This document shows, piece after piece, positions 1 to 64,000 of a DNA stretch of 64,000 bases. A program made the translations under genes and the position numbers. Location: NCBI RefSeq assembly GCF_006965485.1, contig NZ_CP041360.1:4134501-4198500 (forward strand). The letters run 5' to 3'. The DNA comes from Spirosoma sp. KCTC 42546. Lineage in GTDB: Bacteria; Bacteroidota; Bacteroidia; Cytophagales; Spirosomataceae. The notes beneath the pieces are model-generated. The model made no database searches. It worked only from the letters and a program-made list of their open reading frames with translations, and was not told where the DNA came from. How positions within the stretch are numbered: position 1 is the first letter of the stretch; the number at the start of each line of letters is the position of its first letter.

Positions 1-166
1 CGAATACCTTACGGCGAAGAGGCTTTATGGAGCCGTTGGTAGTTTTCAGGGTGTAAGCATCTGGTTTTTTGGACCTCCTGCTTTTGCTCAGTGTCTGCTC
101 AACGGACTTTCGACCTATGACTTCGATAAGGGCTCCTTTCATTACGATGATTTTAGTATGCGCTAA
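1..166. other. Edge fragment, coding strand unresolved
   Basis: Both strands are open here. On the + strand a frame enters from the window edge and stops at 164-166 (TAA). On the - strand an ATG at 142 opens a frame running off the edge, with a basic N-terminal product and more purine-first codons. The + reading would make the hairpin at 206-295 a terminator between convergent genes; the - reading has the better codon pattern. I recognise no family in either translation. Confidence 0.3.
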
Positions 167-205
167 ACAGGGGCTACGTATTCGCTCCTGGGTATAATAG
201 CTCAG

Positions 206-295
206 CGGACTACCAGTTGAGTTGCCAACGGCCTTTGCGCGGTATCGGTTAAACCGTATACTGCACAAAGGCCGTTGGAACTTGTTGGTAGTCCG
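206..295. repeat. Long imperfect inverted repeat
   Basis: The outer arms begin CGGACTACCA and are followed by a shared CCAACGGCCTTTG block. A smaller inner palindrome (GGTATCGGTT facing AACCGTATAC) fills the loop. The repeat lies just past the stop of the DUF4142 gene and could act as a two-way terminator. No T-run follows it. Confidence 0.75.
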
Positions 296-312
296 AACTG
301 AATACTACCTGA

Positions 313-891
313 TTACTTCATCTTCTTATCTATTGCATTGATCGCATCCATATGCTTTTGCAGGGTGGGCAGCGTTTTCATCGCAAAATCTTTGACCGCT
401 GGATTGGTTTTCTCTTCATCAACAGCCTTCTTAAATTCGTCGATGTCTTCTTTATGGTCATCGACCATCATACTCACGTACTTTTTGTCGAATTCAGTCC
501 CCGATAGTTTAGCCATGTCATTAACATGTTTCTGTGCATCCTCACCCAGTGTTGATGGCAGGGTTATGTTTTGCGTAGCCGCTATCGATTTCAATTCTTC
601 ATTGGCTTTAGAATGGTCTTTTACCATCATAGCGCCAAAGTCTTTCACATCCTTACTGGCCGCTTTTTCCTGAGCCAGTCGGCCTAGTTCAACCTCCAGC
701 ATGCCCCCATTGGCGGCTTTTACGGCAAACTCGTTGGTATCTTCCGTCTGGCCGGTACCCGCATCTTCTTTGGAATCATTGGATTTCTCGGCGTTTTCAA
801 CGCTGTCCGTATTCTCTGTCTTTTTGCTACTGCAAGCCTGGAAACTTAGGGTGCTGACGGCCAGCAATAAAGCTAAACTTATCTTTTTCAT
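313..891 (-). CDS. DUF4142 exported lipoprotein
   Basis: A 192-residue protein with a lipoprotein signal peptide (lipobox FQAC, Cys20), then a Ser/Glu/Asp-rich linker to about residue 55. The rest is one helical DUF4142 domain, a ferritin-like bundle without known catalytic activity. The family pattern is visible in the segments ANGGMLEVELGRLA, MMVKDHSKANEEL and MMVDDHKEDIDEF. It is probably anchored in the periplasm or outer membrane. DUF4142 proteins are often linked to stress in Bacteroidota, but the role is unknown. It stands alone, with its 3' end facing the hairpin at 206-295. Confidence 0.85.
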   Translation of the reverse strand: MKKISLALLLAVSTLSFQACSSKKTENTDSVENAEKSNDSKEDAGTGQTEDTNEFAVKAANGGMLEVELGRLAQEKAASKDVKDFGAMMVKDHSKANEELKSIAATQNITLPSTLGEDAQKHVNDMAKLSGTEFDKKYVSMMVDDHKEDIDEFKKAVDEEKTNPAVKDFAMKTLPTLQKHMDAINAIDKKMK

Positions 892-977
892 AACGTTATT
901 AATTAATTGGTTACTATATACTTAAACTATTAATGAGCGCTTAGGTTTTTCGAACTAGAAGATTTTTTGAATTGTTG

Positions 978-1017
978 GACAAAATTCTGTGTTTACCAGA
1001 CAAAATTCCTATGTTTG
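978..1017 (+). promoter_or_regulatory. Promoter/operator of the RES-Xre pair
   Basis: GACAAAATTC occurs twice, at 978-987 and 999-1008, a period of 21 bp (two helical turns). TATGTTTG at 1010-1017 fits the Bacteroidota -7 consensus TAnnTTTG. Xre antitoxins usually repress their own promoter, so the repeats are candidate operators. The -7 box ends 5 nt before the ATG at 1022, implying a very short or absent leader. Confidence 0.5.
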
Positions 1018-1021
1018 TGAC

Positions 1022-1405
1022 ATGCTAGTTTCTGATCGCACAGCACTTGTTTTCTCGGCCCTAAAAGGAGTGCCCGCTACTCGCTTCTTTGAGATAGTCG
1101 ACCTGACCGGTTATAAACGCGAACAACTCGCGGAGGTTTTCGATACATCCCTAAAAACGTTTCAACGGTACGAGCGGGAGCATAAGAAACTAAACCCACA
1201 GGATAGTGAGAAAGTCCTTAAAATAATGTCTCTGTTCCAGACCGGCGAATCGGTTTTTGGCTCGGCTAATGCGTTTCGGCGGTGGATGGACAAACCGGCT
1301 TATGGGTTGGGGAATCAGGTTCCTTTTGACTTATTGCATACCTCAGGCGGCATTGATTTAGTGATGGACGAAGTAATCCGTATCGAATACGGCGATCTGG
1401 CCTAA
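1022..1405 (+). CDS. Xre-family antitoxin of a RES-Xre module
   Basis: A 127-residue antitoxin with a helix-turn-helix region (TGYKREQLAEVFDTSLKTFQRYE) and the C-terminal toxin-binding DUF2384/MbcA-ParS domain (FGSANAFRRWMDKPAYGLG, then VMDEVIRIEYG). It should bind the RES toxin encoded 4 nt downstream, block its active site and repress the shared promoter. An in-frame GTG at 989 would add 11 residues, but it overlaps the -7 box and upstream repeats, so the ATG at 1022 is preferred. The gene order (antitoxin first) and spacing are typical of RES-Xre operons. Confidence 0.88.
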   Translation: MLVSDRTALVFSALKGVPATRFFEIVDLTGYKREQLAEVFDTSLKTFQRYEREHKKLNPQDSEKVLKIMSLFQTGESVFGSANAFRRWMDKPAYGLGNQVPFDLLHTSGGIDLVMDEVIRIEYGDLA

Positions 1406-1409
1406 CCGA

Positions 1410-1859
1410 ATGCTGGTTTACCGAATTACAAAAACTATCTATGCGGATCGACTGGTAGCCTCGGGGGGAGCGGCCCGCTGGAATAGTCGCGGACAGTTTG
1501 TGATTTACACGGCAGCAACCCGTGCCTTAGCCTGTCTGGAAAACGTTGTTCACCGAAGCGGAGAAGGACTTTTAGCCGATTTTCGGGTGATGGTTATCGA
1601 CGTACCTGATACGCTTCCTATGGAAATAATTTCACTAGAAAATCTGCCATCTGACTGGTTTGAGTTCCGGCAGTATGATGCCTGTCAGCGGATAGGAGGG
1701 GAGTGGCTTCGGCATGGCCGATCCGCCGTCCTGAAGGTGCCTTCTGCCATTATTCCCAATGAATGGAATTTTCTGCTTAATCCGGCTCATCCCGATTTTA
1801 CCCGTATTACCTTACTACAGACTGAGCCGTTTGCGTTCGATCCCAGGATTAAGGAATAG
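1410..1859 (+). CDS. RES-domain toxin (NAD+-degrading type)
   Basis: A 149-residue RES-domain protein. The family's conserved positions are visible: Arg23 in ARWN, Tyr33 in VIYTA, Glu44 in CLENVVH, and the Ser of RSAVLKVPSAI followed by PNEWNFLLNPAHP. Characterised RES toxins deplete cellular NAD+ and cause growth arrest; that activity is inferred here from family membership. It is translationally close to the Xre antitoxin (4-nt gap). All key residues are present, so the toxin looks intact. The pair lies directly upstream of gyrA, an unusual place for an accessory module. Confidence 0.88.
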   Translation: MLVYRITKTIYADRLVASGGAARWNSRGQFVIYTAATRALACLENVVHRSGEGLLADFRVMVIDVPDTLPMEIISLENLPSDWFEFRQYDACQRIGGEWLRHGRSAVLKVPSAIIPNEWNFLLNPAHPDFTRITLLQTEPFAFDPRIKE

Positions 1860-1948
1860 ATTCAGTTTGTCGTTTACAGTAAGATGACTCGCCTGTCATC
1901 GAAACTGATAAACCGGCTTCTGTGAACGGCAAATGGACTAAGTTTTAG

Positions 1949-1970
1949 TTGAAATACAATTGTATTTCAA
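1949..1970. promoter_or_regulatory. Perfect 22-bp palindrome upstream of gyrA
   Basis: A fully self-complementary 22-mer centred on ACAATTGT with TTGAAAT ends. It lies 90 nt after the RES stop and about 120 nt before the gyrA -7 box. With no loop it suits a dimeric DNA-binding protein better than a terminator. The binding protein is unknown. Confidence 0.5.
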
Positions 1971-2092
1971 ATGGATGATGGGGTGTTCAATACAGTTGGC
2001 GAATAGCGTTTAGGTGGCTTGTTTTTATACCCTCTCTGGCGTATTTAGGCTTGTTTTTGCGGGTTTATTTCTCTTTTCTCCTGAAAATTTTG

Positions 2093-2100
2093 TATATTTG
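2093..2100 (+). promoter_or_regulatory. gyrA -7 promoter element
   Basis: TATATTTG matches the Bacteroidota primary sigma -7 consensus TAnnTTTG and lies 67 nt before the gyrA ATG. No convincing TTG -33 element is seen at the usual spacing. Confidence 0.6.
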
Positions 2101-2167
2101 TGTATAGCGTGGTTTGCACAGACTGTGTAAGCCGGAATAGTAATTTTCTGCGAAACCCCTTTAGCAA

Positions 2168-4681
2168 ATGGCGGAAGAAAATCCCGACCTCGAAGCCCCC
2201 AGTAACATCATTCCCATTAACATTGAGGACGAAATGCGTGGTGCCTACATTGACTATTCAATGTCGGTTATCATCTCGCGTGCGTTGCCCGACGTTCGTG
2301 ATGGCCTGAAGCCAGTGCACCGTCGGGTGTTGTTTGGAATGGCTGAGCTGGGCGTTAGTTACAACAAACCCCACAAGAAATCAGCTCGTATCGTTGGGGA
2401 AGTACTTGGTAAATATCACCCCCACGGCGACTCATCTGTATACGACACTATGGTGCGTATGGCCCAGGATTGGTCACTGCGGTATCCACTGGTCGACGGC
2501 CAGGGAAACTTTGGTTCCATTGATGGTGATTCACCAGCGGCTATGCGTTATACCGAAGCGCGCCTGAAGCGAATTGCGGAGGAAGTCCTGAACGACATCT
2601 ATAAAGAAACGGTTGATTTCCAGCCTAACTTCGACGACTCCCTCGAAGAACCAACCGTTATGCCTGGTAAGTTGCCGAACCTGTTGCTTAACGGCTCGTC
2701 GGGTATTGCGGTGGGTATGGCTACAAACATGGCACCTCATAACCTGACGGAAGTCGTAGACGGCATTATTGCCTATCTGGATAATAATGACATTACGGTT
2801 GAGGAACTGATGCAGTTTGTGAAAGCGCCTGACTTTCCAACGGGTGCCACAATTTACGGAATGGAAGGGGTTAAGTCCGCTTTCAAAACCGGTCGTGGAC
2901 GCGTAGTGATGCGGGCGCATGCCACCATCGAAGAAAACAAAGGCAAAACCCAGATCATTGTAACGGACGTGCCTTACATGGTCAATAAAGCGGTGATGCT
3001 GGAAAAAACCGCTGAGTTAATCAACGACAAAAAGATCGAGGGAATCACCGCCTTCCGGGATGAATCGGATCGAGATGGTCTGCGGGTTGTTTATGACCTG
3101 CGGAAAGATGCCATTCCGAACGTTGTCCTGAATAACCTGTATAAGCATACATCTCTGCAGTCGTCATTCAGTATCAATAACGTTGCGCTCGTAAAAGGGC
3201 GTCCGATGTTGTTGAATCTGAAAGATATGATGAAGTACTACGTTGAGCACCGGTTCGAGGTAGTAACGCGCCGGACGCAGTACGAACTTCGTGAAGCAGA
3301 GAAGCGGGCACATATCCTGGAAGGGTTGTTAATTGCGCTGGATAATATCGATGCTGTGATTAGCCTCATTCGTTCGTCGCGGGATACAGAGGTGGCCCGG
3401 ATAGGTCTGATGACGCAGTTTTCGCTGAGTGATGTCCAGGCGAAAGCGATCCTGGAGATGCGCTTACAACGTTTAACGGGACTGGAGCGGGATAAGCTAC
3501 AGGCCGAATACGATGAGTTAATGCGTGAAATCATGGGCCTGCGCGAAATCCTGGCCAGTGAAGAACGCAAACGCGAAGTGATTAAAGAGGAATTGGTTGA
3601 TATCCGCGCCCGTTATGGAGATCAACGTCGTACCGAGATCAATCCGCTCGGGGATGGAAACATCAGTGACCTGTCGTTGATTGCCGACGAGGATATGGTG
3701 ATTACCATTTCTCATGAAGGGTATATCAAGCGGACACCAACCACCGAGTATCGTTCGCAGGGACGGGGTGGCGTAGGCGCAAAAGCTGCGGCTACGAAAG
3801 AAGAGGACTTCACGGAGCATCTGTTCACGGCGACTATGCACAATACCCTGCTGGCGTTTACGCAGAAGGGTCGATTATACTGGTTACCCGTCTATGAACT
3901 ACCTGAAGGCTCCCGTATTTCGAAAGGTCGGCCGTTGGCTAATTTTATCAACATCGAATCGGATGATAAAGTCCGGGCGGTCATTAACGTGACTGATCTG
4001 AAGAACGAGGATTACATCAACAATAATTACATTGTGATGTGTACCCGTCAGGGCACCATTAAGAAAACGATGTTGGAAGCGTATTCTCGTCCCCGTCAGA
4101 ACGGGATTATTGCCATCACGATTGATGAGGATGATCAACTGATTGGGGTTTGTATGACCAATGGTGATAATGAGATTGTTATTGCGTCGAGCGTAGGGAA
4201 AGCCGTTCGTTTTCACGAAAGTCGCGTTCGTCCGATGGGGCGTACCGCTGCCGGGGTTCGGGGTATCTCGCTCGATGAGGACGATCCAACCGATCATGTT
4301 GTTGGTATGGTGTGCCTGTCGTCGTCGGAAGCCCAATTGTTGGTAATTTCCCGGAATGGATACGGTAAACGTTCGGATATTGATGAATACCGAATCACCA
4401 ACCGGGGGGCCAAAGGTGTTGGTACGTTGAAAGTAACCGAAAAAGTTGGTCGATTAGTTGGCGTACTGGACGTTGCCGATACAGACGACCTGATGATCAT
4501 TAACAAATCAGGAATTGCGATTCGGACTCCGGTGAGTGAAATCAGCGTGATTGGTCGGAATACCCAGGGTGTCCGGCTCATTAGCCTGCGTGATGGCGAT
4601 GAGATCTCATCAGTTACAAAAATTAAGCAGGAAGAAGGGGAGGAGGTAGCCCCCACTGAACCAGAAGCTGTTGCTGAATAA
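2168..4681 (+). CDS. gyrA: DNA gyrase subunit A
   Basis: An 837-residue GyrA, the breakage-reunion subunit that pairs with GyrB to introduce negative supercoils. The catalytic tyrosine is Tyr128 (AAMRYTE). The quinolone-resistance region reads [12 protein letters not shown], with Ser89 and Asp93 matching the drug-sensitive residues of E. coli (Ser83, Asp87). The GyrA box QGRGGVG (about residues 531-537) identifies gyrase rather than topoisomerase IV and starts the C-terminal beta-pinwheel. The tail is acidic ([16 protein letters not shown]). Codon third positions are G-rich on this strand, unlike + strand genes right of the dif site. Confidence 0.98.
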
Positions 4682-4704
4682 AGAAACCAATAGGCTGTAA
4701 TGCT

Positions 4705-4742
4705 GAGCCGTCTGGATTGATTGATAATCAGCCAGGCGGCTC
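4705..4742 (+). terminator. Hairpin terminator after gyrA
   Basis: GAGCCGTCTGG faces CCAGGCGGCTC (10 of 11 pairs) across a 16-nt loop, 24 nt after the gyrA stop. It is followed by AAACAATTT, not a clean T-run. Confidence 0.55.
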
Positions 4743-4824
4743 AAACAATTTAGAGTAGGTCATGCTTATACAGACAGATTCCGTAATTTCGTTTCTGAAA
4801 TAATAACACAACCCCGATTTACAC

Positions 4825-6270
4825 ATGAAACAAGTTTTTGTAATTCTCGTTGCGTGTTGCCTGGCAGTAGGTGCACGTGCACAGCAAGGCGCATCTGTGG
4901 TAGATGCCGCTGCAATGGATGCCGTTAAGAAAGATAAGGAGAAAAGCGATAAGGATATTACCGATGCGAAAGCGAGTGCTAAGGCCAGTACCTGGATGGA
5001 TCGGGCTAAAACGTATCAAAATATTGCCAGTAGCGGGTACGTAAAGGTTGACTCTGCAGCGGCATCTACCGCTTATGATGCTTATAAGAAAGTAATCGAA
5101 CTGGATAAGGACAAGAAAGGTGGCCCTGGTAAATTGGCTAAGGAAGCAGAGGAAGCCTTGAAGAGCCCAGGTCTTTACAGTGCATTCATGCAGCAGGGGG
5201 TAGCTAAGTTCCAGGCTAAAAACTATGCGGATGCGATCAAGTCCTTAACTATGGCCGGCGATATTAATCCCAAAGATACGCTGGCACCGCTTTATTCAGC
5301 CATTGCAGCGCAGCAGGTAAAGGACAATGCAACGGCTAAGACACAACTGGAAAAATACATTGTTGGTGGCGGTAAAGATGTAGCCATCTACGGTTCGCTG
5401 GCAATGCTCTATCGGGCCGATAACGAAGTGGATAAGGCACTGGCCACACTGGATAAGGGAATCGCTCTGGCTCCATCCAATAAAGATCTGGCGAATGAGA
5501 AGATCAACATTATGTTGTCAACGAACCGGATGGAAGAAGCCATTACGGGCATGAAGCAAATGGTTGAAAAAGACCCGAACAACGTTCAGAATCTGGTGAA
5601 TCTGTCTATCGTGTATAATAACATTGGTCATAAGGCAGATGAGGAGATTAAAAAGCTGGAAGGTGATTCAAAGAAAGGCGGTAATGTAACCAAGCAACTG
5701 GCCGATTCGAAAAGCATTATCGATGCCTACAATAGTGAAATTGCCCGCTTGAGTGCCTCAATCAAGAAGCAACCCAAGAATGCGGAGTTAAAGCGTCAAT
5801 TGGCAGATGTTCAGAAAAGACTCACTGAACAGAAAGGGGAAATGGCTACCCTGGAAGCGGCTGCTAAAGAAGCTGCCGCCAATGCATCCGTAGCTGCTGC
5901 GAATGAGAAGAAAGTAGCTGATCTCAAGCAGACTCAAATGGACAACTATAATTTAGAGAAGCAGTATCTGGAAAAGGCATTAGCTGTTGATCCGAATAAC
6001 TTCGATGCTAACTTCAATATGGCTGTCTGGATCTTTAACCGAGCGGTAGAAATGAAGCGTGGCGTAGATAAGATGGATATGGCTGAGTACAACAAAAGTG
6101 GTAAAGAGCTGGACGGTAAAGTTTGCGGCAAGTTCAAGCAGTCATTACCCTATTTCCAGAAAGCCAAGTCAATTAAAGACGAAGCTGAGGTAACCGAAAA
6201 TTTGACGAATACCGAAAATATTCTGAAGCAGTACGAAGAGAAGAAGATCGTTTGCATTGAGAGTAAATAA
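4825..6270 (+). CDS. Exported TPR and coiled-coil protein
   Basis: A 481-residue protein with a cleavable signal peptide ending at ARAQQG. The N-terminal third is Lys/Ala-rich. Several TPR units follow (for example GVAKFQAKNYADAIKSL, LYRADNEVDKALATLD, INIMLSTNRMEEAITGM and NLVNLSIVYNNIG). About residues 275-375 form a predicted coiled coil rich in Lys, Glu and Ala, after which a last TPR pair resumes (YLEKALAVDPNNFDANFN and SLPYFQKAKSI). TPRs bind protein partners, so a periplasmic scaffolding role is likely. It has its own terminator at 6275-6307 and no clear operon partner. Confidence 0.85.
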   Translation: MKQVFVILVACCLAVGARAQQGASVVDAAAMDAVKKDKEKSDKDITDAKASAKASTWMDRAKTYQNIASSGYVKVDSAAASTAYDAYKKVIELDKDKKGGPGKLAKEAEEALKSPGLYSAFMQQGVAKFQAKNYADAIKSLTMAGDINPKDTLAPLYSAIAAQQVKDNATAKTQLEKYIVGGGKDVAIYGSLAMLYRADNEVDKALATLDKGIALAPSNKDLANEKINIMLSTNRMEEAITGMKQMVEKDPNNVQNLVNLSIVYNNIGHKADEEIKKLEGDSKKGGNVTKQLADSKSIIDAYNSEIARLSASIKKQPKNAELKRQLADVQKRLTEQKGEMATLEAAAKEAAANASVAAANEKKVADLKQTQMDNYNLEKQYLEKALAVDPNNFDANFNMAVWIFNRAVEMKRGVDKMDMAEYNKSGKELDGKVCGKFKQSLPYFQKAKSIKDEAEVTENLTNTENILKQYEEKKIVCIESK

Positions 6271-6274
6271 GAAG

Positions 6275-6307
6275 AATAGGGCCGGTATCTAGGATGCTGG
6301 CCCTATT
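6275..6307 (+). terminator. Rho-independent terminator
   Basis: AATAGGGCC faces GGCCCTATT with a 15-nt loop, 4 nt after the TPR gene's stop, and is followed by an A/T-rich run. It closes the gyrA-side gene block immediately before the dif site. Confidence 0.8.
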
Positions 6308-6320
6308 TAATAAAAACTTT

Positions 6321-6348
6321 ACTTAACATAATATAAATTATACAACAA
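6321..6348 (-). other. dif: Chromosome dimer resolution site dif (XerCD)
   Basis: Read on the - strand, an 11-bp XerC-side arm TTGTTGTATAA, a 6-bp spacer TTTATA and an 11-bp XerD-side arm TTATGTTAAGT. The XerD half and inner XerC half match the classical dif consensus (E. coli XerD arm TTATGTTAAAT). The site is intergenic, in a gene-poor zone, between a + strand block (gyrA, TPR gene) and a mostly - strand block (Xre, dapD, trmB, folC). Strand composition reverses across it. Together these indicate the terminus resolution site rather than a chance match. Confidence 0.82.
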
Positions 6349-6359
6349 AAGAATTGATG

Positions 6360-6391
6360 TAATCCACAGCCTTATCAACAAGTTATCCACG
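6360..6391 (+). promoter_or_regulatory. Cluster of three DnaA-box-like nonamers
   Basis: TAATCCACA (one mismatch from TTATCCACA), TTATCAACA at 6372-6380 and TTATCCACG at 6383-6391 lie in one orientation within 32 bp, 12 bp to the right of dif. Each is a recognised DnaA-box variant. No dnaA, dnaN or clear unwinding element accompanies them. Confidence 0.4.
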
Positions 6392-6598
6392 TGGAACACT
6401 AAAGTATTGCTTTACAGAGAGTTAGGTAGTTTATGGGTGTAAAATAGGCTTTTAATGCCTATAAAGGCGGTTTTATAAGCAATGACGCGCTACGTTTGAC
6501 TAAAAAAGAGTGATTCAAGTTGACCAAAATTCTACTAGTAAAGACAAACTACTTAATTGAGAAGTAACGTGAAATATACCCACAACTAAATGGTAGTA

Positions 6599-7107
6599 TC
6601 ACTTAGAATAACGCTTCATACGTTCTTGTAGATTGTGAGGGTTTTGTGTAATCAGACCCTTCGGATAAGCATTCTTAGCGGATAATACAGGTTTTGACAG
6701 CTCGACTTAGCATGGAATCAGCCAGGCGATAAAAGTCGCTTGATCTCCATACTATTGACGAGTAGGCCATACAAACTTAGAAACAAGCTTACTGAGCACT
6801 AGTTGATTGGTTTGGTCATTCGCTACCATTTTATGGGTAAATAGCTGCTGTTTGAAAGCCGACTTAGATCCATTGACTAGACTGTCTCAATAACGTTGAT
6901 CACTTTTATAGAGCTGGTTAAGTAATTGTTTACGCTGAACCAATGTATACTGGTGACCTGCAAAGAGCTAGCTATATCTGCTATTCTGCTGGTCATTTCG
7001 AGGATCTTCATTTGACTACCACCCGGCAAGTCAACCTGAGCCATCAAAAGAGAATTAGCCAATAAAAGCTGCACTATAAATACGCTTATATTCTTCAGGA
7101 CTTGCAT
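6599..7107 (-). pseudogene. Decayed exported protein gene
   Basis: The first 50 codons read as a signal peptide (IVQLLLANSLLMAQ) and a mature start VDLPGGSQMKILEMTSR. A frameshift follows the SSLQ segment. In the new frame, protein-like sequence continues to a TGA at 6599-6601, broken by three in-frame stops (after KSDQRY, after WPTRQ and after WLIPC). The ORF visible from 6877 is only the undamaged 5' part. The rebuilt product would be about 165 residues, exported and rich in Gln and Lys. I cannot name the family. The decay fits the gene-poor terminus region. Confidence 0.6.
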
Positions 7108-7330
7108 ACTTTTCTGACAGCGGTAGTTCCTTACTTTACTCGCCTAGGTTGATCTAGGGACATTTTATTCTAAACTCAGAACCCCTTTCCATACTATAAG
7201 CTGGTTGTATAGAAAATGAGAAAATAATTTGGGGGAAGGTAAAATTACAAGTCGATTCATAGTTCCGGCAACTACTTAACTTGTCCTACTTGATCTGTTC
7301 ATGCCCAAAAGTATAAACGTGATTGTAGAA

Positions 7331-7855
7331 CTAAATCGTCGGTGTGTATTCCCGGAAAGAACCGTCTGTATAAAAGATTAGTATGCGCTCCACTTTCTTT
7401 TCAGTGGCTAAACTGGGAGTTTGCTCGGGAAGTGCTGGGGTTTCAATTGGGAGTTGAACAGGCGTACTGGCTGGCGGAATTTCGTTGCGTTGACTACGTA
7501 TACCCGGTTGTTGGGATGTATACGTTGGGATTGATGCGGACGGGCCAGAAGGAAATCGGTCGGTGCGTTCTACCGCTGGACGACCAACAGGCCGATTTAT
7601 ATAGCCTGAAGAAGCGGGTTGCCCTGTAGATGGACTGTCTTCTTCCATAATCCATTCGTAGCCCAATTCTGGAAAACGTCGGATTATTTTCTGAATGATA
7701 TCGAAACTAGGCCGGTTTCTGCCTGATAGAATATGCGAAATACTAGACCGCTGTACGCCTATTTCATCAGCGAAATAAGAAGGCGTTAGATTCTTATCAA
7801 TGAGAATCTGTTTAATCTTGTCGTTTATGGTCATGGGTTGTCCGTAGGAATTCAT
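7331..7855 (-). CDS. Xre-type helix-turn-helix regulator with proline-rich tail
   Basis: A 174-residue protein. Residues 8-70 are an HTH_3/Xre DNA-binding domain (INDKIKQILIDKN, PSYFADEIGVQRSSISHILSGRNRPS, ELGYEWIM). The middle is long and Pro/Ser/Gln-rich. The C-terminal segment KKVERILIFYTDGSFREYTP is a short tail seen in Bacteroidota proteins of this type. Targets are unknown. Met8 (start 7834) is an alternative start. It is transcribed in the same direction as dapD but separated from it by a strong terminator, so it forms its own unit. Confidence 0.8.
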   Translation of the reverse strand: MNSYGQPMTINDKIKQILIDKNLTPSYFADEIGVQRSSISHILSGRNRPSFDIIQKIIRRFPELGYEWIMEEDSPSTGQPASSGYINRPVGRPAVERTDRFPSGPSASIPTYTSQQPGIRSQRNEIPPASTPVQLPIETPALPEQTPSLATEKKVERILIFYTDGSFREYTPTI

Positions 7856-7950
7856 AGACGATTAGTTACTATGTTAAATAGATTCGGGATGATATTACAA
7901 ATATACACACAAAGGTAATGGCAATTTTGTAGTTTAACAATGTAATTAAC

Positions 7951-7983
7951 AAAAAAAAGACTACACTAAGTCGGTGTAGTCTT
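7951..7983 (-). terminator. Rho-independent terminator of dapD
   Basis: On the - strand a 10-bp stem (AAGACTACAC facing GTGTAGTCTT) with a 7-nt loop runs straight into a run of eight T. It lies about 95 nt after the dapD stop. Confidence 0.85.
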
Positions 7984-8077
7984 GTAATATTTACAATATT
8001 AATTATTAGCGTAAATCGTAAATTATTTAACTTTTTAATTTGAGTTTACATCGTACAATAACAGCAGTGCCTATTTT

Positions 8078-8893
8078 TTAGACAGATACATTGTTTTCAC
8101 GAAGCGCATCATTCAGTGATGTCTTCAAATCTGTAGATGGTTTACGCTGACCAATAATAATTGCACAGGGTACGTGAAATTCTCCCGCCGGAAATTGTTT
8201 AGCATAACTTCCAGGAATCACCACCGAGTTAGCAGGAACATAGCCCTTATACTCGACGGGTTTAGCACCCGTAACATCAATAATCTTTGACGAGCCAGTA
8301 ATGGTGACCCCCGCTCCTAGCACAGCTCGTTTGCCAATGTGCGCCCCTTCAACAACAATACAGCGTGATCCAATAAAAGCGCCATCTTCAATGATAACGG
8401 GTGCTGCCTGGGGTGGCTCTAAAACACCACCAATTCCGACACCCCCACTCAAGTGAACGTCTTTACCAATCTGAGCACAGCTTCCAACGGTTGCCCAGGT
8501 ATCTACCATCGTACGCTCATCGACATAAGCACCGATGTTGACATAGGATGGCATTAGTATGACACCGGGTGCCTGGTAGGATCCATAGCGTGCAACAGCA
8601 GGTGGTACGGCCCGTACCTTGGCTGCCGCGAAATTGGTTTTGAGTGGGATCTTGTCATTAAATGTGAAGATGCCAACTTCTTCTGTCTTCATTTGCTGGG
8701 TGACGAAATAAAGCAGGATGGCTTTTTTTACCCACTCATTAACGGTCCATTCCCCATCTTCAGTAACTGGCGGGGTAGCTACCCGGAGCTCGCCCTTATC
8801 TAATTGATTTATTACTTCTTTTATAATCTGGATAGATTCATGTTTTGCCAATAACTCACGGTTGGCCCAAATTTCCTCGATTTTGTTAGTCAT
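8078..8893 (-). CDS. dapD: Tetrahydrodipicolinate N-succinyltransferase
   Basis: A 271-residue enzyme, full length for the family. It transfers succinyl from succinyl-CoA to 2,3,4,5-tetrahydrodipicolinate in the succinylase branch of lysine/diaminopimelate synthesis, supplying peptidoglycan. The N-terminal helical part is followed by the left-handed beta-helix with hexapeptide repeats (VNIGAYVDERTMVDTWATVGSCAQIG, GGVGIGGVLEPP). It is monocistronic in this window, with a terminator downstream at 7951-7983 and a 1.3-kb non-coding stretch upstream. Confidence 0.96.
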   Translation of the reverse strand: MTNKIEEIWANRELLAKHESIQIIKEVINQLDKGELRVATPPVTEDGEWTVNEWVKKAILLYFVTQQMKTEEVGIFTFNDKIPLKTNFAAAKVRAVPPAVARYGSYQAPGVILMPSYVNIGAYVDERTMVDTWATVGSCAQIGKDVHLSGGVGIGGVLEPPQAAPVIIEDGAFIGSRCIVVEGAHIGKRAVLGAGVTITGSSKIIDVTGAKPVEYKGYVPANSVVIPGSYAKQFPAGEFHVPCAIIIGQRKPSTDLKTSLNDALRENNVSV

Positions 8894-9314
8894 GAAAGTA
8901 AAGTAAAGATTTATATATAATAGTATAACTATCTGAATATCAGTCTACTTTAATTTAGTGCCAAATTTTATATTGTTGTACATCAATATTATAGTAATTA
9001 CTTTTTCTGATTTTTCAAAGGTACTAATAAGACATGTATACTTGTAATATAACCACTTAAATTATTTGCCGTGGTGGTCTGGTATCCAAGCCTCAAGTAG
9101 ACTATAGCCTTAGTGTATGTGGTACGTGTAATGACTTTGTTGTTTGTTAAAGAGCAAAAATGATGCCCGTTCATTTCCTCCTGTTTGGATTGAGGAATTG
9201 ACTTTACACAAGCTATCAGTAGGAGATTTAATAGACTTAATGGCTTGAAGGAATAAACCGCTGAAATAAAGATTTTAGGCTTAAACTGCTTTTGGAGAGG
9301 AAAAATAGAGTTGA

Positions 9315-9363
9315 GAGTATATCGGTGCTTATTTGATACAAATCAATAAGCACCGATATACTC
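9315..9363. repeat. Perfect 19-bp inverted repeat with no adjacent gene
   Basis: The arms at 9315-9333 and 9345-9363 (GAGTATATCGGTGCTTATT and its complement) are exact, with an 11-nt loop. No gene ends or starts within 400 bp and there is no T-run. Confidence 0.85.
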
Positions 9364-9925
9364 CATGTTAAAATGTCCTTGTTTGAGTAGAGTTTCTAAA
9401 CAGCTGGTTCAGTAAGACTGGGTAGACTTATCCACACGACCGCTACTAAAAACATACAAGAATGGCTGGCTTGGCTGAAATAATCGATGTCCCAGACTGA
9501 GGTAATGTATTCCCAAGGTGACGAAAGCTAAGAATGGGTGAGGACGAGGATTAATAGCGTTTTGTGTTAGTATAGTTAGTGGGAGGATTCAAGTGTATTT
9601 ATGGATAAGTATAGGAGAATAGTTGATCTTAGATTGTAAAGCCCTGAAATATAAAGGTTATAGTGACTAATTGCTAAATCGCATAGACCTTATAATGCTA
9701 AAAGAATAGCTTTTATATTAAGTAGATAAACATGAAAGAAAGTAAAATAGGAAGTAATAGAATAGGCAACTGTAAAAGGAGTCTAGTACGTTGAACTAAT
9801 ATGCTAATTTACTAGAACTGATATAGGATTAAGATAGGTGGCTGTTAGTGACTAAAGCTTAGGGAAAATAGTAAGAGAATTAATCTTACTATTCCCCTCT
9901 CCTATTTTCTAAGAAAAAATATAAA

Positions 9926-10105
9926 TTAGTAATACGGATAGTTGTTAGTATTTTATAGCGAAATATTAGTAAAAAAGTTAGCAAATACTAACAAAATTAG
10001 TAAATATTGCTAAAAATGCTATTTATAATTAGCAAAATAGTGGCAATATGCTAATAGAATACTAAAATATTCTAGTTTACTAAAATATCCGTTTTTAAAT
10101 ACTAA
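9926..10105. repeat. Array of TTAGYA / TRCTAA hexamers
   Basis: Twelve copies of TTAGTA or TTAGCA, in either orientation, occur in 180 bp just upstream of the gap promoter (for example 9926, 9945, 9966, 9978, 9986, 9997, 10008, 10029, 10049, 10060, 10078 and 10100). The sequence is very AT-rich, which raises chance matches, but the same six letters recur far more than other AT words. Confidence 0.45.
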
Positions 10106-10147
10106 AAATTATAGCTAACTCCCTCCTATACCAATCCGCTTAATTAA

Positions 10148-11182
<1,035 letters not shown>

Positions 11183-11259
11183 GTTTGTAAACATTACCCT
11201 AAAAGTTAAATAATATACAACAGTAACTTACAGGGAAATTGTAAATTAATTAGCATTGT

Positions 11260-11293
11260 AAATGGGTGTGATTATATTAAATCACACCCATTT
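11260..11293. terminator. Shared hairpin between gap and trmB
   Basis: Thirteen-base arms (AAATGGGTGTGAT and its complement) with an 8-nt A/T loop. It lies about 80 nt after the gap stop and overlaps the last codons and stop of trmB, so it could terminate both converging transcripts. Confidence 0.75.
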
Positions 11294-11939
11294 TGCATTG
11301 TAAATAGTTAATTGTAAATCCCTTGTCAAAGAATAGCTGCTCGTATTTTGTCTTTATACCGATGTGAATTCCATTCAAGGGTGAATTATATAAGTCAGTT
11401 GTTGATTGTAAATCGACACATCCCATCTCCTGCACCTGCTCCAAACTGTACGCAAATAATTCTGGATTATCAGTCTTTAAATGAAGGGTGCCGCCGGGTA
11501 CAAACAGATCTTTGTAAATAGATAAAAAGCGTGGATGAGTCAGTCGGTGCTTTTCCTGTCGGGGGCGCGGCTGTGGATCGGGGAAAGTAATCCAGATTTC
11601 ATTTACCTCCTGCCCCGAAAAAAACTCGTGAAGAAAGTTAATATCCGTACGCAGAAACGCCACATTAGCTAACCCAAGCGTTTGAGCGGCCTGGGAACCT
11701 CGCGCAATTCGATCCCCTTTAATATCAACACCAATAAAATTTTTGTCCGGAAAAGCCTGCGCCAGACCTACCGTATACTCCCCTTTACCACAGGCTAATT
11801 CTAGTACAATCGGATTTTCATTCCCAAAATAATCGCTCCGCCAGTGGCCTCGTATTGTTTTGTAAAGCGGTTTACCAACTTCAATAACATTCTGACTTTC
11901 TGCATTTTGCAGAAAGCGGTGGGTTTTTCGTCTTGTCAC
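11277..11939 (-). CDS. trmB: tRNA (guanine-N7)-methyltransferase
   Basis: A 220-residue SAM-dependent methyltransferase that makes m7G46 in tRNA variable loops. The SAM-binding motif is ELACGKGEYTVGLA, followed by FIGVDIKGDRIARG and the TrmB signature EIWITFPDPQPRPRQEKHRL. Its stop lies inside the hairpin shared with gap. It is 2 nt from folC on the same strand, so folC-trmB are probably co-transcribed from the TonB-like gene onward. The last 250 bp hold repeated ATTGTAAAT words. Confidence 0.95.
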   Translation of the reverse strand: MTRRKTHRFLQNAESQNVIEVGKPLYKTIRGHWRSDYFGNENPIVLELACGKGEYTVGLAQAFPDKNFIGVDIKGDRIARGSQAAQTLGLANVAFLRTDINFLHEFFSGQEVNEIWITFPDPQPRPRQEKHRLTHPRFLSIYKDLFVPGGTLHLKTDNPELFAYSLEQVQEMGCVDLQSTTDLYNSPLNGIHIGIKTKYEQLFFDKGFTINYLQCKMGVI

Positions 11940-11941
11940 GT

Positions 11942-13228
11942 TTATAAATTTGTTAATTCGGCAATCGTATAATTACTACCCGTTATCAGGATTAAATCAG
12001 CGAATGAAGCATCGGTAAGGGCAGCAGCCAGGGCATCGTTCACATCAGTAAACACCTCGCCTACCCGCCACAACAGAGCGGCTTCTTCCTGTAGGTCAAC
12101 AGCCGGAAATGAACGGGGAGTCTGGGCCTGGCAGAAATAATAAACCGCAGTCTGAGGCAGTGAAGTGAGCACTTTCGAGCGGTCTTTATCAGCAACTAAC
12201 CCCAGTACAATCCGTAGGGTTGTAAACGGTATAGTTTGAATTGTCTCCAGTAAAGCGAGTAAGCCCGGCTGATTATGGGCTGTATCGGCAATCACTCTCG
12301 GCTGGTGCTGTAGGGTTTGAAAGCGTCCTTTTAAACCGGTTAACATCGAAACCTCAGATAGTCCTTTCTCCAGAGCTTCGGATTCTACTGGCCACACGGA
12401 TTGTAGTACCTCAACTGTTGCCAACACACCTGCCAGATTATGCAGTTGGTAGGAACCGAGTAAATCCAGTGACAGGAAATGAGGCTTCCTCCCTTCCTGA
12501 TAGACTGCTACGTTCCGCTTTTCATCGACGACACCAGCATCCTGAATCGTGTAGTGTTGATCGGCGAATAAAAGGGAAGCCTGGAGTTGGGCTGCCGTTT
12601 TGCTAAAGACCAGCGCAGTTTCAGGATGGGTTTCACCTATCACGACTGGTACTCCCGCTTTAATAATACCCGCTTTTTCACCGGCAATTTCAGGAAGGGT
12701 TTCCCCCAGGATGTCCGTATGATCGTACCCGATATTCGTAATCAGGGAAGCCTCAGGGGTAATAACATTCGTTGAATCAAGTCGGCCCCCCAAGCCAACT
12801 TCGATAATAGCCAGATCAACCTTGTGCCGGGCAAAGAAATCGAACGCCATAGCCACCGTTACTTCAAAAAAGGATGGTTCAATGGATTCGATCAGGGATT
12901 GGTGCTGCTCAACAAACTGGGCGACTTCCTCCTCTGCTACAGGCTGACCATTCAGCCGGATTCGCTCCGTAAAGGATTTCAAATGGGGTGAGGTATACAA
13001 CCCCACTCGGTAACCCGCCGACTGGTAGATAGCGGACAGCATATGCGAGCTGCTTCCTTTTCCATTCGTACCGCCGACATGAATACTACGAAACTGATGC
13101 TGTGGATTGCCAAGGCCTTCGCACAAGGCGAGGGTATTGCCTAATCCGGGTTTAATCGCTTTAGCGCCAATCCGGTGAAAAACGGGGAGCCGACTGTAGA
13201 GATAGTCGATCGCTTCCGGGTACTCCAT
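11942..13228 (-). CDS. folC: Bifunctional folylpolyglutamate/dihydrofolate synthase
   Basis: A 428-residue Mur-ligase-family enzyme that adds L-glutamate to dihydropteroate or folates using ATP. It has the ATP-binding loop VGGTNGKGSSSHML, the YTSPHLKSFTERIRLNG segment, the metal-binding region EVGLGGRLDSTNVI and the C-terminal domain (ADTAHNQPG). Its start codon overlaps the TonB-like gene's stop (TAATG), showing translational coupling. The trmB start lies 2 nt beyond the folC stop. It shares the folate pathway with folP elsewhere in the window. Confidence 0.95.
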   Translation of the reverse strand: MEYPEAIDYLYSRLPVFHRIGAKAIKPGLGNTLALCEGLGNPQHQFRSIHVGGTNGKGSSSHMLSAIYQSAGYRVGLYTSPHLKSFTERIRLNGQPVAEEEVAQFVEQHQSLIESIEPSFFEVTVAMAFDFFARHKVDLAIIEVGLGGRLDSTNVITPEASLITNIGYDHTDILGETLPEIAGEKAGIIKAGVPVVIGETHPETALVFSKTAAQLQASLLFADQHYTIQDAGVVDEKRNVAVYQEGRKPHFLSLDLLGSYQLHNLAGVLATVEVLQSVWPVESEALEKGLSEVSMLTGLKGRFQTLQHQPRVIADTAHNQPGLLALLETIQTIPFTTLRIVLGLVADKDRSKVLTSLPQTAVYYFCQAQTPRSFPAVDLQEEAALLWRVGEVFTDVNDALAAALTDASFADLILITGSNYTIAELTNL

Positions 13229-14172
13229 TAATCCTTCGACTTTATAATAAATGTAATGGTACCTGTAGCCGTAGGAGGAGTTGCCCCTCCTTTTGGTTTT
13301 AATCGGAGTCGCTGAACAGCCTTCCGATACACTTCACTTACCGATGGACTCACCGTACTTTGTAACTGACGTACGTTAATAATATCGCCACTTTCATCCA
13401 CTTTAATCTGAAAGACTATTTTACCCGTTTCATCCGAATCATCGCTTATACTCGGCCGACTGGCCAGCGACCAACCTGAAACATCGAAAGCAACACCCGT
13501 TGGAGCCCCTCCCGGTGTCCCGTAAAATTCTTTCGCGTTGATTTTACCATTCGGGTTTCCTTTATCCCCAACACCACTGGCATCGTCGCCATTATTATTT
13601 CCACCCGTACCGGCTGCTTTCCCGACCGTACCATTGGAACCACCCCCTCCCGATGACTTTTTAAAGAGGGCATCATTATTAACCGTTTCTACTTTCTTGG
13701 GCGGTGCCACAGGAACAGGGCGTTCGGCCGGGGCCGTGGCCTTAGGCGATTCTACCCGCTTCGGCTCCGGGCGCTCGGGGGTAGTAACCGGGCTTTCAGC
13801 TTTGCTAACAATCAATGGCTTTTCAGTAGCGGTTTTTGCGGGTTTCGCATCCTCCACTTTTGGAGAAGGTGTAGCCCGGGTCTTTTCGATCCGAGGGGTT
13901 GTATTGATTTTGGGATTGGGGCGCTTTTCGGCCGGTTTAACCTCCTCTGGATTCGGCGAATCCGACGCCTTATTCCGCGTTTGAATATGACCACTACCCC
14001 GAGACTCAGTACCAAAGTTCACTTCCACAAACTGAATCGGGGGTGGATTTGGAACCGTCTGGGATAGCTTTACCAGTAATAACAAGGCAATCAGGAGGAC
14101 GTTAATAATAACGGTTCCGGCTAATGACTTAACCCGGATTTCGTCTTCGTTCTCGTAGGTTATGCGATTCAT
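13228..14172 (-). CDS. TonB-like energy transducer
   Basis: A 314-residue protein with a short cytoplasmic start, one membrane helix (about residues 19-38, VIINVLLIALLLLVKL), a long Pro/Lys/Glu-rich periplasmic spacer, a Gly/Asn-rich hinge and a C-terminal TonB-like fold (KIVFQIKVDESGDIINVR ... TGTITFIIKS). Such proteins carry proton-motive energy from ExbB/ExbD to outer-membrane receptors. No exbB or exbD lies upstream, so its partners must be encoded elsewhere. It is the first gene of a tonB-folC-trmB unit. An alternative is an AgmX/TolA-like spacer protein. Confidence 0.75.
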   Translation of the reverse strand: MNRITYENEDEIRVKSLAGTVIINVLLIALLLLVKLSQTVPNPPPIQFVEVNFGTESRGSGHIQTRNKASDSPNPEEVKPAEKRPNPKINTTPRIEKTRATPSPKVEDAKPAKTATEKPLIVSKAESPVTTPERPEPKRVESPKATAPAERPVPVAPPKKVETVNNDALFKKSSGGGGSNGTVGKAAGTGGNNNGDDASGVGDKGNPNGKINAKEFYGTPGGAPTGVAFDVSGWSLASRPSISDDSDETGKIVFQIKVDESGDIINVRQLQSTVSPSVSEVYRKAVQRLRLKPKGGATPPTATGTITFIIKSKD

Positions 14173-14351
14173 GTCAGTATAGTCAGGAGATTATCAAAAG
14201 TTGTCAGGTATTGGATTTTGTTTAGTAGGTTAGTTCAATAACGTGTAAAACAGGGCCATCGTTTATAGTTGCAGAACGATTACTGGGTACGTATAAGCAA
14301 AGTAACAGAAAATCTATGATAGAAAGTCCGACAGCTCGTCTGGTTTCGGCT

Positions 14352-14359
14352 TATGTTTG
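14352..14359 (+). promoter_or_regulatory. Candidate menD -7 element
   Basis: TATGTTTG matches TAnnTTTG, 86 nt before the menD ATG, in the gap between divergent menD and the TonB-like gene. No clear -33 element. Confidence 0.35.
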
Positions 14360-14445
14360 TATTGAGAGCAACCGATTGGCCGTATACTTATCGTGTGCAG
14401 CCTCTAACCACTCGTTCGCTAGTTCACGCGTTCACCCACTAAAAC

Positions 14446-16209
14446 ATGCCAGTTCTACAGCCGATTGTCAACATTGCTGAATTACTCTATCAAAAAGGAA
14501 TTACCGATGTGATCGTGTCGCCGGGTTCCCGCTCAGCTCCCCTAACGCTGGCAGTAGCCCGCCACCCTCACCTACGGGTGCGTGTACTGGCCGACGAACG
14601 ATCGGCAGGGTTTGTAGCCCTAGGGATTGCTCAACAAACACAAAATCCAGTCGTATTGATCTGTACGTCGGGTAGTGCAGTTTATAACCTGGCTCCGGCG
14701 GTTGCTGAAGCCTATTTTCAACAGGTTCCGCTCCTACTCCTGACAGCCGACCGTCCCCATGAATGGTTACACCAACAGGATGGACAAACAATGGATCAGG
14801 TGAATGTATTTGGCAACCAGGTAAAACGTAGTTACGACCTCCCCGCCGATTATACCCACCCCGATACACGCTGGTTCATCGAACGATCGGTGAACGAAGC
14901 CGTTTCCTTAAGCCGCCTGTACCCGGTAGGACCAGTACATATTAACGTTCCACTGCGCGAACCATTTTACCCCACTCCCCAGGAATCGTTCCAGACAGAC
15001 AGGGTACGGGTTATTCATACCCTACCTGCCAATCCGACCCTCTCGGCCGAAACCTGGCATACCTTGATGGCCGACTGGGAAAACAGTGAGCGCAAACTCA
15101 TTGCGGTTGGACAGATCCCCCGAAATAGATCACTCCTGGACATCCTCTCTAAAATCAGTGATGAACTGGGAATTCCCATTATTGGCGAAATTGTCAGTAA
15201 TCTTCCCAGCAATGAACGATTCATTACCCATACCGATACGTTCCTATCGGGTATCCCAGAAGAACAGGCTGATGCACTCCGGCCCGATTTGCTGATCACC
15301 TTAGGAAATTCGTTCCTGACCCGGAACCTGAAAACATTCTTTCGTCAGTCACTGGGTGGACTGACACACCCTCATCGTCACTGGCACATTCAGCCCGCAG
15401 TGGATCGCATCCAGGATTCGTTCCAGAGCTTAACAACGCTCATTCCCTCCGACCCACTGATATTCCTGGAAAAACTATTCGCAGATATCGACTATCAGCA
15501 ATTTTTACAGGGAGATGATGACGATGACTCCCACGAGTTCTTAAATCGCTGGCTGCAAGCAGACCGAAAGGCAGCTCGTCTGATCAATCAAACACTGGCA
15601 AAGGCAGAGAGTGCACTTACCGACTGGTCGGCGGTTCAACTCGTTTTAGAACAAATTCCCGAGCAGTCGATCCTCCACCTGGCTAACAGTATGCCAGTAC
15701 GCTATGCTAACCTCTGCGGACTATCCGAACAACAGGCCGTCAGCGTGTCGGCTAATCGGGGGGTTAGCGGGATCGATGGCTGTTTAAGTACAGCGGTTGG
15801 TGCTGCGCTTGCTACCGATCAGATCGTAACGGTTATCATTGGAGATGTTGCTTTTTTTTACGACCGCAATGCTCTCTGGTCAGCACCGGTACCACCTAAC
15901 CTTCGCATTATTTTACTTAATAATGATGGGGGACACATCTTCCGGATGATTGACGGACCCAGTCGGCAACCTGAACTGGAAACCTATTTCGAAACACCCC
16001 ATGGCTATACCGCCCGGAATACTGCCGAGGATGCCAAGATTCAGTATCAACTCTGTGCAACTCCGGTAACCCTCCAGTCCCTCCTCCCCGACTTTTTCCG
16101 GCCGGGCAAGCAAGCGAAACTACTCGAGATTTCGACGGATAAACACGTAAATCAGCAACAGTTCCTGGCCTATAAAAAAAGGCTTAGTACACTATGGGAT
16201 CGCAACTAA
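14446..16209 (+). CDS. menD: SEPHCHC synthase (menaquinone synthesis)
   Basis: A 587-residue thiamine-diphosphate enzyme that joins 2-oxoglutarate and isochorismate to form 2-succinyl-5-enolpyruvyl-6-hydroxy-3-cyclohexene-1-carboxylate. The N-terminal domain carries the catalytic Glu region (VIVSPGSRSAPLTLAVARHP) and CTSGSAVYNLAPAVAEAY. The C-terminal ThDP/Mg site is seen at IIGDVAFFYDRNALW and LNNDGGHIF. No other men gene is adjacent. The + strand is markedly C-rich here (22 G to 43 C in 14941-15060), the reverse of gyrA. The stop lies in a hairpin arm. Confidence 0.96.
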   Translation: MPVLQPIVNIAELLYQKGITDVIVSPGSRSAPLTLAVARHPHLRVRVLADERSAGFVALGIAQQTQNPVVLICTSGSAVYNLAPAVAEAYFQQVPLLLLTADRPHEWLHQQDGQTMDQVNVFGNQVKRSYDLPADYTHPDTRWFIERSVNEAVSLSRLYPVGPVHINVPLREPFYPTPQESFQTDRVRVIHTLPANPTLSAETWHTLMADWENSERKLIAVGQIPRNRSLLDILSKISDELGIPIIGEIVSNLPSNERFITHTDTFLSGIPEEQADALRPDLLITLGNSFLTRNLKTFFRQSLGGLTHPHRHWHIQPAVDRIQDSFQSLTTLIPSDPLIFLEKLFADIDYQQFLQGDDDDDSHEFLNRWLQADRKAARLINQTLAKAESALTDWSAVQLVLEQIPEQSILHLANSMPVRYANLCGLSEQQAVSVSANRGVSGIDGCLSTAVGAALATDQIVTVIIGDVAFFYDRNALWSAPVPPNLRIILLNNDGGHIFRMIDGPSRQPELETYFETPHGYTARNTAEDAKIQYQLCATPVTLQSLLPDFFRPGKQAKLLEISTDKHVNQQQFLAYKKRLSTLWDRN

Positions 16210-16232
16210 ACCTGTAGTTATAGTTGCGATCC
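16197..16232. terminator. Hairpin over the menD stop
   Basis: Exact 12-base arms (GGATCGCAACTA and its complement) with a 12-nt loop. The left arm carries the last menD codons. No T-run follows, though the position suits termination. Confidence 0.65.
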
Positions 16233-16306
16233 AACCAATTTTGGGTGATGGGTTAATACGCTCCGTTCCCTGTGGCAGATAGCAGGGTTCAACCCTGATA
16301 GTACGC

Positions 16307-16903
16307 TTAGTGTAACCGATAATTTATCCCGACGCTACATTGCCAGCGATTGAAATCAGCAGGTGGTAAAAATCCAGATGAAGAAACCAATGAATTACTC
16401 AACCAACTCCGACCACCCATCACTTCGATAGCCCACCGCTTGCCTACTCGATACTGTATGCCTAATCCCGCATCGGTTTGCCAGGTGCTAGAGATCGTGC
16501 CGGGAGAAAAGGGGGCATCAGGGGTAAGATGAAAGGCACTTTGGCCATATTCGGTTCCTATATGAGCGAAAACAGCCACCCGTTTTCCCCGCACAAAGTA
16601 ATAGCGGGTCGAAAGCCCCCCCGCCAGTAATCGATAATCAGGCTTATTGCCAGATTGATGATAGATCGTACTGGTGAGGAAGCGTCCTTCAGCCGCAATT
16701 GACCAGCCATTGGCGATAAAATACTGGATACGAGGTGAGACAAAATTTGTTGTTGGATAAGTGCCCCGGTAGCCCTGCCCCACACTTACCCCTAGGCTAA
16801 TGTGCCCCTTTCCGAGTAAATCCTGCTGCTTGTCGTTGCTCAAGGTTTGGGCTTTCCCCACCAGAGGCATTGTTAGAAAAAATAGTACTAAACACCGTCT
16901 CAT
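16307..16903 (-). CDS. Outer-membrane beta-barrel protein
   Basis: A 198-residue protein with a signal peptide (cut near KAQTLS). Alternating hydrophobic/polar strands and many aromatics match a small 8-stranded barrel (HISLGVSVGQGY, WSIAAEGRFL, LSTRYYFVRGKRVAVFAHIG, AGLGIQYRVGKRWAIEVMGG). It ends in a typical barrel strand (CSVGINYRLH). Function unknown; similar Bacteroidota proteins are annotated only as outer-membrane beta-barrel proteins. It converges with menD and stands alone. Confidence 0.75.
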   Translation of the reverse strand: MRRCLVLFFLTMPLVGKAQTLSNDKQQDLLGKGHISLGVSVGQGYRGTYPTTNFVSPRIQYFIANGWSIAAEGRFLTSTIYHQSGNKPDYRLLAGGLSTRYYFVRGKRVAVFAHIGTEYGQSAFHLTPDAPFSPGTISSTWQTDAGLGIQYRVGKRWAIEVMGGRSWLSNSLVSSSGFLPPADFNRWQCSVGINYRLH

Positions 16904-17053
16904 TGTCTACACAGTTTGTTTGCTGTAGAGACGCGTTTAAAGCTTGTGTGGTTGTAAGCTAATAAAATCCTTAAGCTTTCTTAACAGCTACCAGCTAAGA
17001 TAAAGCTCCTGTACAGGGGATTTATGGTAGGTGGTGATGAGCTAATCGAGACG

Positions 17054-17815
17054 TTACTCCCACAATTGATTCGCAGCGGTCAGAATGATCGGTTGCTGAT
17101 CGGTAACGATGATCGTCTGTTCATGCTGCACGGCAAAACTGTCCTTCGCAATTAAGGTCCAACCATCCCCCTTTTCATGCGCATAGGTGGCTTTGGTGGA
17201 TAAAAACGTTTCGATTGCTACAACCGAATGCTTTCGAAACCGGGTTTTATTAGACCGATCATAATAACATAGAATCTCAAGTGGCTCTTCATGCAGGCTC
17301 CGGCCTATGCCGTGCCCAGCCAGATTCCTGATGACCCGATACCCACTTCGCCTGGCTTCCGTTTCAATTAAGCGCCCAATCTCAGCAAGTAGTACCCCTC
17401 CTCGGATGCGGCTAATGGCTTTGGCCAGGATTCGCTTGGAGGCTTCTACTAACGCACCATGCTGATGAATATCCTGCCCCAACACGAACGATCCACCATT
17501 ATCAGACCAATAGCCATTCAGTTCGGCAGATACATCAATATTGACTAAGTCCCCTTCCTGGAGAAGCCGGTTCGCAGCGGGAATGCCGTGACAGACCTCC
17601 TCGTTTAAACTGATACAGGTCCAGCCGGGAAAGCCATAGGTGAGCTTAGGGGCCGATCGGGCACCCTGTCCTTCCAGCAGTTGTCGCCCATATTGATCCA
17701 ACTCAAGCGTCGACATCCCTGGTCGGGCATATTGTTGCATATGTTTCAGGGTTGAGCCAACTAGTTGGCTAATCTGCTGCATACCCCTCAGGTCCTCTTC
17801 AGATTTCAATGACAT
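17054..17815 (-). CDS. map: Methionine aminopeptidase, type I
   Basis: A 253-residue metallopeptidase that removes the initiator methionine from new proteins. The metal ligands are visible: Asp in LVNIDVSAELNG, Asp in YWSDNGGSF, His in AGHGIGRSLHEEP, Glu in VAIETFLS and Glu in FAVQHEQTI. The ATG at 17815 (MSLKSEEDL) gives the family's usual start; the frame is open another 44 codons upstream with no family match. It stands alone, not with ribosomal protein genes, so it may be a second copy. Confidence 0.9.
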   Translation of the reverse strand: MSLKSEEDLRGMQQISQLVGSTLKHMQQYARPGMSTLELDQYGRQLLEGQGARSAPKLTYGFPGWTCISLNEEVCHGIPAANRLLQEGDLVNIDVSAELNGYWSDNGGSFVLGQDIHQHGALVEASKRILAKAISRIRGGVLLAEIGRLIETEARRSGYRVIRNLAGHGIGRSLHEEPLEILCYYDRSNKTRFRKHSVVAIETFLSTKATYAHEKGDGWTLIAKDSFAVQHEQTIIVTDQQPIILTAANQLWE

Positions 17816-18254
17816 TACTTTGTGGTTCTGGTTGTGTAGACTAACTAAATAGAAAACTGCATTTCCAGGGGAAAGTAAACTCTGCTGATTCAACTCTATT
17901 CCTGCAATGAGTGATCTGGCTTGTTTAGGTTGGTAAAGTACCATCATTTTTGATGTAACCTGTCAATTTTACTGAATTCTTCGCCGGTAATTACTTATAG
18001 CCTGAGTAAAATAGGGTAGTATCGCAAAAAACTAGTTGACTTAATCTCCTGTAAAAAGCCTATCTAATGGAGTGAAGGCACTTTAAGCCCAACCAACGGC
18101 GACAATAGTCTAGCAAGCCTATACTTGGGATTTTACAATACTTTTGGTTACTGAATTTTTATTTTTGTTTAAATTTTTTTAACCATTTTAAAATATATAT
18201 AAACTAAATTACTACCTTTCTGTTATTAACTTATATTTCATAATCTATACCATT

Positions 18255-19493
18255 ATGTCCAAAACAGTACTTCTTAGTCTAATATGTATTGCAGTATTAG
18301 CTTTTCAGCGAATTAGTTTTGCTCAAGCGCCCAATATGGGAACATCTGCCAGTTACGCGTTATTTACCGTAGCCGGAGCATTTACCAATACAGGCGCGTC
18401 AATCGTGCGGGGAGATATCGGGACCAACGTCGGGGCTTTAACTGGGTTTCCACCAGGAACAGTTACGGGTCAGACCAACGTAGCCAATGCTACGTCAGCC
18501 CAGGTAGCTACTGATGTTTCCAGCGCTTATACGGCCCTGACCAATGTAGCCTGCGCGTCGGCCGTTAGCCCTAGCCTGGGCGGGCTGACCCTTACGCCCG
18601 GCGTGTATTGCCAGAGTGGACCTGCCGGCGCGTCAACCCTGGCGGGAAATCTGACCCTGGATGCGCAGGGCAATGCCAACGCAGTGTTTATCATTAAGTT
18701 AACTGGAGCGTTAAGCACCGCAACGGGCTCAGGAATCCTGCTCACCAATGGAGCCTCATTTGCCAATGTGTATTTTCAAGTCGATGGAGCAGTCAATCTT
18801 GGCCTTAATTCGTTGTTTAGAGGGACGATCCTGGCAAATGGAGCCATTAGCTTACTGGCCGGGGCTGCCCTGGAAGGTAGAGGACTTTCCATTGCCGGAG
18901 CCATTAATCTAAATACGAACCGCGTGTCTAATTCACCGGCCTTTGCCCTGCCTGTTGCTCTGGTCTCTTTCACGGCAACTACTCAGGCGAATCATACGGT
19001 TGATCTAAGCTGGATAACATCGCTTGAAACCAACAACAGGGGGTTTCAACTGGAGCGCAGTAAGGATCTGACACTGTTCGAGACAATTGGCGAAATCAGC
19101 GTTGAATCCGCCAATAGCAACTCCCTGAAGACCTACCATTTCCTGGATCAGGCTCCCTACCAGGGAACGAGCTATTACCGGTTACGGCAAACCGATTTGA
19201 GCGGTAAAGTCACGCTCTACCCCGCCATTTCGGTGATCCTTCGCGAGGAGGCCTATGGGGCATTTCCCAATCCAATTGTGAGTGATGGCCGCTTTACGCT
19301 TCGATTGGATGAGCCCGAAACCGCCCTGGTTAGCTTCTATGGGCTGGATGGTCGTTTGCAGCCCGTTTTAAAAACGGGCACTCAGGGAGGAAATCTGTTA
19401 CTGAAGGCGTCGGATAAGCTCTCCAGTGGCGTGTACATTCTGAAAGTCGAAGAACGGGGCCAGACCCGCCAGCATCGGATCGTTGTCCAATAA
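18255..19493 (+). CDS. DUF3494 ice-binding-like protein with T9SS sorting domain
   Basis: A 412-residue secreted protein. The signal peptide ends near ISFAQAP. Residues 30-230 form a DUF3494 right-handed beta-helix (SYALFTVAGAFTNTGAS, IVRGDIGTNVGALTGF, VFIIKLTGALSTATGSGILL, VDGAVNLGLNSLFRGTILA). A fibronectin-like region follows, then a type IX secretion C-terminal domain (AFPNPIVSDGRFTLRL ... SSGVYILKVEERG). DUF3494 proteins include ice-binding adhesins, but most are surface adhesins of unknown ligand. It is the gene just before the small RiPP-like ORF. Confidence 0.88.
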   Translation: MSKTVLLSLICIAVLAFQRISFAQAPNMGTSASYALFTVAGAFTNTGASIVRGDIGTNVGALTGFPPGTVTGQTNVANATSAQVATDVSSAYTALTNVACASAVSPSLGGLTLTPGVYCQSGPAGASTLAGNLTLDAQGNANAVFIIKLTGALSTATGSGILLTNGASFANVYFQVDGAVNLGLNSLFRGTILANGAISLLAGAALEGRGLSIAGAINLNTNRVSNSPAFALPVALVSFTATTQANHTVDLSWITSLETNNRGFQLERSKDLTLFETIGEISVESANSNSLKTYHFLDQAPYQGTSYYRLRQTDLSGKVTLYPAISVILREEAYGAFPNPIVSDGRFTLRLDEPETALVSFYGLDGRLQPVLKTGTQGGNLLLKASDKLSSGVYILKVEERGQTRQHRIVVQ

Positions 19494-19546
19494 ATTCGTT
19501 TGGATGCTGAATCAGGCATCAAATTCACCGTTAATTTTCCTGACAG

Positions 19547-19690
19547 ATGAAATTAAAATCTAAAACTATATCGACTGGTCCGGCTAAAAAGGCCTACCAA
19601 ACACCCAAACTTACGGGACTGGGTAACGTAAAAAAACTCACCCTGAAAACGGGCTCAAACGTGGATGGATTTGGCGGCACGTTCGTTTAA
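19547..19690 (+). CDS. Orphan RiPP precursor with lasso-type leader motif
   Basis: A 47-residue peptide. It carries the lasso leader recognition pattern Y-x2-P-x-L-x2-L-G-x4-L-T: Tyr17, Pro20, Leu22, Leu25, Gly26, Leu31 and Thr32. The C-terminal segment TGSNVDGFGGTFV would be the core. Asp40 is only five residues after Gly36, too close for a standard 7-9 residue lasso ring from that glycine, so the product class is uncertain. No B1/B2 protease or asparagine-synthetase-like cyclase is encoded in the window, so processing enzymes must be elsewhere, if present. A terminator follows at 19725. Confidence 0.65.
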   Translation: MKLKSKTISTGPAKKAYQTPKLTGLGNVKKLTLKTGSNVDGFGGTFV

Positions 19691-19724
19691 GAAACTTCCT
19701 TTCGTTTGCAATTGGTTGTGTATC

Positions 19725-19756
19725 AAAACACCAGGCCCTTTGGTCTGGTGTTTTTT
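19725..19756 (+). terminator. Rho-independent terminator
   Basis: AAAACACCAGGCC faces GGTCTGGTGTTTT across a 4-nt loop, followed by a T-run. It lies 35 nt after the small RiPP-like gene. Confidence 0.85.
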
Positions 19757-19826
19757 CGGTATGTAAGGCTATGGCGTGCCGTTAGATTCCAATCACATCG
19801 TTCTCGTTACAATCAATAGTCTATTA

Positions 19827-20282
19827 TCAACGGGAGATATGCCCAGGCGGAATCTCTTCCATGGCTTTTGTCCAGCTTGAGGTAATTTTACTATCTAATG
19901 TACGACTATACATACTGGCGGCATAAGTCGCTGTAAGTCTCGTTCGAACCGGACGGTTTACGACATACTCAACCCAGCCCCCATTGTATCTGAGCACTAA
20001 AAAGAGCTCTTTCTGGTAGGATCGCCAGATGGCCCCCTGCCCATCCACAAGGCCCCAGACTGATTTTTTAGCAATCAATTTCCGCTTTATCTGCGCATAC
20101 TGAACTACTAAATACTTACTCAACACACCCCTCGATTCAATGGAAGTAATTTGATTCGTGGTATGGGATGTATCCTGTTGCTTATTGATATCCTGGCTAT
20201 GGTAGAGGAGTCTCCATTGGGCACTCACTGGCTTACCAGACAAGCAAGCCAGTACTAAAAATAAGTACACTCGTGCATTCAT
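19827..20282 (-). CDS. Small exported protein of unknown function
   Basis: A 151-residue protein starting MNARVYLFLVLACL, with a signal peptide cut near PVSAQW. The ATG at 20282 is chosen because it puts the hydrophobic stretch at the N-terminus; an in-frame ATG at 20300 adds six residues. The mature part is basic with several Trp and Tyr and no recognised domain. It has its own gaps on both sides and converges with the RiPP-like gene. Confidence 0.6.
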   Translation of the reverse strand: MNARVYLFLVLACLSGKPVSAQWRLLYHSQDINKQQDTSHTTNQITSIESRGVLSKYLVVQYAQIKRKLIAKKSVWGLVDGQGAIWRSYQKELFLVLRYNGGWVEYVVNRPVRTRLTATYAASMYSRTLDSKITSSWTKAMEEIPPGHISR

Positions 20283-20583
20283 GGTATAACTGATTAACAC
20301 CAGAAAAATAGCGCAATTACAGAAAGGCCAAGAAGTTGCTTAAATTATAATTCCATTAACTTTATTTGACTTACATCACAGATTAATCACTTCTAGTTTC
20401 ATATACTTGCATCGATAAAGGCGCAAACTGACATAGGCTATCATTGGTATAGCTCAACAGTGACCTATGACTCCGTTACATCAACTGATTTCCCTAGTTA
20501 TACGTATCGAAATGCCACGTTAAAGCTTGGTTTTAACATTTTCGTTGGCAACTAAGTAAGCTGACACACAACCTGGAAAATTT

Positions 20584-20949
20584 CTACAGACGCACTTTAA
20601 CATCCGTTACATCGAACGGAAGTGGGCTCAGGTTCATATACTCCATACCAGGAAATGTGAGAAGGTATCCACTTACTGTAACGTTCAACCTGTCTTTTGC
20701 AAAGGCCACTGGCAAATTACAACTACTAAGCGGTGCTGACGTCCCCGCTCGACTAATCTGGAAGCTAATGACAGGTGTGTTTGGTGACGTAACGGCAATT
20801 ATCGTGGCCGGAACATGGTTGATAAATTGAGTGGTGCGTGTCAGTGTTCTACCAGCATATGTACAGGACGACACCGAAGGATCAACTTTATTTCTGTCGC
20901 AACTGATACTAACACTTAGTACTAGAAGCAGACTCAGGCTGTATTTCAT
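20584..20949 (-). CDS. Small lipoprotein
   Basis: A 121-residue protein starting MKYSLSLLLVLSVSISC, a classic lipoprotein signal with the lipidated cysteine at 17. The frame is open 31 codons further upstream but that part overlaps the end of the preceding gene and lacks signal character. The mature part looks beta-rich (TVSGYLLTFPGMEY). No domain recognised. It is downstream of the 20996 gene by 46 nt on the same strand, so the two probably form an operon. Confidence 0.6.
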   Translation of the reverse strand: MKYSLSLLLVLSVSISCDRNKVDPSVSSCTYAGRTLTRTTQFINHVPATIIAVTSPNTPVISFQISRAGTSAPLSSCNLPVAFAKDRLNVTVSGYLLTFPGMEYMNLSPLPFDVTDVKVRL

Positions 20950-20995
20950 AACTGGTTCATCTTTGAGGTAGACCCTGTCCATTGATGTCCAGTCA

Positions 20996-21556
20996 CTAAC
21001 GGTCGGGGAAGGGAACCGTGATGGTGTCCGTTTCGATTTCATTACTGCTGGTTAAGGCCCGATCCCGAAGTTGAATTCGGTACTTTATCAGGTAGTTTCT
21101 GTAGCTGTTGGTGTATTGATAGGTTTGCCTAAAGTCAATAGTCCCCTCAATGGGTTCCTTCTTTCCTTCGCGGCCCAGCTGAGGAAAAAATAAGGCATTA
21201 TCCTCTCTACTGGGGAGCTCTTTAAACTGATTATCTTCGAGTCTAAATGTCTTAATCCTGTAACTCCCCCAGCCCCCTGCTTGCAGGTAACGAGCCGTAT
21301 CAGCAGCACTAATTGGAAGGTTGTCGCCCAGGTCTCCGTCCCCATCCTTGAAGCCTATCGTGATCACCAGAGAGTCTCGCTTCTGTTGCCCTACACCTGC
21401 CCCTGTCCCAAGCGAGTACCGACTAATCCCTTTAAATTCAATTTGTGGCGTGGTTGAATAGCTGGGCTCATTGACACAATTTGAAGCACCCAGACTTACG
21501 AATAGAATAACCCCGTAGCAGATTACAATCAAGCTTGGTATGCGTACATTTTTCAT
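20996..21556 (-). CDS. Probable lipoprotein with DGDGDLGD motif
   Basis: A 186-residue protein with an N-terminal hydrophobic segment and a lipobox-like site (GASNC, Cys27). The mature part has a Ca-binding-like Asp/Gly loop (FKDGDGDLGDNLP), common in Bacteroidota lipoproteins that carry a short Ig-like fold. The C-terminal half is beta-rich (YLIKYRIQLRDRALTSSNEIETDTITV). Function unknown. It is the likely first gene of a pair with the lipoprotein at 20584. Confidence 0.65.
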   Translation of the reverse strand: MKNVRIPSLIVICYGVILFVSLGASNCVNEPSYSTTPQIEFKGISRYSLGTGAGVGQQKRDSLVITIGFKDGDGDLGDNLPISAADTARYLQAGGWGSYRIKTFRLEDNQFKELPSREDNALFFPQLGREGKKEPIEGTIDFRQTYQYTNSYRNYLIKYRIQLRDRALTSSNEIETDTITVPFPDR

Positions 21557-21893
21557 CTGGTAAACGTTAGTTTTCAGTTAAAAATGATCAACTCTGCATA
21601 AGGACTCAATCTAGTTAAAAAGGTTGTAAAATGTACCCTTAGCAACTAAAAAACCTAGTGTTCGTATAGATATAGTTAACGAAAAACTGGAACTTGTCTA
21701 AACGTACCCTCTCCATCTCTCATCCTAATGGCTTCTTCAGTTACTACCCAGCAACGATCTAAAAAATTATTGGAGTACCATAAGATATTATGTTACCAAT
21801 TAAAGAAAATTAAAAACAATTAAAAAATTATTATTATACTTAAGCCTAAATTAGAATACTTTTAGTTTTCCACCCCTATCAATCATACCTACA
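21557..21893. other. AT-rich gap, divergent promoters expected
   Basis: It separates the - strand lipoprotein pair from the + strand LytTR gene. No hairpin, repeat or consensus promoter stands out. Confidence 0.5.
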
Positions 21894-22295
21894 ATGAAAC
21901 AATTAAACGCAGCCCAGGTACAACACAAGTTTGATCCTCAACAGATTATGTATTTAGTCGGGGATGTGAATTACTGTACGATCTACCTCCTGAATGGAAA
22001 GGCGATCTTATCGAGCAGAACCTTAAAATGGTATAGTGATCGCTGGCCCCAGTTTATTCGGAATCACAAGGCCCATTTAATTAATCCACAGCATGTTCAT
22101 AGCTGTATTGTGCTTTCCTCCATCGATGCCCACTTAATTATGCGAAATGGCGCTCGCCTTCAAATTAGCCGACGGCGGATATACGGAGTTACCAAGCAGC
22201 TAGGTCTTGAGCTACCCAAGAAATGCTGTACGAGTACACACCTGCTTAAACCAGAATGGAATTCCTTTGTACCAGCGCATATCAAGGTTGCCTAA
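21894..22295 (+). CDS. Stand-alone LytTR DNA-binding protein
   Basis: A 133-residue protein made almost entirely of a LytTR domain (IMYLVGDVNYCTIYLLNGKAI, TLKWYSDRW, FIRNHKAHLINPQHV, RLQISRRRI), a beta-type DNA-binding fold normally fused to a receiver. Here no receiver is present, so any signal must come from a partner or cofactor. The C-terminus carries two adjacent cysteines (KKCCTSTH). It opens a loose + strand group with the GAF protein and receiver downstream, though the gaps are too long to be sure of an operon. Confidence 0.78.
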   Translation: MKQLNAAQVQHKFDPQQIMYLVGDVNYCTIYLLNGKAILSSRTLKWYSDRWPQFIRNHKAHLINPQHVHSCIVLSSIDAHLIMRNGARLQISRRRIYGVTKQLGLELPKKCCTSTHLLKPEWNSFVPAHIKVA

Positions 22296-22318
22296 CCTGA
22301 TATCCAGAAGAATAGACG

Positions 22319-22373
22319 ATGTGAATTCGGGTTTGTACATAGCTAGTGTAGCCTTTACAACCCGAATTCACAT
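22319..22373. repeat. 15-bp inverted repeat after the LytTR gene
   Basis: The arms ATGTGAATTCGGGTT and complement (22319-22333 and 22359-22373) are exact, with a 25-nt loop and no T-run. They lie 24 nt after the LytTR stop. Confidence 0.75.
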
Positions 22374-22570
22374 TGATTAACTTGTTGAGTGCCCCATAGC
22401 GCTCAGTTAAAAACGTAATCGGTTACGCTGCTTTTGACGCTGTCAGGCAAATTGGTTTATTCAACGTTACACACCGTATAGCCGATGCAAATAGGCAGTT
22501 TTTACGGGCCTGAATGAGTAGAGTCTTGTAAATCCTACGTAGTTTTGACCATAATCTGGCTGAATAAACC

Positions 22571-23305
22571 ATGCAAATTCCTCCCCCTCCCCCAGAGGAA
22601 ACCAACCGAATAGATGCCCTTCGAAGTTACGAGATTCTTGATTCATTACCCGAACCGGATTATGACGAACTAACTACGCTTGCTTCCGAAATTTGCCAAA
22701 CGCCCATTTCATTAATCAGCCTGATTGATGACGATCGGCAGTGGTTTAAATCCAATCTTGGCCTTACGGTACGCGAAACACCACGAGAATTTGCGTTTTG
22801 TGCGCATGGAATTCTCAATCCAACGGAACTGTTAATTGTTCCTGATTCTCGGAAAGATGCGCGTTTTATGGGCAATCCTTTAGTAACGGGCGATCCCCAT
22901 GTGATTTTTTATGCGGGCGTTCCTCTGATAAACGAGGATGGTTATGCGCTGGGCTCTTTGTGTGTGATTGATCATACGCCTAAGCAGTTAACGGAAAACC
23001 AGTTAAGCTCGTTAAAAATTCTGGCCAAACAGGTTGTCAACTTACTGGAGCTCAGAAGAACCAATAAAGCTTTGACAACTCTTAAAAGATTGTTAGAACA
23101 ACGAAATACTGAGTTAGAGCAGATAGCGGCTATTGCCAGGGATGAGGTCAGACCGCAGGTTCTTCAACTCCATGAAACGATTCTTCACCTGATAACGGAG
23201 TCGATCAACCCAAACCCCGACACAATCAGGCCACTACTCAAGGATACCATCAAAACGGTGCGTGCCATAGAGGACGGTTTAAATCGAATGCAGCAACTGG
23301 ATTAA
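22571..23305 (+). CDS. GAF-domain signalling protein
   Basis: A 244-residue protein. Residues 10-160 are a GAF domain ([72 protein letters not shown]), which usually binds small ligands or tetrapyrroles. A coiled-coil helix ([17 protein letters not shown]) and a helical dimerisation-like tail follow. No catalytic ATPase or cyclase domain is present, so it acts as a sensor without its own output. It is 69 nt upstream of the receiver reading frame, suggesting shared function. Confidence 0.82.
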
Positions 23306-23419
23306 ATGGATACAAAATGGGTGGGACTAGTAGTACTCTGGCCAACTAGATTCTGTTGACGCCCCCCGTTATGCATGCGTAAAAGAGTAGCTATATTGCT
23401 TACCAAGCTCCCCGTACCA

Positions 23420-23863
23420 ATGCCATACCGCTATTCAATCCTTCTTGTGGACGACGATCCGCATCTGATTGAGTTGTTAAATCATGCCGCACAGCAGGTT
23501 TTTCCCGAAGCCTCGTTTTTTCAGGTAACCAGCGCTGCTGAAGCCATCGCCTATATTGAAACCCTGGAAGGGTACGGACCACGATTGGTTTTACTAGACC
23601 TTAACTTAAGTTCCGCAGATAACGGCCTACACTTTTTATCATTTTTACGAGCGAATGAAAACACACGTTTTCTGCCCGTTGTTATCCTCACCGTCAGCAA
23701 CTTATATGGTGACATTGAAAACTCATATGCATTAGGCGTTTCTGCCTTTACCATCAAACCTACGCGCCTGGATGAATGGGTCGACTATGTAAGAAATTTG
23801 CGAAATTATTGGTTTGATACGGTTACTCTACCCGCAATTGTCTTTAACAAAAATCGGCGTTAA
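23420..23863 (+). CDS. Single-domain response regulator
   Basis: A 147-residue receiver domain with no output domain. The acidic pocket (LLVDDDPH), phospho-accepting Asp (VLLDLNLSS), Thr switch (ILTVS) and conserved Lys (FTIKP) are all present, so it should be phosphorylated. The C-terminus (LRNYWFDTVTLP) matches the degenerate receiver at 35236 (LNEYWFNIVTLP), showing they are paralogues. Single-domain receivers act in phosphorelays or by binding partners. The ATG at 23420 is preferred to the one at 23375, whose extra 15 residues do not fit the fold. Confidence 0.85.
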   Translation: MPYRYSILLVDDDPHLIELLNHAAQQVFPEASFFQVTSAAEAIAYIETLEGYGPRLVLLDLNLSSADNGLHFLSFLRANENTRFLPVVILTVSNLYGDIENSYALGVSAFTIKPTRLDEWVDYVRNLRNYWFDTVTLPAIVFNKNRR

Positions 23864-24022
23864 GAACAGGCCTGTTATAAACTACTGATGAGATACCACT
23901 ATCCATCCATACAGTCATTATCAGACAAATTTATTAATATTTGATTAATTCATTACCTCAAAAGCTAACCGATTTGGCTTGATTCGAGTTATATGGTAAC
24001 TCACGTTTAATCAAGACTCAAA

Positions 24023-24244
24023 ATGGCTCAAATCTCCCCCTTTTATACCCTTCAGCAATTAGTTTATCACACCAATGACAACTGCCCTCAGGGGCTACGC
24101 ATTCCTGCTATCGACCAGCGGCTTGGTAGGGGCGGAAAAGTAGACTGTTTGTGCTGTCGGTATTTGAATAAAATGCAGACCAAAAAAACCGCCGGCTCGC
24201 GTATGCTGAGACGGCTTGTTTCTGCCGCTGCGCCTATGGCCTAA
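24023..24244 (+). CDS. Small protein of unknown function
   Basis: A 73-residue protein, basic, with four cysteines (DNCPQG and KVDCLCCRY) that could bind metal. It has no signal peptide and no recognised domain. It ends 28 nt before the hairpin at 24272-24309, which suits a real gene. It converges with the small - strand gene at 24297. Confidence 0.45.
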   Translation: MAQISPFYTLQQLVYHTNDNCPQGLRIPAIDQRLGRGGKVDCLCCRYLNKMQTKKTAGSRMLRRLVSAAAPMA

Positions 24245-24271
24245 TGTTGTGCAGCAACCACTTCCAAACAA

Positions 24272-24309
24272 GCCAAACGCCTGACTAACTTCTTAGTCAG
24301 GCGTTTGGC
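24272..24309. terminator. Strong hairpin between convergent small genes
   Basis: Exact 17-base arms (GCCAAACGCCTGACTAA and complement) around a 4-nt loop, followed by TTTACT. The right arm includes the stop of the gene at 24297. Confidence 0.8.
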
Positions 24310-24512
24310 TTTACTATGCGTCCGTTTATAATAAACCCGCTGTAACACTTACCCGGAATGCTATAATACAGGCGTCCCACCGAAAAGCTCCGGTTCTCTT
24401 TGCTACGATCAATATCCTGATTTCCCTTTCGCTGCGCCAGATTGCTGTCAGGGAATACGACCTGGATGACCCTGATCAGAGAGTTGTACAACCAATTTAC
24501 CAGCTGTTTCAT
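24297..24512 (-). CDS. Small hypothetical protein
   Basis: A 71-residue basic protein starting MKQLVNWLYNSLIRV, amphipathic at the N-terminus. No domain recognised. Its last codons and stop are inside the hairpin arm at 24293-24309, a layout shared by several genes in this window. It may be real but could be a chance frame. Confidence 0.4.
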   Translation of the reverse strand: MKQLVNWLYNSLIRVIQVVFPDSNLAQRKGNQDIDRSKENRSFSVGRLYYSIPGKCYSGFIINGRIVKPNA

Positions 24513-24669
24513 TTTATTAGCCTATTTCTCGTTATGCTGAAATTAGTTGATTGAATCGCTAAATTTGGTGTATAAAATTAAATTATTTCTGGAAATTCTA
24601 CTAACTTAATTCTTGCCTGCTAGTTATGTCGTAATATGATCCTCTTTACTAATTGTTGTGACAAACAAG

Positions 24670-25311
24670 ATGACCATTACTCCATTTGAAACCAATCTCT
24701 ATCAGCACCTTGCTCCGTTTTTCGCCGAGCACGGATTTACCTTGCTGCCAGAAAAAAAACAGTTTCGGCGCATCAATACCAGCGGGTTTCAGAATATTAT
24801 TCTATCCTCTGTTTTTTGTGTGGATGATACTATGCTGGATGTTAATTTTGGGGCCAGGAACGACCAGATTGAACAAATTGCCCAGCAATTTCTGAACAAT
24901 CAACCTGACTTCCGGCTCGACGCCAATACGTTTCTCCTGTCGGTTGCCCGATTTAGCGGCTTTCAGTCTTCCCGGTATAAGATTCATTCGGGAGAAGCTC
25001 TTTCGGACGTTTGTGAGAAAATCGAATTATTTTTCAACAAACAGGGATTCGATTTTCTCGATTCAGCCTCTATCCTATCCACCCTCGATCTACTGCTGAA
25101 CGAAAGCCCTAATCAGCCGTGTCAATTCGTTTATAACCAAACCCATCGCTGTTACAAAGGCCTGATTGCCGCCCGGCTAAATCACAATCCCCACTTCGAA
25201 GGGTTAGTAGATAGTTACCGCCATTTGCTGATTCGTCTGACCCAAAACCCGTACGAGCAGTTGCATTTCGAGCGGCTGATTGCGTATCTGCAACACTACT
25301 CTGCTAATTAG
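24670..25311 (+). CDS. Cytosolic protein of unknown function
   Basis: A 213-residue protein with no signal peptide or membrane segment. The first part (LYQHLAPFFAEHGFTLLPEKKQFRR) resembles small Bacteroidota proteins of unknown function with an alpha/beta start. Later parts are helical (LLNESPNQPCQFVYNQTHRCYKGLIAARL). The frame can begin at a GTG at 24658 but the ATG at 24670 is the better start. It converges with the hydrolase at 25380. Confidence 0.65.
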   Translation: MTITPFETNLYQHLAPFFAEHGFTLLPEKKQFRRINTSGFQNIILSSVFCVDDTMLDVNFGARNDQIEQIAQQFLNNQPDFRLDANTFLLSVARFSGFQSSRYKIHSGEALSDVCEKIELFFNKQGFDFLDSASILSTLDLLLNESPNQPCQFVYNQTHRCYKGLIAARLNHNPHFEGLVDSYRHLLIRLTQNPYEQLHFERLIAYLQHYSAN

Positions 25312-25379
25312 GTATTGGTCATTGCGTCAGTAGTCGATTAAACCATCAGATTAAGAACCAGTAACTAATAACCTGTCTA

Positions 25380-26348
25380 CTAGTTGTTCACAAATTGGGC
25401 AATTGTCTCAACCAGCCCAGGCGTAAGTGGCAATTCAGGATTATTGTAGGTTTTAATATTTTCAGCCCGATCCAGGGGCGCATTTTTGAAAATGTGATTC
25501 ATCCGATTAATCAGCGCCAGTGTCGCATCTGGCCGGGCTGCTTTCAATAGTTCAGCTTCGCTGGTAGCTACCTGAATATCATTCTTCCCATTAATCAGCA
25601 GAACTGGCCCATTGAATTTTTTGATTTCAACGCTGGGGTCATATTTCATCCAGGAAATCAGGCCCGGTTGCATTTTTGCGTTGAACATGGTTTGCAGGAA
25701 CGGATTCACCCGTTGAACGCGATACCCTTCCTTAAGCGAGTCGAGAATTACGGATGCTAACGAACGAAGTGTGTCTGGCAGAGCCGTTTGAAACTGCACC
25801 TTCATAACATCGGCAATATTCCGGCCAGCCCCTGCAATTGAAATATACTTAGCCACTTTCGTCTGCTTTGCCGCCAGCATACCCACCAATGAGCCCTCTG
25901 AATGGCCTGCTACGATCACTTTAGAAAATCGCTTATCGGCCTGTAATTGCTGAATAAACCCAACAGCATCGCTTACATAATAGTCAAATCGGTGTTTATC
26001 TGTGCTGATTGCAGCAACGGCTGACTTCAGATTAGTGCCCGAATAGCGCTTGTCGTAGCGGGCAACGGCTATTCCCTGTCGAACCAGACTATCGGCCAGC
26101 ATTTTAAAGGCATTTGTCTTAAATCCGTACGTACTGTTACAATCGCGATCGGTCGGGCCTGAACCGGCAATGAGTAGCACCACTGGCACCGCTTTTTTCA
26201 CCTTATCGGGCACCGTAAGCGTACCATCGAGTGTAAGATCGGCCCCAGCTGGCTCAATGACTTTGTAATGAATAGGCTCCTCGGTCTGGCCAAATGTGGT
26301 CAAATTAGCAGACAGGAATAGAAAGACGATAGGGAGGAAATGATTCAT
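25380..26348 (-). CDS. Exported alpha/beta hydrolase
   Basis: A 322-residue protein with a signal peptide (cut near TTFGQTEE), placing it in the periplasm. The nucleophile elbow is GHSEGS, with catalytic Ser150. The oxyanion region LLIAGSGPTDRD and the C-terminal acid/His region (GKNDIQVATSEAELL, LINRMNHIFKNAP) fit the family. It resembles serine hydrolases annotated as esterase or peptidase-like; the substrate is unknown. It stands alone. Confidence 0.85.
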   Translation of the reverse strand: MNHFLPIVFLFLSANLTTFGQTEEPIHYKVIEPAGADLTLDGTLTVPDKVKKAVPVVLLIAGSGPTDRDCNSTYGFKTNAFKMLADSLVRQGIAVARYDKRYSGTNLKSAVAAISTDKHRFDYYVSDAVGFIQQLQADKRFSKVIVAGHSEGSLVGMLAAKQTKVAKYISIAGAGRNIADVMKVQFQTALPDTLRSLASVILDSLKEGYRVQRVNPFLQTMFNAKMQPGLISWMKYDPSVEIKKFNGPVLLINGKNDIQVATSEAELLKAARPDATLALINRMNHIFKNAPLDRAENIKTYNNPELPLTPGLVETIAQFVNN

Positions 26349-26448
26349 AGCTGGTTGATAATTAACAAATTAGTATGATTTGATACTATTGATTCTTTTT
26401 CGTAGCTAAAGCATCTAACGAAACGTTAAAGACACACCGCAGGAGCAA

Positions 26449-27114
26449 TCAATTAAGTTGATGTCTTTTTTCCTGCTGGGAATAAATGTAGGAATACACA
26501 ACGGGTATGAGTACGGTAAGCATTGTGACGCCTAGTACACAACCTACTTTATACGACATTGGAACAACCAGAGCCAGCACCGCACTTAATAATCCACCTG
26601 CTACCATTAGTCGTCCACCCAGACGGTGCGTTTTACGCCAGACAGTTTCATTTCCTAATGTCCAGGGAGTGCGGATACCTACAAACCAATTGGGCTTTAT
26701 CGAGGTAAGGTAATTTCCCATTCCTGCTAACATTAATCCAACCAGTGCAAGTATTACGCTAGTAGAAAATTTAGTATCTACCGGATGACCAGCCATATAG
26801 AATAACCAGATCATCATGGCCGCAAACAGAAGCGTAACAGCAAAACGTAGTTTTTGATAGTTTGACGACATTTGTAGCTGTCCTCTAAGATCAAGAGCTA
26901 GCAGGAATCGGAGAACCAGATAAAGAAATACAGATAAGCCTCCAATTAATAAAGCAGCCGTTTCTTTCCGTTGCCAGTCGTTTGGATTCCCCTGCAGGTC
27001 AAAGTGTGTGGCAATTTCAGCAGGAAGCTGATTCCAGACAATTGCCAGATACACTAGCGGAGATAGCATAATGACTACCATTAGTAGCTCGGCAGATGTA
27101 GAATTCCTTTTCAT
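26449..27114 (-). CDS. SdpI-family membrane protein
   Basis: A 221-residue protein with six membrane helices. It has the DUF1648 start (LSPLVYLAIVWNQLPAEIATHFDLQGNPNDW) and the SdpI domain (KPNWFVGIRTPWTLGNETVWRKTHRLGGRL). SdpI of Bacillus gives immunity to the SdpC toxin and sequesters SdpR. Here the toxin gene is absent. It lies 12 nt after the ArsR-type gene, matching the sdpR-sdpI order. Confidence 0.88.
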   Translation of the reverse strand: MKRNSTSAELLMVVIMLSPLVYLAIVWNQLPAEIATHFDLQGNPNDWQRKETAALLIGGLSVFLYLVLRFLLALDLRGQLQMSSNYQKLRFAVTLLFAAMMIWLFYMAGHPVDTKFSTSVILALVGLMLAGMGNYLTSIKPNWFVGIRTPWTLGNETVWRKTHRLGGRLMVAGGLLSAVLALVVPMSYKVGCVLGVTMLTVLIPVVYSYIYSQQEKRHQLN

Positions 27115-27126
27115 TTGAGTAGGTGT

Positions 27127-27423
27127 TTACAGGTTTTGATTCGGTGTTTTCTCAGAAATTGGCGCATCCGTTTTCTGAAAGCTGATCAACCAGGCCAGCA
27201 GATCGTCGAGAACGGTGGTGTTGAGGGTATAATTGATAAACTGCCCCTGTTTAGTGGCTTCTACCAGACCGGCCTGCCGGAGTAGATCAAGGTGGTGCGA
27301 AATACTGGGCTTGGTCATATCGAACCGCTCGGCAATCTCACCGGCGTTTAGGTCGCCCCCGCGCAACAGGTCCAGTATCTGCCGACGGGTCGGGTCATTT
27401 AGGGCTTTAAAGAGGTTGTTCAT
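27127..27423 (-). CDS. ArsR-family (SdpR-like) repressor
   Basis: A 98-residue winged-helix protein (LFKALNDPTRRQILDLLRGGDLNAGEIAERFDMTKPSISHHLDLLRQAGLV). No metal-binding Cys pair is present, so it is of the SdpR type rather than a metal sensor. It probably represses its own operon through the tandem sites at 27442-27486. It is first in a two-gene operon with the SdpI-like gene. Confidence 0.9.
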   Translation of the reverse strand: MNNLFKALNDPTRRQILDLLRGGDLNAGEIAERFDMTKPSISHHLDLLRQAGLVEATKQGQFINYTLNTTVLDDLLAWLISFQKTDAPISEKTPNQNL

Positions 27424-27441
27424 TTGCCTATCATTAAATAG

Positions 27442-27486
27442 TTAGACAAATATCTAATTAATCATTTAGACAACTATCTAATTAAT
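27442..27486. promoter_or_regulatory. Tandem operator for the SdpR-like repressor
   Basis: Two 21-bp copies of TTAGACAA-M-TATCTAATTAAT (27442-27462 and 27466-27486), 24 bp apart. Each contains the inverted pair TTAGA-N6-TCTAA. They sit 19 nt before the start codon, as expected for an autorepressor. Confidence 0.7.
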
Positions 27487-27549
27487 AATAAATGGAGATT
27501 TAAAAGGATAAACGGCCTTATTTCATGATGAATGGTAAAAGAGCTGAGT

Positions 27550-28047
27550 TTATTTTTTAATGATACTAATATTACCACTACCTTCTATATAGCAGGCTCT
27601 CACCTGTACCAGGTCATCCACGCCCTGCTCCCGAAGCATGCCCGTTAATTCTGAGGCTGTAATTAATTCTTTTTTCATATTCTGACGTTGCATAACGCCG
27701 TTTTTAATCAGCAAAACAGGATCTGGCTCCCCTATTTTGCTGAAGAAAACCGATCGATAGCCAAGCCAGTTAATGGCATAATCCCAGAAGACCAGTACGC
27801 CCACCAGAACAAACCCCTCCGTAATTGAGGTATACTCCCCCGCCATCGAGTTTTGTGATGCATCTGAAATAAGGGTGATGAGCAATAAATCGCTAATACC
27901 AAGCTGGCCAGCCCCACGTCTGAAAAATCGGATATAGGCAAAACAGAACCAATAAGTGAGTGTACCCCGAATTAAGATTTCCCAGAGTGACATACTAGGC
28001 GTAACCATTTTTCCCCAATCAATATCGACAAGCAGTAAGGCAGTCAT
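27550..28047 (-). CDS. DUF421 (YetF-type) membrane protein
   Basis: A 165-residue protein. Three N-terminal membrane helices (EILIRGTLTYWFCFAYIRFF, LGISDLLLITLISDASQNSM, FVLVGVLVFWDYAINWL) are followed by the soluble DUF421 domain (PDPVLLIKNGVMQRQNMKKELITASELTGMLREQGV). Function unknown; YetF-type proteins are linked to spore or envelope phenotypes in Bacillus. It stands alone. Confidence 0.88.
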   Translation of the reverse strand: MTALLLVDIDWGKMVTPSMSLWEILIRGTLTYWFCFAYIRFFRRGAGQLGISDLLLITLISDASQNSMAGEYTSITEGFVLVGVLVFWDYAINWLGYRSVFFSKIGEPDPVLLIKNGVMQRQNMKKELITASELTGMLREQGVDDLVQVRACYIEGSGNISIIKK

Positions 28048-28144
28048 AATGTGTTTCCAGATAGATAGTACTGACCGTATGAACTCAATACCAGGGTAGT
28101 AGTTTACGCAACGATCATCTTTATTAACGGGATGTGCATTGGGC

Positions 28145-28175
28145 TTGGCTGTATCTGTTTATGGAGTTACCTTTG
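28145..28175 (+). promoter_or_regulatory. Promoter of the DUF6580 gene
   Basis: TTG at 28145-28147, a 20-bp spacer and TACCTTTG at 28168-28175 match the Bacteroidota -33/-7 pair. The gene's ATG is 100 nt downstream, leaving a fairly long leader with no obvious riboswitch. Confidence 0.6.
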
Positions 28176-28275
28176 TCAAACGTATATCGCCTTCGCTCGC
28201 ATCCAGTATCAGTTGAACCGTTATTCTACTGAAGGCAGTCGTACATAAGTCAATACATCAATCGCTGATTTTACC

Positions 28276-28833
28276 ATGAAGCCGCTTCAAATTCGTTTAC
28301 TCACGCTGACCACCCTTGTTCTAGCTACTGCTTTGTTCCGTTTAGTCCCACACTGGCCTAATTTTACGCCCATAGCGGCTCTGGCATTATTCGGCGCGGC
28401 TACCTTTGAACGGAAATGGTTAGGGCTGGCGGCTCCGCTGGCGGCTATGTTACTGAGTGATTCTCTCATCGGTTTTCATGGGAGCATGGGGGCCGTGTAC
28501 ATCAGCTTCGCTCTAACCTGGTTGCTCGGTCTGTGGGCGGTCCGTCGCCCGAATCTGCAACAGCCTGCAGCCGGACGCATCGCCATTGCTTCGATTACGT
28601 CTTCGGTATTGTTTTTTCTGATCACCAATTTTGCCGTTTGGTATGGTAGCTCGTTCTATCCGCAAACAGCAGCGGGACTGATGACTTGCTATGCGGCAGG
28701 TCTGGCTTTCTATAATGGAACGTCGTTTTTCCTGAATGGCGTCTTTGGCGACCTGTTTTTCAGCGGTTTGTTATTCGGTAGTTATTACCTGCTTCAACAA
28801 CGGTTCCTGGTGCTTCGTCCAGCACGTCGGTAA
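28276..28833 (+). CDS. DUF6580-family membrane protein
   Basis: A 185-residue protein with five to six membrane helices (LFRLVPHWPNFTPIAALALFGAATF, WLGLAAPLAAMLLSDSLIGFH, GAVYISFALTWLLGLW). The pattern HWPNFTPIAALALFGA is typical of the family, which resembles ECF-type substrate-binding components; the substrate is unknown. It ends 12 nt before the 32-bp inverted repeat and converges with the glucosidase gene. Confidence 0.82.
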   Translation: MKPLQIRLLTLTTLVLATALFRLVPHWPNFTPIAALALFGAATFERKWLGLAAPLAAMLLSDSLIGFHGSMGAVYISFALTWLLGLWAVRRPNLQQPAAGRIAIASITSSVLFFLITNFAVWYGSSFYPQTAAGLMTCYAAGLAFYNGTSFFLNGVFGDLFFSGLLFGSYYLLQQRFLVLRPARR

Positions 28834-28845
28834 TTGACGTACGTA

Positions 28846-28923
28846 CCGCCTGGTTTATAGGGTACAAAAGGAGCGCGGTTTTTATGTATATCGCGCTCCT
28901 TTTGTACCCTATAAACCAGGCGG
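28846..28923. repeat. Perfect 32-bp inverted repeat, 14-nt loop
   Basis: The arms 28846-28877 and 28892-28923 are exact complements. They sit between convergent genes and could terminate both transcripts, but no T-run follows. Confidence 0.92.
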
Positions 28924-28964
28924 CCTACTGATCACGTTACGTTGGTTTCTTCTAACCGACGCCA

Positions 28965-31610
28965 TCATTCCGTTTTATACTTCCGGCTAATTAACTCCGC
29001 AACTAAGCCCGTCCAGCCCGTTTGATGACTGGCACCTACGCCCCGGCCATTATCGCCATCAAAATATTCATAAAACAGGATGTAATCTCTAAACTCAGGG
29101 TCCTGGTATTTGGGGTGTTGTCCAAATGAAGGTCGCTGGCCGTTAGCATCAACAGTAAAAAGACTGATCAGTCGGTTAGTCAGTTCCTGCGCTACCGTTT
29201 TAAGGGTTACCTGCTGACCTGATCCAATCGGGTATTCAACCGTAAAGGCATCCCCAAAATAGTCGTAAAACCGCGTTAGGCTTTCCACTAATAAATAGTT
29301 GGTAGGCATCCAGACAGGCCCACGCCAGTTACTATTGCCCCCAAACATATCGCTATCACTTTCGGCGGGTGTATAGGTAAGCCGAAATGTGGTATTCTCT
29401 AAGGTAAATTCGTAGGGATGATCCCGATAGACTTTTGATACGGCCCGAATGCCGTGTGGACTAAGGAATTCATTCTCATCCAGCATCTTACACAAGAGTG
29501 ATTTAAGTCTGAAACCCCGCAACAGACTAAGCAGTCGCTTTTCCTCCTGGCCCGTTTCGGTATAACGGGATACCTGATGATACAGATCTGGCCGGTGGCT
29601 CTGGAACCAGATCATCCGTTTCAGGAAAGCAGGGTTTGCCCGCATCAATTCATCATCCAGTACCTCAACCGCAAACATCGGAATAAGCCCTACCAACGTT
29701 CGTACCCGCATCCGCTGAACACTGCCATCATTTAATCGAAGCTGGTCATAAAAAAAGGCATCTTCATCGTCCCACAAGCCCACGTTGGTTTGGCCCATAT
29801 TGGTAATGGCACCGGCGATGTACAGAAAATGATCGAAGAACTTGGTAGCCATTTCGTCGTAAACCGAGTCGTGTCGGGCCAATTCGAGTGCGATCCGCAT
29901 CATATTCAGTGCATACATCGCCATCCAGCTGGTGCCATCGGCCTGCTCCAGATGGCTTCCGTCCGGAAACTGGGTGTTCCGGTCAAAAACACCGATATTA
30001 TCTAATCCCAGAAACCCGCCTTCAAAAATATTATTCCCTACCTCATCTTTACGGTTTACCCACCAAGTAAAGTTGAGCATGAGTTTGTGAAAAATACCCC
30101 GCAAAAACGTCAGATCTTCTTCACCGGGTGGCTTGCGCTCCAGTTCCATGTGATAGATCCGCCAGGCGGCCCAGGCCTGTACGGGAGGGTTCACATCGGA
30201 AAAATTCCATTCGTAGGCAGGCAATTGACCATTAGGATGCATAAACCACTCGTTAGTCAGCATCATTAATTGCTGCTTGGCAAAGCCGGGATCAACCAGC
30301 GATAGCGTAACGCAATGAAATGCCCAGTCCCAGGCGGCATACCAGGGATACTCCCATGTATCGGGCATTGAAATAACCCCAGCATTGATAAGCTGTAGCC
30401 AGGTGTGGTTTCGTCCCTGTGCCCGTTCGGGCGGGGGTGGCGGATGGTTTTTATCGCCAGCTAACCACCGCGATACATCGTAATAATAATACTGCTTGCT
30501 CCAGAGCATCCCGGCAAATGCCTGCCGCTGTACCCGTTTCTCATCCAGGGTAGCCTCGGCGGGCTGGACGTGCGCATAAAACTTGTCAGCTTCCGCCTTC
30601 CGCTGGCTTATGATCTGATCAAAATCCACAAAAGGAGCAACAGAATCAATCTCACTGATGCTGGGGGCTTCAAGTCGAAGCCGGATCGTTGTAGAGTCGC
30701 CCGGTTCAATGGCCAATTGGTAGTGCGCAGCTGCTTTAGTGCCTACCTGAGCAGGATTGACCGTTGAAGCACCCTGCACGACATGGTCATTGATGCCATC
30801 TTTTGGATAGGGCGATCCGGAATGGATGTTGTACAGCCGAACCATATTTGTTTCGTTCTCACAAAACAACCAGTCTGGTTTTCCTTCGGCATGGAGCACA
30901 TACCGACCTAAATCTGAGTCCTCAACAGACACGGTTCCATTAGGTTGCAGGACCAATGAAGGTCGGTAATTGGGAACTCCGTCGGAGTCGTCGCCAAACG
31001 CCCATGTATTTCGGAACCAGAGTGTGGGCAGGAGGTGGATTGTAGCCGCTTCTGGACCGCGATTATACACGGTCACGGTCATCAATATATCTTTCGGTCC
31101 GGCTTTGGCGTACTCCACAAATACGTCGAAATACCGGTCTTCGTCGAAAAGGCCGGTATCGAGCAGTTCAAATTCGGGGTCCAGGCGGGTTCTACGGCCG
31201 TTTTCGTTGATGAGCCATTGATAGGGATAGGCAGCCTGTGGGTATTTATAGAGCATCCGCTGATACGAATGCGTTGGCGTGTTGTCCAGGTAATAATAGA
31301 GTTCCTTAACATCTTCGCCATGATTTCCCTCGCTGTTCGTCAGGCCAAAATAGCGTTCCTTCAGAATCGGGTCCTTTCCATTCCAGAGGGCCAGCGCAAG
31401 GCACAGTTGCTGCCTGTCGTCCGAAATACCCGCAATCCCTTCTTCGCCCCAGCGATAGGTGTAGCTACGGGCTATATCGTGTGTTGTGTAATTCCAGGCA
31501 TCGCCATTGGAACTATAATCTTCACGTACGGTACCCCACTGACGATCGGAGACATAAGGTCCCCACTGCCGCCAGGCAGGATCTTCTAAGCGGTGTTGTT
31601 CGATTGTCAT
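28965..31610 (-). CDS. GH63-like (MGH1-type) glucosidase
   Basis: An 881-residue cytosolic enzyme (no signal peptide) of the bacterial mannosyl-oligosaccharide glucosidase-like family. The start (RQWGPYVSDRQWGTVREDYS) and the (alpha/alpha)6 barrel (NHTWLQLINAGVISMPDTWEYPWYAAWDWAF, GGLGLDN region GFLGLDNIGVFDR, EQADGTSWMAMY, WRGPVWMPTNYLLVES) are typical. Such proteins hydrolyse alpha-glucosyl sugars or glucosylglycerate; the exact substrate is unclear. It leads a - strand group with the SDR and FMN oxidase behind it, hinting at a shared sugar pathway. Confidence 0.88.
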   Translation of the reverse strand: MTIEQHRLEDPAWRQWGPYVSDRQWGTVREDYSSNGDAWNYTTHDIARSYTYRWGEEGIAGISDDRQQLCLALALWNGKDPILKERYFGLTNSEGNHGEDVKELYYYLDNTPTHSYQRMLYKYPQAAYPYQWLINENGRRTRLDPEFELLDTGLFDEDRYFDVFVEYAKAGPKDILMTVTVYNRGPEAATIHLLPTLWFRNTWAFGDDSDGVPNYRPSLVLQPNGTVSVEDSDLGRYVLHAEGKPDWLFCENETNMVRLYNIHSGSPYPKDGINDHVVQGASTVNPAQVGTKAAAHYQLAIEPGDSTTIRLRLEAPSISEIDSVAPFVDFDQIISQRKAEADKFYAHVQPAEATLDEKRVQRQAFAGMLWSKQYYYYDVSRWLAGDKNHPPPPPERAQGRNHTWLQLINAGVISMPDTWEYPWYAAWDWAFHCVTLSLVDPGFAKQQLMMLTNEWFMHPNGQLPAYEWNFSDVNPPVQAWAAWRIYHMELERKPPGEEDLTFLRGIFHKLMLNFTWWVNRKDEVGNNIFEGGFLGLDNIGVFDRNTQFPDGSHLEQADGTSWMAMYALNMMRIALELARHDSVYDEMATKFFDHFLYIAGAITNMGQTNVGLWDDEDAFFYDQLRLNDGSVQRMRVRTLVGLIPMFAVEVLDDELMRANPAFLKRMIWFQSHRPDLYHQVSRYTETGQEEKRLLSLLRGFRLKSLLCKMLDENEFLSPHGIRAVSKVYRDHPYEFTLENTTFRLTYTPAESDSDMFGGNSNWRGPVWMPTNYLLVESLTRFYDYFGDAFTVEYPIGSGQQVTLKTVAQELTNRLISLFTVDANGQRPSFGQHPKYQDPEFRDYILFYEYFDGDNGRGVGASHQTGWTGLVAELISRKYKTE

Positions 31611-31617
31611 AGAGTTT

Positions 31618-31680
31618 AATGGATAATGGATAATATAGAACTACCGACTGCAATCAATTCTTCATTATCCATTATTCATT
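31618..31680. repeat. 17-bp inverted repeat of the ATGGATAAT type
   Basis: The arms 31618-31634 and 31664-31680 match at 16 of 17 positions. The left arm lacks C. It lies between two genes of the same direction, so it is not a convergent terminator. Confidence 0.8.
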
Positions 31681-31685
31681 TTAAT

Positions 31686-32495
31686 TCACCCCCCCGTTGC
31701 AAATCCTTCAAATACGGTCATGCCGCCATCGATGAAGATGCTGGCACCAGTAATGTAGTCTGATTGGTCGGAAGAGAGAAACACGGCGAGATTCCCAATA
31801 TCCTGGGGCTGGCCAATTCGGTTATAAGGAATTAAGGTCATCAGGCCGTTTAGTGCCTGAGGGGTTTCCCAGGCCGCCCGGTTGATGGGTGTTTGAATGG
31901 CACCGGGGCAAATGCTGTTGACCCGAATCTTCCGATCACCATATTCCTGCGCCAGCGACTGCATCAACATTTTTACCCCACCTTTTGAGGTCGCGTAATT
32001 AACATGTCCGGCCCAGGGAATTAGTTCATGCACGGAGCTCATACAGATGATTTTTCCGGTGGCTGCTGATACAGCCGGGCGTGGTCCACGGCGCAAAAAC
32101 TCCCGTATAGCCTCGCGAGCGCACAGGAACTGGCCTGTCAGGTTAACCCCAATCACGGTATTCCACTGATCGAGGGTCATTTCATCAAACTTCGCATCGC
32201 GCTGAAGCCCCGCATTATTGATTAATATATCGACTGTGCCGTACTGAGCTACCACGTCGGCAAATAAGTTGATTACCTGGTCTTCCTTGCTAACATCACA
32301 CTGGGCCACCATGCCTGCACCGCCTGCATCGGTAATTTCTTTCAATACAGCATCAGCTGCCGGCTTTGTGGCCTCAACAGGATAATTTACCACAACAGTA
32401 GCTCCGGCAGCCGCCAGCGACTTGGCGACCCCCGCTCCGATTCCACTGCTGGCGCCGGTGATAATTGCAATTTGTCCCTTTAATACCTGATCCAT
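31686..32495 (-). CDS. SDR oxidoreductase, glucose 1-dehydrogenase-like
   Basis: A 269-residue short-chain dehydrogenase. NAD(P)-binding motif TGASSGIGAG, then NNAG, the catalytic Ser in MSSVHE and Tyr-x3-Lys in YATSKGG. Near relatives oxidise glucose to gluconolactone, but substrate calls in this family are unreliable. The C-terminus has the usual ASIFIDGGMTVFEGF. It is in the same direction as the glucosidase, 75 nt after it. Confidence 0.9.
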   Translation of the reverse strand: MDQVLKGQIAIITGASSGIGAGVAKSLAAAGATVVVNYPVEATKPAADAVLKEITDAGGAGMVAQCDVSKEDQVINLFADVVAQYGTVDILINNAGLQRDAKFDEMTLDQWNTVIGVNLTGQFLCAREAIREFLRRGPRPAVSAATGKIICMSSVHELIPWAGHVNYATSKGGVKMLMQSLAQEYGDRKIRVNSICPGAIQTPINRAAWETPQALNGLMTLIPYNRIGQPQDIGNLAVFLSSDQSDYITGASIFIDGGMTVFEGFATGG

Positions 32496-32700
32496 ACCTT
32501 TTAAAGAAGTGTTTGTTTATGGTAAGTCAGGGCAGATACAATTGTTTTAAAGGTCTACTTGATCGAGTAACCATTAATTGGTTTCTGTCAGACTTGCCAG
32601 CGGCAAACTACAAACGATTTATGGATTATTGCCATATTGGACCTTCCTGACAGTATCATATTAAATGAATTTAATAGGCCAGGCTCAGTGCTGCTGAGTT

Positions 32701-33963
32701 TTAAACGGGGCGGAGACAGTCCGGGTTAAGTTCAGCCAGGCTCTTGTAGCCGCTAAGTCCCAGCGTCAATTCCAGGTCGGCCAGCAGATTACGAATTACG
32801 GTCTCTACCCCTTCTTGTCCACCCAAGGCAAGACCATACACGTAAGGACGACCCAGGCAAACGGCTTTCGCGCCTAGTGCCAGCGCCTTAATCACATCGG
32901 CACCACCTCGTATTCCACTGTCCAGGAGTATTGGCAGTTGCCCATTAACAGCAGCAACTACGCCTGGAAGGGCTTCGATAGCACTGATTGATCCATCTAC
33001 CTGTCGCCCACCATGAGTAGAAACGATGACGCCATTCATACCGTAGTCGACCGCTTTACGTGCATCATCGGGGTGTAAAATACCTTTGAGCAAAATGGGC
33101 AAGCTGGTTTGTTCACGAAGAAACGCCAGGTCAACCCAGGTTAGGGCGGGATTACTATAAATACCTGAAAACAGCGAAATGGCACCCATTGCGCGTCCAG
33201 AACGCAGGTTTTTCAGAAAAGAGCCTGTTGGATACCGGCGAACAGCGCCTATCAGATGCCGGAGTGTAGTTGCTGTTACCGACGGGCGAGCCGTTGGTGG
33301 CTGTTGTAGAAAGTCGTCCAGTAATTGTTGAAAAACTGGATCAGAGGTATACTGAGCTAGCCCCTTCCCATGCAGAAATGGTAAATGGCCTAGCGCAAGA
33401 TCCTGCGTCCGCCAGCCAAGCATAGTCGTATCCAGTGTCAGCACGATTGCCCGGCAGCCACAGGCTTCGGCCCGATTGACAAAACTCGTCACTAAATCAC
33501 GGGAGCGACTCCAGTAGAGCTGAAACAAGCGCATTTGTTCACCCATCACTGCCGAACATGCTTCCATTGATACCGATGCCTGATTTGAAAAAATGTAAGG
33601 CACCCCGGTGGTTACCGCTGCGCGCGCCACTGCCAGATCGGCTAGCGGGTGCGCCATTTCCAGTACCCCTATGGGAGCCAGTAAAAGTGGTGAGGGTAGC
33701 TGTTGGCCCAATAGTTCAATACGTAGATCAGGGTTCTCGACGTTTCGGAGCATACGTGGCACAATCTGCCAATGCTCAAAACCCTGTCTGTTGTCAACCA
33801 CGGTTTGTTCGTTCCCGGCTCCACCCAAGATATAGGCGGTTGCCTCAGGTGTCATTTTTCGAACAGCAGCTTGTTCCAGTTGAATTGAGTTAGCTGGGAT
33901 CGCAGGGATTTTTCCCGCAAATCCATCCAGGTAAATTTTCCGTTGCCAGTGTAAAGCCCGCAT
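32701..33963 (-). CDS. FMN-dependent alpha-hydroxy-acid oxidase
   Basis: A 420-residue TIM-barrel flavoprotein of the glycolate oxidase/lactate dehydrogenase family. FMN-binding features are PSPLLLAPIGVLEMAHP, LLLDSGIRGG-type ILLDSGIRGGADVIKALALGAKAV, and the catalytic His-Arg loop VSTHGGRQVDGS. The usual SNHGG is here STHGG, a common variant. It would oxidise a 2-hydroxy acid. The start could also be Met37 (MTPEATAYILGG); the first 36 residues show partial family likeness. Confidence 0.9.
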   Translation of the reverse strand: MRALHWQRKIYLDGFAGKIPAIPANSIQLEQAAVRKMTPEATAYILGGAGNEQTVVDNRQGFEHWQIVPRMLRNVENPDLRIELLGQQLPSPLLLAPIGVLEMAHPLADLAVARAAVTTGVPYIFSNQASVSMEACSAVMGEQMRLFQLYWSRSRDLVTSFVNRAEACGCRAIVLTLDTTMLGWRTQDLALGHLPFLHGKGLAQYTSDPVFQQLLDDFLQQPPTARPSVTATTLRHLIGAVRRYPTGSFLKNLRSGRAMGAISLFSGIYSNPALTWVDLAFLREQTSLPILLKGILHPDDARKAVDYGMNGVIVSTHGGRQVDGSISAIEALPGVVAAVNGQLPILLDSGIRGGADVIKALALGAKAVCLGRPYVYGLALGGQEGVETVIRNLLADLELTLGLSGYKSLAELNPDCLRPV

Positions 33964-34474
33964 TGGTAGTAAAAGATAAAGAAGCTACGTTTAACAATCA
34001 GGGCCAACTTCACAAATAGTACTATTCTCATTAAAACCCTATAGTTTTCAGAGGAACACTATTTTCCGGGTAATGGTATTTTACAATAAAAAAACTATCT
34101 CTTCCAAAGAGATTTTGTTCAGAACCTTCTATTCGTTGTGTACAAAAAGAGGTATTTACCTTCTTTTCTACTTGGTTTTATGGCGCATTGGTTGTTCTTC
34201 TACTTAACTGATTTTAGACAAATTGAATAATTGGACTAAAAAATAGTCTTACAAATGCAACAAGTCCTATATTTTACAATTATTAGAAAAATACAATTCA
34301 TACGCCATTTATAGGGACTTGTTGTACTTTTCCAATAAACGACCTACTATACTAATAGCAAATTGTATTTTAAGATGAATATTCAGCCATAACGAGCTTT
34401 AGAGAGCCTACCCTATTGCATTAAATCGTGTTTACCCCACACCTTTGTGACGGTTAAAACAAAATTTCAAACCA
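33964..34474. other. AT-rich gap with one long inverted repeat
   Basis: No gene. It contains the near-perfect repeat at 34258-34324 and a small ATCTCTT/AAAGAGAT hairpin near 34097. It separates divergent genes. Confidence 0.5.
34258..34324. repeat. Inverted repeat with bulge, between divergent genes
   Basis: CAACAAGTCCTATA faces TATAGGGACTTGTTG with one extra base, across a 38-nt A/T-rich loop. It is 150 nt before the next gene. Confidence 0.7.
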
Positions 34475-35080
34475 ATGAAAAAAATCCGTTTATCAATCGC
34501 TGTACTTTTGTCAGTATGGAGTCTGGCTGGCACAGGAGTTGCCAATGCCGACAATGGTTCAGGAATGGGTGGTGTGAAAGTTGAGAAGTCCGAGCAAAAG
34601 AAAGTACGTGTTTATACAAAGCCGGGGACGCCCGTTGACTTAGCACTCATTGATGCTGAAGGCAACGTACTCTACCGGGGAGTTATCTCCAAAAATAACC
34701 AGAAGGCAACTTCGTTCAACCTGAACAACCTGCCCGATGGCCAGTATTTTCTGACGGCTGGTAGTAACGCCTGGTGGATGTCGCAAGGGATTACAATCAA
34801 AGCCAACTCGGTAGCTATCGACGAACGCAACCTGCAACAAGTGGCTGAGCCCACGCTTACAGCTTACGAAAAGAATAAAATCGAAGTTGTGCTGCCCTCT
34901 AAAAACGTCGAAGAATCGACAGTAGCGATCTATGATACCCAGAACGTACTGGTGCAAGTAGATACATTCAAAGGTTCGACCCGTCGTTTCGATTTATCTG
35001 GCTTACCTTCTGGCGCTTACACGTTTGTGGTTGGCCCAAATCAGAAGCAATTTGCTACCCGTATCGACATTCAGCACTAA
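34475..35080 (+). CDS. Exported protein with two similar beta domains
   Basis: A 201-residue protein with a signal peptide cut near ANADNGS. Two repeats of about 70 residues match one another: KKVRVYTKPGTPVDLALIDAEGNVLYRG ... NLNNLPDGQYFLTAG and KIEVVLPSKNVEESTVAIYDTQNVLVQ ... DLSGLPSGAYTFVVG. Each resembles the beta-sandwich of type IX sorting domains, but here they form the whole protein. It may be a surface or secreted protein. It ends with its own strong terminator. Confidence 0.7.
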   Translation: MKKIRLSIAVLLSVWSLAGTGVANADNGSGMGGVKVEKSEQKKVRVYTKPGTPVDLALIDAEGNVLYRGVISKNNQKATSFNLNNLPDGQYFLTAGSNAWWMSQGITIKANSVAIDERNLQQVAEPTLTAYEKNKIEVVLPSKNVEESTVAIYDTQNVLVQVDTFKGSTRRFDLSGLPSGAYTFVVGPNQKQFATRIDIQH

Positions 35081-35181
35081 GCTGTTTGTTTAGTTCAGTA
35101 ACTAGCCGCTAGGCCTGTTCATTACACTTCTCATTTTAGTGGTCAGTCTTTTCGGACAAGCCTGACCGCACCCCTGATTCC

Positions 35182-35216
35182 GCCCGCTGCCTTTGTACAA
35201 AGGCAGCGGGCTTTTT
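35182..35216 (+). terminator. Rho-independent terminator
   Basis: A perfect palindrome from GCCCGCTGCCTTTGT to its complement, followed by six T, about 100 nt after the exported-protein stop. It is one of the clearest terminators in the window. Confidence 0.9.
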
Positions 35217-35235
35217 TATGGTAATGAGTGATTAA

Positions 35236-35706
35236 CTAAGTGCACGTCTCTCTTGCTCTATAAATGGGTAGCGTAACTATGTTGAACCAATACTCGTTTA
35301 ATGTATGAAAATGAAGTTCCCATTCGGTTAGACTTGCAGGCTTGACCAGTAAAGAATGAGCGCCCGCTAAGTAGACTTTTTCAACAAGACCTGCCTCTTG
35401 CTGACTACTCAAAACTACGACGGGAAGAAGCGGATAACGGGAACGTATTTCCGTTAACAAGGCAAGTCCGTTTGAGAGTTGGGGAAGTAAAAGGGCTTGA
35501 AGTACTAACCACGGAAAAGCTCGGGGTTCGGCTGCAGAATACCCTAAAAAGGAAAGAGCGTCCTCCGGGTTGTCAGCAAAAATGGGTTCGGCCTGAGGAA
35601 TCTTTGCACGTAGGCAATAGCCGATTAACAGTTGGTGATCTTTATTACTCTCGACCACTAAGATCGGGAAAACATTCTTCTGATGAAGTCGCTGGTCGGG
35701 GTCCAT
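35236..35706 (-). CDS. Degenerate receiver-domain protein
   Basis: A 156-residue receiver-like protein. Its acidic pocket is VVESNKD instead of DDD, and the phospho-accepting Asp is replaced by Gln (WLVLQALLLPQ). The switch Ser (VVLSS) and Lys (LLVKPAS) remain. So it cannot take phosphate in the usual way and is a pseudo-receiver. The C-terminal LNEYWFNIVTLP matches the intact receiver at 23420, its paralogue. It likely works by constitutive or phosphate-independent binding. Confidence 0.8.
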   Translation of the reverse strand: MDPDQRLHQKNVFPILVVESNKDHQLLIGYCLRAKIPQAEPIFADNPEDALSFLGYSAAEPRAFPWLVLQALLLPQLSNGLALLTEIRSRYPLLPVVVLSSQQEAGLVEKVYLAGAHSLLVKPASLTEWELHFHTLNEYWFNIVTLPIYRARETCT

Positions 35707-36128
35707 TAATAAGCTGAACTAATTGATTACGTAGTTGATTCGGGCATAAACTAGAGTGAATAACAGGTAGCTGATGGTAAAAACTATCAAGATTAAATAA
35801 GAATTCTGAAGGAAATCTGAAGAAGATTTTCTTCAGATAACACTATCCTACTGGCCAATAGGAAAAAATTTCAGATTCCCGATTAAGGATGAATAAGGTT
35901 CTGTAGAGGACGATTATAATCAACAGTTAAGCCCATTAGCCTAACATAACCAACTAATCATCTAATATACATCTGAACTGGATGAATCGGTAGTAGCAGG
36001 TTCCGCGTTTTAGTATTTTGACCGTTCGGTCAAAAGTTCAGCCTTAGTCACAAAGTAGTGACTTATTTTACAAGTAAAGTCCTACAACCATCCAGTTAAC
36101 TTGGACTCATGCCGAATTCAATCCACGT
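35707..36128. other. Gap with a hairpin and a TetR-type palindrome
   Basis: No gene. It contains a 10-bp-arm hairpin at 35815-35838 and the palindrome at 36016-36035. It separates divergent genes. Confidence 0.5.
36016..36035. promoter_or_regulatory. TetR-type operator palindrome
   Basis: TTTTGACCG-TT-CGGTCAAAA, nine-base arms with a 2-nt centre. TTGACCGNTCGGTCAA is a common TetR-family operator shape. It lies 94 nt before the gene at 36129; no TetR gene is in the window. Confidence 0.5.
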
Positions 36129-36536
36129 ATGGAAGATTTTACTCCTGATCAACGTATTAGCATTACAAAAGGCTACTGCAGCATGGCTCAGGCCCTGAAC
36201 GAGTATCAGGTTTTACATTGGTCAGAACTCTCACATGAGCAGCATTTAGACCTTAATGCTTACCAGAATAGTTTGCTTAATCGGGCTCAGGACCTTCAGT
36301 TGCAGGTTAGCCGTCCCGCCTTTGCAAATGTAGCCGATATGGCTACTAGTGTGCTGCATGCAACAACGGACGCTCAGGCTGGTCTAAAACATATCAATAA
36401 TCTGACTGTTGCGCTGAATATAGGGGCTATCACGGTTGCCCTTGCTGCGTACGTTGCCCGTGCTAATCTACGAGGTATCCAAACCGCCCTGCGCGAATTG
36501 AGTGATTTACTAACGCTGGAAAATAAAGTGGAGTAG
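36129..36536 (+). CDS. Helical protein of unknown function
   Basis: A 135-residue mostly helical protein. A hydrophobic stretch near residues 97-115 (TVALNIGAITVALAAYVA) could be a membrane helix; otherwise it is soluble-looking. No family recognised. The stop lies in the left arm of the repeat at 36528-36600. A TetR-type palindrome upstream may control it. Confidence 0.6.
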   Translation: MEDFTPDQRISITKGYCSMAQALNEYQVLHWSELSHEQHLDLNAYQNSLLNRAQDLQLQVSRPAFANVADMATSVLHATTDAQAGLKHINNLTVALNIGAITVALAAYVARANLRGIQTALRELSDLLTLENKVE

Positions 36537-36600
36537 GTGGAGTGTGTGCAGTAGGTGAACGGACTCCGTCAACTCACTGCATACACTCCACCTACTCCAC
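36528..36600. repeat. 25-bp inverted repeat over a stop codon
   Basis: The arms 36528-36552 and 36576-36600 match at 24 of 25 positions. The left arm includes the stop codon of the gene at 36129. It lies between convergent genes. Confidence 0.88.
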
Positions 36601-36619
36601 GAGTAACTTACTCCACGAC

Positions 36620-37072
36620 TTACAAAATCAATCCAGAAGGCGACTTTACACCCACAAGTTCAACTTCGAATGTAAGTTGCTGGCCCGCCAGCGGATGATT
36701 TGCATCCAACGTAACATTCGTATCCGTAAGATCGCGAACAATAACCGGGATGGGACGGGGGTTACCGTCTTCGTGCATATTGAGGGTCATTCCTACTTCA
36801 AGTGGAATATCATCCGGTATATCTGTCCGATTTAGGGTGAAAATCATTTCTTCATTGGCAGGGCCATATGCATCCTCTACAGGAATGTTGATGGTTTTCT
36901 TTTCACCCTGATTCATTCCCGCCACACCTTCATCGAATCCTTTAATCACCTGGCCGCTCCCTACTGTAAATTCCAGGGGTGTACGACCTTCTGATGAATC
37001 AAATATAGTTCCATCGGTTAGAGTTCCTGTATAATGCACCTGAACGGTGTCACCAGATTTTGCTTGTGCCAT
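36620..37072 (-). CDS. SlyD-like FKBP peptidyl-prolyl isomerase
   Basis: A 150-residue cytosolic FKBP (MAQAKSGDTVQVHYTGTL start at 37072; the frame is open 18 more codons without family likeness). It has the FKBP core (DGTIFDSSEGRTPLEFTVGSGQVIKGFDEGV) interrupted by an inserted-flap chaperone domain (VEDAYGPANEEMIFTLNRTDIPDDIPLEVG), as in SlyD. The His-rich metal tail of E. coli SlyD is absent. It speeds proline isomerisation and can act as a chaperone. Confidence 0.9.
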   Translation of the reverse strand: MAQAKSGDTVQVHYTGTLTDGTIFDSSEGRTPLEFTVGSGQVIKGFDEGVAGMNQGEKKTINIPVEDAYGPANEEMIFTLNRTDIPDDIPLEVGMTLNMHEDGNPRPIPVIVRDLTDTNVTLDANHPLAGQQLTFEVELVGVKSPSGLIL

Positions 37073-37202
37073 AAAACAAGTGGTTTGTTGTAAACGCTGA
37101 TACAAAAATACCGGAACTTCCGACAAGAGTTTGCTTTTGCGTTAATTTTTACCAACTCGATCCTGACCTTAAAAGTTTACACCAATTTGTGTTAATAGTT
37201 AA

Positions 37203-37257
37203 CGATTTGAAGTTACCTGAAGCGTACACAATAGGCATTTCAAGTAACTTCAAATCG
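37203..37257. repeat. 19-bp inverted repeat between co-directional genes
   Basis: The arms 37203-37221 and 37239-37257 (CGATTTGAAGTTACCTGAA type) match at 18 of 19 positions, with a 17-nt loop. Confidence 0.8.
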
Positions 37258-37269
37258 CAAACCTACAGA

Positions 37270-40146
37270 CTATTGACTCATGGCTTCCATAAACTTGATC
37301 CCCGCCAGGGTCATAAGCGGTTGAATCGACTTCGCTTTATCGTTTTTAAAAACGAAATAAACGTCATGAATCCCTTCAGTATCTTTAAGAGCCATCTTCA
37401 CAGAGGGCGCTGGTCTCCTGAACCGATTAGGCGTTGGTGCTGCCGGAGCTGCGCCTGGTGTTGCGGTCGTACTGGCGGGTGGCGTAGCGGATTCCATCTG
37501 CGCCATAAGTTTTGCCATATCAACCTCGGGCGCTAATTCAACAGTTGCTTCGCCAATGAGTGGGCCAGTAGGCGAATTTAAATGGGCTTCAATCGTACCA
37601 CCAGCGCTGCCTTCGCGTCGTTGAGCGGAGGCACCAAAGTCTAACTGCTTAATGCCCGTCAGATCTAACCGATGAAAACCAATATAACTATTCGCGTAGG
37701 GAATTACGTTCATGCCTTTCCCCATACCCCGTGCTTTCAATTCAGCTCCGTGTACAACTGCGGCATCCGACGCATTCATTTGCGGACTATGCAATACAAT
37801 CATTCGTTCGGAGGTTTGTGTTGGAACAGTTTTGGCACCCCGGTCTGTATAGGCAGCCCGCACCAGTACGGAGCCCTGCCCATTGTCTCCTTCAGGCAAT
37901 CTCACGCTATAACTCCCTTGCATGGGCAACGAGCTAAAGGTCTTCTCATTCACATTCAGAATGTATTTCACAATTACCTCAGCATCGGCCTCTGACATAG
38001 CCGGGTGCCCAGGCATGGCCACATCGCCCCATACACCCACGCCCCCATTGCGAATTTTCTTGACTAACTGATTCGTTGCACTAGCATTGCCTTTGTATTT
38101 GGTTGCAATTGCGGTAAACATCGGCCCAACCGATTTAGTATTGACCTGATGGCAAACTTTGCAATCGCTCTGACTAATAAGGGTTTGAGCCACAGCATAT
38201 TGCGTGGATGCATCAACGCTCCGCTGGCTTTGCATGACTTCGGCATAATCGAAACCTTCTGAGGTGTAGTCAATACTTACTGCCACTTTTTCGGGTGTAA
38301 TTTTACCGCTGCTCAGAGTTCCGTCCTCCTTATCATCCACATTCACTGCGTACCGAATTGGTTGGTTAGGAAAGAAAAACGTTTTATTGCTGGTCAGATT
38401 CATCGCTACTTCGGGCGGCTCATTCCCGGCAATGATCTTCACCGATTTACTATTGGATGCTCCCTTCGCATCCGTCACCGTCAACGTAGCGGTATACACG
38501 CCTGCCTTATCAAAACTAACGGCCGGATCGGCAATATTAAACACCTTTGGTGCAACTCCGGGAGCCGTTACTTTCCACTGATAGGTAAGTTTATCACCAT
38601 CAAAATCCTTAGTTCCGTTGGCTAACAGTGTTAGCTTAAGTGGTATGGTTCCCCCTTTTTTACTAGTCGAAGCTTCGACAATTGGTTTTCGGTTACCGCC
38701 GTTATATTCAATCCGAACCAGCTTGGCGTTGTCGCTTTTACGAAACCAGTTGCTGCCGTACTCCAGTGTATAGAGATCACCGTCGGGGCCAAACTTCATA
38801 TCAATTGGCTCAACGGGATGGTAGTTTGGCAATACGCGCTCCATGGATTTATAGTTACCCTCTGCATCCATTGTAACGGCCATAATCCAGCCCCGCGAGA
38901 AGTCAGTAATGATCCATTTGTTCTCGTAATACGCAGGCCAGGGTCGTTTAGCTCCTTTGAAATCGGACTGGTGATAAACCGGCCCACCCGTGGCAGAACG
39001 CGATCCGGTTCCCACCAAAGGAAACTCCTCCGACACGCCATATGGGTAATAAATAAACGAAGGAGCAACCGGTGGTAATTCTTTCAGACCCGTATTGTTG
39101 GGTGAATTATTAATCGGCTTGTTCGGATCTTTTTTCTCCAGCGGCTTCTTCTCCCCATAATCATACACCGGAAATGCCTGCATGTTGCCTACAAACCAGG
39201 GCCAGCCAAAATTACCCGGCTTGCGGGCCTGGTTCAACTCGTCATAACCGCGGGGGCCAATCTCCGAATCGGAGGTGGCATCCGGACCAACTTCGCCCCA
39301 GTAGACGTAGCCAGTCTTGCTGTCGATTGAAATTCGCCAGGCATTCCGATGTCCCATCGAGTAAATCTCTGGGCGAGTCTTAGTGGTTCCCTTTGGAAAC
39401 AGGTTCCCCTCGGGAACGGTATACGTACCATTCGCTTCGGGGTGAATACGAAGAATTTTACCGCGTAGATCATCTGTGTTTCCAGCATGTCCCTGATCGT
39501 CCCAGCTACTACGACCGGGGCGCTCGTCGGTTTGTGCGGCCTGCTGGTTACCGGTATTGTTCCCTACGGTCAGGTACAGATTACCCGCCCGGTCCCAGGT
39601 CATACCCCCACCTGTATGGCAGCAAACTTCGCGCTGGGTTGGCACTTCGATTAACACTTTCTCCGATTTCTCGACCAGCTTGTCGTTAATCAGATCCCAA
39701 CGGGTCAGAATATGTTTTTTCTCGGTTGGGTGTGCATAGTACAAATACACCCAATGGTTTTTCTCGAAGTTCGGATCGAGGCTCAACCCCATTAAGCCTT
39801 CCTCTGCTTCAGACACTCTACCTTCTGCCGATGTGTATTTCGTATTGACCGGAATCGTAGCGATCAGCTCAACCGTTTTAGTAACTGGATCATATTTTTT
39901 GAAGCCTCCTTTCCGCTCAATGATGTAGGCAGTACCGTCTTTCAGTACGTCGAATGTCATGGGTTCATCGAGATCATCAGCCACGATTACGGGCGTAAAT
40001 CGGCTATCATCAGGCTTTTGCGACGGGGAGTCATCCTGCACCACGAAGGATGCCAATCCAAGCACCAGTACCGTATGCAATGCTATTGACAAGGGCAGAT
40101 GCCGCAGGAAAGCCCTTTTTTTAGGAATACGTTTTGGTAGTATCAT
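37270..40146 (-). CDS. Multi-domain PQQ-type sugar dehydrogenase with PKD and cytochrome c
   Basis: A 958-residue envelope protein with an N-terminal membrane-spanning signal (SIALHTVLVLGLASFVV). Domains in order: a beta-propeller of the soluble glucose dehydrogenase type (EEGLMGLSLDPNF, CCHTGGGMTWDRAGNLYLTVGNN, ILRIHPEANG, EIYSMGHRNAWRISID), a PKD domain (GTKDFDGDKLTYQWKV), a c-type cytochrome with CKVCH near residues 655-660 and its Met ligand region (VAMPGHPAMS), and a C-terminal CBM6-like beta domain (FHRLDLTGIKQL). This fits sugar oxidation coupled to the respiratory chain. The TIM-barrel epimerase follows 10 nt upstream on the same strand. Confidence 0.85.
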   Translation of the reverse strand: MILPKRIPKKRAFLRHLPLSIALHTVLVLGLASFVVQDDSPSQKPDDSRFTPVIVADDLDEPMTFDVLKDGTAYIIERKGGFKKYDPVTKTVELIATIPVNTKYTSAEGRVSEAEEGLMGLSLDPNFEKNHWVYLYYAHPTEKKHILTRWDLINDKLVEKSEKVLIEVPTQREVCCHTGGGMTWDRAGNLYLTVGNNTGNQQAAQTDERPGRSSWDDQGHAGNTDDLRGKILRIHPEANGTYTVPEGNLFPKGTTKTRPEIYSMGHRNAWRISIDSKTGYVYWGEVGPDATSDSEIGPRGYDELNQARKPGNFGWPWFVGNMQAFPVYDYGEKKPLEKKDPNKPINNSPNNTGLKELPPVAPSFIYYPYGVSEEFPLVGTGSRSATGGPVYHQSDFKGAKRPWPAYYENKWIITDFSRGWIMAVTMDAEGNYKSMERVLPNYHPVEPIDMKFGPDGDLYTLEYGSNWFRKSDNAKLVRIEYNGGNRKPIVEASTSKKGGTIPLKLTLLANGTKDFDGDKLTYQWKVTAPGVAPKVFNIADPAVSFDKAGVYTATLTVTDAKGASNSKSVKIIAGNEPPEVAMNLTSNKTFFFPNQPIRYAVNVDDKEDGTLSSGKITPEKVAVSIDYTSEGFDYAEVMQSQRSVDASTQYAVAQTLISQSDCKVCHQVNTKSVGPMFTAIATKYKGNASATNQLVKKIRNGGVGVWGDVAMPGHPAMSEADAEVIVKYILNVNEKTFSSLPMQGSYSVRLPEGDNGQGSVLVRAAYTDRGAKTVPTQTSERMIVLHSPQMNASDAAVVHGAELKARGMGKGMNVIPYANSYIGFHRLDLTGIKQLDFGASAQRREGSAGGTIEAHLNSPTGPLIGEATVELAPEVDMAKLMAQMESATPPASTTATPGAAPAAPTPNRFRRPAPSVKMALKDTEGIHDVYFVFKNDKAKSIQPLMTLAGIKFMEAMSQ

Positions 40147-40156
40147 ATCGACTGAG

Positions 40157-41134
40157 TTAGGCCGGTAATTTTTTCAGATACGTGTAACTAGTCGTGATGC
40201 TCTCAATAGGTTGAGCCGCCATGTCCTGCTCCACAAAGAAGTATTTTAGGCCAGCTAGCTTAGCAGCAGCAAACGCACTTTTGAAATCAACAACTCCGTT
40301 TCCTACTTCCGTAATCGTTTTCAGGTCGGATTTGATGTCTTTAGTATGCCAGAGGGGGAAACGGCCCGGATGCTCTTTAAACAATTTCACGGGATCTTTA
40401 CCCGCTTTCACGGCCCAAGCCAGATCTAACTCCATCTTAACCAGATCTTTGTCTGTTTGCGAGAGGATTAAATCATAAGGTGTCTTGCCCCCTTCAACGG
40501 CATCGAATTCGGTGGCGTGGTTATGATAGGCAAATCCAATACCGGCTTTTTTACAGGCTTCACCCGTTTTCTGGAACACCTCAATCGACTTCTGAATCTC
40601 ATCGAGTGTAGCCACAGGCGTACTGGCACAAACTAAATACGTCAATCCGCCTTCACCCGCTTCATCAACCAATTGCTGATAGTTGTCCCGCAGATTGAGC
40701 ATGGGTGGCATCTTTGAAAAATCCATAGCTGGACGTGGGTTGGCTCCGGCAGGTGCCTGCCCTCCACCGGCGGTTCCAGTCGTGCTGGCGGGCGGTGTTG
40801 GTCGTGGCTTAAAGGGCGCGCCCCCTGCATGGTGAGCCCTCCAGGTCATGCCCAGATCTTCAACTACTTTTTTAAATTCTTTTGCCGTATAGCCGTAATA
40901 GCCTCCCTTCAAACTAAATGCCGATTCAACTTCTTTGTAGCCTACGGCAGCCACTTTTTCAAGGGTTCCTTTTGGATCATCGCTCATGGGCCGAAACAGC
41001 GTAAACAACTGTAGCCCGATTGGGCGGGGAGCCAGGGCGGGAAATAAGGCGTCGGCCTGAACAAGTTGGGGTAAAACAAGACCACCGAGGGTCAACGCTC
41101 CGGCGTCGCAAAGAAACGAACGTCTGGTATTCAT
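40157..41134 (-). CDS. Tat-exported TIM-barrel sugar isomerase/epimerase
   Basis: A 325-residue xylose isomerase-like protein. It has a twin-arginine signal (RRSFLCDAGALTLGG). The barrel shows LQLFTLFRPM, KEVESAFSL, YHNHATEFDAVEGG, LDLAWAVKAGKDPVKLF and HTKDI, metal-binding positions of the family. A Pro/Gly/Thr/Ala-rich insert (PRPTPPASTTGTAGGG) sits mid-protein. Periplasmic sugar epimerisation or isomerisation is likely; substrate unknown. It is the first gene of a unit with the PQQ-type dehydrogenase, 10 nt downstream. Confidence 0.85.
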   Translation of the reverse strand: MNTRRSFLCDAGALTLGGLVLPQLVQADALFPALAPRPIGLQLFTLFRPMSDDPKGTLEKVAAVGYKEVESAFSLKGGYYGYTAKEFKKVVEDLGMTWRAHHAGGAPFKPRPTPPASTTGTAGGGQAPAGANPRPAMDFSKMPPMLNLRDNYQQLVDEAGEGGLTYLVCASTPVATLDEIQKSIEVFQKTGEACKKAGIGFAYHNHATEFDAVEGGKTPYDLILSQTDKDLVKMELDLAWAVKAGKDPVKLFKEHPGRFPLWHTKDIKSDLKTITEVGNGVVDFKSAFAAAKLAGLKYFFVEQDMAAQPIESITTSYTYLKKLPA

Positions 41135-41356
41135 AGGTATACGTTTGGGGTTTAAACAAACAACACAGACGAGGGGAACGCCAACACAGGTATTACCTCT
41201 ACCTCCAAAATTGTTGTTTGATTACTCAAAACAACAGTAGTTCATTCACTCCCAAAAACGCAATAGACCGAAGCCCAGAAAATATCGGCAGATAGCCCAT
41301 TTCAGCCGATGAATGGATTGTAGAATTTACAGGTTCATTTGTATTAATTAAAAATA

Positions 41357-41431
41357 GTCAGGTATAGTCTGGAATGAGCAAGGTTGAGTTTATGAACTAC
41401 CAACCCTTGACTTTATCAGACTATACCTGAC
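41357..41431. repeat. 15-bp inverted repeat with inner stem
   Basis: Exact arms at 41357-41371 and 41417-41431 (GTCAGGTATAGTCTG) with an inner CAAGGTTG/CAACCCTTG pairing. It lies between co-directional genes, 20 nt after the proS stop. Confidence 0.8.
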
Positions 41432-41450
41432 CACTGTTTACCTGCTACTA

Positions 41451-42923
41451 TCAATAAGCCCGCGCAAACACCACACGCCCTTTCGAGGGTTTACCTGAAT
41501 AGACGCACGTTCCTTCTTCGGCTTCCTGATCGAAGGGAATGCAGCGAATAGTGGCTTTAGTTGCTTCTTTGATGGCTTCTTCGGTTTCGGAAGTGCCATC
41601 CCAGTGGGCCATCAAAAATCCTCCTTTCTCGATTTGCTCCTGAAACTGCTCAAACGTATCGACCTTAAACGTATTATCCTGACGGAACGCTTTGGCCTTT
41701 GCATAAATCGTAGCCTGAATATCATCCAGCAACGCTTTAATACGCTCAGTCAATCCATCGAAGGGGACCGTTTCCTTACTTTTCAGATCACGACGGGCAA
41801 TTTCAACCGTTCCGTTTTCCAGATCACGTCCGCCCATAGCCAGCCGAACGGGAACACCCCGTAACTCGTACTCAGCGAATTTCCAGCCTGGTTTATTCGC
41901 ATCTGAATCATCGAACTTTACCGAAATTCCTGCCTTTTTCAACTCCTGAACCAACGGTTTAATTTTGGCAGACAACTGCTCCAATTGCTCTTCCGTGCGA
42001 TAAATTGGCACGATCACCACCTGAATAGGCGCCAGTTTGGGAGGTAGAACAAGCCCATCATCGTCGGAGTGGGCCATAATTAAGGCACCCATCAATCGGG
42101 TTGAAACACCCCAGGATGTGCCCCATACATAATCCAGTTGATTCTGTTTATTCAGAAATTGCACATCGAACGCTTTGGCAAAGTTCTGGCCCAGAAAATG
42201 TGAGGTTCCGGCCTGAAGGGCTTTCCCATCCTGCATCATGGCTTCAATACAGAGCGTATCTTCGGCCCCGGCAAACCGTTCGTTGGCTGTTTTAGCGCCT
42301 TTAACAACCGGTAAGGCCATCCACTCTTCGGCAAACTGCGCGTACACATCAAGCATCTGCTGGGTTTCAGCTTTTGCTTCGTCAGACGTAGCATGGGCTG
42401 TATGCCCCTCCTGCCAGAGGAATTCGGTCGTGCGCAAAAAAATCCGTGTCCGCATCTCCCAGCGAACGACATTGGCCCACTGATTAATAAGTAAAGGCAG
42501 GTCCCGGTAGGACTGAATCCAGTTTTTGTACGTACTCCAGATTACCGTTTCCGACGTTGGCCGAACGATCAATTCCTCTTCCAGTTTTGCCTCAGGGTCA
42601 ACGATTACACCAGAACCATCTTCTGCATTTTTAAGCCGGTAATGCGTAACAACAGCACACTCTTTGGCAAAGCCCTCTACGTGAGAGGCTTCTTTACTTA
42701 AGAATGATTTGGGGATGAACAGGGGAAAGTATGCATTCGAATGGCCCGTTTCCTTGAACATATCATCCAGAGCTCGCTGCATTTTTTCCCAGATCGAAAA
42801 CCCGTAGGGTTTAATGACCATACAGCCCCGAACGGCTGAATTTTCGGCTAGATCAGCTCGCTTAATTAACTCGTTATACCACTCGGAATAATTCTCACTA
42901 CGGGACGGAATCGCTTTTGCCAT
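41451..42923 (-). CDS. proS: Prolyl-tRNA synthetase, archaeal/eukaryotic type
   Basis: A 490-residue class II synthetase charging tRNA-Pro. The class II motifs are seen at [55 protein letters not shown] (motif 2 region) and the anticodon-binding domain ([16 protein letters not shown]). It lacks the editing insert of the bacterial type and ends FARAY with a C-terminal tyrosine, as in the archaeal/eukaryotic type. The ATG at 42923 (MAKAIPS) is preferred; two upstream in-frame ATGs (42938, 42956) lie within the long hairpin at 42936-43015. Confidence 0.93.
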
Positions 42924-42935
42924 GTTTTGATAGGC

Positions 42936-43015
42936 CATTGATTGTCCCTGAATCATTTATGGTCATTTTTCGTGATAGAACTAAATGACCATGAATGATT
43001 CAGGGACAATCAATG
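42936..43015. repeat. 33-bp inverted repeat in a divergent promoter region
   Basis: The arms 42936-42968 and 42983-43015 match at 32 of 33, around a 14-nt loop. It sits in the proS leader and faces the divergent gene at 43184, so it cannot be a simple terminator. Confidence 0.88.
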
Positions 43016-43183
43016 ACTTTTTTTAAAGACGGATTAAACCTTATTGATTAAAATGGAATCTAATAGAAGATAACTTGCAAAGATAGGTTTTTACTCTATT
43101 TTTGTAATCAAACTAGCCATTCCTGTGTTATAGATTGAAATGGCAGTTTACATGAGCCTTTATTACTTTAATTCCCTTGCCAA

Positions 43184-44509
43184 ATGAAAACGCAACGACT
43201 ATATTCTTACCTGACGTTGGCCGCCCTACTTAGCATCTGGAGTTGTACGTCCAGCCGTCAGACTGCGCAGAACACCGGTGAAGTGGATGATCTGTACGGA
43301 GTTTCCGGTAATTCGGAAGTATATGCCAGTAATCGCCAGTCGGATGGGTACAGTGGTCAGCAATCGAGCCGATCGCTGCAACGGCAGCAACAACGCTCAC
43401 TCCGGAATGCCAATCCCGATTATGCCGATGATCAGCAGTATGGTATCAATGGTAGTAGCAACACAGATGAGTACTACTCCGAGTTAAGTACTCGTAAGCT
43501 AAATCGGGGCCTTTCTGCCGATCCAGGCTGGAATGATACCGGAACGAATGCCTATAACTCAGGCTTTGTGAATGGGTACAACTCAGCTACAGCCTCGGCT
43601 TACAGCTGGAACCGCTGGGGTTTCAACAACACTGGCTTCTACAGTGGCCTTGGCCTAGGTTTAGGCCTGGGTGGTTATGGCTACAATAGCTTCGGGTTTG
43701 GCTTTGGTAGTCCATTCTACTCGCCTTTCTATGGTAGTTCCTACGCCTATAGCCCCTTCTATTCGCCCTTTGGATACGGTTCTTATTATGATCCGTTCTA
43801 TAGCTCCTATGCGTATGGTGGGTTTGGTGGCTATTACAGCCCCTTCTATTCACCCTATTACAGCGGTGGCTATTATGGCGGTTCGTATATCAACAATGGT
43901 TACGTAACCGGAGCTGATCCTTACCGTACCCGCACGTATGCACGTACAACTGATCGGTCGGCAGGTCGATACTCGACTCCGTTTGATAACTCGGCCCGTA
44001 CATACAATCCGAATGGAGGTCGTGCCAGCGCTAACAATTCCGGTTCAACCGCAACAACGCGCGGGAATGATGGCTATTATGCACGTCCAAGCGGTGGCAG
44101 TAACCGGGGAAGTTATTACTACGATAACAGTTCGAGCAGCAATGGCCGAACCAGTACCAATACAACGGCTCCCTCGTACAACAGCAATTCGGGCAGCGGC
44201 ACCAGCGAATACTACGCTCGCCCCCGCGAGAGCAACCGAGGTAGTTATACACCCTCTACCAGTGGCTCTAGCTACAGTAACGGTGGCAGTAGCCGGAGTA
44301 GTTATCAACCAAGTTACCAACAGCCAACTCAGTCGTACCAACAGAGTAGCCGGGGTAGCTATCAGCAATCGCAACCAAGTTATAGCCAACCTAGCTACAG
44401 TGCACCAAGCCGCAGCTATAGTGCGCCAAGCTACAGTGCTCCCAGTTCGGGTGGTGGTGGGGGCGGTGCCAGCCATTCAAGTGGTGGGGGCGGACGTGGC
44501 CCACGTTAG
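43184..44509 (+). CDS. Gly/Tyr/Ser-rich low-complexity lipoprotein
   Basis: A 441-residue lipoprotein (lipobox IWSC, Cys21). Residues 140-240 are nearly all Gly, Tyr, Phe, Ser, Pro (GYYSPFYSPYYSGGYYGG) and the C-terminal 170 are Ser/Gln/Tyr/Gly-rich (SYSAPSYSAPSSGGGGGG). Such prion-like composition suggests a surface scaffold or condensate-forming protein, but no domain is recognised. Apparent long frames on both strands here are composition shadows. It ends with a good terminator. Confidence 0.8.
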   Translation: MKTQRLYSYLTLAALLSIWSCTSSRQTAQNTGEVDDLYGVSGNSEVYASNRQSDGYSGQQSSRSLQRQQQRSLRNANPDYADDQQYGINGSSNTDEYYSELSTRKLNRGLSADPGWNDTGTNAYNSGFVNGYNSATASAYSWNRWGFNNTGFYSGLGLGLGLGGYGYNSFGFGFGSPFYSPFYGSSYAYSPFYSPFGYGSYYDPFYSSYAYGGFGGYYSPFYSPYYSGGYYGGSYINNGYVTGADPYRTRTYARTTDRSAGRYSTPFDNSARTYNPNGGRASANNSGSTATTRGNDGYYARPSGGSNRGSYYYDNSSSSNGRTSTNTTAPSYNSNSGSGTSEYYARPRESNRGSYTPSTSGSSYSNGGSSRSSYQPSYQQPTQSYQQSSRGSYQQSQPSYSQPSYSAPSRSYSAPSYSAPSSGGGGGGASHSSGGGGRGPR

Positions 44510-44530
44510 TTTTTTATAACTTATCAATAA

Positions 44531-44567
44531 AAAATCCCCGCTGGTTAGGACAATTAGCGGGGATTTT
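44531..44567 (+). terminator. Rho-independent terminator
   Basis: AAAATCCCCGCT faces AGCGGGGATTTT with a 13-nt loop, 21 nt after the lipoprotein's stop, followed by T-rich sequence. Confidence 0.85.
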
Positions 44568-44681
44568 CGTTTTGTAAGTGTTGTGCTATTAACGTATTTA
44601 TAAGATAGCGATTAAACGTTTATTCGTTAATCTGTTCTAATACGTATAATTATATCGCACTCCACCAATCGCCTTATAAAC

Positions 44682-46259
44682 ATGATTAAGCAGTCATTTT
44701 TTACAGTAGCCCTTATGGTAGCAACTCGTCTGGCTTTTAGTCAGGGAGCTGCCTTCGATTATGCAGACGATGCCTTTCGTTATTCTGATTTTAGCCAGAA
44801 TGGCACCGCCCGTTTCAGAGGTATTGGCGGAAACCACACTGCCCTGGGTGGCGATGCCAGTAATCTATCCGGTAATCCGGCTGGCTTGGCCTTCTACAAT
44901 CGGTCTGAGTTAAGTCTGAGCCCCATGTATACGTCGGCCAATAACCAGAGTACGTTTTTAGGTCAACAAACAACCGGCAGTAGTGGTAAAGTTAGCGTTG
45001 GCCAATTTGGCCTTATTCTACCTGGTAAAAACAATAATGGTAGCAGCCGCTGGCGCCGGACTACGTTTGGCATTGGCTATTCTCAGTCCGCAAACTTTTT
45101 CGATTATATCGACGCACGTGGGCTAAACAATAACCCGAATTCCTCTATCGCCCAGACGTATATTAATTCGGCAAATGCAGCGCAGTACAGCGAGACCGAA
45201 TTAATTAATGGATTTTATCCGAATGATCGTCAGGCAGATTTTAAAGAAGCTGCTGCCTATGGTCTGTTCTTAATTAATCCAACCACGACAACAACGCCAA
45301 GTTATTCTGGTCCGCCTTATACGCGCTATGATGCCACAACCCAGAAAGACCAGCGTTCAACCATTAGCCGCTCGGGTGCCCATTCACAGTGGACACTGGC
45401 CTATGCGGGTAACCTGGATGACAAATTATACATTGGTGGTTCGTTGGCACTGACTCATCTGAAATACTCCTCAGAAGTTGCATTTCTGGAAACGCCGGTC
45501 AATGGTCGCACCTTTGCGAATTATGGACAGACAAACCGGTTGGATATAACCGGCACGGGCATCAATGCTTCACTGGGTTTAATTTATAAACTAATTCCCC
45601 AGTTACAGATTGGTGCTACATTGATTACGCCGACGTTCAGCAGTGCGAATGAAGTCTTTGGTCAAACCCTATCGGCAGTAGCCAAAGACCCAAATCTTCA
45701 GCTGAAAACGAATTATGTGGATGTGGTTGACCCTTCTAATGAGTTTACTTACTCATTACAAACACCTTTACGGGCGTCGGGCGGAGCCACATACTTTATC
45801 GGAAATGGCAAAATCGGCTTCCTGACAGCAACGGCCGAGTACGTGAATTATCAGGGTATGCGGGTACGTACGTCCGCCTTCACAAATCAACAGGACAACA
45901 CCGACTTTAAAAATGATGTAAGACGGTTTGTTCAGGATACATACCAGAACGTAATTAATGTGCGAGCCGGGGCTGAAATCCGGGCGGGGCTGCTTCGTCT
46001 GCGGGCTGGGGTAGCTTACCTACCCAGTGCTTACAAACTTGATCTGGATCGGGTTGCAAAAGCAGATCGTTCTAAATTGCTGCTATCTGCCGGATTGGGC
46101 GTACGAAATGACCGCTTCTTTGCTGATCTATCCGGTTCTTATCTAACTTATAAATCAGGTTATTCTCCTTTCGAATTGCCTAATAGTGTTGATACGCCGA
46201 CGGTTGCCACAAACAATCGTAGTGCCAACCTGATGCTTTCGCTGGGTGTGTTTTTCTGA
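44682..46259 (+). CDS. FadL/OmpP1-type outer-membrane transporter
   Basis: A 525-residue beta-barrel with a signal peptide ending near AFSQGA. The N-terminal hatch-type segment (ARFRGIGGNHTALGGDASNLSGNPAGLAFY) is typical of FadL-like proteins carrying hydrophobic compounds through the outer membrane. It ends in a barrel strand (LMLSLGVFF). Substrate unknown. It may share a function with the preceding lipoprotein, though the gap holds a terminator. Confidence 0.83.
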   Translation: MIKQSFFTVALMVATRLAFSQGAAFDYADDAFRYSDFSQNGTARFRGIGGNHTALGGDASNLSGNPAGLAFYNRSELSLSPMYTSANNQSTFLGQQTTGSSGKVSVGQFGLILPGKNNNGSSRWRRTTFGIGYSQSANFFDYIDARGLNNNPNSSIAQTYINSANAAQYSETELINGFYPNDRQADFKEAAAYGLFLINPTTTTTPSYSGPPYTRYDATTQKDQRSTISRSGAHSQWTLAYAGNLDDKLYIGGSLALTHLKYSSEVAFLETPVNGRTFANYGQTNRLDITGTGINASLGLIYKLIPQLQIGATLITPTFSSANEVFGQTLSAVAKDPNLQLKTNYVDVVDPSNEFTYSLQTPLRASGGATYFIGNGKIGFLTATAEYVNYQGMRVRTSAFTNQQDNTDFKNDVRRFVQDTYQNVINVRAGAEIRAGLLRLRAGVAYLPSAYKLDLDRVAKADRSKLLLSAGLGVRNDRFFADLSGSYLTYKSGYSPFELPNSVDTPTVATNNRSANLMLSLGVFF

Positions 46260-46263
46260 TCAT

Positions 46264-46326
46264 AATAAGCGCGGGGCGTATGTACTAGAAGTGAACCATT
46301 TCTAGTACATACGCCCCGCGCTTATT
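46264..46326. repeat. Perfect 27-bp inverted repeat
   Basis: Exact arms at 46264-46290 and 46300-46326, with a 9-nt loop. It begins 4 nt after the porin stop and lies between convergent genes (porin, aroK). Confidence 0.92.
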
Positions 46327-46333
46327 ACGTTTA

Positions 46334-46840
46334 TCATAGCCATTTTCCTAATCTCCGCAGCAACTCATCCTCAGTTGTCTCTCCCGAAATAATGATATTA
46401 GCCTGTGAGTAAATAGGCAATCGGAGTTCATACCGTTTTTGCAATACGGTGAGCAGTTCGGGATCGTTTGCATTATTCAGCGGGCGATCCTCATGAGCAT
46501 GCGCCTGTATCCGCCTGGCCAGCACATCTACAGGCACATCTAAAAATACAGACACGCCTGTTGCCTTGATGTACTCCATATTATTATGATAGCAAGGCAT
46601 GCCGCCCCCCGTCGACACCACCATATTCGCGCCCGGTTTGAGATTCCGAAGAACCCGCCGTTCGACCTCCCGAAAATATTCCTCGCCTGATTCGGCAAAA
46701 ATCTCGGGAATGGAGCGTCCTTCTTCCCGAACAATGATCTTATCGGTATCGATAAACCGGTAATGCAAGACATCAGCGATACGTTTACCAAGCGTACTCT
46801 TGCCTGACGATGGCATACCGATAAGGAAAATATTTTTCAT
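46334..46840 (-). CDS. aroK: Shikimate kinase
   Basis: A 168-residue P-loop kinase phosphorylating shikimate on the 3-OH in aromatic amino-acid synthesis. Walker A is GMPSSGKSTLGKR. The shikimate-binding residues are in FIDTDKII, REVERRVLRNL and STGGGMPCY; the lid is in RPLNNAND. Length is usual. It converges with the porin and has its own short leader. Confidence 0.95.
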   Translation of the reverse strand: MKNIFLIGMPSSGKSTLGKRIADVLHYRFIDTDKIIVREEGRSIPEIFAESGEEYFREVERRVLRNLKPGANMVVSTGGGMPCYHNNMEYIKATGVSVFLDVPVDVLARRIQAHAHEDRPLNNANDPELLTVLQKRYELRLPIYSQANIIISGETTEDELLRRLGKWL

Positions 46841-46912
46841 GATTTGTGTAGTGATGAAAGCAAATGCAGTTAGTCACAGAATTGCTCAATGCACTGACTT
46901 CACCTAGTTCAC

Positions 46913-48055
46913 TTACTTCACTAAACCCTGAACTTCACCCGCATCCGGAGTTGAATTGTAATGCCATTTACCACGCACCACGCCGTTACTCATCAGCCAG
47001 GTACCTGGGTTTGATCGCATGATGGTTTTCAGAACCGTAGCATCCGCTTTGTAATAGGGCACAGTTTCTAATTGAAACTCCTTCCGGAACGCCTTGATTT
47101 CATCATCACTAGTTGAAGTAAGTATATAGGAAGACACATTGCTTCCTTTTAACCCTTCAACCAAAGCTCGTATAGCAGGCAGGCTTCCGGCATCAATATC
47201 TTTCGTATTCTTAACAATGATAAAGAGCTTATTTCCTTCAAACGTTTGCTGAGTGAAATCTCCCTCGTCGTTCCAGATCCGGTAATCCGTAATTTTGGGC
47301 TTGGCACTCTGATTCACCAATACCATTTCTTTAAACTTATAGCTCTGATCGGTCGGATAGGTTTCAAACTCCGTTGTTTTTCCATCTTTCTCCATCACGT
47401 ACTTGTAGCGAAGCGGCTCCGAAGGTTTCATCCCAGCAGGAATACTTTTCCCAACTGCGTAGGGCAGCATATCGATTGGCGGTAGAAACTGAACGGCGTA
47501 CACACCAAGTGCAAGCGTCAGAGCAACCGTAATGCCCACCAGCCACCCAGTGTTGCGGGACCGAAGGCGGTTGCGGTGGCCTATAATAAACAGGATCAGT
47601 ACGGTCAGCACAACATCCTTCAGGAACGATGTCCAGGGCTTGAGCTTAATAGCATCCCCAAAACAACCGCAGTCGGTTACCCGGTCGAAATAAGCCGAAT
47701 AAAAGGTTAAGAACGTAAAGAAAGTGATCAGGAAAAACAGGAGCCAGACTGTCACTTTAGGTTTGTACGAAGCGAGTAAAGCCACACCAAGAATCACTTC
47801 TGCTGCGCAGAAAAGCACAGACATAATCAGTGTAAATGGGACTAGCGCCATGAAGAAATCATGAAGAAACGGCACATCCTGCGCAAAGACTTCAAAGTAC
47901 TCCTCAAACTTAATCTGGGTCCCAACCGGATCGTTGAGTTTAATAAGACCTGAGAATATAAAAACAATACCGACAAGAATGCGGGCAATCCGAGCGGCAA
48001 TCAGCATGGGTGGCGTGCCGGTTTTAACTTTAGGTTGCGATGTAGTTGGGTTCAT
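46913..48055 (-). CDS. BT_3928-type DoxX protein
   Basis: A 380-residue membrane protein. Four N-terminal helices form a DoxX/MauE-like domain (RILVGIVFIFSGLIKLNDPVG, FTLIMSVLFCAAEVILGVALL, KVTVWLLFFLITFFTFLTFYSAYF), then a further helix (GWLVGITVALTLALGVYAV) and a soluble thioredoxin-like domain lacking the CxxC pair (SLPAIRALVEGLKGSNVSSYILTSTS). Two cysteines flank DCGC at a loop. The family is typical of Bacteroidota; role unclear, perhaps redox or envelope. It is downstream of the DUF1599 gene. Confidence 0.85.
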   Translation of the reverse strand: MNPTTSQPKVKTGTPPMLIAARIARILVGIVFIFSGLIKLNDPVGTQIKFEEYFEVFAQDVPFLHDFFMALVPFTLIMSVLFCAAEVILGVALLASYKPKVTVWLLFFLITFFTFLTFYSAYFDRVTDCGCFGDAIKLKPWTSFLKDVVLTVLILFIIGHRNRLRSRNTGWLVGITVALTLALGVYAVQFLPPIDMLPYAVGKSIPAGMKPSEPLRYKYVMEKDGKTTEFETYPTDQSYKFKEMVLVNQSAKPKITDYRIWNDEGDFTQQTFEGNKLFIIVKNTKDIDAGSLPAIRALVEGLKGSNVSSYILTSTSDDEIKAFRKEFQLETVPYYKADATVLKTIMRSNPGTWLMSNGVVRGKWHYNSTPDAGEVQGLVK

Positions 48056-48063
48056 AGGTTAAG

Positions 48064-48155
48064 AATGAAGAATGTATAATTCATAATGTAAAATGACTAC
48101 TAAATGGCGTAAGATTAATTCTTCATTTTACATTATGAATTATACATTCTTCATT
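48064..48155. repeat. Perfect 33-bp inverted repeat
   Basis: Exact arms at 48064-48096 and 48123-48155, loop 26 nt. The right arm covers the stop of the DUF1599 gene. It lies between two - strand genes, so it may process or end the upstream message. The sequence is A/T/G-rich (ATGTATAATTCATAATG type). Confidence 0.92.
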
Positions 48156-48690
48156 AATTAGTCAGTTTTATTAAGCAAAAAACGGCGTAGTTAATCATAT
48201 CCATATAATTAGCTTCAACACCCTCAGATACGAGCGTGTTGCCCTGATTATCCTCAATTTGCTTTGTACGCAGCAGCTTCATTAAAATAATATCGGTCAT
48301 TGAGCTAACGCGCATATCGCGCCAGGCTTCACCGTAATCATGGTTTTTAGCAAATAACAACTCAATAACCTGGCCAATTTGGCCATCATAGAGATGTTCG
48401 AGTTCATCGGTTGGAATATCGGTCCGTTTGTCCTGCACTAACTGCATCTGAATCAGGGCCATAACGCAGTAATTAATGATACCCACAAACTCAGGCTCAA
48501 TGCCCTCGCCTACGCGGCTCACGCCCGTTTCCTGCAAGGTGCGGATGCGCTGAGCCTTTATAAAAATCTGATCGGTGATGCTGGGAAGCCGTAAAATACG
48601 CCAGGCGGTACCATAGTCTTTATTCTTTTTCAGGAAGAGGTCTTTGCAGCGTTGGATAACCTGCCGATATTCGGATTCTGTAGTGGACAT
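48154..48690 (-). CDS. DUF1599 domain protein
   Basis: A 178-residue protein made of two copies of one unit: KNKDYGTAWRILRLPSITDQIFIKAQRI ... IINYCVMALIQ and KNHDYGEAWRDMRVSSMTDIILMKLLRT ... MINYAVFCLIKL. DUF1599 proteins are linked to nucleotide metabolism or modification, with little direct evidence. The ATG at 48690 (MSTTESEY) is the better start; an ATG at 48696 adds two residues. It is divergent to folP and upstream of the DoxX gene. Confidence 0.83.
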   Translation of the reverse strand: MSTTESEYRQVIQRCKDLFLKKNKDYGTAWRILRLPSITDQIFIKAQRIRTLQETGVSRVGEGIEPEFVGIINYCVMALIQMQLVQDKRTDIPTDELEHLYDGQIGQVIELLFAKNHDYGEAWRDMRVSSMTDIILMKLLRTKQIEDNQGNTLVSEGVEANYMDMINYAVFCLIKLTN

Positions 48691-48788
48691 AGTCATTCAA
48701 TAATCATTGATCGTCATTAACCAGTCATTGATTGTACTTGCGAAGAATGACAATCCAATGTCAGTGGATGACAATTTAATGACCTTTT

Positions 48789-49658
48789 ATGCCGAAAGTT
48801 ACGAAAAAAAGCCTAAACTGCCGGGGACGGCTGGTCGATTTGACTGAACCCGTGGTGATGGGGATTCTAAATGCCACCCCCGATTCATTCTTTGCGGGCA
48901 GTCGCGTCAGCCTCGGTAAATCAGCTACGGAACAGACTGTTGAGCTTGCCGGCCAAATGCTAGCTGACGGTGCCACATTCCTGGATATTGGCGGTTATTC
49001 GACCCGCCCCGGCGCAGCAGCCGTTAGTACAGCCGAAGAAGTTGAGCGTGTACTGCCTGTTATAGAAGCGATTCTGGCAAACTTCCCCAGTGCACTGATT
49101 TCAATTGATACCTTCCGGGCTTCGGTAGCCCGGAAGGCCATTTCAGCCGGAGCGGTACTCATTAACGACGTGTCGGGGGGAACCCTCGATACCGATATGT
49201 TCAGGACGGCTGCCGACTTGAGTCAATCCATGTCGGTTCCGTATATATTGATGCATATGCGAGGTACTCCGCAAACTATGCAGTCATTGGCAACCTATCA
49301 GAATCTTGTTCCTGAAGTCGTGGACGAATTGGCACAACGTCTGGCTGAATTACGAACATTGGGGGCTAAAGATATCATTCTCGACCCTGGGTTTGGGTTC
49401 GCAAAGACAATTTCGCAAAATTTTGAACTACTAAACAAACTGGACGCTTTTCAGCTATTCAACGAGCCCTTACTGGTCGGTTTTTCCAGAAAGACAACGA
49501 TCTGGAAAACACTGGCTATCAGCGCCGATCAAGCCCTGAATGGCACTACCGTCTTAAACACAGTAGCCCTCCTAAAAGGGGCATTGATTCTACGTGTTCA
49601 TGATGTCCGTGAAGCGGTCGAAGCCATAAAGCTCACCCAACAATTAAAAAAAAAATAG
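48789..49658 (+). CDS. folP: Dihydropteroate synthase
   Basis: A 289-residue TIM-barrel enzyme joining pABA to 6-hydroxymethyl-dihydropterin pyrophosphate, the sulfonamide target. Motifs: VMGILNATPDSFF, FLDIGGYSTRPGA, INDVSGG, YILMHMRGTPQTM, IILDPGFGFAKT and LVGFSRKT, ending near VHDVREAVEA. It is divergent to the DUF1599 gene and supplies folate used by FolC (11942). Confidence 0.95.
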   Translation: MPKVTKKSLNCRGRLVDLTEPVVMGILNATPDSFFAGSRVSLGKSATEQTVELAGQMLADGATFLDIGGYSTRPGAAAVSTAEEVERVLPVIEAILANFPSALISIDTFRASVARKAISAGAVLINDVSGGTLDTDMFRTAADLSQSMSVPYILMHMRGTPQTMQSLATYQNLVPEVVDELAQRLAELRTLGAKDIILDPGFGFAKTISQNFELLNKLDAFQLFNEPLLVGFSRKTTIWKTLAISADQALNGTTVLNTVALLKGALILRVHDVREAVEAIKLTQQLKKK

Positions 49659-49667
49659 GGGTAGCCC

Positions 49668-49698
49668 TTGCGCTTATAAAAACAAAACCCTACTTTTG
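49668..49698 (+). promoter_or_regulatory. tRNA-Lys promoter
   Basis: TTG at 49668-49670, a 20-bp spacer and TACTTTTG at 49691-49698 fit the Bacteroidota -33/-7 consensus. The tRNA begins about 40 nt downstream. Confidence 0.7.
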
Positions 49699-49739
49699 CA
49701 TTCCCAAACGACGAACGATACGTTTGCTGAAAGGGAAAT

Positions 49740-49812
49740 GATCTGGTAGCTCAGCTGGTAGAGCAATACACTTTTAATGTATGGGTCCTGGGTTCGAATC
49801 CCAGCCGGATCA
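49740..49812 (+). tRNA. tRNA-Lys (anticodon UUU)
   Basis: A 73-nt gene that folds as a full cloverleaf: acceptor GATCTGG with CCGGATC, D arm GCTC/GAGC, anticodon loop CTTTTAA carrying TTT on stem ATACA/TGTAT, and T arm CTGGG-TTCGAAT-CCCAG. The discriminator is A and CCA is not encoded. A promoter lies upstream and a terminator follows at 49823-49850. Confidence 0.96.
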
Positions 49813-49822
49813 CAAAAACCGC

Positions 49823-49850
49823 AAAGCCGCTCAATTGAGCGGCTTTTTTT
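49823..49850 (+). terminator. Terminator after tRNA-Lys
   Basis: AAAGCCGCTCAATTGAGCGGCTTT hairpin read as arms AAAGCCGCTC and GAGCGGCTTT around AATT, then a T-run. Confidence 0.9.
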
Positions 49851-49927
49851 ATGTACCTCCAGGTAAGCTCACTACCCGTTTTTTATCTATTTTTGAGAAA
49901 ATAGCTTTTCCTCATTGTTAATTTTTG

Positions 49928-49985
49928 GACAGGATCAACAGGATGTGACTTCTGTCACCCATCCTGTTAATCCTACAATCCTGTC
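49928..49985. repeat. ACAGGAT-type inverted repeat
   Basis: GACAGGAT at the left end faces ATCCTGTC at the right, with nested AACAGGATG/CATCCTGTT and TGAC/GTCA stems. It resembles the widespread ACAGGATTAACAGGAT-type repeats seen in many bacterial genomes. Confidence 0.65.
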
Positions 49986-50012
49986 GAAAATAGCCATATT
50001 CAACAATCCTTT

Positions 50013-50308
50013 ATGTCCGTAACTATATCTGTGACCAACCTGCTTATCCGATTTAAATCCTATTGGTTAAGCTGCCTCCTAGCGGGCTTAGTATGCATTG
50101 AAACCCTCGCGCAACCAACGGCTATTATCTGTAAACGATTCATTGACGGAACAGGCAAGGTGATACAAAACGCGGCCATAATTTTATCTCGTATGAACAG
50201 CCAATTAGTTCCGAAGGTCTGGTCGCTAATGGCCCGGAGAAAATCCGAAAAGCCGTTCGGGAGGAGATCAAACAGGGTACCTATTCTGTACGTTCATTGC
50301 CCTATTGA
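50013..50308 (+). pseudogene. Broken exported amidohydrolase
   Basis: The open frame begins with a signal peptide (SCLLAGLVCIETLAQ) and an amidohydrolase start (AIICKRFIDGTGKVIQNAAII). After about residue 60 the frame loses sense, while a shifted frame reads YEQPISSEGLVANGP then EKIRKAVREEIKQG, a later segment of the same family, to a TGA at 50306-50308. So most of the gene is deleted and the frame is shifted. The full family enzyme is near 420-450 residues. The metal-binding HxH is missing, so no activity is expected. Confidence 0.65.
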
Positions 50309-50423
50309 GTCTATCAAATTGGCATTTTTCAAGAAGAACTATAATCAAATTCACAATTAAAGCCGTTTACTAGTATATTCCGACAAAGGCTGTTTTTGCC
50401 AAATTTTTTTAGTAGTATATTGC

Positions 50424-50436
50424 GTGACTTTGTCAC
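50424..50436. promoter_or_regulatory. GTGAC-TTT-GTCAC palindrome upstream of gltB
   Basis: A five-base inverted pair with a 3-nt centre, 150 nt before the gltB start. A possible operator for a nitrogen-status regulator; the binding protein is unknown. Confidence 0.35.
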
Positions 50437-50585
50437 AAACGCCCGTCAGCCCGGCTAACATCTTCTGATTTGTTTATACGCCAGGCTACCTGTTAATTTA
50501 GATTTTCCTAACAATCGACGTTATTTTTTGCGATTCTGTCAATCAGAATACATTTATAGCGTCCTTATCCAACACTGTTACGACC

Positions 50586-53500
50586 ATGTCTGATCAGGTT
50601 GACCAATTGGCGGGCCTCTACCGCCCCGAGTTTGAACACGACAATTGCGGTATCGGCTTTGTAGCCCATATTAAAGGTCGAAAGTCTCACCAGATTGTAT
50701 CGGATGCGCTCCAGATGCTTCGGCGTATGGAACACCGGGGCGCCGTTGGGTCTGAACCCAATTCCGGCGATGGCGCGGGACTACTCATCCAGATTCCGCA
50801 CGAGTTTTTTGTTGATGAAACTCGCAAGCTAGGTGTTCACCTTCCTCCTGCGCTCGAATATGGCGTTGGAATGGTTTATTTTCCGAAAGATGTATGGCTT
50901 CGGGAAGAATGCCGGGCGGTATTGAATCGGAAGATGAAACGGCTGGGACTTGAACTCCTCTGTTATCGGGTTGTACCAGTCAATAACAGCGATCTGGGGA
51001 ATGGCTCACGTTCAGCAGAACCTCAAATGGAGCAGGTGTTTATTAAACGCCCTGCCGACGTTACCAATGCGGAAGATTTTGAGCGGAAACTATACATTCT
51101 TCGTAACTATAGTACGCGCATCATTAATGAAACCATTGCGGGTGTCGACCATTTTTATTTTTCGTCGCTCTCTTGCCGTACAATTACCTATAAAGGGCAA
51201 CTGACAACGCTTCAGTTGGAGCCGTATTTCCCGGACCTTCAGAATGAAGAGGTTGTTTCGGCACTTGGGGTTGTGCATTCGCGCTTTTCAACGAATACCT
51301 TCCCGTCCTGGAAGCTAGCTCAACCCTTCCGGTATATTGCCCACAATGGTGAGATCAACACAGTTAAGGGGAATGTGAACTGGATGAAAGCAGCCGAAGG
51401 GCTTCTTGAATCGGCTAAGTTTACAAAGGACGAGATGGACATGTTATTGCCCATCTGCGATCCGAAACAGTCTGACTCGGCTAACCTCGATAATGCTATT
51501 GAATTGTTGGTCATGAGCGGTCGCTCGTTGCCGCATGTGATGATGATGCTGGTTCCCGAAGCCTGGGACGGCAACGACCACATGGACCCCGTTCGGAAAG
51601 CATTTTACGAATACCACGCAGCCCTGATTGAGCCCTGGGACGGCCCAGCCTCGATATCCTTTACCGATGGCCGGATCGTTGGTGCTACCCTCGACCGGAA
51701 CGGACTACGCCCATCCCGTTTCTGGGTCACCAGCGACGATGTTGTAATCATGGCCTCGGAAGTAGGTGTTCTTGATATTGATCCAGCAATTGTTGTGTCA
51801 AAAGGGCGCCTTCAGCCTGGCAAGATGTTCCTGGTCGACATGGAGCAGGGACGTATTGTATCGGACGAAGAGATCAAAGCGGAAATTTGTACCCGCAAGC
51901 CCTATAGCAAATGGCTGGCCGATAATAAAATAAAGATTCAGGATCTTGAAGCACCGATCCGGTCGTATAACCCGTATGATCCCGCCAAATTGCTACGCAT
52001 GCAACAGGCGTTCGGCTTCACATCCGAAGATCTCCGGATGATTCTGGCCCCAATGGTGGAAACCGGTAAAGAGGCCCTCGGTTCGATGGGTATCGATATC
52101 CCGCTTGCCATACTGTCGGAGCAGAGTCAACACCTGAGCCATTATTTCAAGCAGTTGTTTGCGCAGGTAACCAACCCGCCAATTGACTCCATTCGGGAGC
52201 GATCGATCATGTCGCTGATATCATTTGTAGGGGCAACGTATAATCTACTCAGTGAATCGCCGGAACATTGCCGTCAGGTAGAATTAGATCAGCCTGTACT
52301 GACAACAAAGGAGTTTGATAAATTACGCTTTATTGACAAGCCCAATTTCCAGGCTAAAACGATCAACTGTTTGTTTACGGCCGATGGCCAGGGTCGCTCA
52401 CTCGAACGGGCGCTCGATCGAATCTGTCGGTATGCGGAAGATGCCATTCAGGATGGATACTCGATTCTGGTTCTTTCCGACCGTGCTATCGACTCCAGCC
52501 ATGCACCTATTCCATCCCTGCTGTCTACAGCGGCCATTCACCACTACCTGATTCGTCAGGGTTTGCGAGGCAAAGTTGGGATTGTAGTAGAAGCCGGGGA
52601 TGTGTGGGAAACGCACCACGTTGCCACATTGATTGGGTACGGTGCATCGGGCGTCAACCCGTATATGGCGTTCGAGACGATTGCCAATATGAAAGAAAAG
52701 GGTTTGCTGGCGGTTGATTACGACCTCGACAAACTCTTCAAAAACTACGTTAAGGCTGTCAATGGCGAGTTGCTCAAAATCTTCTCGAAGATGGGGATCT
52801 CTACCCTGCAATCGTATCAGGGTGCCATGATTTTCGAATGCCTGGGCTTGAATCAGGACGTCGTGAGTCGGTATTTCACCGGTACGGTATCCCGCATTGG
52901 CGGTATGGGTCTGGACGAGATTGCCAACGAAATTCTGGTTCGCCATTGCGTTTCTTTCCCCGATATGCCCGTATCGGTCCCTCGTCTGGAAGTGGGAGGT
53001 ATTTACCAGTGGAAGCAACGGGGAGAAAAGCACATTTTCAATCCCGACACGATTCACTTATTACAGCAGTCTACGAAGAAGAACGATTATTCGATCTTCA
53101 AGAAATATTCGAAACTTATTGACGATCAGACGCAGAAAGCCATCACCCTGCGCGGTCTGTTAAAGTTCAAGAAAGGAGCATCTGTGCCTATCGACGAAGT
53201 TGAACCCATTGAAAGTATCTTCAAGCGGTTCGCAACGGGGGCTATGTCGTTTGGGTCGATTTCCTGGGAAGCGCATACCACGCTGGCCATTGCCATGAAC
53301 CGTATCGGCGGCAAGAGCAATTCCGGTGAAGGTGGGGAAGATGAACTCCGCTATACTCCGCTCGAAAACGGCGACAGTATGAACTCGGCCATCAAGCAGG
53401 TTGCGTCGGGCCGGTTTGGGGTAACGAGCTACTACCTGACCAATGCGCAGGAGCTACAGATCAAGATGGCGCAGGGTGCCAAGCCTGGCGAAGGTGGTCA

Positions 53501-55160
53501 GTTACCTGGCTTTAAGGTAGATGACTGGATTGGTCGGACACGCCACTCAACACCGGGTGTTGGCCTGATTTCGCCCCCTCCTCACCACGATATTTATTCG
53601 ATCGAGGATTTGGCTCAGCTCATCTCCGACCTTAAAAACGCCAACCGGGCCGCCCGGATCAGCGTTAAATTAGTATCGGAAGCCGGGGTCGGTACCATTG
53701 CTGCCGGGGTTGCCAAAGCCCATGCCGATCACATCCTGATTTCGGGACACGATGGCGGAACGGGAGCCTCTCCCCTGTCGTCGATTCGTCACGCAGGTCT
53801 GCCCTGGGAATTAGGTTTGGCTGAAGCGCATCAAACACTGGTTAAAAACAAATTACGCGGCCGGGTAACGGTTCAGGCCGATGGCCAGATGCGTACCGGT
53901 CGTGACCTGGCTATTGCCGCGTTACTGGGTGCCGAAGAATTTGGCGTAGCCACGGCCGCACTGGTTGCCACGGGCTGTATCATGATGCGCAAATGCCATC
54001 TGAATACCTGCCCAGTGGGTGTAGCAACGCAGAATAAAGAACTTCGTGCGCTATTTACAGGCAAGCCTGAGCACGTGGTGAATATGTTCACCTTCCTGGC
54101 CATGGAACTGCGTGAGATCATGGCGGAGTTAGGCTTCCGCACCATTAACGAAATGGTTGGTCAGTCCCAAATGCTCGAATTGCGTGAGAATCTGGCACAC
54201 TGGAAATACAAAAAGGTGAACCTCGATGCCCTGATTTACAAAGAGCCAACCAATCTGGATGTGGCACTGTACAAACAGGAAGAACAGAATCACTATTTAG
54301 ATGACGTACTCGACCGGAAACTGATTGAACTGGCAAAGCCTGCGCTGGCATCTGCCGAGTCGGTTTATGGCGAATTCACGGTGCAGAACATTGACCGGAG
54401 CATCGGCACGATGTTGTCCAACGAAATCTCGAAGGTATACGGTGGCCCCGGACTGCCCGATAGTACGATCCACGTTAAACTTCGGGGTACGGCTGGGCAG
54501 AGCTTCGGCGCATTCAGCACAAGCGGTATCAAACTCGAACTTGAAGGCGATGCCAATGATTACTTCGGCAAAGGTCTCTGTGGAGCGCAACTGATTGTGT
54601 ATCCTGACCGGACAGCGCAGTTTCAACCAGAGGAAAACAGCATTGTTGGTAACGTATCGTTTTATGGAGCCACCTCGGGCGAAGCATTTATTCGGGGGAT
54701 GGCGGGCGAGCGATTCTGCGTTCGTAACTCCGGGGCTAAAGTCGTCGTTGAAGGCGTGGGCGACCACGGACTTGAATACATGACGGGTGGCCTTGCCATC
54801 ATTCTGGGGCAAACGGGCCGCAACTTCGCAGCGGGTATGTCGGGAGGTGTGGCGTATGTGTACGATCAGGACGGATCATTTGCCTCGAAAGTAAATGGTG
54901 AAATGGTGAGCCTGGAAAGCCTGACAGACGAAGATCAGGGCATCATCCGTGAATACGTTGATAAGCATTTTCAATACACCACCAGCAACGTAGCACTGGC
55001 CCTGATTCAGGACTGGGACAATCAAATTGGTCGTTTCGTGAAAGTAATGCCCGGTGATTTCCGGCAGGCACTTGCTGGTCGGGGCATTTCGCTGGCGGAT
55101 CAGATTCGCGACAAGAGCATTGTTTATCAGGACATAACCGTAGATGTGACGCAGGGGTAA
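50586..55160 (+). CDS. gltB: Glutamate synthase, large subunit
   Basis: A 1,524-residue GOGAT alpha subunit, full length. The glutaminase nucleophile is Cys21 after a short propeptide (EHDNCGIGF). The central and FMN-binding domains (GGKSNSGEGGEDELRY, GLISPPPHHDIYSIEDLAQL, SGHDGGTGASPLSSIRHAGLPWE) are followed by the 3Fe-4S cysteines Cys1131, Cys1137 and Cys1142 and the C-terminal beta-helix. It makes two glutamates from glutamine and 2-oxoglutarate. It is 12 nt upstream of gltD. Confidence 0.97.
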   Translation: MSDQVDQLAGLYRPEFEHDNCGIGFVAHIKGRKSHQIVSDALQMLRRMEHRGAVGSEPNSGDGAGLLIQIPHEFFVDETRKLGVHLPPALEYGVGMVYFPKDVWLREECRAVLNRKMKRLGLELLCYRVVPVNNSDLGNGSRSAEPQMEQVFIKRPADVTNAEDFERKLYILRNYSTRIINETIAGVDHFYFSSLSCRTITYKGQLTTLQLEPYFPDLQNEEVVSALGVVHSRFSTNTFPSWKLAQPFRYIAHNGEINTVKGNVNWMKAAEGLLESAKFTKDEMDMLLPICDPKQSDSANLDNAIELLVMSGRSLPHVMMMLVPEAWDGNDHMDPVRKAFYEYHAALIEPWDGPASISFTDGRIVGATLDRNGLRPSRFWVTSDDVVIMASEVGVLDIDPAIVVSKGRLQPGKMFLVDMEQGRIVSDEEIKAEICTRKPYSKWLADNKIKIQDLEAPIRSYNPYDPAKLLRMQQAFGFTSEDLRMILAPMVETGKEALGSMGIDIPLAILSEQSQHLSHYFKQLFAQVTNPPIDSIRERSIMSLISFVGATYNLLSESPEHCRQVELDQPVLTTKEFDKLRFIDKPNFQAKTINCLFTADGQGRSLERALDRICRYAEDAIQDGYSILVLSDRAIDSSHAPIPSLLSTAAIHHYLIRQGLRGKVGIVVEAGDVWETHHVATLIGYGASGVNPYMAFETIANMKEKGLLAVDYDLDKLFKNYVKAVNGELLKIFSKMGISTLQSYQGAMIFECLGLNQDVVSRYFTGTVSRIGGMGLDEIANEILVRHCVSFPDMPVSVPRLEVGGIYQWKQRGEKHIFNPDTIHLLQQSTKKNDYSIFKKYSKLIDDQTQKAITLRGLLKFKKGASVPIDEVEPIESIFKRFATGAMSFGSISWEAHTTLAIAMNRIGGKSNSGEGGEDELRYTPLENGDSMNSAIKQVASGRFGVTSYYLTNAQELQIKMAQGAKPGEGGQLPGFKVDDWIGRTRHSTPGVGLISPPPHHDIYSIEDLAQLISDLKNANRAARISVKLVSEAGVGTIAAGVAKAHADHILISGHDGGTGASPLSSIRHAGLPWELGLAEAHQTLVKNKLRGRVTVQADGQMRTGRDLAIAALLGAEEFGVATAALVATGCIMMRKCHLNTCPVGVATQNKELRALFTGKPEHVVNMFTFLAMELREIMAELGFRTINEMVGQSQMLELRENLAHWKYKKVNLDALIYKEPTNLDVALYKQEEQNHYLDDVLDRKLIELAKPALASAESVYGEFTVQNIDRSIGTMLSNEISKVYGGPGLPDSTIHVKLRGTAGQSFGAFSTSGIKLELEGDANDYFGKGLCGAQLIVYPDRTAQFQPEENSIVGNVSFYGATSGEAFIRGMAGERFCVRNSGAKVVVEGVGDHGLEYMTGGLAIILGQTGRNFAAGMSGGVAYVYDQDGSFASKVNGEMVSLESLTDEDQGIIREYVDKHFQYTTSNVALALIQDWDNQIGRFVKVMPGDFRQALAGRGISLADQIRDKSIVYQDITVDVTQG

Positions 55161-55172
55161 GTAAAAAATACT

Positions 55173-56663
55173 ATGGGAAAACCTACCGGATTTTTAGAAT
55201 TTACGCGCGAGCTACCCAAAAAGCGCGACCCGCAGCAGCGGATTCACGATTACAAGGAAATTGAGATGCCGCACTCGGAGAAAGACTCCCAGCGGCAGGC
55301 TGCCCGGTGTATGGACTGCGGCACACCGTTCTGCCACAGCGGCTGTCCACTGGGAAACATCATTCCTGAGTTCAACGACGCGGTTTACGAACAGAACTGG
55401 GCCTATGCCTACGAGATTCTGAGCTCGACGAATAACTTCCCGGAATTTACGGGTCGTATTTGCCCGGCTCCCTGCGAAGCCTCGTGTGTATTGGGCATCA
55501 ATAAACCGCCCGTCGCTATTGAGTTCATAGAAAAGTCGATTGCCGAAGCCGCTTTTGAGCATGGCTACATAACCCCAAAGCCGCCTAAAGAACGGACGGG
55601 TAAGCAGGTAGCTGTGGTAGGGTCTGGCCCGGCGGGTCTGGCCGCTGCGGCTCAGCTTAACAAAGCAGGCCACACCGTTACGCTATTTGAGCGGGCCGAT
55701 CAGATTGGGGGTTTGTTACGTTACGGCATCCCTGACTTCAAACTTGAGAAGTGGACCATCGACCGCCGGTTAGCGGTGATGGAAGCTGAAGGCATAACCT
55801 TCAAAACAGGTGTTAATGTTGGCGTAGATGTAAAGGCGAACGATTTACTGAATGACTTTGATTTAGTAATGCTGACCGGTGGTTCCACCGTGCCGCGCGA
55901 TCTGCCAATTCCGGGTCGTAACCTCAAGGGAATTTATCCAGCAATGGAATTCCTGAGCCAACAGAACAAGCGTAATGCTAAGCTTCCGGTTGTCGTTGAT
56001 CATCAGGGTGAGAAGTACAGCGATGGCGAATTACTGGCAACGGGTAAAAACGTAGTTGTTATTGGTGGTGGCGATACAGGTTCCGACTGTGTCGGAACGT
56101 CAAACCGACATGGTGCTACCAGTATAACCCAAATTGAGTTAATGCCAATGCCACCGAAAGACCGGGCCGAGAATACGCCCTGGCCTAATTGGCCCATGAT
56201 GCTTCGCACCAGTTCCTCGCATGAGGAAGGTTGTGACCGGCACTGGTCTATCAACACCAAGGAATTCATTGGCGACGAAAACGGCAGTCTGAAAGCACTC
56301 CGTATTGTTGACCTGACCTGGAAACACGAGAACGGCCGCATGCAAATGGTGGAGCTACCCGGTTCGGAACGCGACATCCCCTGCGAACTGGCCCTACTGG
56401 CCGCTGGCTTCCTGCATCCGCAGCACAACGGCCTGCTAGACGACCTCGGTCTTGAGTACGACGAGCGCGGCAACGTAAAAGCGACGAACTACCAGACAAC
56501 GACCAATCCGAAAGTATTTGCCGCTGGCGATATGCGTCGGGGTCAATCGCTGGTTGTCTGGGCTATCTCAGAAGGTCGTGAAGCTGCCCGCGCTGCTGAC
56601 CTGTACCTGATGGGTGAGACCATGCTCGAAGCGAAAGCGGTTTCGATGATAGCGGTGGACTAA
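55173..56663 (+). CDS. gltD: Glutamate synthase, small subunit
   Basis: A 496-residue NAD(P)H-dependent subunit passing electrons to GltB. The N-terminal Fe-S cysteines are CMDCGTPFCHSGCPLGN and CPAPCEASC. FAD binding is at VGSGPAGLAAAAQLNKAGH and NAD(P)H binding at VIGGGDTGSDCVG. The C-terminal AAGDMRRGQSLVVWAI is typical. Both Fe-S motifs are intact. It ends at a good terminator, 170 nt before the recombinase. Confidence 0.97.
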   Translation: MGKPTGFLEFTRELPKKRDPQQRIHDYKEIEMPHSEKDSQRQAARCMDCGTPFCHSGCPLGNIIPEFNDAVYEQNWAYAYEILSSTNNFPEFTGRICPAPCEASCVLGINKPPVAIEFIEKSIAEAAFEHGYITPKPPKERTGKQVAVVGSGPAGLAAAAQLNKAGHTVTLFERADQIGGLLRYGIPDFKLEKWTIDRRLAVMEAEGITFKTGVNVGVDVKANDLLNDFDLVMLTGGSTVPRDLPIPGRNLKGIYPAMEFLSQQNKRNAKLPVVVDHQGEKYSDGELLATGKNVVVIGGGDTGSDCVGTSNRHGATSITQIELMPMPPKDRAENTPWPNWPMMLRTSSSHEEGCDRHWSINTKEFIGDENGSLKALRIVDLTWKHENGRMQMVELPGSERDIPCELALLAAGFLHPQHNGLLDDLGLEYDERGNVKATNYQTTTNPKVFAAGDMRRGQSLVVWAISEGREAARAADLYLMGETMLEAKAVSMIAVD

Positions 56664-56683
56664 TACGTATTGCCGATTAATAG

Positions 56684-56728
56684 AAGCCGCCCGGCTGCTG
56701 GTGCCAACCAGTAGCCGGGCGGCTTTTT
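56684..56728 (+). terminator. Terminator after gltBD
   Basis: An 18-bp stem (AGCCGCCCGGCTGCTGGT type, 17 pairs) with a short loop and a following TTTTTATTT. It cleanly separates gltBD from the mobile region. Confidence 0.9.
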
Positions 56729-56834
56729 ATTTGTAATTATTTTTTGTTCTTTTGTATCATTACAAGTTAATTTATTTACCGACCACAATACTAAAGGGAT
56801 TTTTCTTAGTAGAATACGTACGATTACATAAACG

Positions 56835-57950
56835 ATGCTAGTGATGACTAACTCAAATTTACCTGGTACCGAGCATTTGCCAACCGCTATAAGGTATGAA
56901 TTGAGTATGCACGCTGGCCAGCACGTAATCTTTATTTACTTCGAGTTTAACAATGAATTAAACAAACAGGTCCGTCAGCTATCGGGAGCCAGATGGAGTC
57001 GTTCACACAAAGCCTGGTACGTTACTGATATTCCTCATTATCGGCGGCTATTTGGGCTTGCGCCACAGTTGGCCGGCAAAGAGGTAATCATTCAAATTGA
57101 TCCGGTAAATCAACCAGCCTTTAAAGCACTTATAGAAACACTCCAATTGAAAGCTTACAGCGAAAGTACCATTCGGACATACCGTAATGAGTTTGCTCAG
57201 TTGCTATACCTTCTCAAAAGCATATCCGTTGATTCGTTGGAGCCAGACCGACTAAGAAGCTATTTTTTATATTGCATAAATACGTTTAAACTCTCCGAAA
57301 ACACACTTCATAGCCGTATCAATGCGATCAAGTTTTACTACGAACAGGTAGCAGGAAGGGCAAAAATGTTCATTGAAATTCCAAGGCCCAAGAAGCGGAT
57401 TAGTTTACCTAATGTATTAGCGATTAGCCAGGTTGAAAAGTTATTCTCAAATCTGGCTAATCTTAAACATAAAACGATGCTTTTTCTGGCTTACTCAGCA
57501 GGTCTGCGTGTAAGCGAAGTAGTAAATCTAAAACTGAAGAGTATTCATTCTGAACGTATGGTTATTAACATCAAGGGGGCAAAAGGAAAAAAAGATAGAA
57601 CAGTATCCCTGTCACCCGGCATATTAGATTTATTACGGAAATATTATAGTGTGTACAAGCCCAGGGAATGGCTTTTTGAAGGCCAATATGAAAATAGCCA
57701 ATACACGACCCGAAGTTTACAGCAAGTATTTCACCGGGCCAAAAATAGTGCCAAAATCATACAGCCTGTCACGTTTCATAGTCTGCGTCATAGCTATGCC
57801 ACCCATCTACACGAGCGTGGCCCAGACATTAAATTGATACAAGAATTGCTCGGCCATACTGATCTGAAAACAACGCTGAGATACACCCATGTCAGTAACC
57901 GCACTCTGGAAAATATCATAAGCCCATTTGACCAGTTAAACTTAAAATAA
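56835..57950 (+). CDS. Integron-type tyrosine recombinase with extra N-terminal domain
   Basis: A 371-residue tyrosine recombinase. Residues 1-85 are an extra N-terminal domain (HVIFIYFEFNNELNKQ, WSRSHKAWYVTDIPHYRRLF); 95-180 a SAM-like core-binding domain (YSESTIRTYRNEFAQLLYLL); 190-365 the catalytic domain with Arg225 (AGLRVSEV), Lys of GKKDR, His315/Arg318 (HSLRHSYATHL), His341 (LLGHTDLKTT) and Tyr350. The tail YTHVSNRTLENIISPFDQL resembles IntI tails, but the IntI-specific insert near patch III is not obvious. It is in the same direction as the cassettes downstream. Confidence 0.88.
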   Translation: MLVMTNSNLPGTEHLPTAIRYELSMHAGQHVIFIYFEFNNELNKQVRQLSGARWSRSHKAWYVTDIPHYRRLFGLAPQLAGKEVIIQIDPVNQPAFKALIETLQLKAYSESTIRTYRNEFAQLLYLLKSISVDSLEPDRLRSYFLYCINTFKLSENTLHSRINAIKFYYEQVAGRAKMFIEIPRPKKRISLPNVLAISQVEKLFSNLANLKHKTMLFLAYSAGLRVSEVVNLKLKSIHSERMVINIKGAKGKKDRTVSLSPGILDLLRKYYSVYKPREWLFEGQYENSQYTTRSLQQVFHRAKNSAKIIQPVTFHSLRHSYATHLHERGPDIKLIQELLGHTDLKTTLRYTHVSNRTLENIISPFDQLNLK

Positions 57951-58106
57951 GAGTCATTTTTTTAGATGACATTACAACATCTCTTCGTTGGTCACTCTTA
58001 AATTAATCGGAAACAATACAAAAAGTACGACAGATAAAGCACAATAAAGTATTCAAATTACACAAAACAATACAAAAAGTACGACAAAACTTTCGTCTAT
58101 TACAGA
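57951..58106 (+). promoter_or_regulatory. attI-like region with two 22-bp direct repeats
   Basis: Two identical 22-mers (AAACAATACAAAAAG + TACGACA) at 58011-58032 and 58065-58086, 54 bp apart, lie between the recombinase stop and the first cassette core GTTAGCGGT at 58107. In classical integrons attI carries two direct repeats bound by IntI next to the core. The region is AT-rich and holds no gene. Confidence 0.6.
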
Positions 58107-59476
58107 GTTAGCGGTCATTGTAGGCGACACCTGGATATCGAACATACATTAAAAATGAAGCGAATAAAAATGACGACTTTAATATTTGTACTTCTGCTTT
58201 TCGGCTGCAATCATACCAATACCTTCAGCCAAGGACAAAATCAAACAACCGTAGCAAAAGATACAATCAAGTCCCAAACCAAAAACTCAATCACTTCCTA
58301 TGGTCCTAAATCAATTGTTCGCTCAGTCATACAGGATAGAAAGGGCAATATCTGGATGGCTTCATGGGATGGCATTTTCCGATATGATGGAAAGTCTTTT
58401 ACTAATATTACAAGTAAAGAGAGTTCGGGACGCTTTTTTTCGATTTTAGAAGATAGCAAAGGAAATTTTTGGTTCGGGACGATTGGAGAAGGTGCTTATT
58501 ATTTTGATGGGACATCTTTTAAAAATTTCACAACAATAAACGGGCTACTTAATAATGAAGTTACAAGTATTTATGAAGATAAAAAAGGTAACATTTGGTT
58601 CGGTGTTTCCGGAGGAGCAAGCTGTTACGATGGGAAAATATTTCGGAATTATATCATAGATGAAAATGTCATTTATGAAGCTTGGAAAGGAAAAACTTTT
58701 ACGGACAGACAACCTAATAGCCTTGGTGTTATGATGGAAGACAAAACAGGGAAATTATGGATTAGTACAAAGGGTGAGGCTTATATTTATGATGGAAAAA
58801 CATTTGCAGTTCTTCGAGATAAAGACGGTAAAGCCTTTTACGGTTTTGGGGGTATAACCAAGGATAGAAAAGGCAATATTTGGTTTAGTGCAAATGATGG
58901 TATTTGGCGTTATGACGATAGCACATTTACTAAGTTTTCGGAGAAAGGTGCTTCATCAATACTTGAAGATAAAAAAGGAAACATCTGGACTTCTTCAACA
59001 ACTGCTATGTATAATAAGCCATGGACACTTTCTCGTTATGACGAGAAGTCTTTATATAATGAAAAGCCAACAGTAACAGAAATAACAAATAAACAATTGA
59101 TATTTGGAATTCTAGAAGATTATGATGGAAATATTTGGTTTGGCTCTGGTCATGGGGTTTATCGTTATGATGGAAAAACAATCACGGACTTTAAGGAGAT
59201 ACAAGGAGATAATTAGCTAGTAGTTTAAAGTTGAGTTGGAGAAGGAATTAAAAACGGCATCATAGGCGAGAAAAAACAACGAACCGCTAACATTGGTATT
59301 GCCAATAGTGTGGCTGGACAATGAATCAATCAACAGCGGTAATACATTTGTACTTCAGTTCGGGCTTGACGAATAGAGCCAAGCATTAGTTCTAATTATT
59401 TAACTTTAGTAAAAAGCCAAGCGGCAGTTCCGAGCTGGACGGAATACTAATTCCACACCATCGGCAATACCTGGCC
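58107..59476 (+). mobile_element. Integron-like gene cassette 1
   Basis: It opens with the core GTTAGCGGT (58107-58115) and its attC-like site starts with the exact complement ACCGCTAAC (59283-59291). This reciprocal pairing is expected when R' and R'' of a cassette recombine in circular form. The cassette is about 1.37 kb, AT-rich, and carries one gene (58155). Its 3' site extends into the next cassette's core. Confidence 0.75.
58155..59216 (+). CDS. Reg_prop beta-propeller lipoprotein
   Basis: A 353-residue lipoprotein (LLFGC, Cys18) built from about seven two-component-regulator propeller repeats (for example VIQDRKGNIWMASWDGIFRYDGKSF, ILEDSKGNFWFGTIGEGAYYFDGTSF, IYEDKKGNIWFGV, ITKDRKGNIWFSANDGIWRYDDSTF). 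These repeats are normally the sensor part of hybrid kinases; here no membrane or kinase part exists. It is anchored outside the cytoplasm and may bind a carbohydrate or protein. The gene fills most of cassette 1. The start could also be Met6 (58170). Confidence 0.8.
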   Translation: MKRIKMTTLIFVLLLFGCNHTNTFSQGQNQTTVAKDTIKSQTKNSITSYGPKSIVRSVIQDRKGNIWMASWDGIFRYDGKSFTNITSKESSGRFFSILEDSKGNFWFGTIGEGAYYFDGTSFKNFTTINGLLNNEVTSIYEDKKGNIWFGVSGGASCYDGKIFRNYIIDENVIYEAWKGKTFTDRQPNSLGVMMEDKTGKLWISTKGEAYIYDGKTFAVLRDKDGKAFYGFGGITKDRKGNIWFSANDGIWRYDDSTFTKFSEKGASSILEDKKGNIWTSSTTAMYNKPWTLSRYDEKSLYNEKPTVTEITNKQLIFGILEDYDGNIWFGSGHGVYRYDGKTITDFKEIQGDN

Positions 59477-59485
59477 GTTAGTGGC
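59283..59485 (+). repeat. attC-like site 1
   Basis: R'' ACCGCTAAC (59283-59291), then a 19-base arm at 59295-59313 (GGTATTGCC...GTGTGG) pairing with 59453-59471 (17 of 19), then R' GTTAGTGGC (59477-59485). Spacers differ (3 nt left, 5 nt right), as expected for unpaired spacers of attC. The total, about 200 bp, is longer than classical attC. Confidence 0.72.
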
Positions 59486-59563
59486 AACCGCAAGGAAAAC
59501 TCAAAAGACATTTTCTGTTCAACAGAACAATTTTTCACATTTTAATCAATTATAAATAATTAA

Positions 59564-60049
59564 ATGAAACTATCTGTATCATCAATCTTACTCTTACTTA
59601 TCGTCAATACTTCTTGCTCAAACCGAATTGTCTATTGTGGACAAAATAAAACAGATCCTGTCGTAATTCGTAAAAATCCTGAAAAAGCATATTTTGAATA
59701 TGTAAAACAACATACAAATGATATAAAGTTGAGTTTGAAATATTTGAATATTTTAGATATTGGTGGCGTTTCGGCAAATACCAAAAGTGAAATAACGACT
59801 TTAAGAGAAAAGTTGAATCAACAAAATATTTTTGTGCAGGAAGTTTTAAAAAGTAGTTTTTTTGCATTTTCGCAGAACCCATGTAATAAGGAAGTTGTTA
59901 CAAATCATCTCAATATTTTGCAAAAATTTTCTGAAAGCAATAAAACTGTAAAGGATGTAACTACAACATTAGAGAAACTAACAAATAGTGTCAATTTCTC
60001 TAATGATATTGAAAGTACATTAAATAATTTAAATAAAAAATTGAAATGA
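59564..60049 (+). CDS. Cassette-borne lipoprotein of unknown function
   Basis: A 161-residue lipoprotein (lipobox NTSC, Cys18) with a helical mature part rich in Lys, Asn and Leu (FVQEVLKSSFFAFSQNPCNKEVV, TTLEKLTNSVNFSNDIESTLNNLNK). No family recognised. Its last four bases overlap the start of the next gene (ATGA), so the two are translated together. Low GC and the cassette frame suggest transfer. Confidence 0.7.
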   Translation: MKLSVSSILLLLIVNTSCSNRIVYCGQNKTDPVVIRKNPEKAYFEYVKQHTNDIKLSLKYLNILDIGGVSANTKSEITTLREKLNQQNIFVQEVLKSSFFAFSQNPCNKEVVTNHLNILQKFSESNKTVKDVTTTLEKLTNSVNFSNDIESTLNNLNKKLK

Positions 60050-61593
60050 GCAGAAAAAAACGAACAGCTTTACTGATTATTATCTTTTTATTAACATTTA
60101 TTAATAATTCCTATTGTCAAAAATGGGGGCTTAGTCCAGATTCTAGTTATATTGCTTTTCAAATTTTCGCTAAAAAGATTTATCCTATTGAAGATTGGGA
60201 AAAAATAAAAACCGTATCTCATAAAACTAATGAAGAAAATTCAATAAGTATTGGTAGCTACAAAGAAAAGAAAAAATATTTTATAGAAACATCTAATGGA
60301 TTTAATTCTTTAATTAACGACTATACTTTTCTTACTCATTACTCTGAAAACTCAATTAGTAGTTTATTCGGTACACTACTAAACATACCAACAAATACTT
60401 CAATAAACGAGATATATTTCAAATACTTTTACAATATCAATAAAGGATTAGATTTAAATAAATTTTTTTTAAACAACAATCTTAAGTCAATTATCGAAGT
60501 AAATACTTTGGATTTAAAAGAAAATAGTTCTGGTTTTTTAGGTTTTAAAACTTTGATGCTATACTATTTTATTTTTAGTCATGAAATGGCACATATAATT
60601 AATGGTGATGTTGAGCAGAAATCAAAGTTGCTTAAAAAAATTAAAAAAACTAACAAAGCCTCTAAACTTGATAAAATTAGGCAAAAATTAGATTTATTTG
60701 AATACAAAGCAGATTTATTTGCATACAATCAATTCAAAACGTTAGTAGATACTTTGAACTCGAAACTCAGTAAAGAGAGCAAAATTAAAGATTTTTGGTT
60801 TCCTAAATGTTCCTCATCTTGTATCGAACCATTGATTTTATTAGAAGAGATTGAAAATGATTACTATAAGAACATTGCTTTTGCACCACCATCAAAGCGA
60901 ATTTTAAATTTAATAAAACACATCAACAAAGACAGTGATTGCGGACTAAATATTGAAGATAATTACATATTTGGTAAAGAGTTTTTATCCTTAGTTTTTA
61001 GTAACCCTGACAATCTCAATCTTTTAGATTCTAGTAAAATAGCAAAAAACATTACCCCTTATAATGCTACTTTTTTAAAGAAAGACGCTAAATTATTTTA
61101 TGAAGCCTTATCAAATGATGATTTTATCCATAGTATCAATTCGCATAATAAAAAACTTTCAAGTAATATAATTTATGAATTATACGCTAAACACCATAAA
61201 ATTTCTATTCTTGATAAAGCCAATTACTTTTTAAAAGGAAACAACAATTACAAAACAAATCTTGATAGTGCATTTCATTACTTCAAGTTATCCGCTGACT
61301 CATTGAATAAACTTGACAATTTTTCGGTAATCAAAAGTACCCCTGAGAAGTTTGAGTATGACTTTTTATTTGTTAAAAACAGGAATCAGAAGTTAAAGCA
61401 TAATGAGGCATCTTCTGTTTTTAATTCCTTGCCTCAATTCACTCAAAAAGAAAAATTAAATTTTATTGTTGCCTTATTTTATTTCCATCTATTCAAAGAT
61501 ATTGAAAATACAAAAAAATATTTAAAAAATGAAAATGGTGTTTCGTTAACAAATTTAGTTTTATTATATGAGGAGCAGATGAAAAATAAGTGA
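60046..61593 (+). CDS. Cassette-borne exported HExxH protein
   Basis: A 515-residue protein with an N-terminal signal segment (TALLIIIFLLTFINNSYCQ). It has a zinc-peptidase motif HEMAH (His179, Glu180, His183) in IFSHEMAHIINGD and a downstream EYKAD (Glu219) as a likely third ligand, spaced like gluzincins. The remainder is helical and Lys/Asn/Phe-rich, with a possible repeat region (HYFKLSADSLNKL). Likely a secreted or periplasmic metallopeptidase; substrate unknown. Coupled to the lipoprotein upstream. Confidence 0.72.
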   Translation: MSRKKRTALLIIIFLLTFINNSYCQKWGLSPDSSYIAFQIFAKKIYPIEDWEKIKTVSHKTNEENSISIGSYKEKKKYFIETSNGFNSLINDYTFLTHYSENSISSLFGTLLNIPTNTSINEIYFKYFYNINKGLDLNKFFLNNNLKSIIEVNTLDLKENSSGFLGFKTLMLYYFIFSHEMAHIINGDVEQKSKLLKKIKKTNKASKLDKIRQKLDLFEYKADLFAYNQFKTLVDTLNSKLSKESKIKDFWFPKCSSSCIEPLILLEEIENDYYKNIAFAPPSKRILNLIKHINKDSDCGLNIEDNYIFGKEFLSLVFSNPDNLNLLDSSKIAKNITPYNATFLKKDAKLFYEALSNDDFIHSINSHNKKLSSNIIYELYAKHHKISILDKANYFLKGNNNYKTNLDSAFHYFKLSADSLNKLDNFSVIKSTPEKFEYDFLFVKNRNQKLKHNEASSVFNSLPQFTQKEKLNFIVALFYFHLFKDIENTKKYLKNENGVSLTNLVLLYEEQMKNK

Positions 61594-61637
61594 AATACTA
61601 TGAATGTGGACGCAGTATCGGGCAGACGAAAGCGGCA

Positions 61638-61835
61638 GCCACTAACATAGTATTTATGAAAAAGGGGGCGGACGGAAGTAATTGAACATCAGTAAATTAA
61701 TCAACATTTGTACCGTCGGACGGAATACTATGAAACAGTTGGAATTAACTCAACTTTGGAACAAAACCCAGCACCAGTTACGGGCGGACGAGTTCCAAAT
61801 TCCCCCTTCTTCATAAATACTTGTACGTTGGCGGC
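61638..61835 (+). repeat. attC-like site 2
   Basis: R'' GCCACTAAC (61638-61646), a 20-base arm at 61649-61668 (AGTATTTATGAAAAAG...) pairing with 61802-61821 (19 of 20), and R' GTTGGCGGC (61827-61835). Left spacer 2 nt, right 5 nt. About 200 bp, like site 1. No complete third cassette follows. Confidence 0.72.
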
Positions 61836-61895
61836 AACCCTAAATGACACAGCACTAAAAAAGTTACAGAAGACAGTACAAGAGAAAAATTTACC

Positions 61896-61943
61896 AGCGT
61901 CAAAACTGATCCCTATTACGGTAGTAAGACTTTTTTTGACGCT
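61896..61943. terminator. Hairpin at the end of the cassette array
   Basis: AGCGTCAAAA faces TTTTGACGCT across a 28-nt loop, with T-run sequence next to it. It lies between the array and the convergent DUF2461 gene. Confidence 0.6.
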
Positions 61944-61986
61944 ACCTTTTTAACTTTAGAGCTAATTCAATTGGGAAGTACTCCCC

Positions 61987-62697
61987 TTACAACGTTACCG
62001 TCTCCTCCTTCTCATCATAAAACAGATAATTCAGTAAATCACAGTAGGGTTTGATGATGCGGCTGCCGCGTACGATTTCGTCGGCGAAGTTGGGTTTGAG
62101 AACTTCCTTGTCGGTATAACGGTGCAGGAAGAATAACTCTTTGCGCCGAAGCAACTCGATTTCGGGGTGGTCGGCGGGATAGCCTTTGGGTGTTGTTTTC
62201 ATCACCTCACCCGCTGCTTCAGGAAAGTAGGTCTTGAACTCATCGGCCTCAATGATGTCCTTCAGTTGCTGAGCGTTATAGTCCACTTCCTGCCGAAATT
62301 TAGCGAGGTTAGCGGGTGTCGGCTGCCACATGCCCGCACCCAGAAACGATTGGTTACCCGGTTGGATATGTACGTAATAATCAACCCGGCCCGAATGACG
62401 TCCGCCGGGGCCGACTGCAAAGGCCAGATTTGATTTGTAGGGCGCTTTATCTTTAGAAAATCGGATGTCGCGGTTGATGCGAAAAATACAGTCTTTTACC
62501 GCGGTATTGGCTAACGGTTCAAACGGGCTAAGCCCTGCCAATACCCGCTCCACTACCGCGCAAAGCTCGGCTTTGGCAGCATCGTACCGAGGCCGGTTGG
62601 CATGAAACCACTCCCGATTGTTGTTTTGAACGAGTTCGCGCATGAACTCCAGCGTAGGCGCCGTAAAGGCCGCTTTTGAGGCAGTTTTTGTTGTCAT
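61987..62697 (-). CDS. DUF2461 (TIGR02453) family protein
   Basis: A 236-residue cytosolic protein with the family's FMRELVQNNNREWFHANRPRYDAAKAEL start, DCIFRINRDIRFSKDKAPYKSNLAFAV, GAGMWQP and LKRKELFFLHRYTD segments. Function unknown. The frame is open 29 codons upstream, but that includes the inverted repeat at 62728-62797, so the ATG at 62697 is used. Convergent with the cassette array. Confidence 0.85.
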   Translation of the reverse strand: MTTKTASKAAFTAPTLEFMRELVQNNNREWFHANRPRYDAAKAELCAVVERVLAGLSPFEPLANTAVKDCIFRINRDIRFSKDKAPYKSNLAFAVGPGGRHSGRVDYYVHIQPGNQSFLGAGMWQPTPANLAKFRQEVDYNAQQLKDIIEADEFKTYFPEAAGEVMKTTPKGYPADHPEIELLRRKELFFLHRYTDKEVLKPNFADEIVRGSRIIKPYCDLLNYLFYDEKEETVTL

Positions 62698-62727
62698 AAC
62701 TACCCCAAAGATAAGTAAATTGATGTA

Positions 62728-62797
62728 TGATATAGGATGTATAATGTATCGTTTTCTGGACATACACCATATATCGTACATCATACATCCTATATCA
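62728..62797. repeat. 21-bp inverted repeat between co-directional genes
   Basis: The arms 62728-62748 and 62777-62797 (TGATATAGGATGTATAATGTA type) match at 20 of 21. The left arm lacks C. It lies between the AraC-type gene and the DUF2461 gene. Confidence 0.8.
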
Positions 62798-63730
62798 ATT
62801 TAGCCCTAAGAGTTGCCGCTTGAACTGGCGGGGGCAGATGTTTTCGACCGAACGAAAGGCGCTACTAAAATGGGTGATACTGTTAAAGCCTGATTCATAA
62901 CAGGCATCCGTAATGGTCTTGGCTGGGTTGCTCAAAATTGCCTTTGCCCGACGGATACGTTCGGTCAGGATAAACTGGGCCGGAGAAACGCCGAGCTCAC
63001 TTTTAAAGAGTCGGAAAAAATGGGATTTAGACAGGCAGGCTTTATCACAAAGTTCCTCAACCGACAAACTACGGGTTATATTCTCACGAATATAGGTCAC
63101 CACATACGCCAGCCGGTTCGTATTTATATGCTGGCTCGTTTGCAAAAGTAAACCCGTGCGCACCTGCGTTTGTGAAAGTCGGACAATCAGCTCACGCAGG
63201 GTGTTTTTGATAAAGAAGGGCCGAAACGAGTTGTTTTCACGAAACAACCGCATCAGTTTATCCGTCAGTGAACTGATTTCAGGGTCATTCTGTACCAGAT
63301 AATTATCTGTATCCAATTGCCACTGATCTATGGTTTCGACACGCGGAATCTCTTCATTCAGCTGATCAATCGTTTCACGGATAAACTCATCTGAAATGGT
63401 GAGTGCCAGGCAGCGCGTAGGAGAATCGGTGGTGGCGTCGGGAAAATCAATCTGCATCAGCCGATCCGAGGGTAACAATAATGATTCGCCCGGTTGATAG
63501 TCGAAAGGGTCCATTTCACGCAGGTGCATCACCTTGCGGCCACTTAGCATACTGGTCATTACGGGTGCGTTGAAACGCAACTGAATCAGGTTCGCCTGCT
63601 GAAATGTCTCATACAGATGTAGTTCGGCTTCATCGTGGCTGAGTGTCAGCTTATTCTCCACCAACGTGTCCAAGCGGGCTCCCCAGGCACTTACCGCTTC
63701 CTTAGGAACCACTTTCCTTAATTTTTCCAT
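62795..63730 (-). CDS. AraC-family transcriptional regulator
   Basis: A 311-residue regulator. The N-terminal AraC-type sensor (PVMTSMLSGRKVMHLREMDPFDYQPGESLLLPSDRLMQIDFPDA) is followed by the two-helix-turn-helix DNA-binding domain (IRENITRSLSVEELCDKACLSKSHFFRLFKSELGVSPAQFILTERI and YESGFNSITHFSSAFRSV). The start at 63730 is chosen as MEKLRKVV; an in-frame ATG at 63802 lies before the promoter. It is divergent to the aldehyde dehydrogenase, its probable target. Confidence 0.9.
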   Translation of the reverse strand: MEKLRKVVPKEAVSAWGARLDTLVENKLTLSHDEAELHLYETFQQANLIQLRFNAPVMTSMLSGRKVMHLREMDPFDYQPGESLLLPSDRLMQIDFPDATTDSPTRCLALTISDEFIRETIDQLNEEIPRVETIDQWQLDTDNYLVQNDPEISSLTDKLMRLFRENNSFRPFFIKNTLRELIVRLSQTQVRTGLLLQTSQHINTNRLAYVVTYIRENITRSLSVEELCDKACLSKSHFFRLFKSELGVSPAQFILTERIRRAKAILSNPAKTITDACYESGFNSITHFSSAFRSVENICPRQFKRQLLGLN

Positions 63731-63776
63731 ACGACCACAGAATGGGAGGATTTCGTAAGTATTTGAGACGATACCG

Positions 63777-63784
63777 CAAAAATA
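63777..63784 (-). promoter_or_regulatory. AraC-gene -7 element
   Basis: On the - strand, TATTTTTG fits TAnnTTTG, 47 nt before the start at 63730, in the divergent gap. Confidence 0.5.
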
Positions 63785-63847
63785 CTTGTACAATTTCGGC
63801 AAAATTTGTGAAGAAGCTAATTAAATCACATAAAACCTTTTTTAAAC

Positions 63848-64000
63848 ATGCAAACTGCAGAAGCACCGAGCAAGACTATGCCCCGGCCAATGTTTAAGAC
63901 TCAATATGAAAACTACATCGGCGGCAAATGGGTACCACCCGTTGGAGGAGAGTACTTCGACAATGAGTCGCCGGTTGATGGGAGCCTGATTGCCAAAATG
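63848..64000 (+). CDS. Aldehyde dehydrogenase, N-terminal part
   Basis: The first 51 codons, cut by the window edge. The sequence YENYIGGKWVPPVGGEYFDNESPVDGSLIAKM is the start of the NAD(P)-dependent aldehyde dehydrogenase superfamily. It is divergent to the AraC-type gene, suggesting inducible expression. Catalytic residues lie beyond the edge. Confidence 0.85.
   Translation, partial: MQTAEAPSKTMPRPMFKTQYENYIGGKWVPPVGGEYFDNESPVDGSLIAKM

Follow-up and report, generated by a model that had tools for sequence, protein, structure and literature searches.

The DNA that we analyzed (hereafter, the window) is a 64 kb stretch of contig NZ_CP041360.1 from Spirosoma sp. KCTC 42546, with a GC content of 0.455. 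Between gltD and a gene that we take to be DUF2461-like, the window carries a segment (56664-61986, forward strand) in place of which genome G009, of the same genus, has only about 80 bp. The segment contains a tyrosine recombinase gene (56835-57950; 371 aa), which is followed by an attI-like region and by two gene cassettes, each ending in an attC-like site. The cassette ORFs lie on the forward strand, as does the recombinase gene, and all coordinates below refer to that strand.

Cassette 1 extends core to core from 58107 to 59476 (1370 bp), and its ORF (58155-59216; 353 aa) encodes two-component-regulator propeller repeats (PF07494, 1.8e-33) behind what reads as a lipoprotein-like start. Cassette 2 (59477-61826, core to core; 2350 bp) carries ORF a (59564-60049; 161 aa), for which no significant family was found, and ORF b (60046-61593; 515 aa), whose HEMAH motif is presumably metallopeptidase-like. 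ORF b matched no Pfam or NCBIfam family, and among the best 7996 candidates scored from 5.8 billion proteins it found only itself at E ≤ 0.001. The GC content of the cargo is 0.37 and 0.28, versus 0.455 for the window.

In integrons, a cassette in its circular form has an R'' that is complementary to its own R'. Both cassettes in the window display such reciprocity, since core GTTAGCGGT at 58107 is the full 9-base reverse complement of ACCGCTAAC at 59283, and core GTTAGTGGC at 59477 that of GCCACTAAC at 61638. AttC-like site 1 (59283-59485; 203 bp) is composed of R'' ACCGCTAAC, a 19-bp stem, a long loop, and core GTTAGTGGC, while site 2 (61638-61835; 198 bp) is composed of R'' GCCACTAAC, a 20-bp stem, a long loop, and GTTGGCGGC, the last core of the array (61827-61835); a bottom-strand fold is predicted for both. 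Their inner arms pair at 17 of 19 positions (59295-59313/59453-59471) and 19 of 20 positions (61649-61668/61802-61821), respectively, and their spacers are unequal (3 versus 5 nt and 2 versus 5 nt). Our site detector found no further site past 61835 within the window. Collectively, these data confirm what a sequence-only reading of the locus had described, namely GTT cores with exact 9-base reverse-complement ends, longer inner arms with unequal spacers, AT-rich cargo, and a tyrosine recombinase just upstream in the same direction.

The first core starts 159 bp past the last codon of the recombinase gene, and together with the preceding TTTCGTCTATTACAGA it forms a putative attI-like site (58091-58115). 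Of the 29 loci that have a site downstream of the recombinase, 20 show an exact first core no farther than 800 bp away, and we compared the sequences in front of this core across these 20 rows. The majority motif is TTGCGTATATTTATGA, to which TTTCGTCTATTACAGA corresponds in the window, and the C, G, and T of its CGT occur in 15, 15, and 16 of the 20 rows. Judged from this motif, an attI-like site likely adjoins the recombinase gene. Three of the 20 rows resemble misassigned attC halves. In addition, a 22-bp direct repeat (58011-58032 and 58065-58086; 100% identical) lies upstream of the first core, as do similar repeats in two related loci (L022 and L113), and may represent an accessory site of the attI-like region. 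A sigma-70 scan for a Pc promoter at the attI-like site gave 20 versus 21.3 in shuffled sequences, with Bacteroidota promoters lying outside the scope of that scan.

The recombinase comprises an extra N-terminal domain (about residues 14-90), a SAM-like core-binding domain, and a catalytic domain with the residues R225, K250, H315, R318, H341, and Y350. It scored 159.4 bits against the IntI model TIGR02249, whose cut-off is 265, and therefore falls outside IntI as that model delimits it. The spacing between R225 and R318 is 94 residues; in the relatives it is 93-96 residues (84 of 84), as against 135 in IntI (15 of 15). By this spacing, I2, the IntI-specific insert in the catalytic domain, is absent from the window recombinase and its relatives. 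Compared with IntI, the recombinase family also has an extra N-terminal part of about 87 residues. The same genome yielded no IntI match at E ≤ 1e-70 among the 8 candidates scored. The Arg-Arg spacing is instead Xer-like (96-100 residues in four Xer proteins), and the top NCBIfam score of the recombinase was for XerA (188.8 bits), every Xer score being below the curated cut-offs. We rejected its assignment to the XerC/XerD chromosome-dimer resolvases, since its scores lie far under the cut-offs of TIGR02224 (158.8 versus 335.15 bits) and TIGR02225 (154.8 versus 329.6 bits); another protein of the same genome passes the XerD cut-off, at 338.4 bits.

Sites were sought with a detector that requires YAAC, GTTR, and paired ungapped inner arms, and for which core pairing is not a criterion. 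In the 64 kb it identified three places, i.e., both window sites and a short palindrome at 221-282, and in four Markov-shuffled copies of the window, searched on both strands, it produced 2 matches. We then applied it to the best 80 of at least 547 loci fetched by similarity to the recombinase. Sites of 110-210 bp were found in 38 of these loci (at least one each), and reciprocal pairs in 19; when every locus was shuffled once, the corresponding counts were 1 and 0. By this detector, 42 of the 80 loci are siteless, and 25 of the 80 have less than 2 kb downstream. A covariance model built from the sites of other genomes, with the window left out (R1), matched site 2 (61638-61835, bottom strand, E = 7.9e-10) as its sole match at E ≤ 10 in the 64 kb, and site 1 was not matched. 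As a counterpoint, R1 run with filters off across 56000-62500 recovered neither window site as a full match, its best row (12.2 bits) being at 56033-56066 inside gltD. A second model (R2), which has site 1 among its training sites, matched 59283-59485 at 5.7e-43.

Reciprocal cores recur well beyond the window. In the 80 loci plus the window (both strands), 51 of 69 consecutive site pairs were reciprocal at 9 of 9 bases, versus 356 of 13800 (2.6%) after shuffling, and R'' matched the core of its own site in only 2 of 69. Similarly, in 13 array stretches chosen by several good R1 matches, 66 of 80 pairs were reciprocal when the strand with more pairs was taken per stretch, versus 497 of 16000 (3.1%) after shuffling. 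These rates bear out the earlier expectation that such pairing is improbable by chance, and the pairs recur with other cassettes, the absence of which had been named as evidence against the reading. The other such observation, cargo present here in a relative that lacks cassette boundaries, was made in no relative found. For 157 of the 205 cores in 37 array loci, the exact reverse complement occurs in the following 5 kb, in 128 cases at the sites detected next and in 29 cases where the detector had missed a site. Closed cassettes (n = 70) have a median length of 1026 bp, and 66 of them contain an ORF of at least 60 aa, the longest of which runs in the array direction in 64 of the 66. The recombinase is oriented in the cassette direction in 15 of 19 loci with reciprocal pairs, so the same-direction layout that the sequence-only reading considered atypical is the usual one for this system.

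Relatives also provide examples of mobile cassettes with exact boundaries. In Flavobacterium sp. SM15 (L040), a 481-bp cassette occurs twice in identical form, and the two copies cease to be similar just past GTT in the right core. On the left, the resemblance between the preceding sites obscures where this cassette starts. A 1435-bp cassette, whose genes read as an ArsR-type regulator and a MerT-type transporter, is found in L040 and in three further genomes (G324, G339, and G321) that carry three different family codes. Its copies are 96.9-98.9% identical and have exact GTT-to-GTT ends and different flanks on both sides, and the recombinases of the four stretches are 33-55% identical. These comparisons point to mobility with exact boundaries, at the right end for the 481-bp cassette and at both ends for the 1435-bp cassette.

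An alignment of 37 sites yielded a bottom-strand fold with an outer helix of 4 pairs and an inner helix of 19 pairs, in which 17 of 23 pairs vary on both sides and 96% of cells pair, versus 43-51% in slid versions. Stem pairing alone proves little, since the sites were found by arm pairing. Mismatch type was not selected, as the detector penalizes both transitions alike. Across 79 sites, 135 positions were G-T on the bottom strand and A-C on the top strand versus 63 of the reverse type, and 48 sites leaned to the bottom strand and 4 to the top strand, with 27 ties. In a second set of 104 sites, the counts were 175 versus 110 positions, with 50 sites leaning to the bottom, 10 to the top, and 44 ties. 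Furthermore, two bottom-strand G-T pairs are invariant (37 of 37 sites). DNA folding preferred the bottom strand in only 60 of the 79 sites. Overall, these patterns argue for an attC-like bottom-strand fold with an unpaired central spacer.

Both window stems (19 and 20 nt) align gap-free, with no extrahelical base. A bulged alignment was better in 1 of the 79 family sites, a count that is biased because the detector demands ungapped arms. Indeed, 11 of the 29 exact R'' sequences missed by the detector have a stem with one single-base bulge (gapped score of at least 12.5), versus 128 at ungapped sites, so extrahelical bases are a rare minority trait of the family rather than absent.

Given these data, we propose, with a probability of roughly 0.83, that the segment is an integron-like platform, in which a recombinase without the IntI insert is predicted to allow capture, excision, and reshuffling of two GTT-bounded cassettes through the joining of likely single-stranded bottom-strand hairpins to a likely attI-like site. 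Reciprocal cores, their recurrence, exact boundaries in four genomes, the first-core motif, the association of sites with the recombinase, and the mismatch bias all support this proposal at the sequence level. Weighing against it are the 42 recombinase loci without a detected site, the 162 genomes that have sites but no recombinase at E ≤ 1e-70, the low frequency of the recombinase within the genus, the two mutually non-reciprocal sites beside the nearest same-genus recombinase, the window recombinase having no SSB neighbor, and a folding preference for the bottom strand in 60 of 79 sites only. By analogy with integrons, the recombinase itself would bind the duplex attI-like site and the folded bottom strand of a cassette site, and a single-strand exchange at the GTT of the core would leave resolution to replication. 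Since the enzyme lacks I2 and few stems carry a bulged base, the unequal spacers and conserved G-T pairs are candidates for strand choice, perhaps with the extra N-terminal domain. The two cassettes in the window may still be movable. Reciprocal cores, recurrence, the shared cassette, the attI-like motif, and strand bias thus indicate a system that works like an integron, yet lies outside the family as defined by IntI, because the enzyme scores below the TIGR02249 cut-off and lacks the IntI insert. The earlier integron reading therefore stands for the attC-like cassettes beside a recombinase, but not for the enzyme.

Several other explanations deserve consideration. That the pattern is a chance or low-complexity coincidence is practically negligible, as nothing was found to favor it and the null rates of the detector, core pairing, and loci shuffles all speak against it. 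The locus could instead be an integron proper whose IntI is unusual yet of the ordinary kind, and the anatomy of the cassettes, their R''/R' logic, the asymmetry of the spacers, and the attI-like site would all agree with this. A recombinase fold close to that of IntI4, one tree in which IntI is not separated from the recombinase family, and the single bulged base, as in attC, at 11 of the 29 detector-missed sites would likewise fit. We consider this improbable in view of the TIGR02249 score, the additional N-terminal residues, and the IntI rows forming their own 100/100 clade, and it is weakened further because the Arg-Arg spacing shows no insert.

Slightly less credible still is that genuine cassettes depend for their movement on another enzyme, such as host XerCD or a distant recombinase, the neighboring recombinase being incidental. 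At E ≤ 1e-70, 29 of 247 Bacteroidia genomes encode the recombinase; all 29 carry R1 sites, versus 162 of the 218 others (p = 3e-4). The 162 genomes with sites leave room for another enzyme or a more distant relative to act, whereas the complete co-occurrence in the 29, a relative of the recombinase inside 7 of the 13 array stretches picked by site matches, and a first core with a conserved motif close behind the recombinase argue for its involvement. The E ≤ 1e-70 cut is strict, and relatives of 37-41% identity lie in four array stretches. Unlikely, too, is an ordinary double-stranded exchange between GTT cores, with the palindromes merely providing duplex-like Xer sites. It would suit a Xer-like enzyme without the insert that serves single-stranded DNA in IntI, but the strand bias of wobble positions in both site sets and the invariant bottom-strand G-T pairs oppose it, as do single-stranded DNA-binding protein (SSB) genes beside some recombinases. 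In 11 of the 80 loci (raw count), such a gene is no more than 1.5 kb away from the recombinase, and in six of these it lies directly downstream (7-81 bp) on the same strand; none lies beside the window recombinase.

The proposed platform shares with integrons a recombinase gene, an attI-like docking site with nearby direct repeats, a one-direction cassette array, the GTT core, and cassette-borne R''/R' complementarity. It also shares the bottom-strand hairpin with an unpaired spacer and a variable loop, as passages on attC describe (PMC2727003). It differs in lacking I2, in its extra N-terminal domain, in a recombinase mostly in cassette direction, in stems without an extrahelical base in the window and in most cases seen, in 9-base cassette-specific cores, and in sites of mostly 114-207 bp. 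In Treponema integrons, intI is likewise transcribed in the cassette direction according to part of one report (PMC3607928), but those use IntI proper. The window recombinase resembles XerC/XerD and archaeal XerA in best NCBIfam score (XerA) and catalytic spacing, and it differs by its sub-cut-off scores, extra N-terminal domain, and position at cassette arrays. CTXphi integration by XerCD proceeds through a folded single-stranded hairpin without extrahelical bases, as outlined in sections of PMC4792948. Unlike the window system, this phage has no recombinase of its own and no cassette arrays. The XerCD pdif modules of Acinetobacter differ from the window system in that they have short double-stranded dif-like sites and are not known to carry reciprocal cores. 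They resemble it as gene modules thought to move by Xer-type recombination (PMC7399989, in part).

In IntI, the I2 domain recognizes extrahelical bases and prevents the second exchange, and the joint origin of I2 and attC has been called a chicken-egg paradox, with intermediate forms being pointed to (PMC4792948, in the sections on both topics). Hairpin sites and cassettes without I2 make this question testable here. Tentatively, and at somewhat under even odds, we suggest a separate Bacteroidia cassette system that acts on folded single-stranded DNA without I2 and mostly without extrahelical bases. It could be an independent invention or a surviving pre-I2 stage behind IntI, with the minority of bulged sites as a halfway house in how hairpin cassettes might predate the domain that recognizes them. 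Among the matches listed in open PMC papers, a scope without bioRxiv and most subscription papers, none describes this system.

With regard to integron occurrence, surveys have recorded few integrons in this group. IntegronFinder 2 reported one complete integron in Bacteroidetes proper, that of Salinibacter ruber, besides those in Chlorobi and Ignavibacteriae (PMC9024848, in part), and the relevant portion of a review counts Bacteroidota among the integron-bearing phyla (PMC8618304). We found canonical IntI above the cut-off in 1 of 247 genomes of Bacteroidia. A phylum-wide sample of 198 genomes contained 57 with canonical IntI, a single one of which belongs to that class. R1 sites (E ≤ 0.001; up to 13 candidates scored per genome) were present in 191 of the 247 Bacteroidia genomes, including the genome under study. 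The earlier statement that integrons are scarce in Bacteroidota hence applies to canonical IntI in this class, and fails for the system's own sites and for IntI in other classes. Given sites in 191 of 247 genomes and one cassette with exact ends in at least three families, an important pathway by which genes are exchanged may have escaped notice.

Of 35 other genomes of the genus, only 5 have the recombinase at E ≤ 1e-60, and in two of these it is partial. Among 14 genomes with gltD, 11 have the DUF2461-like gene within 1.5 kb behind it and no recombinase there. The nearest same-genus recombinase (76% identical; G015) adjoins genes that read as leuCD and lies beside other ORFs and two sites. 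The two sites in G015 are not mutually reciprocal, although the R'' of the first does match a first core behind the recombinase. The comparison of gltD loci and this genome indicate that some genomes have the platform and others lack it, and that its neighbors differ.

The loops of the attC-like sites, the palindromic ends of the cassettes, may carry promoters for the cassette that follows. Our analysis of the loops of 79 detected sites revealed that 17 carry TAnnTTTG, a motif resembling the Bacteroidota -7 promoter element, in their top strand and 2 in their bottom strand, with a mean of 5.2 in shuffled sequences. Pairing of this motif with a -33 box was found in none of these 79 loops. In addition, a minority of the sites display a single bulged base ~7-11 nt into the stem (L078, L022, L033, L059, L064, G339, G433, G324, G418, and G458; L, loci; G, genomes), as canonical attC sites likewise do.

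The recombinase family can also be found in records named as non-Bacteroidota (loci L080, L082, L084, L085, L088, and L089), and R1, a covariance model built from attC-like sites of other genomes, uncovered sites in 2 of 6 genomes whose records are named outside this phylum. Misbinned contigs are a possible source of such recombinase records.

Immediately 3' of the recombinase, a same-strand gene for a single-strand-binding protein is present at L022, L024, L026, L028, L030, and L063, and also at L122. At L161 (genome G002), gltD is followed by a gene that reads as ssb-like and by a recombinase relative (47% identical); several matches to site 2 of the window are spread over different contigs of that genome.

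In the strain's own genome, a lone attC-like site lies directly behind an ORF reading as an Mrr-type nuclease (C1:4763788-4764896, i.e., L171 6789-7897), and a recombinase paralogue that is 32.5% identical, with the N-terminal region present, is located at C1:5483767-5484531 (L145 and L172). Within the window, an inverted repeat of 37 nt with a 13-nt loop (62716-62802) lies between the DUF2461-like and AraC-like genes.
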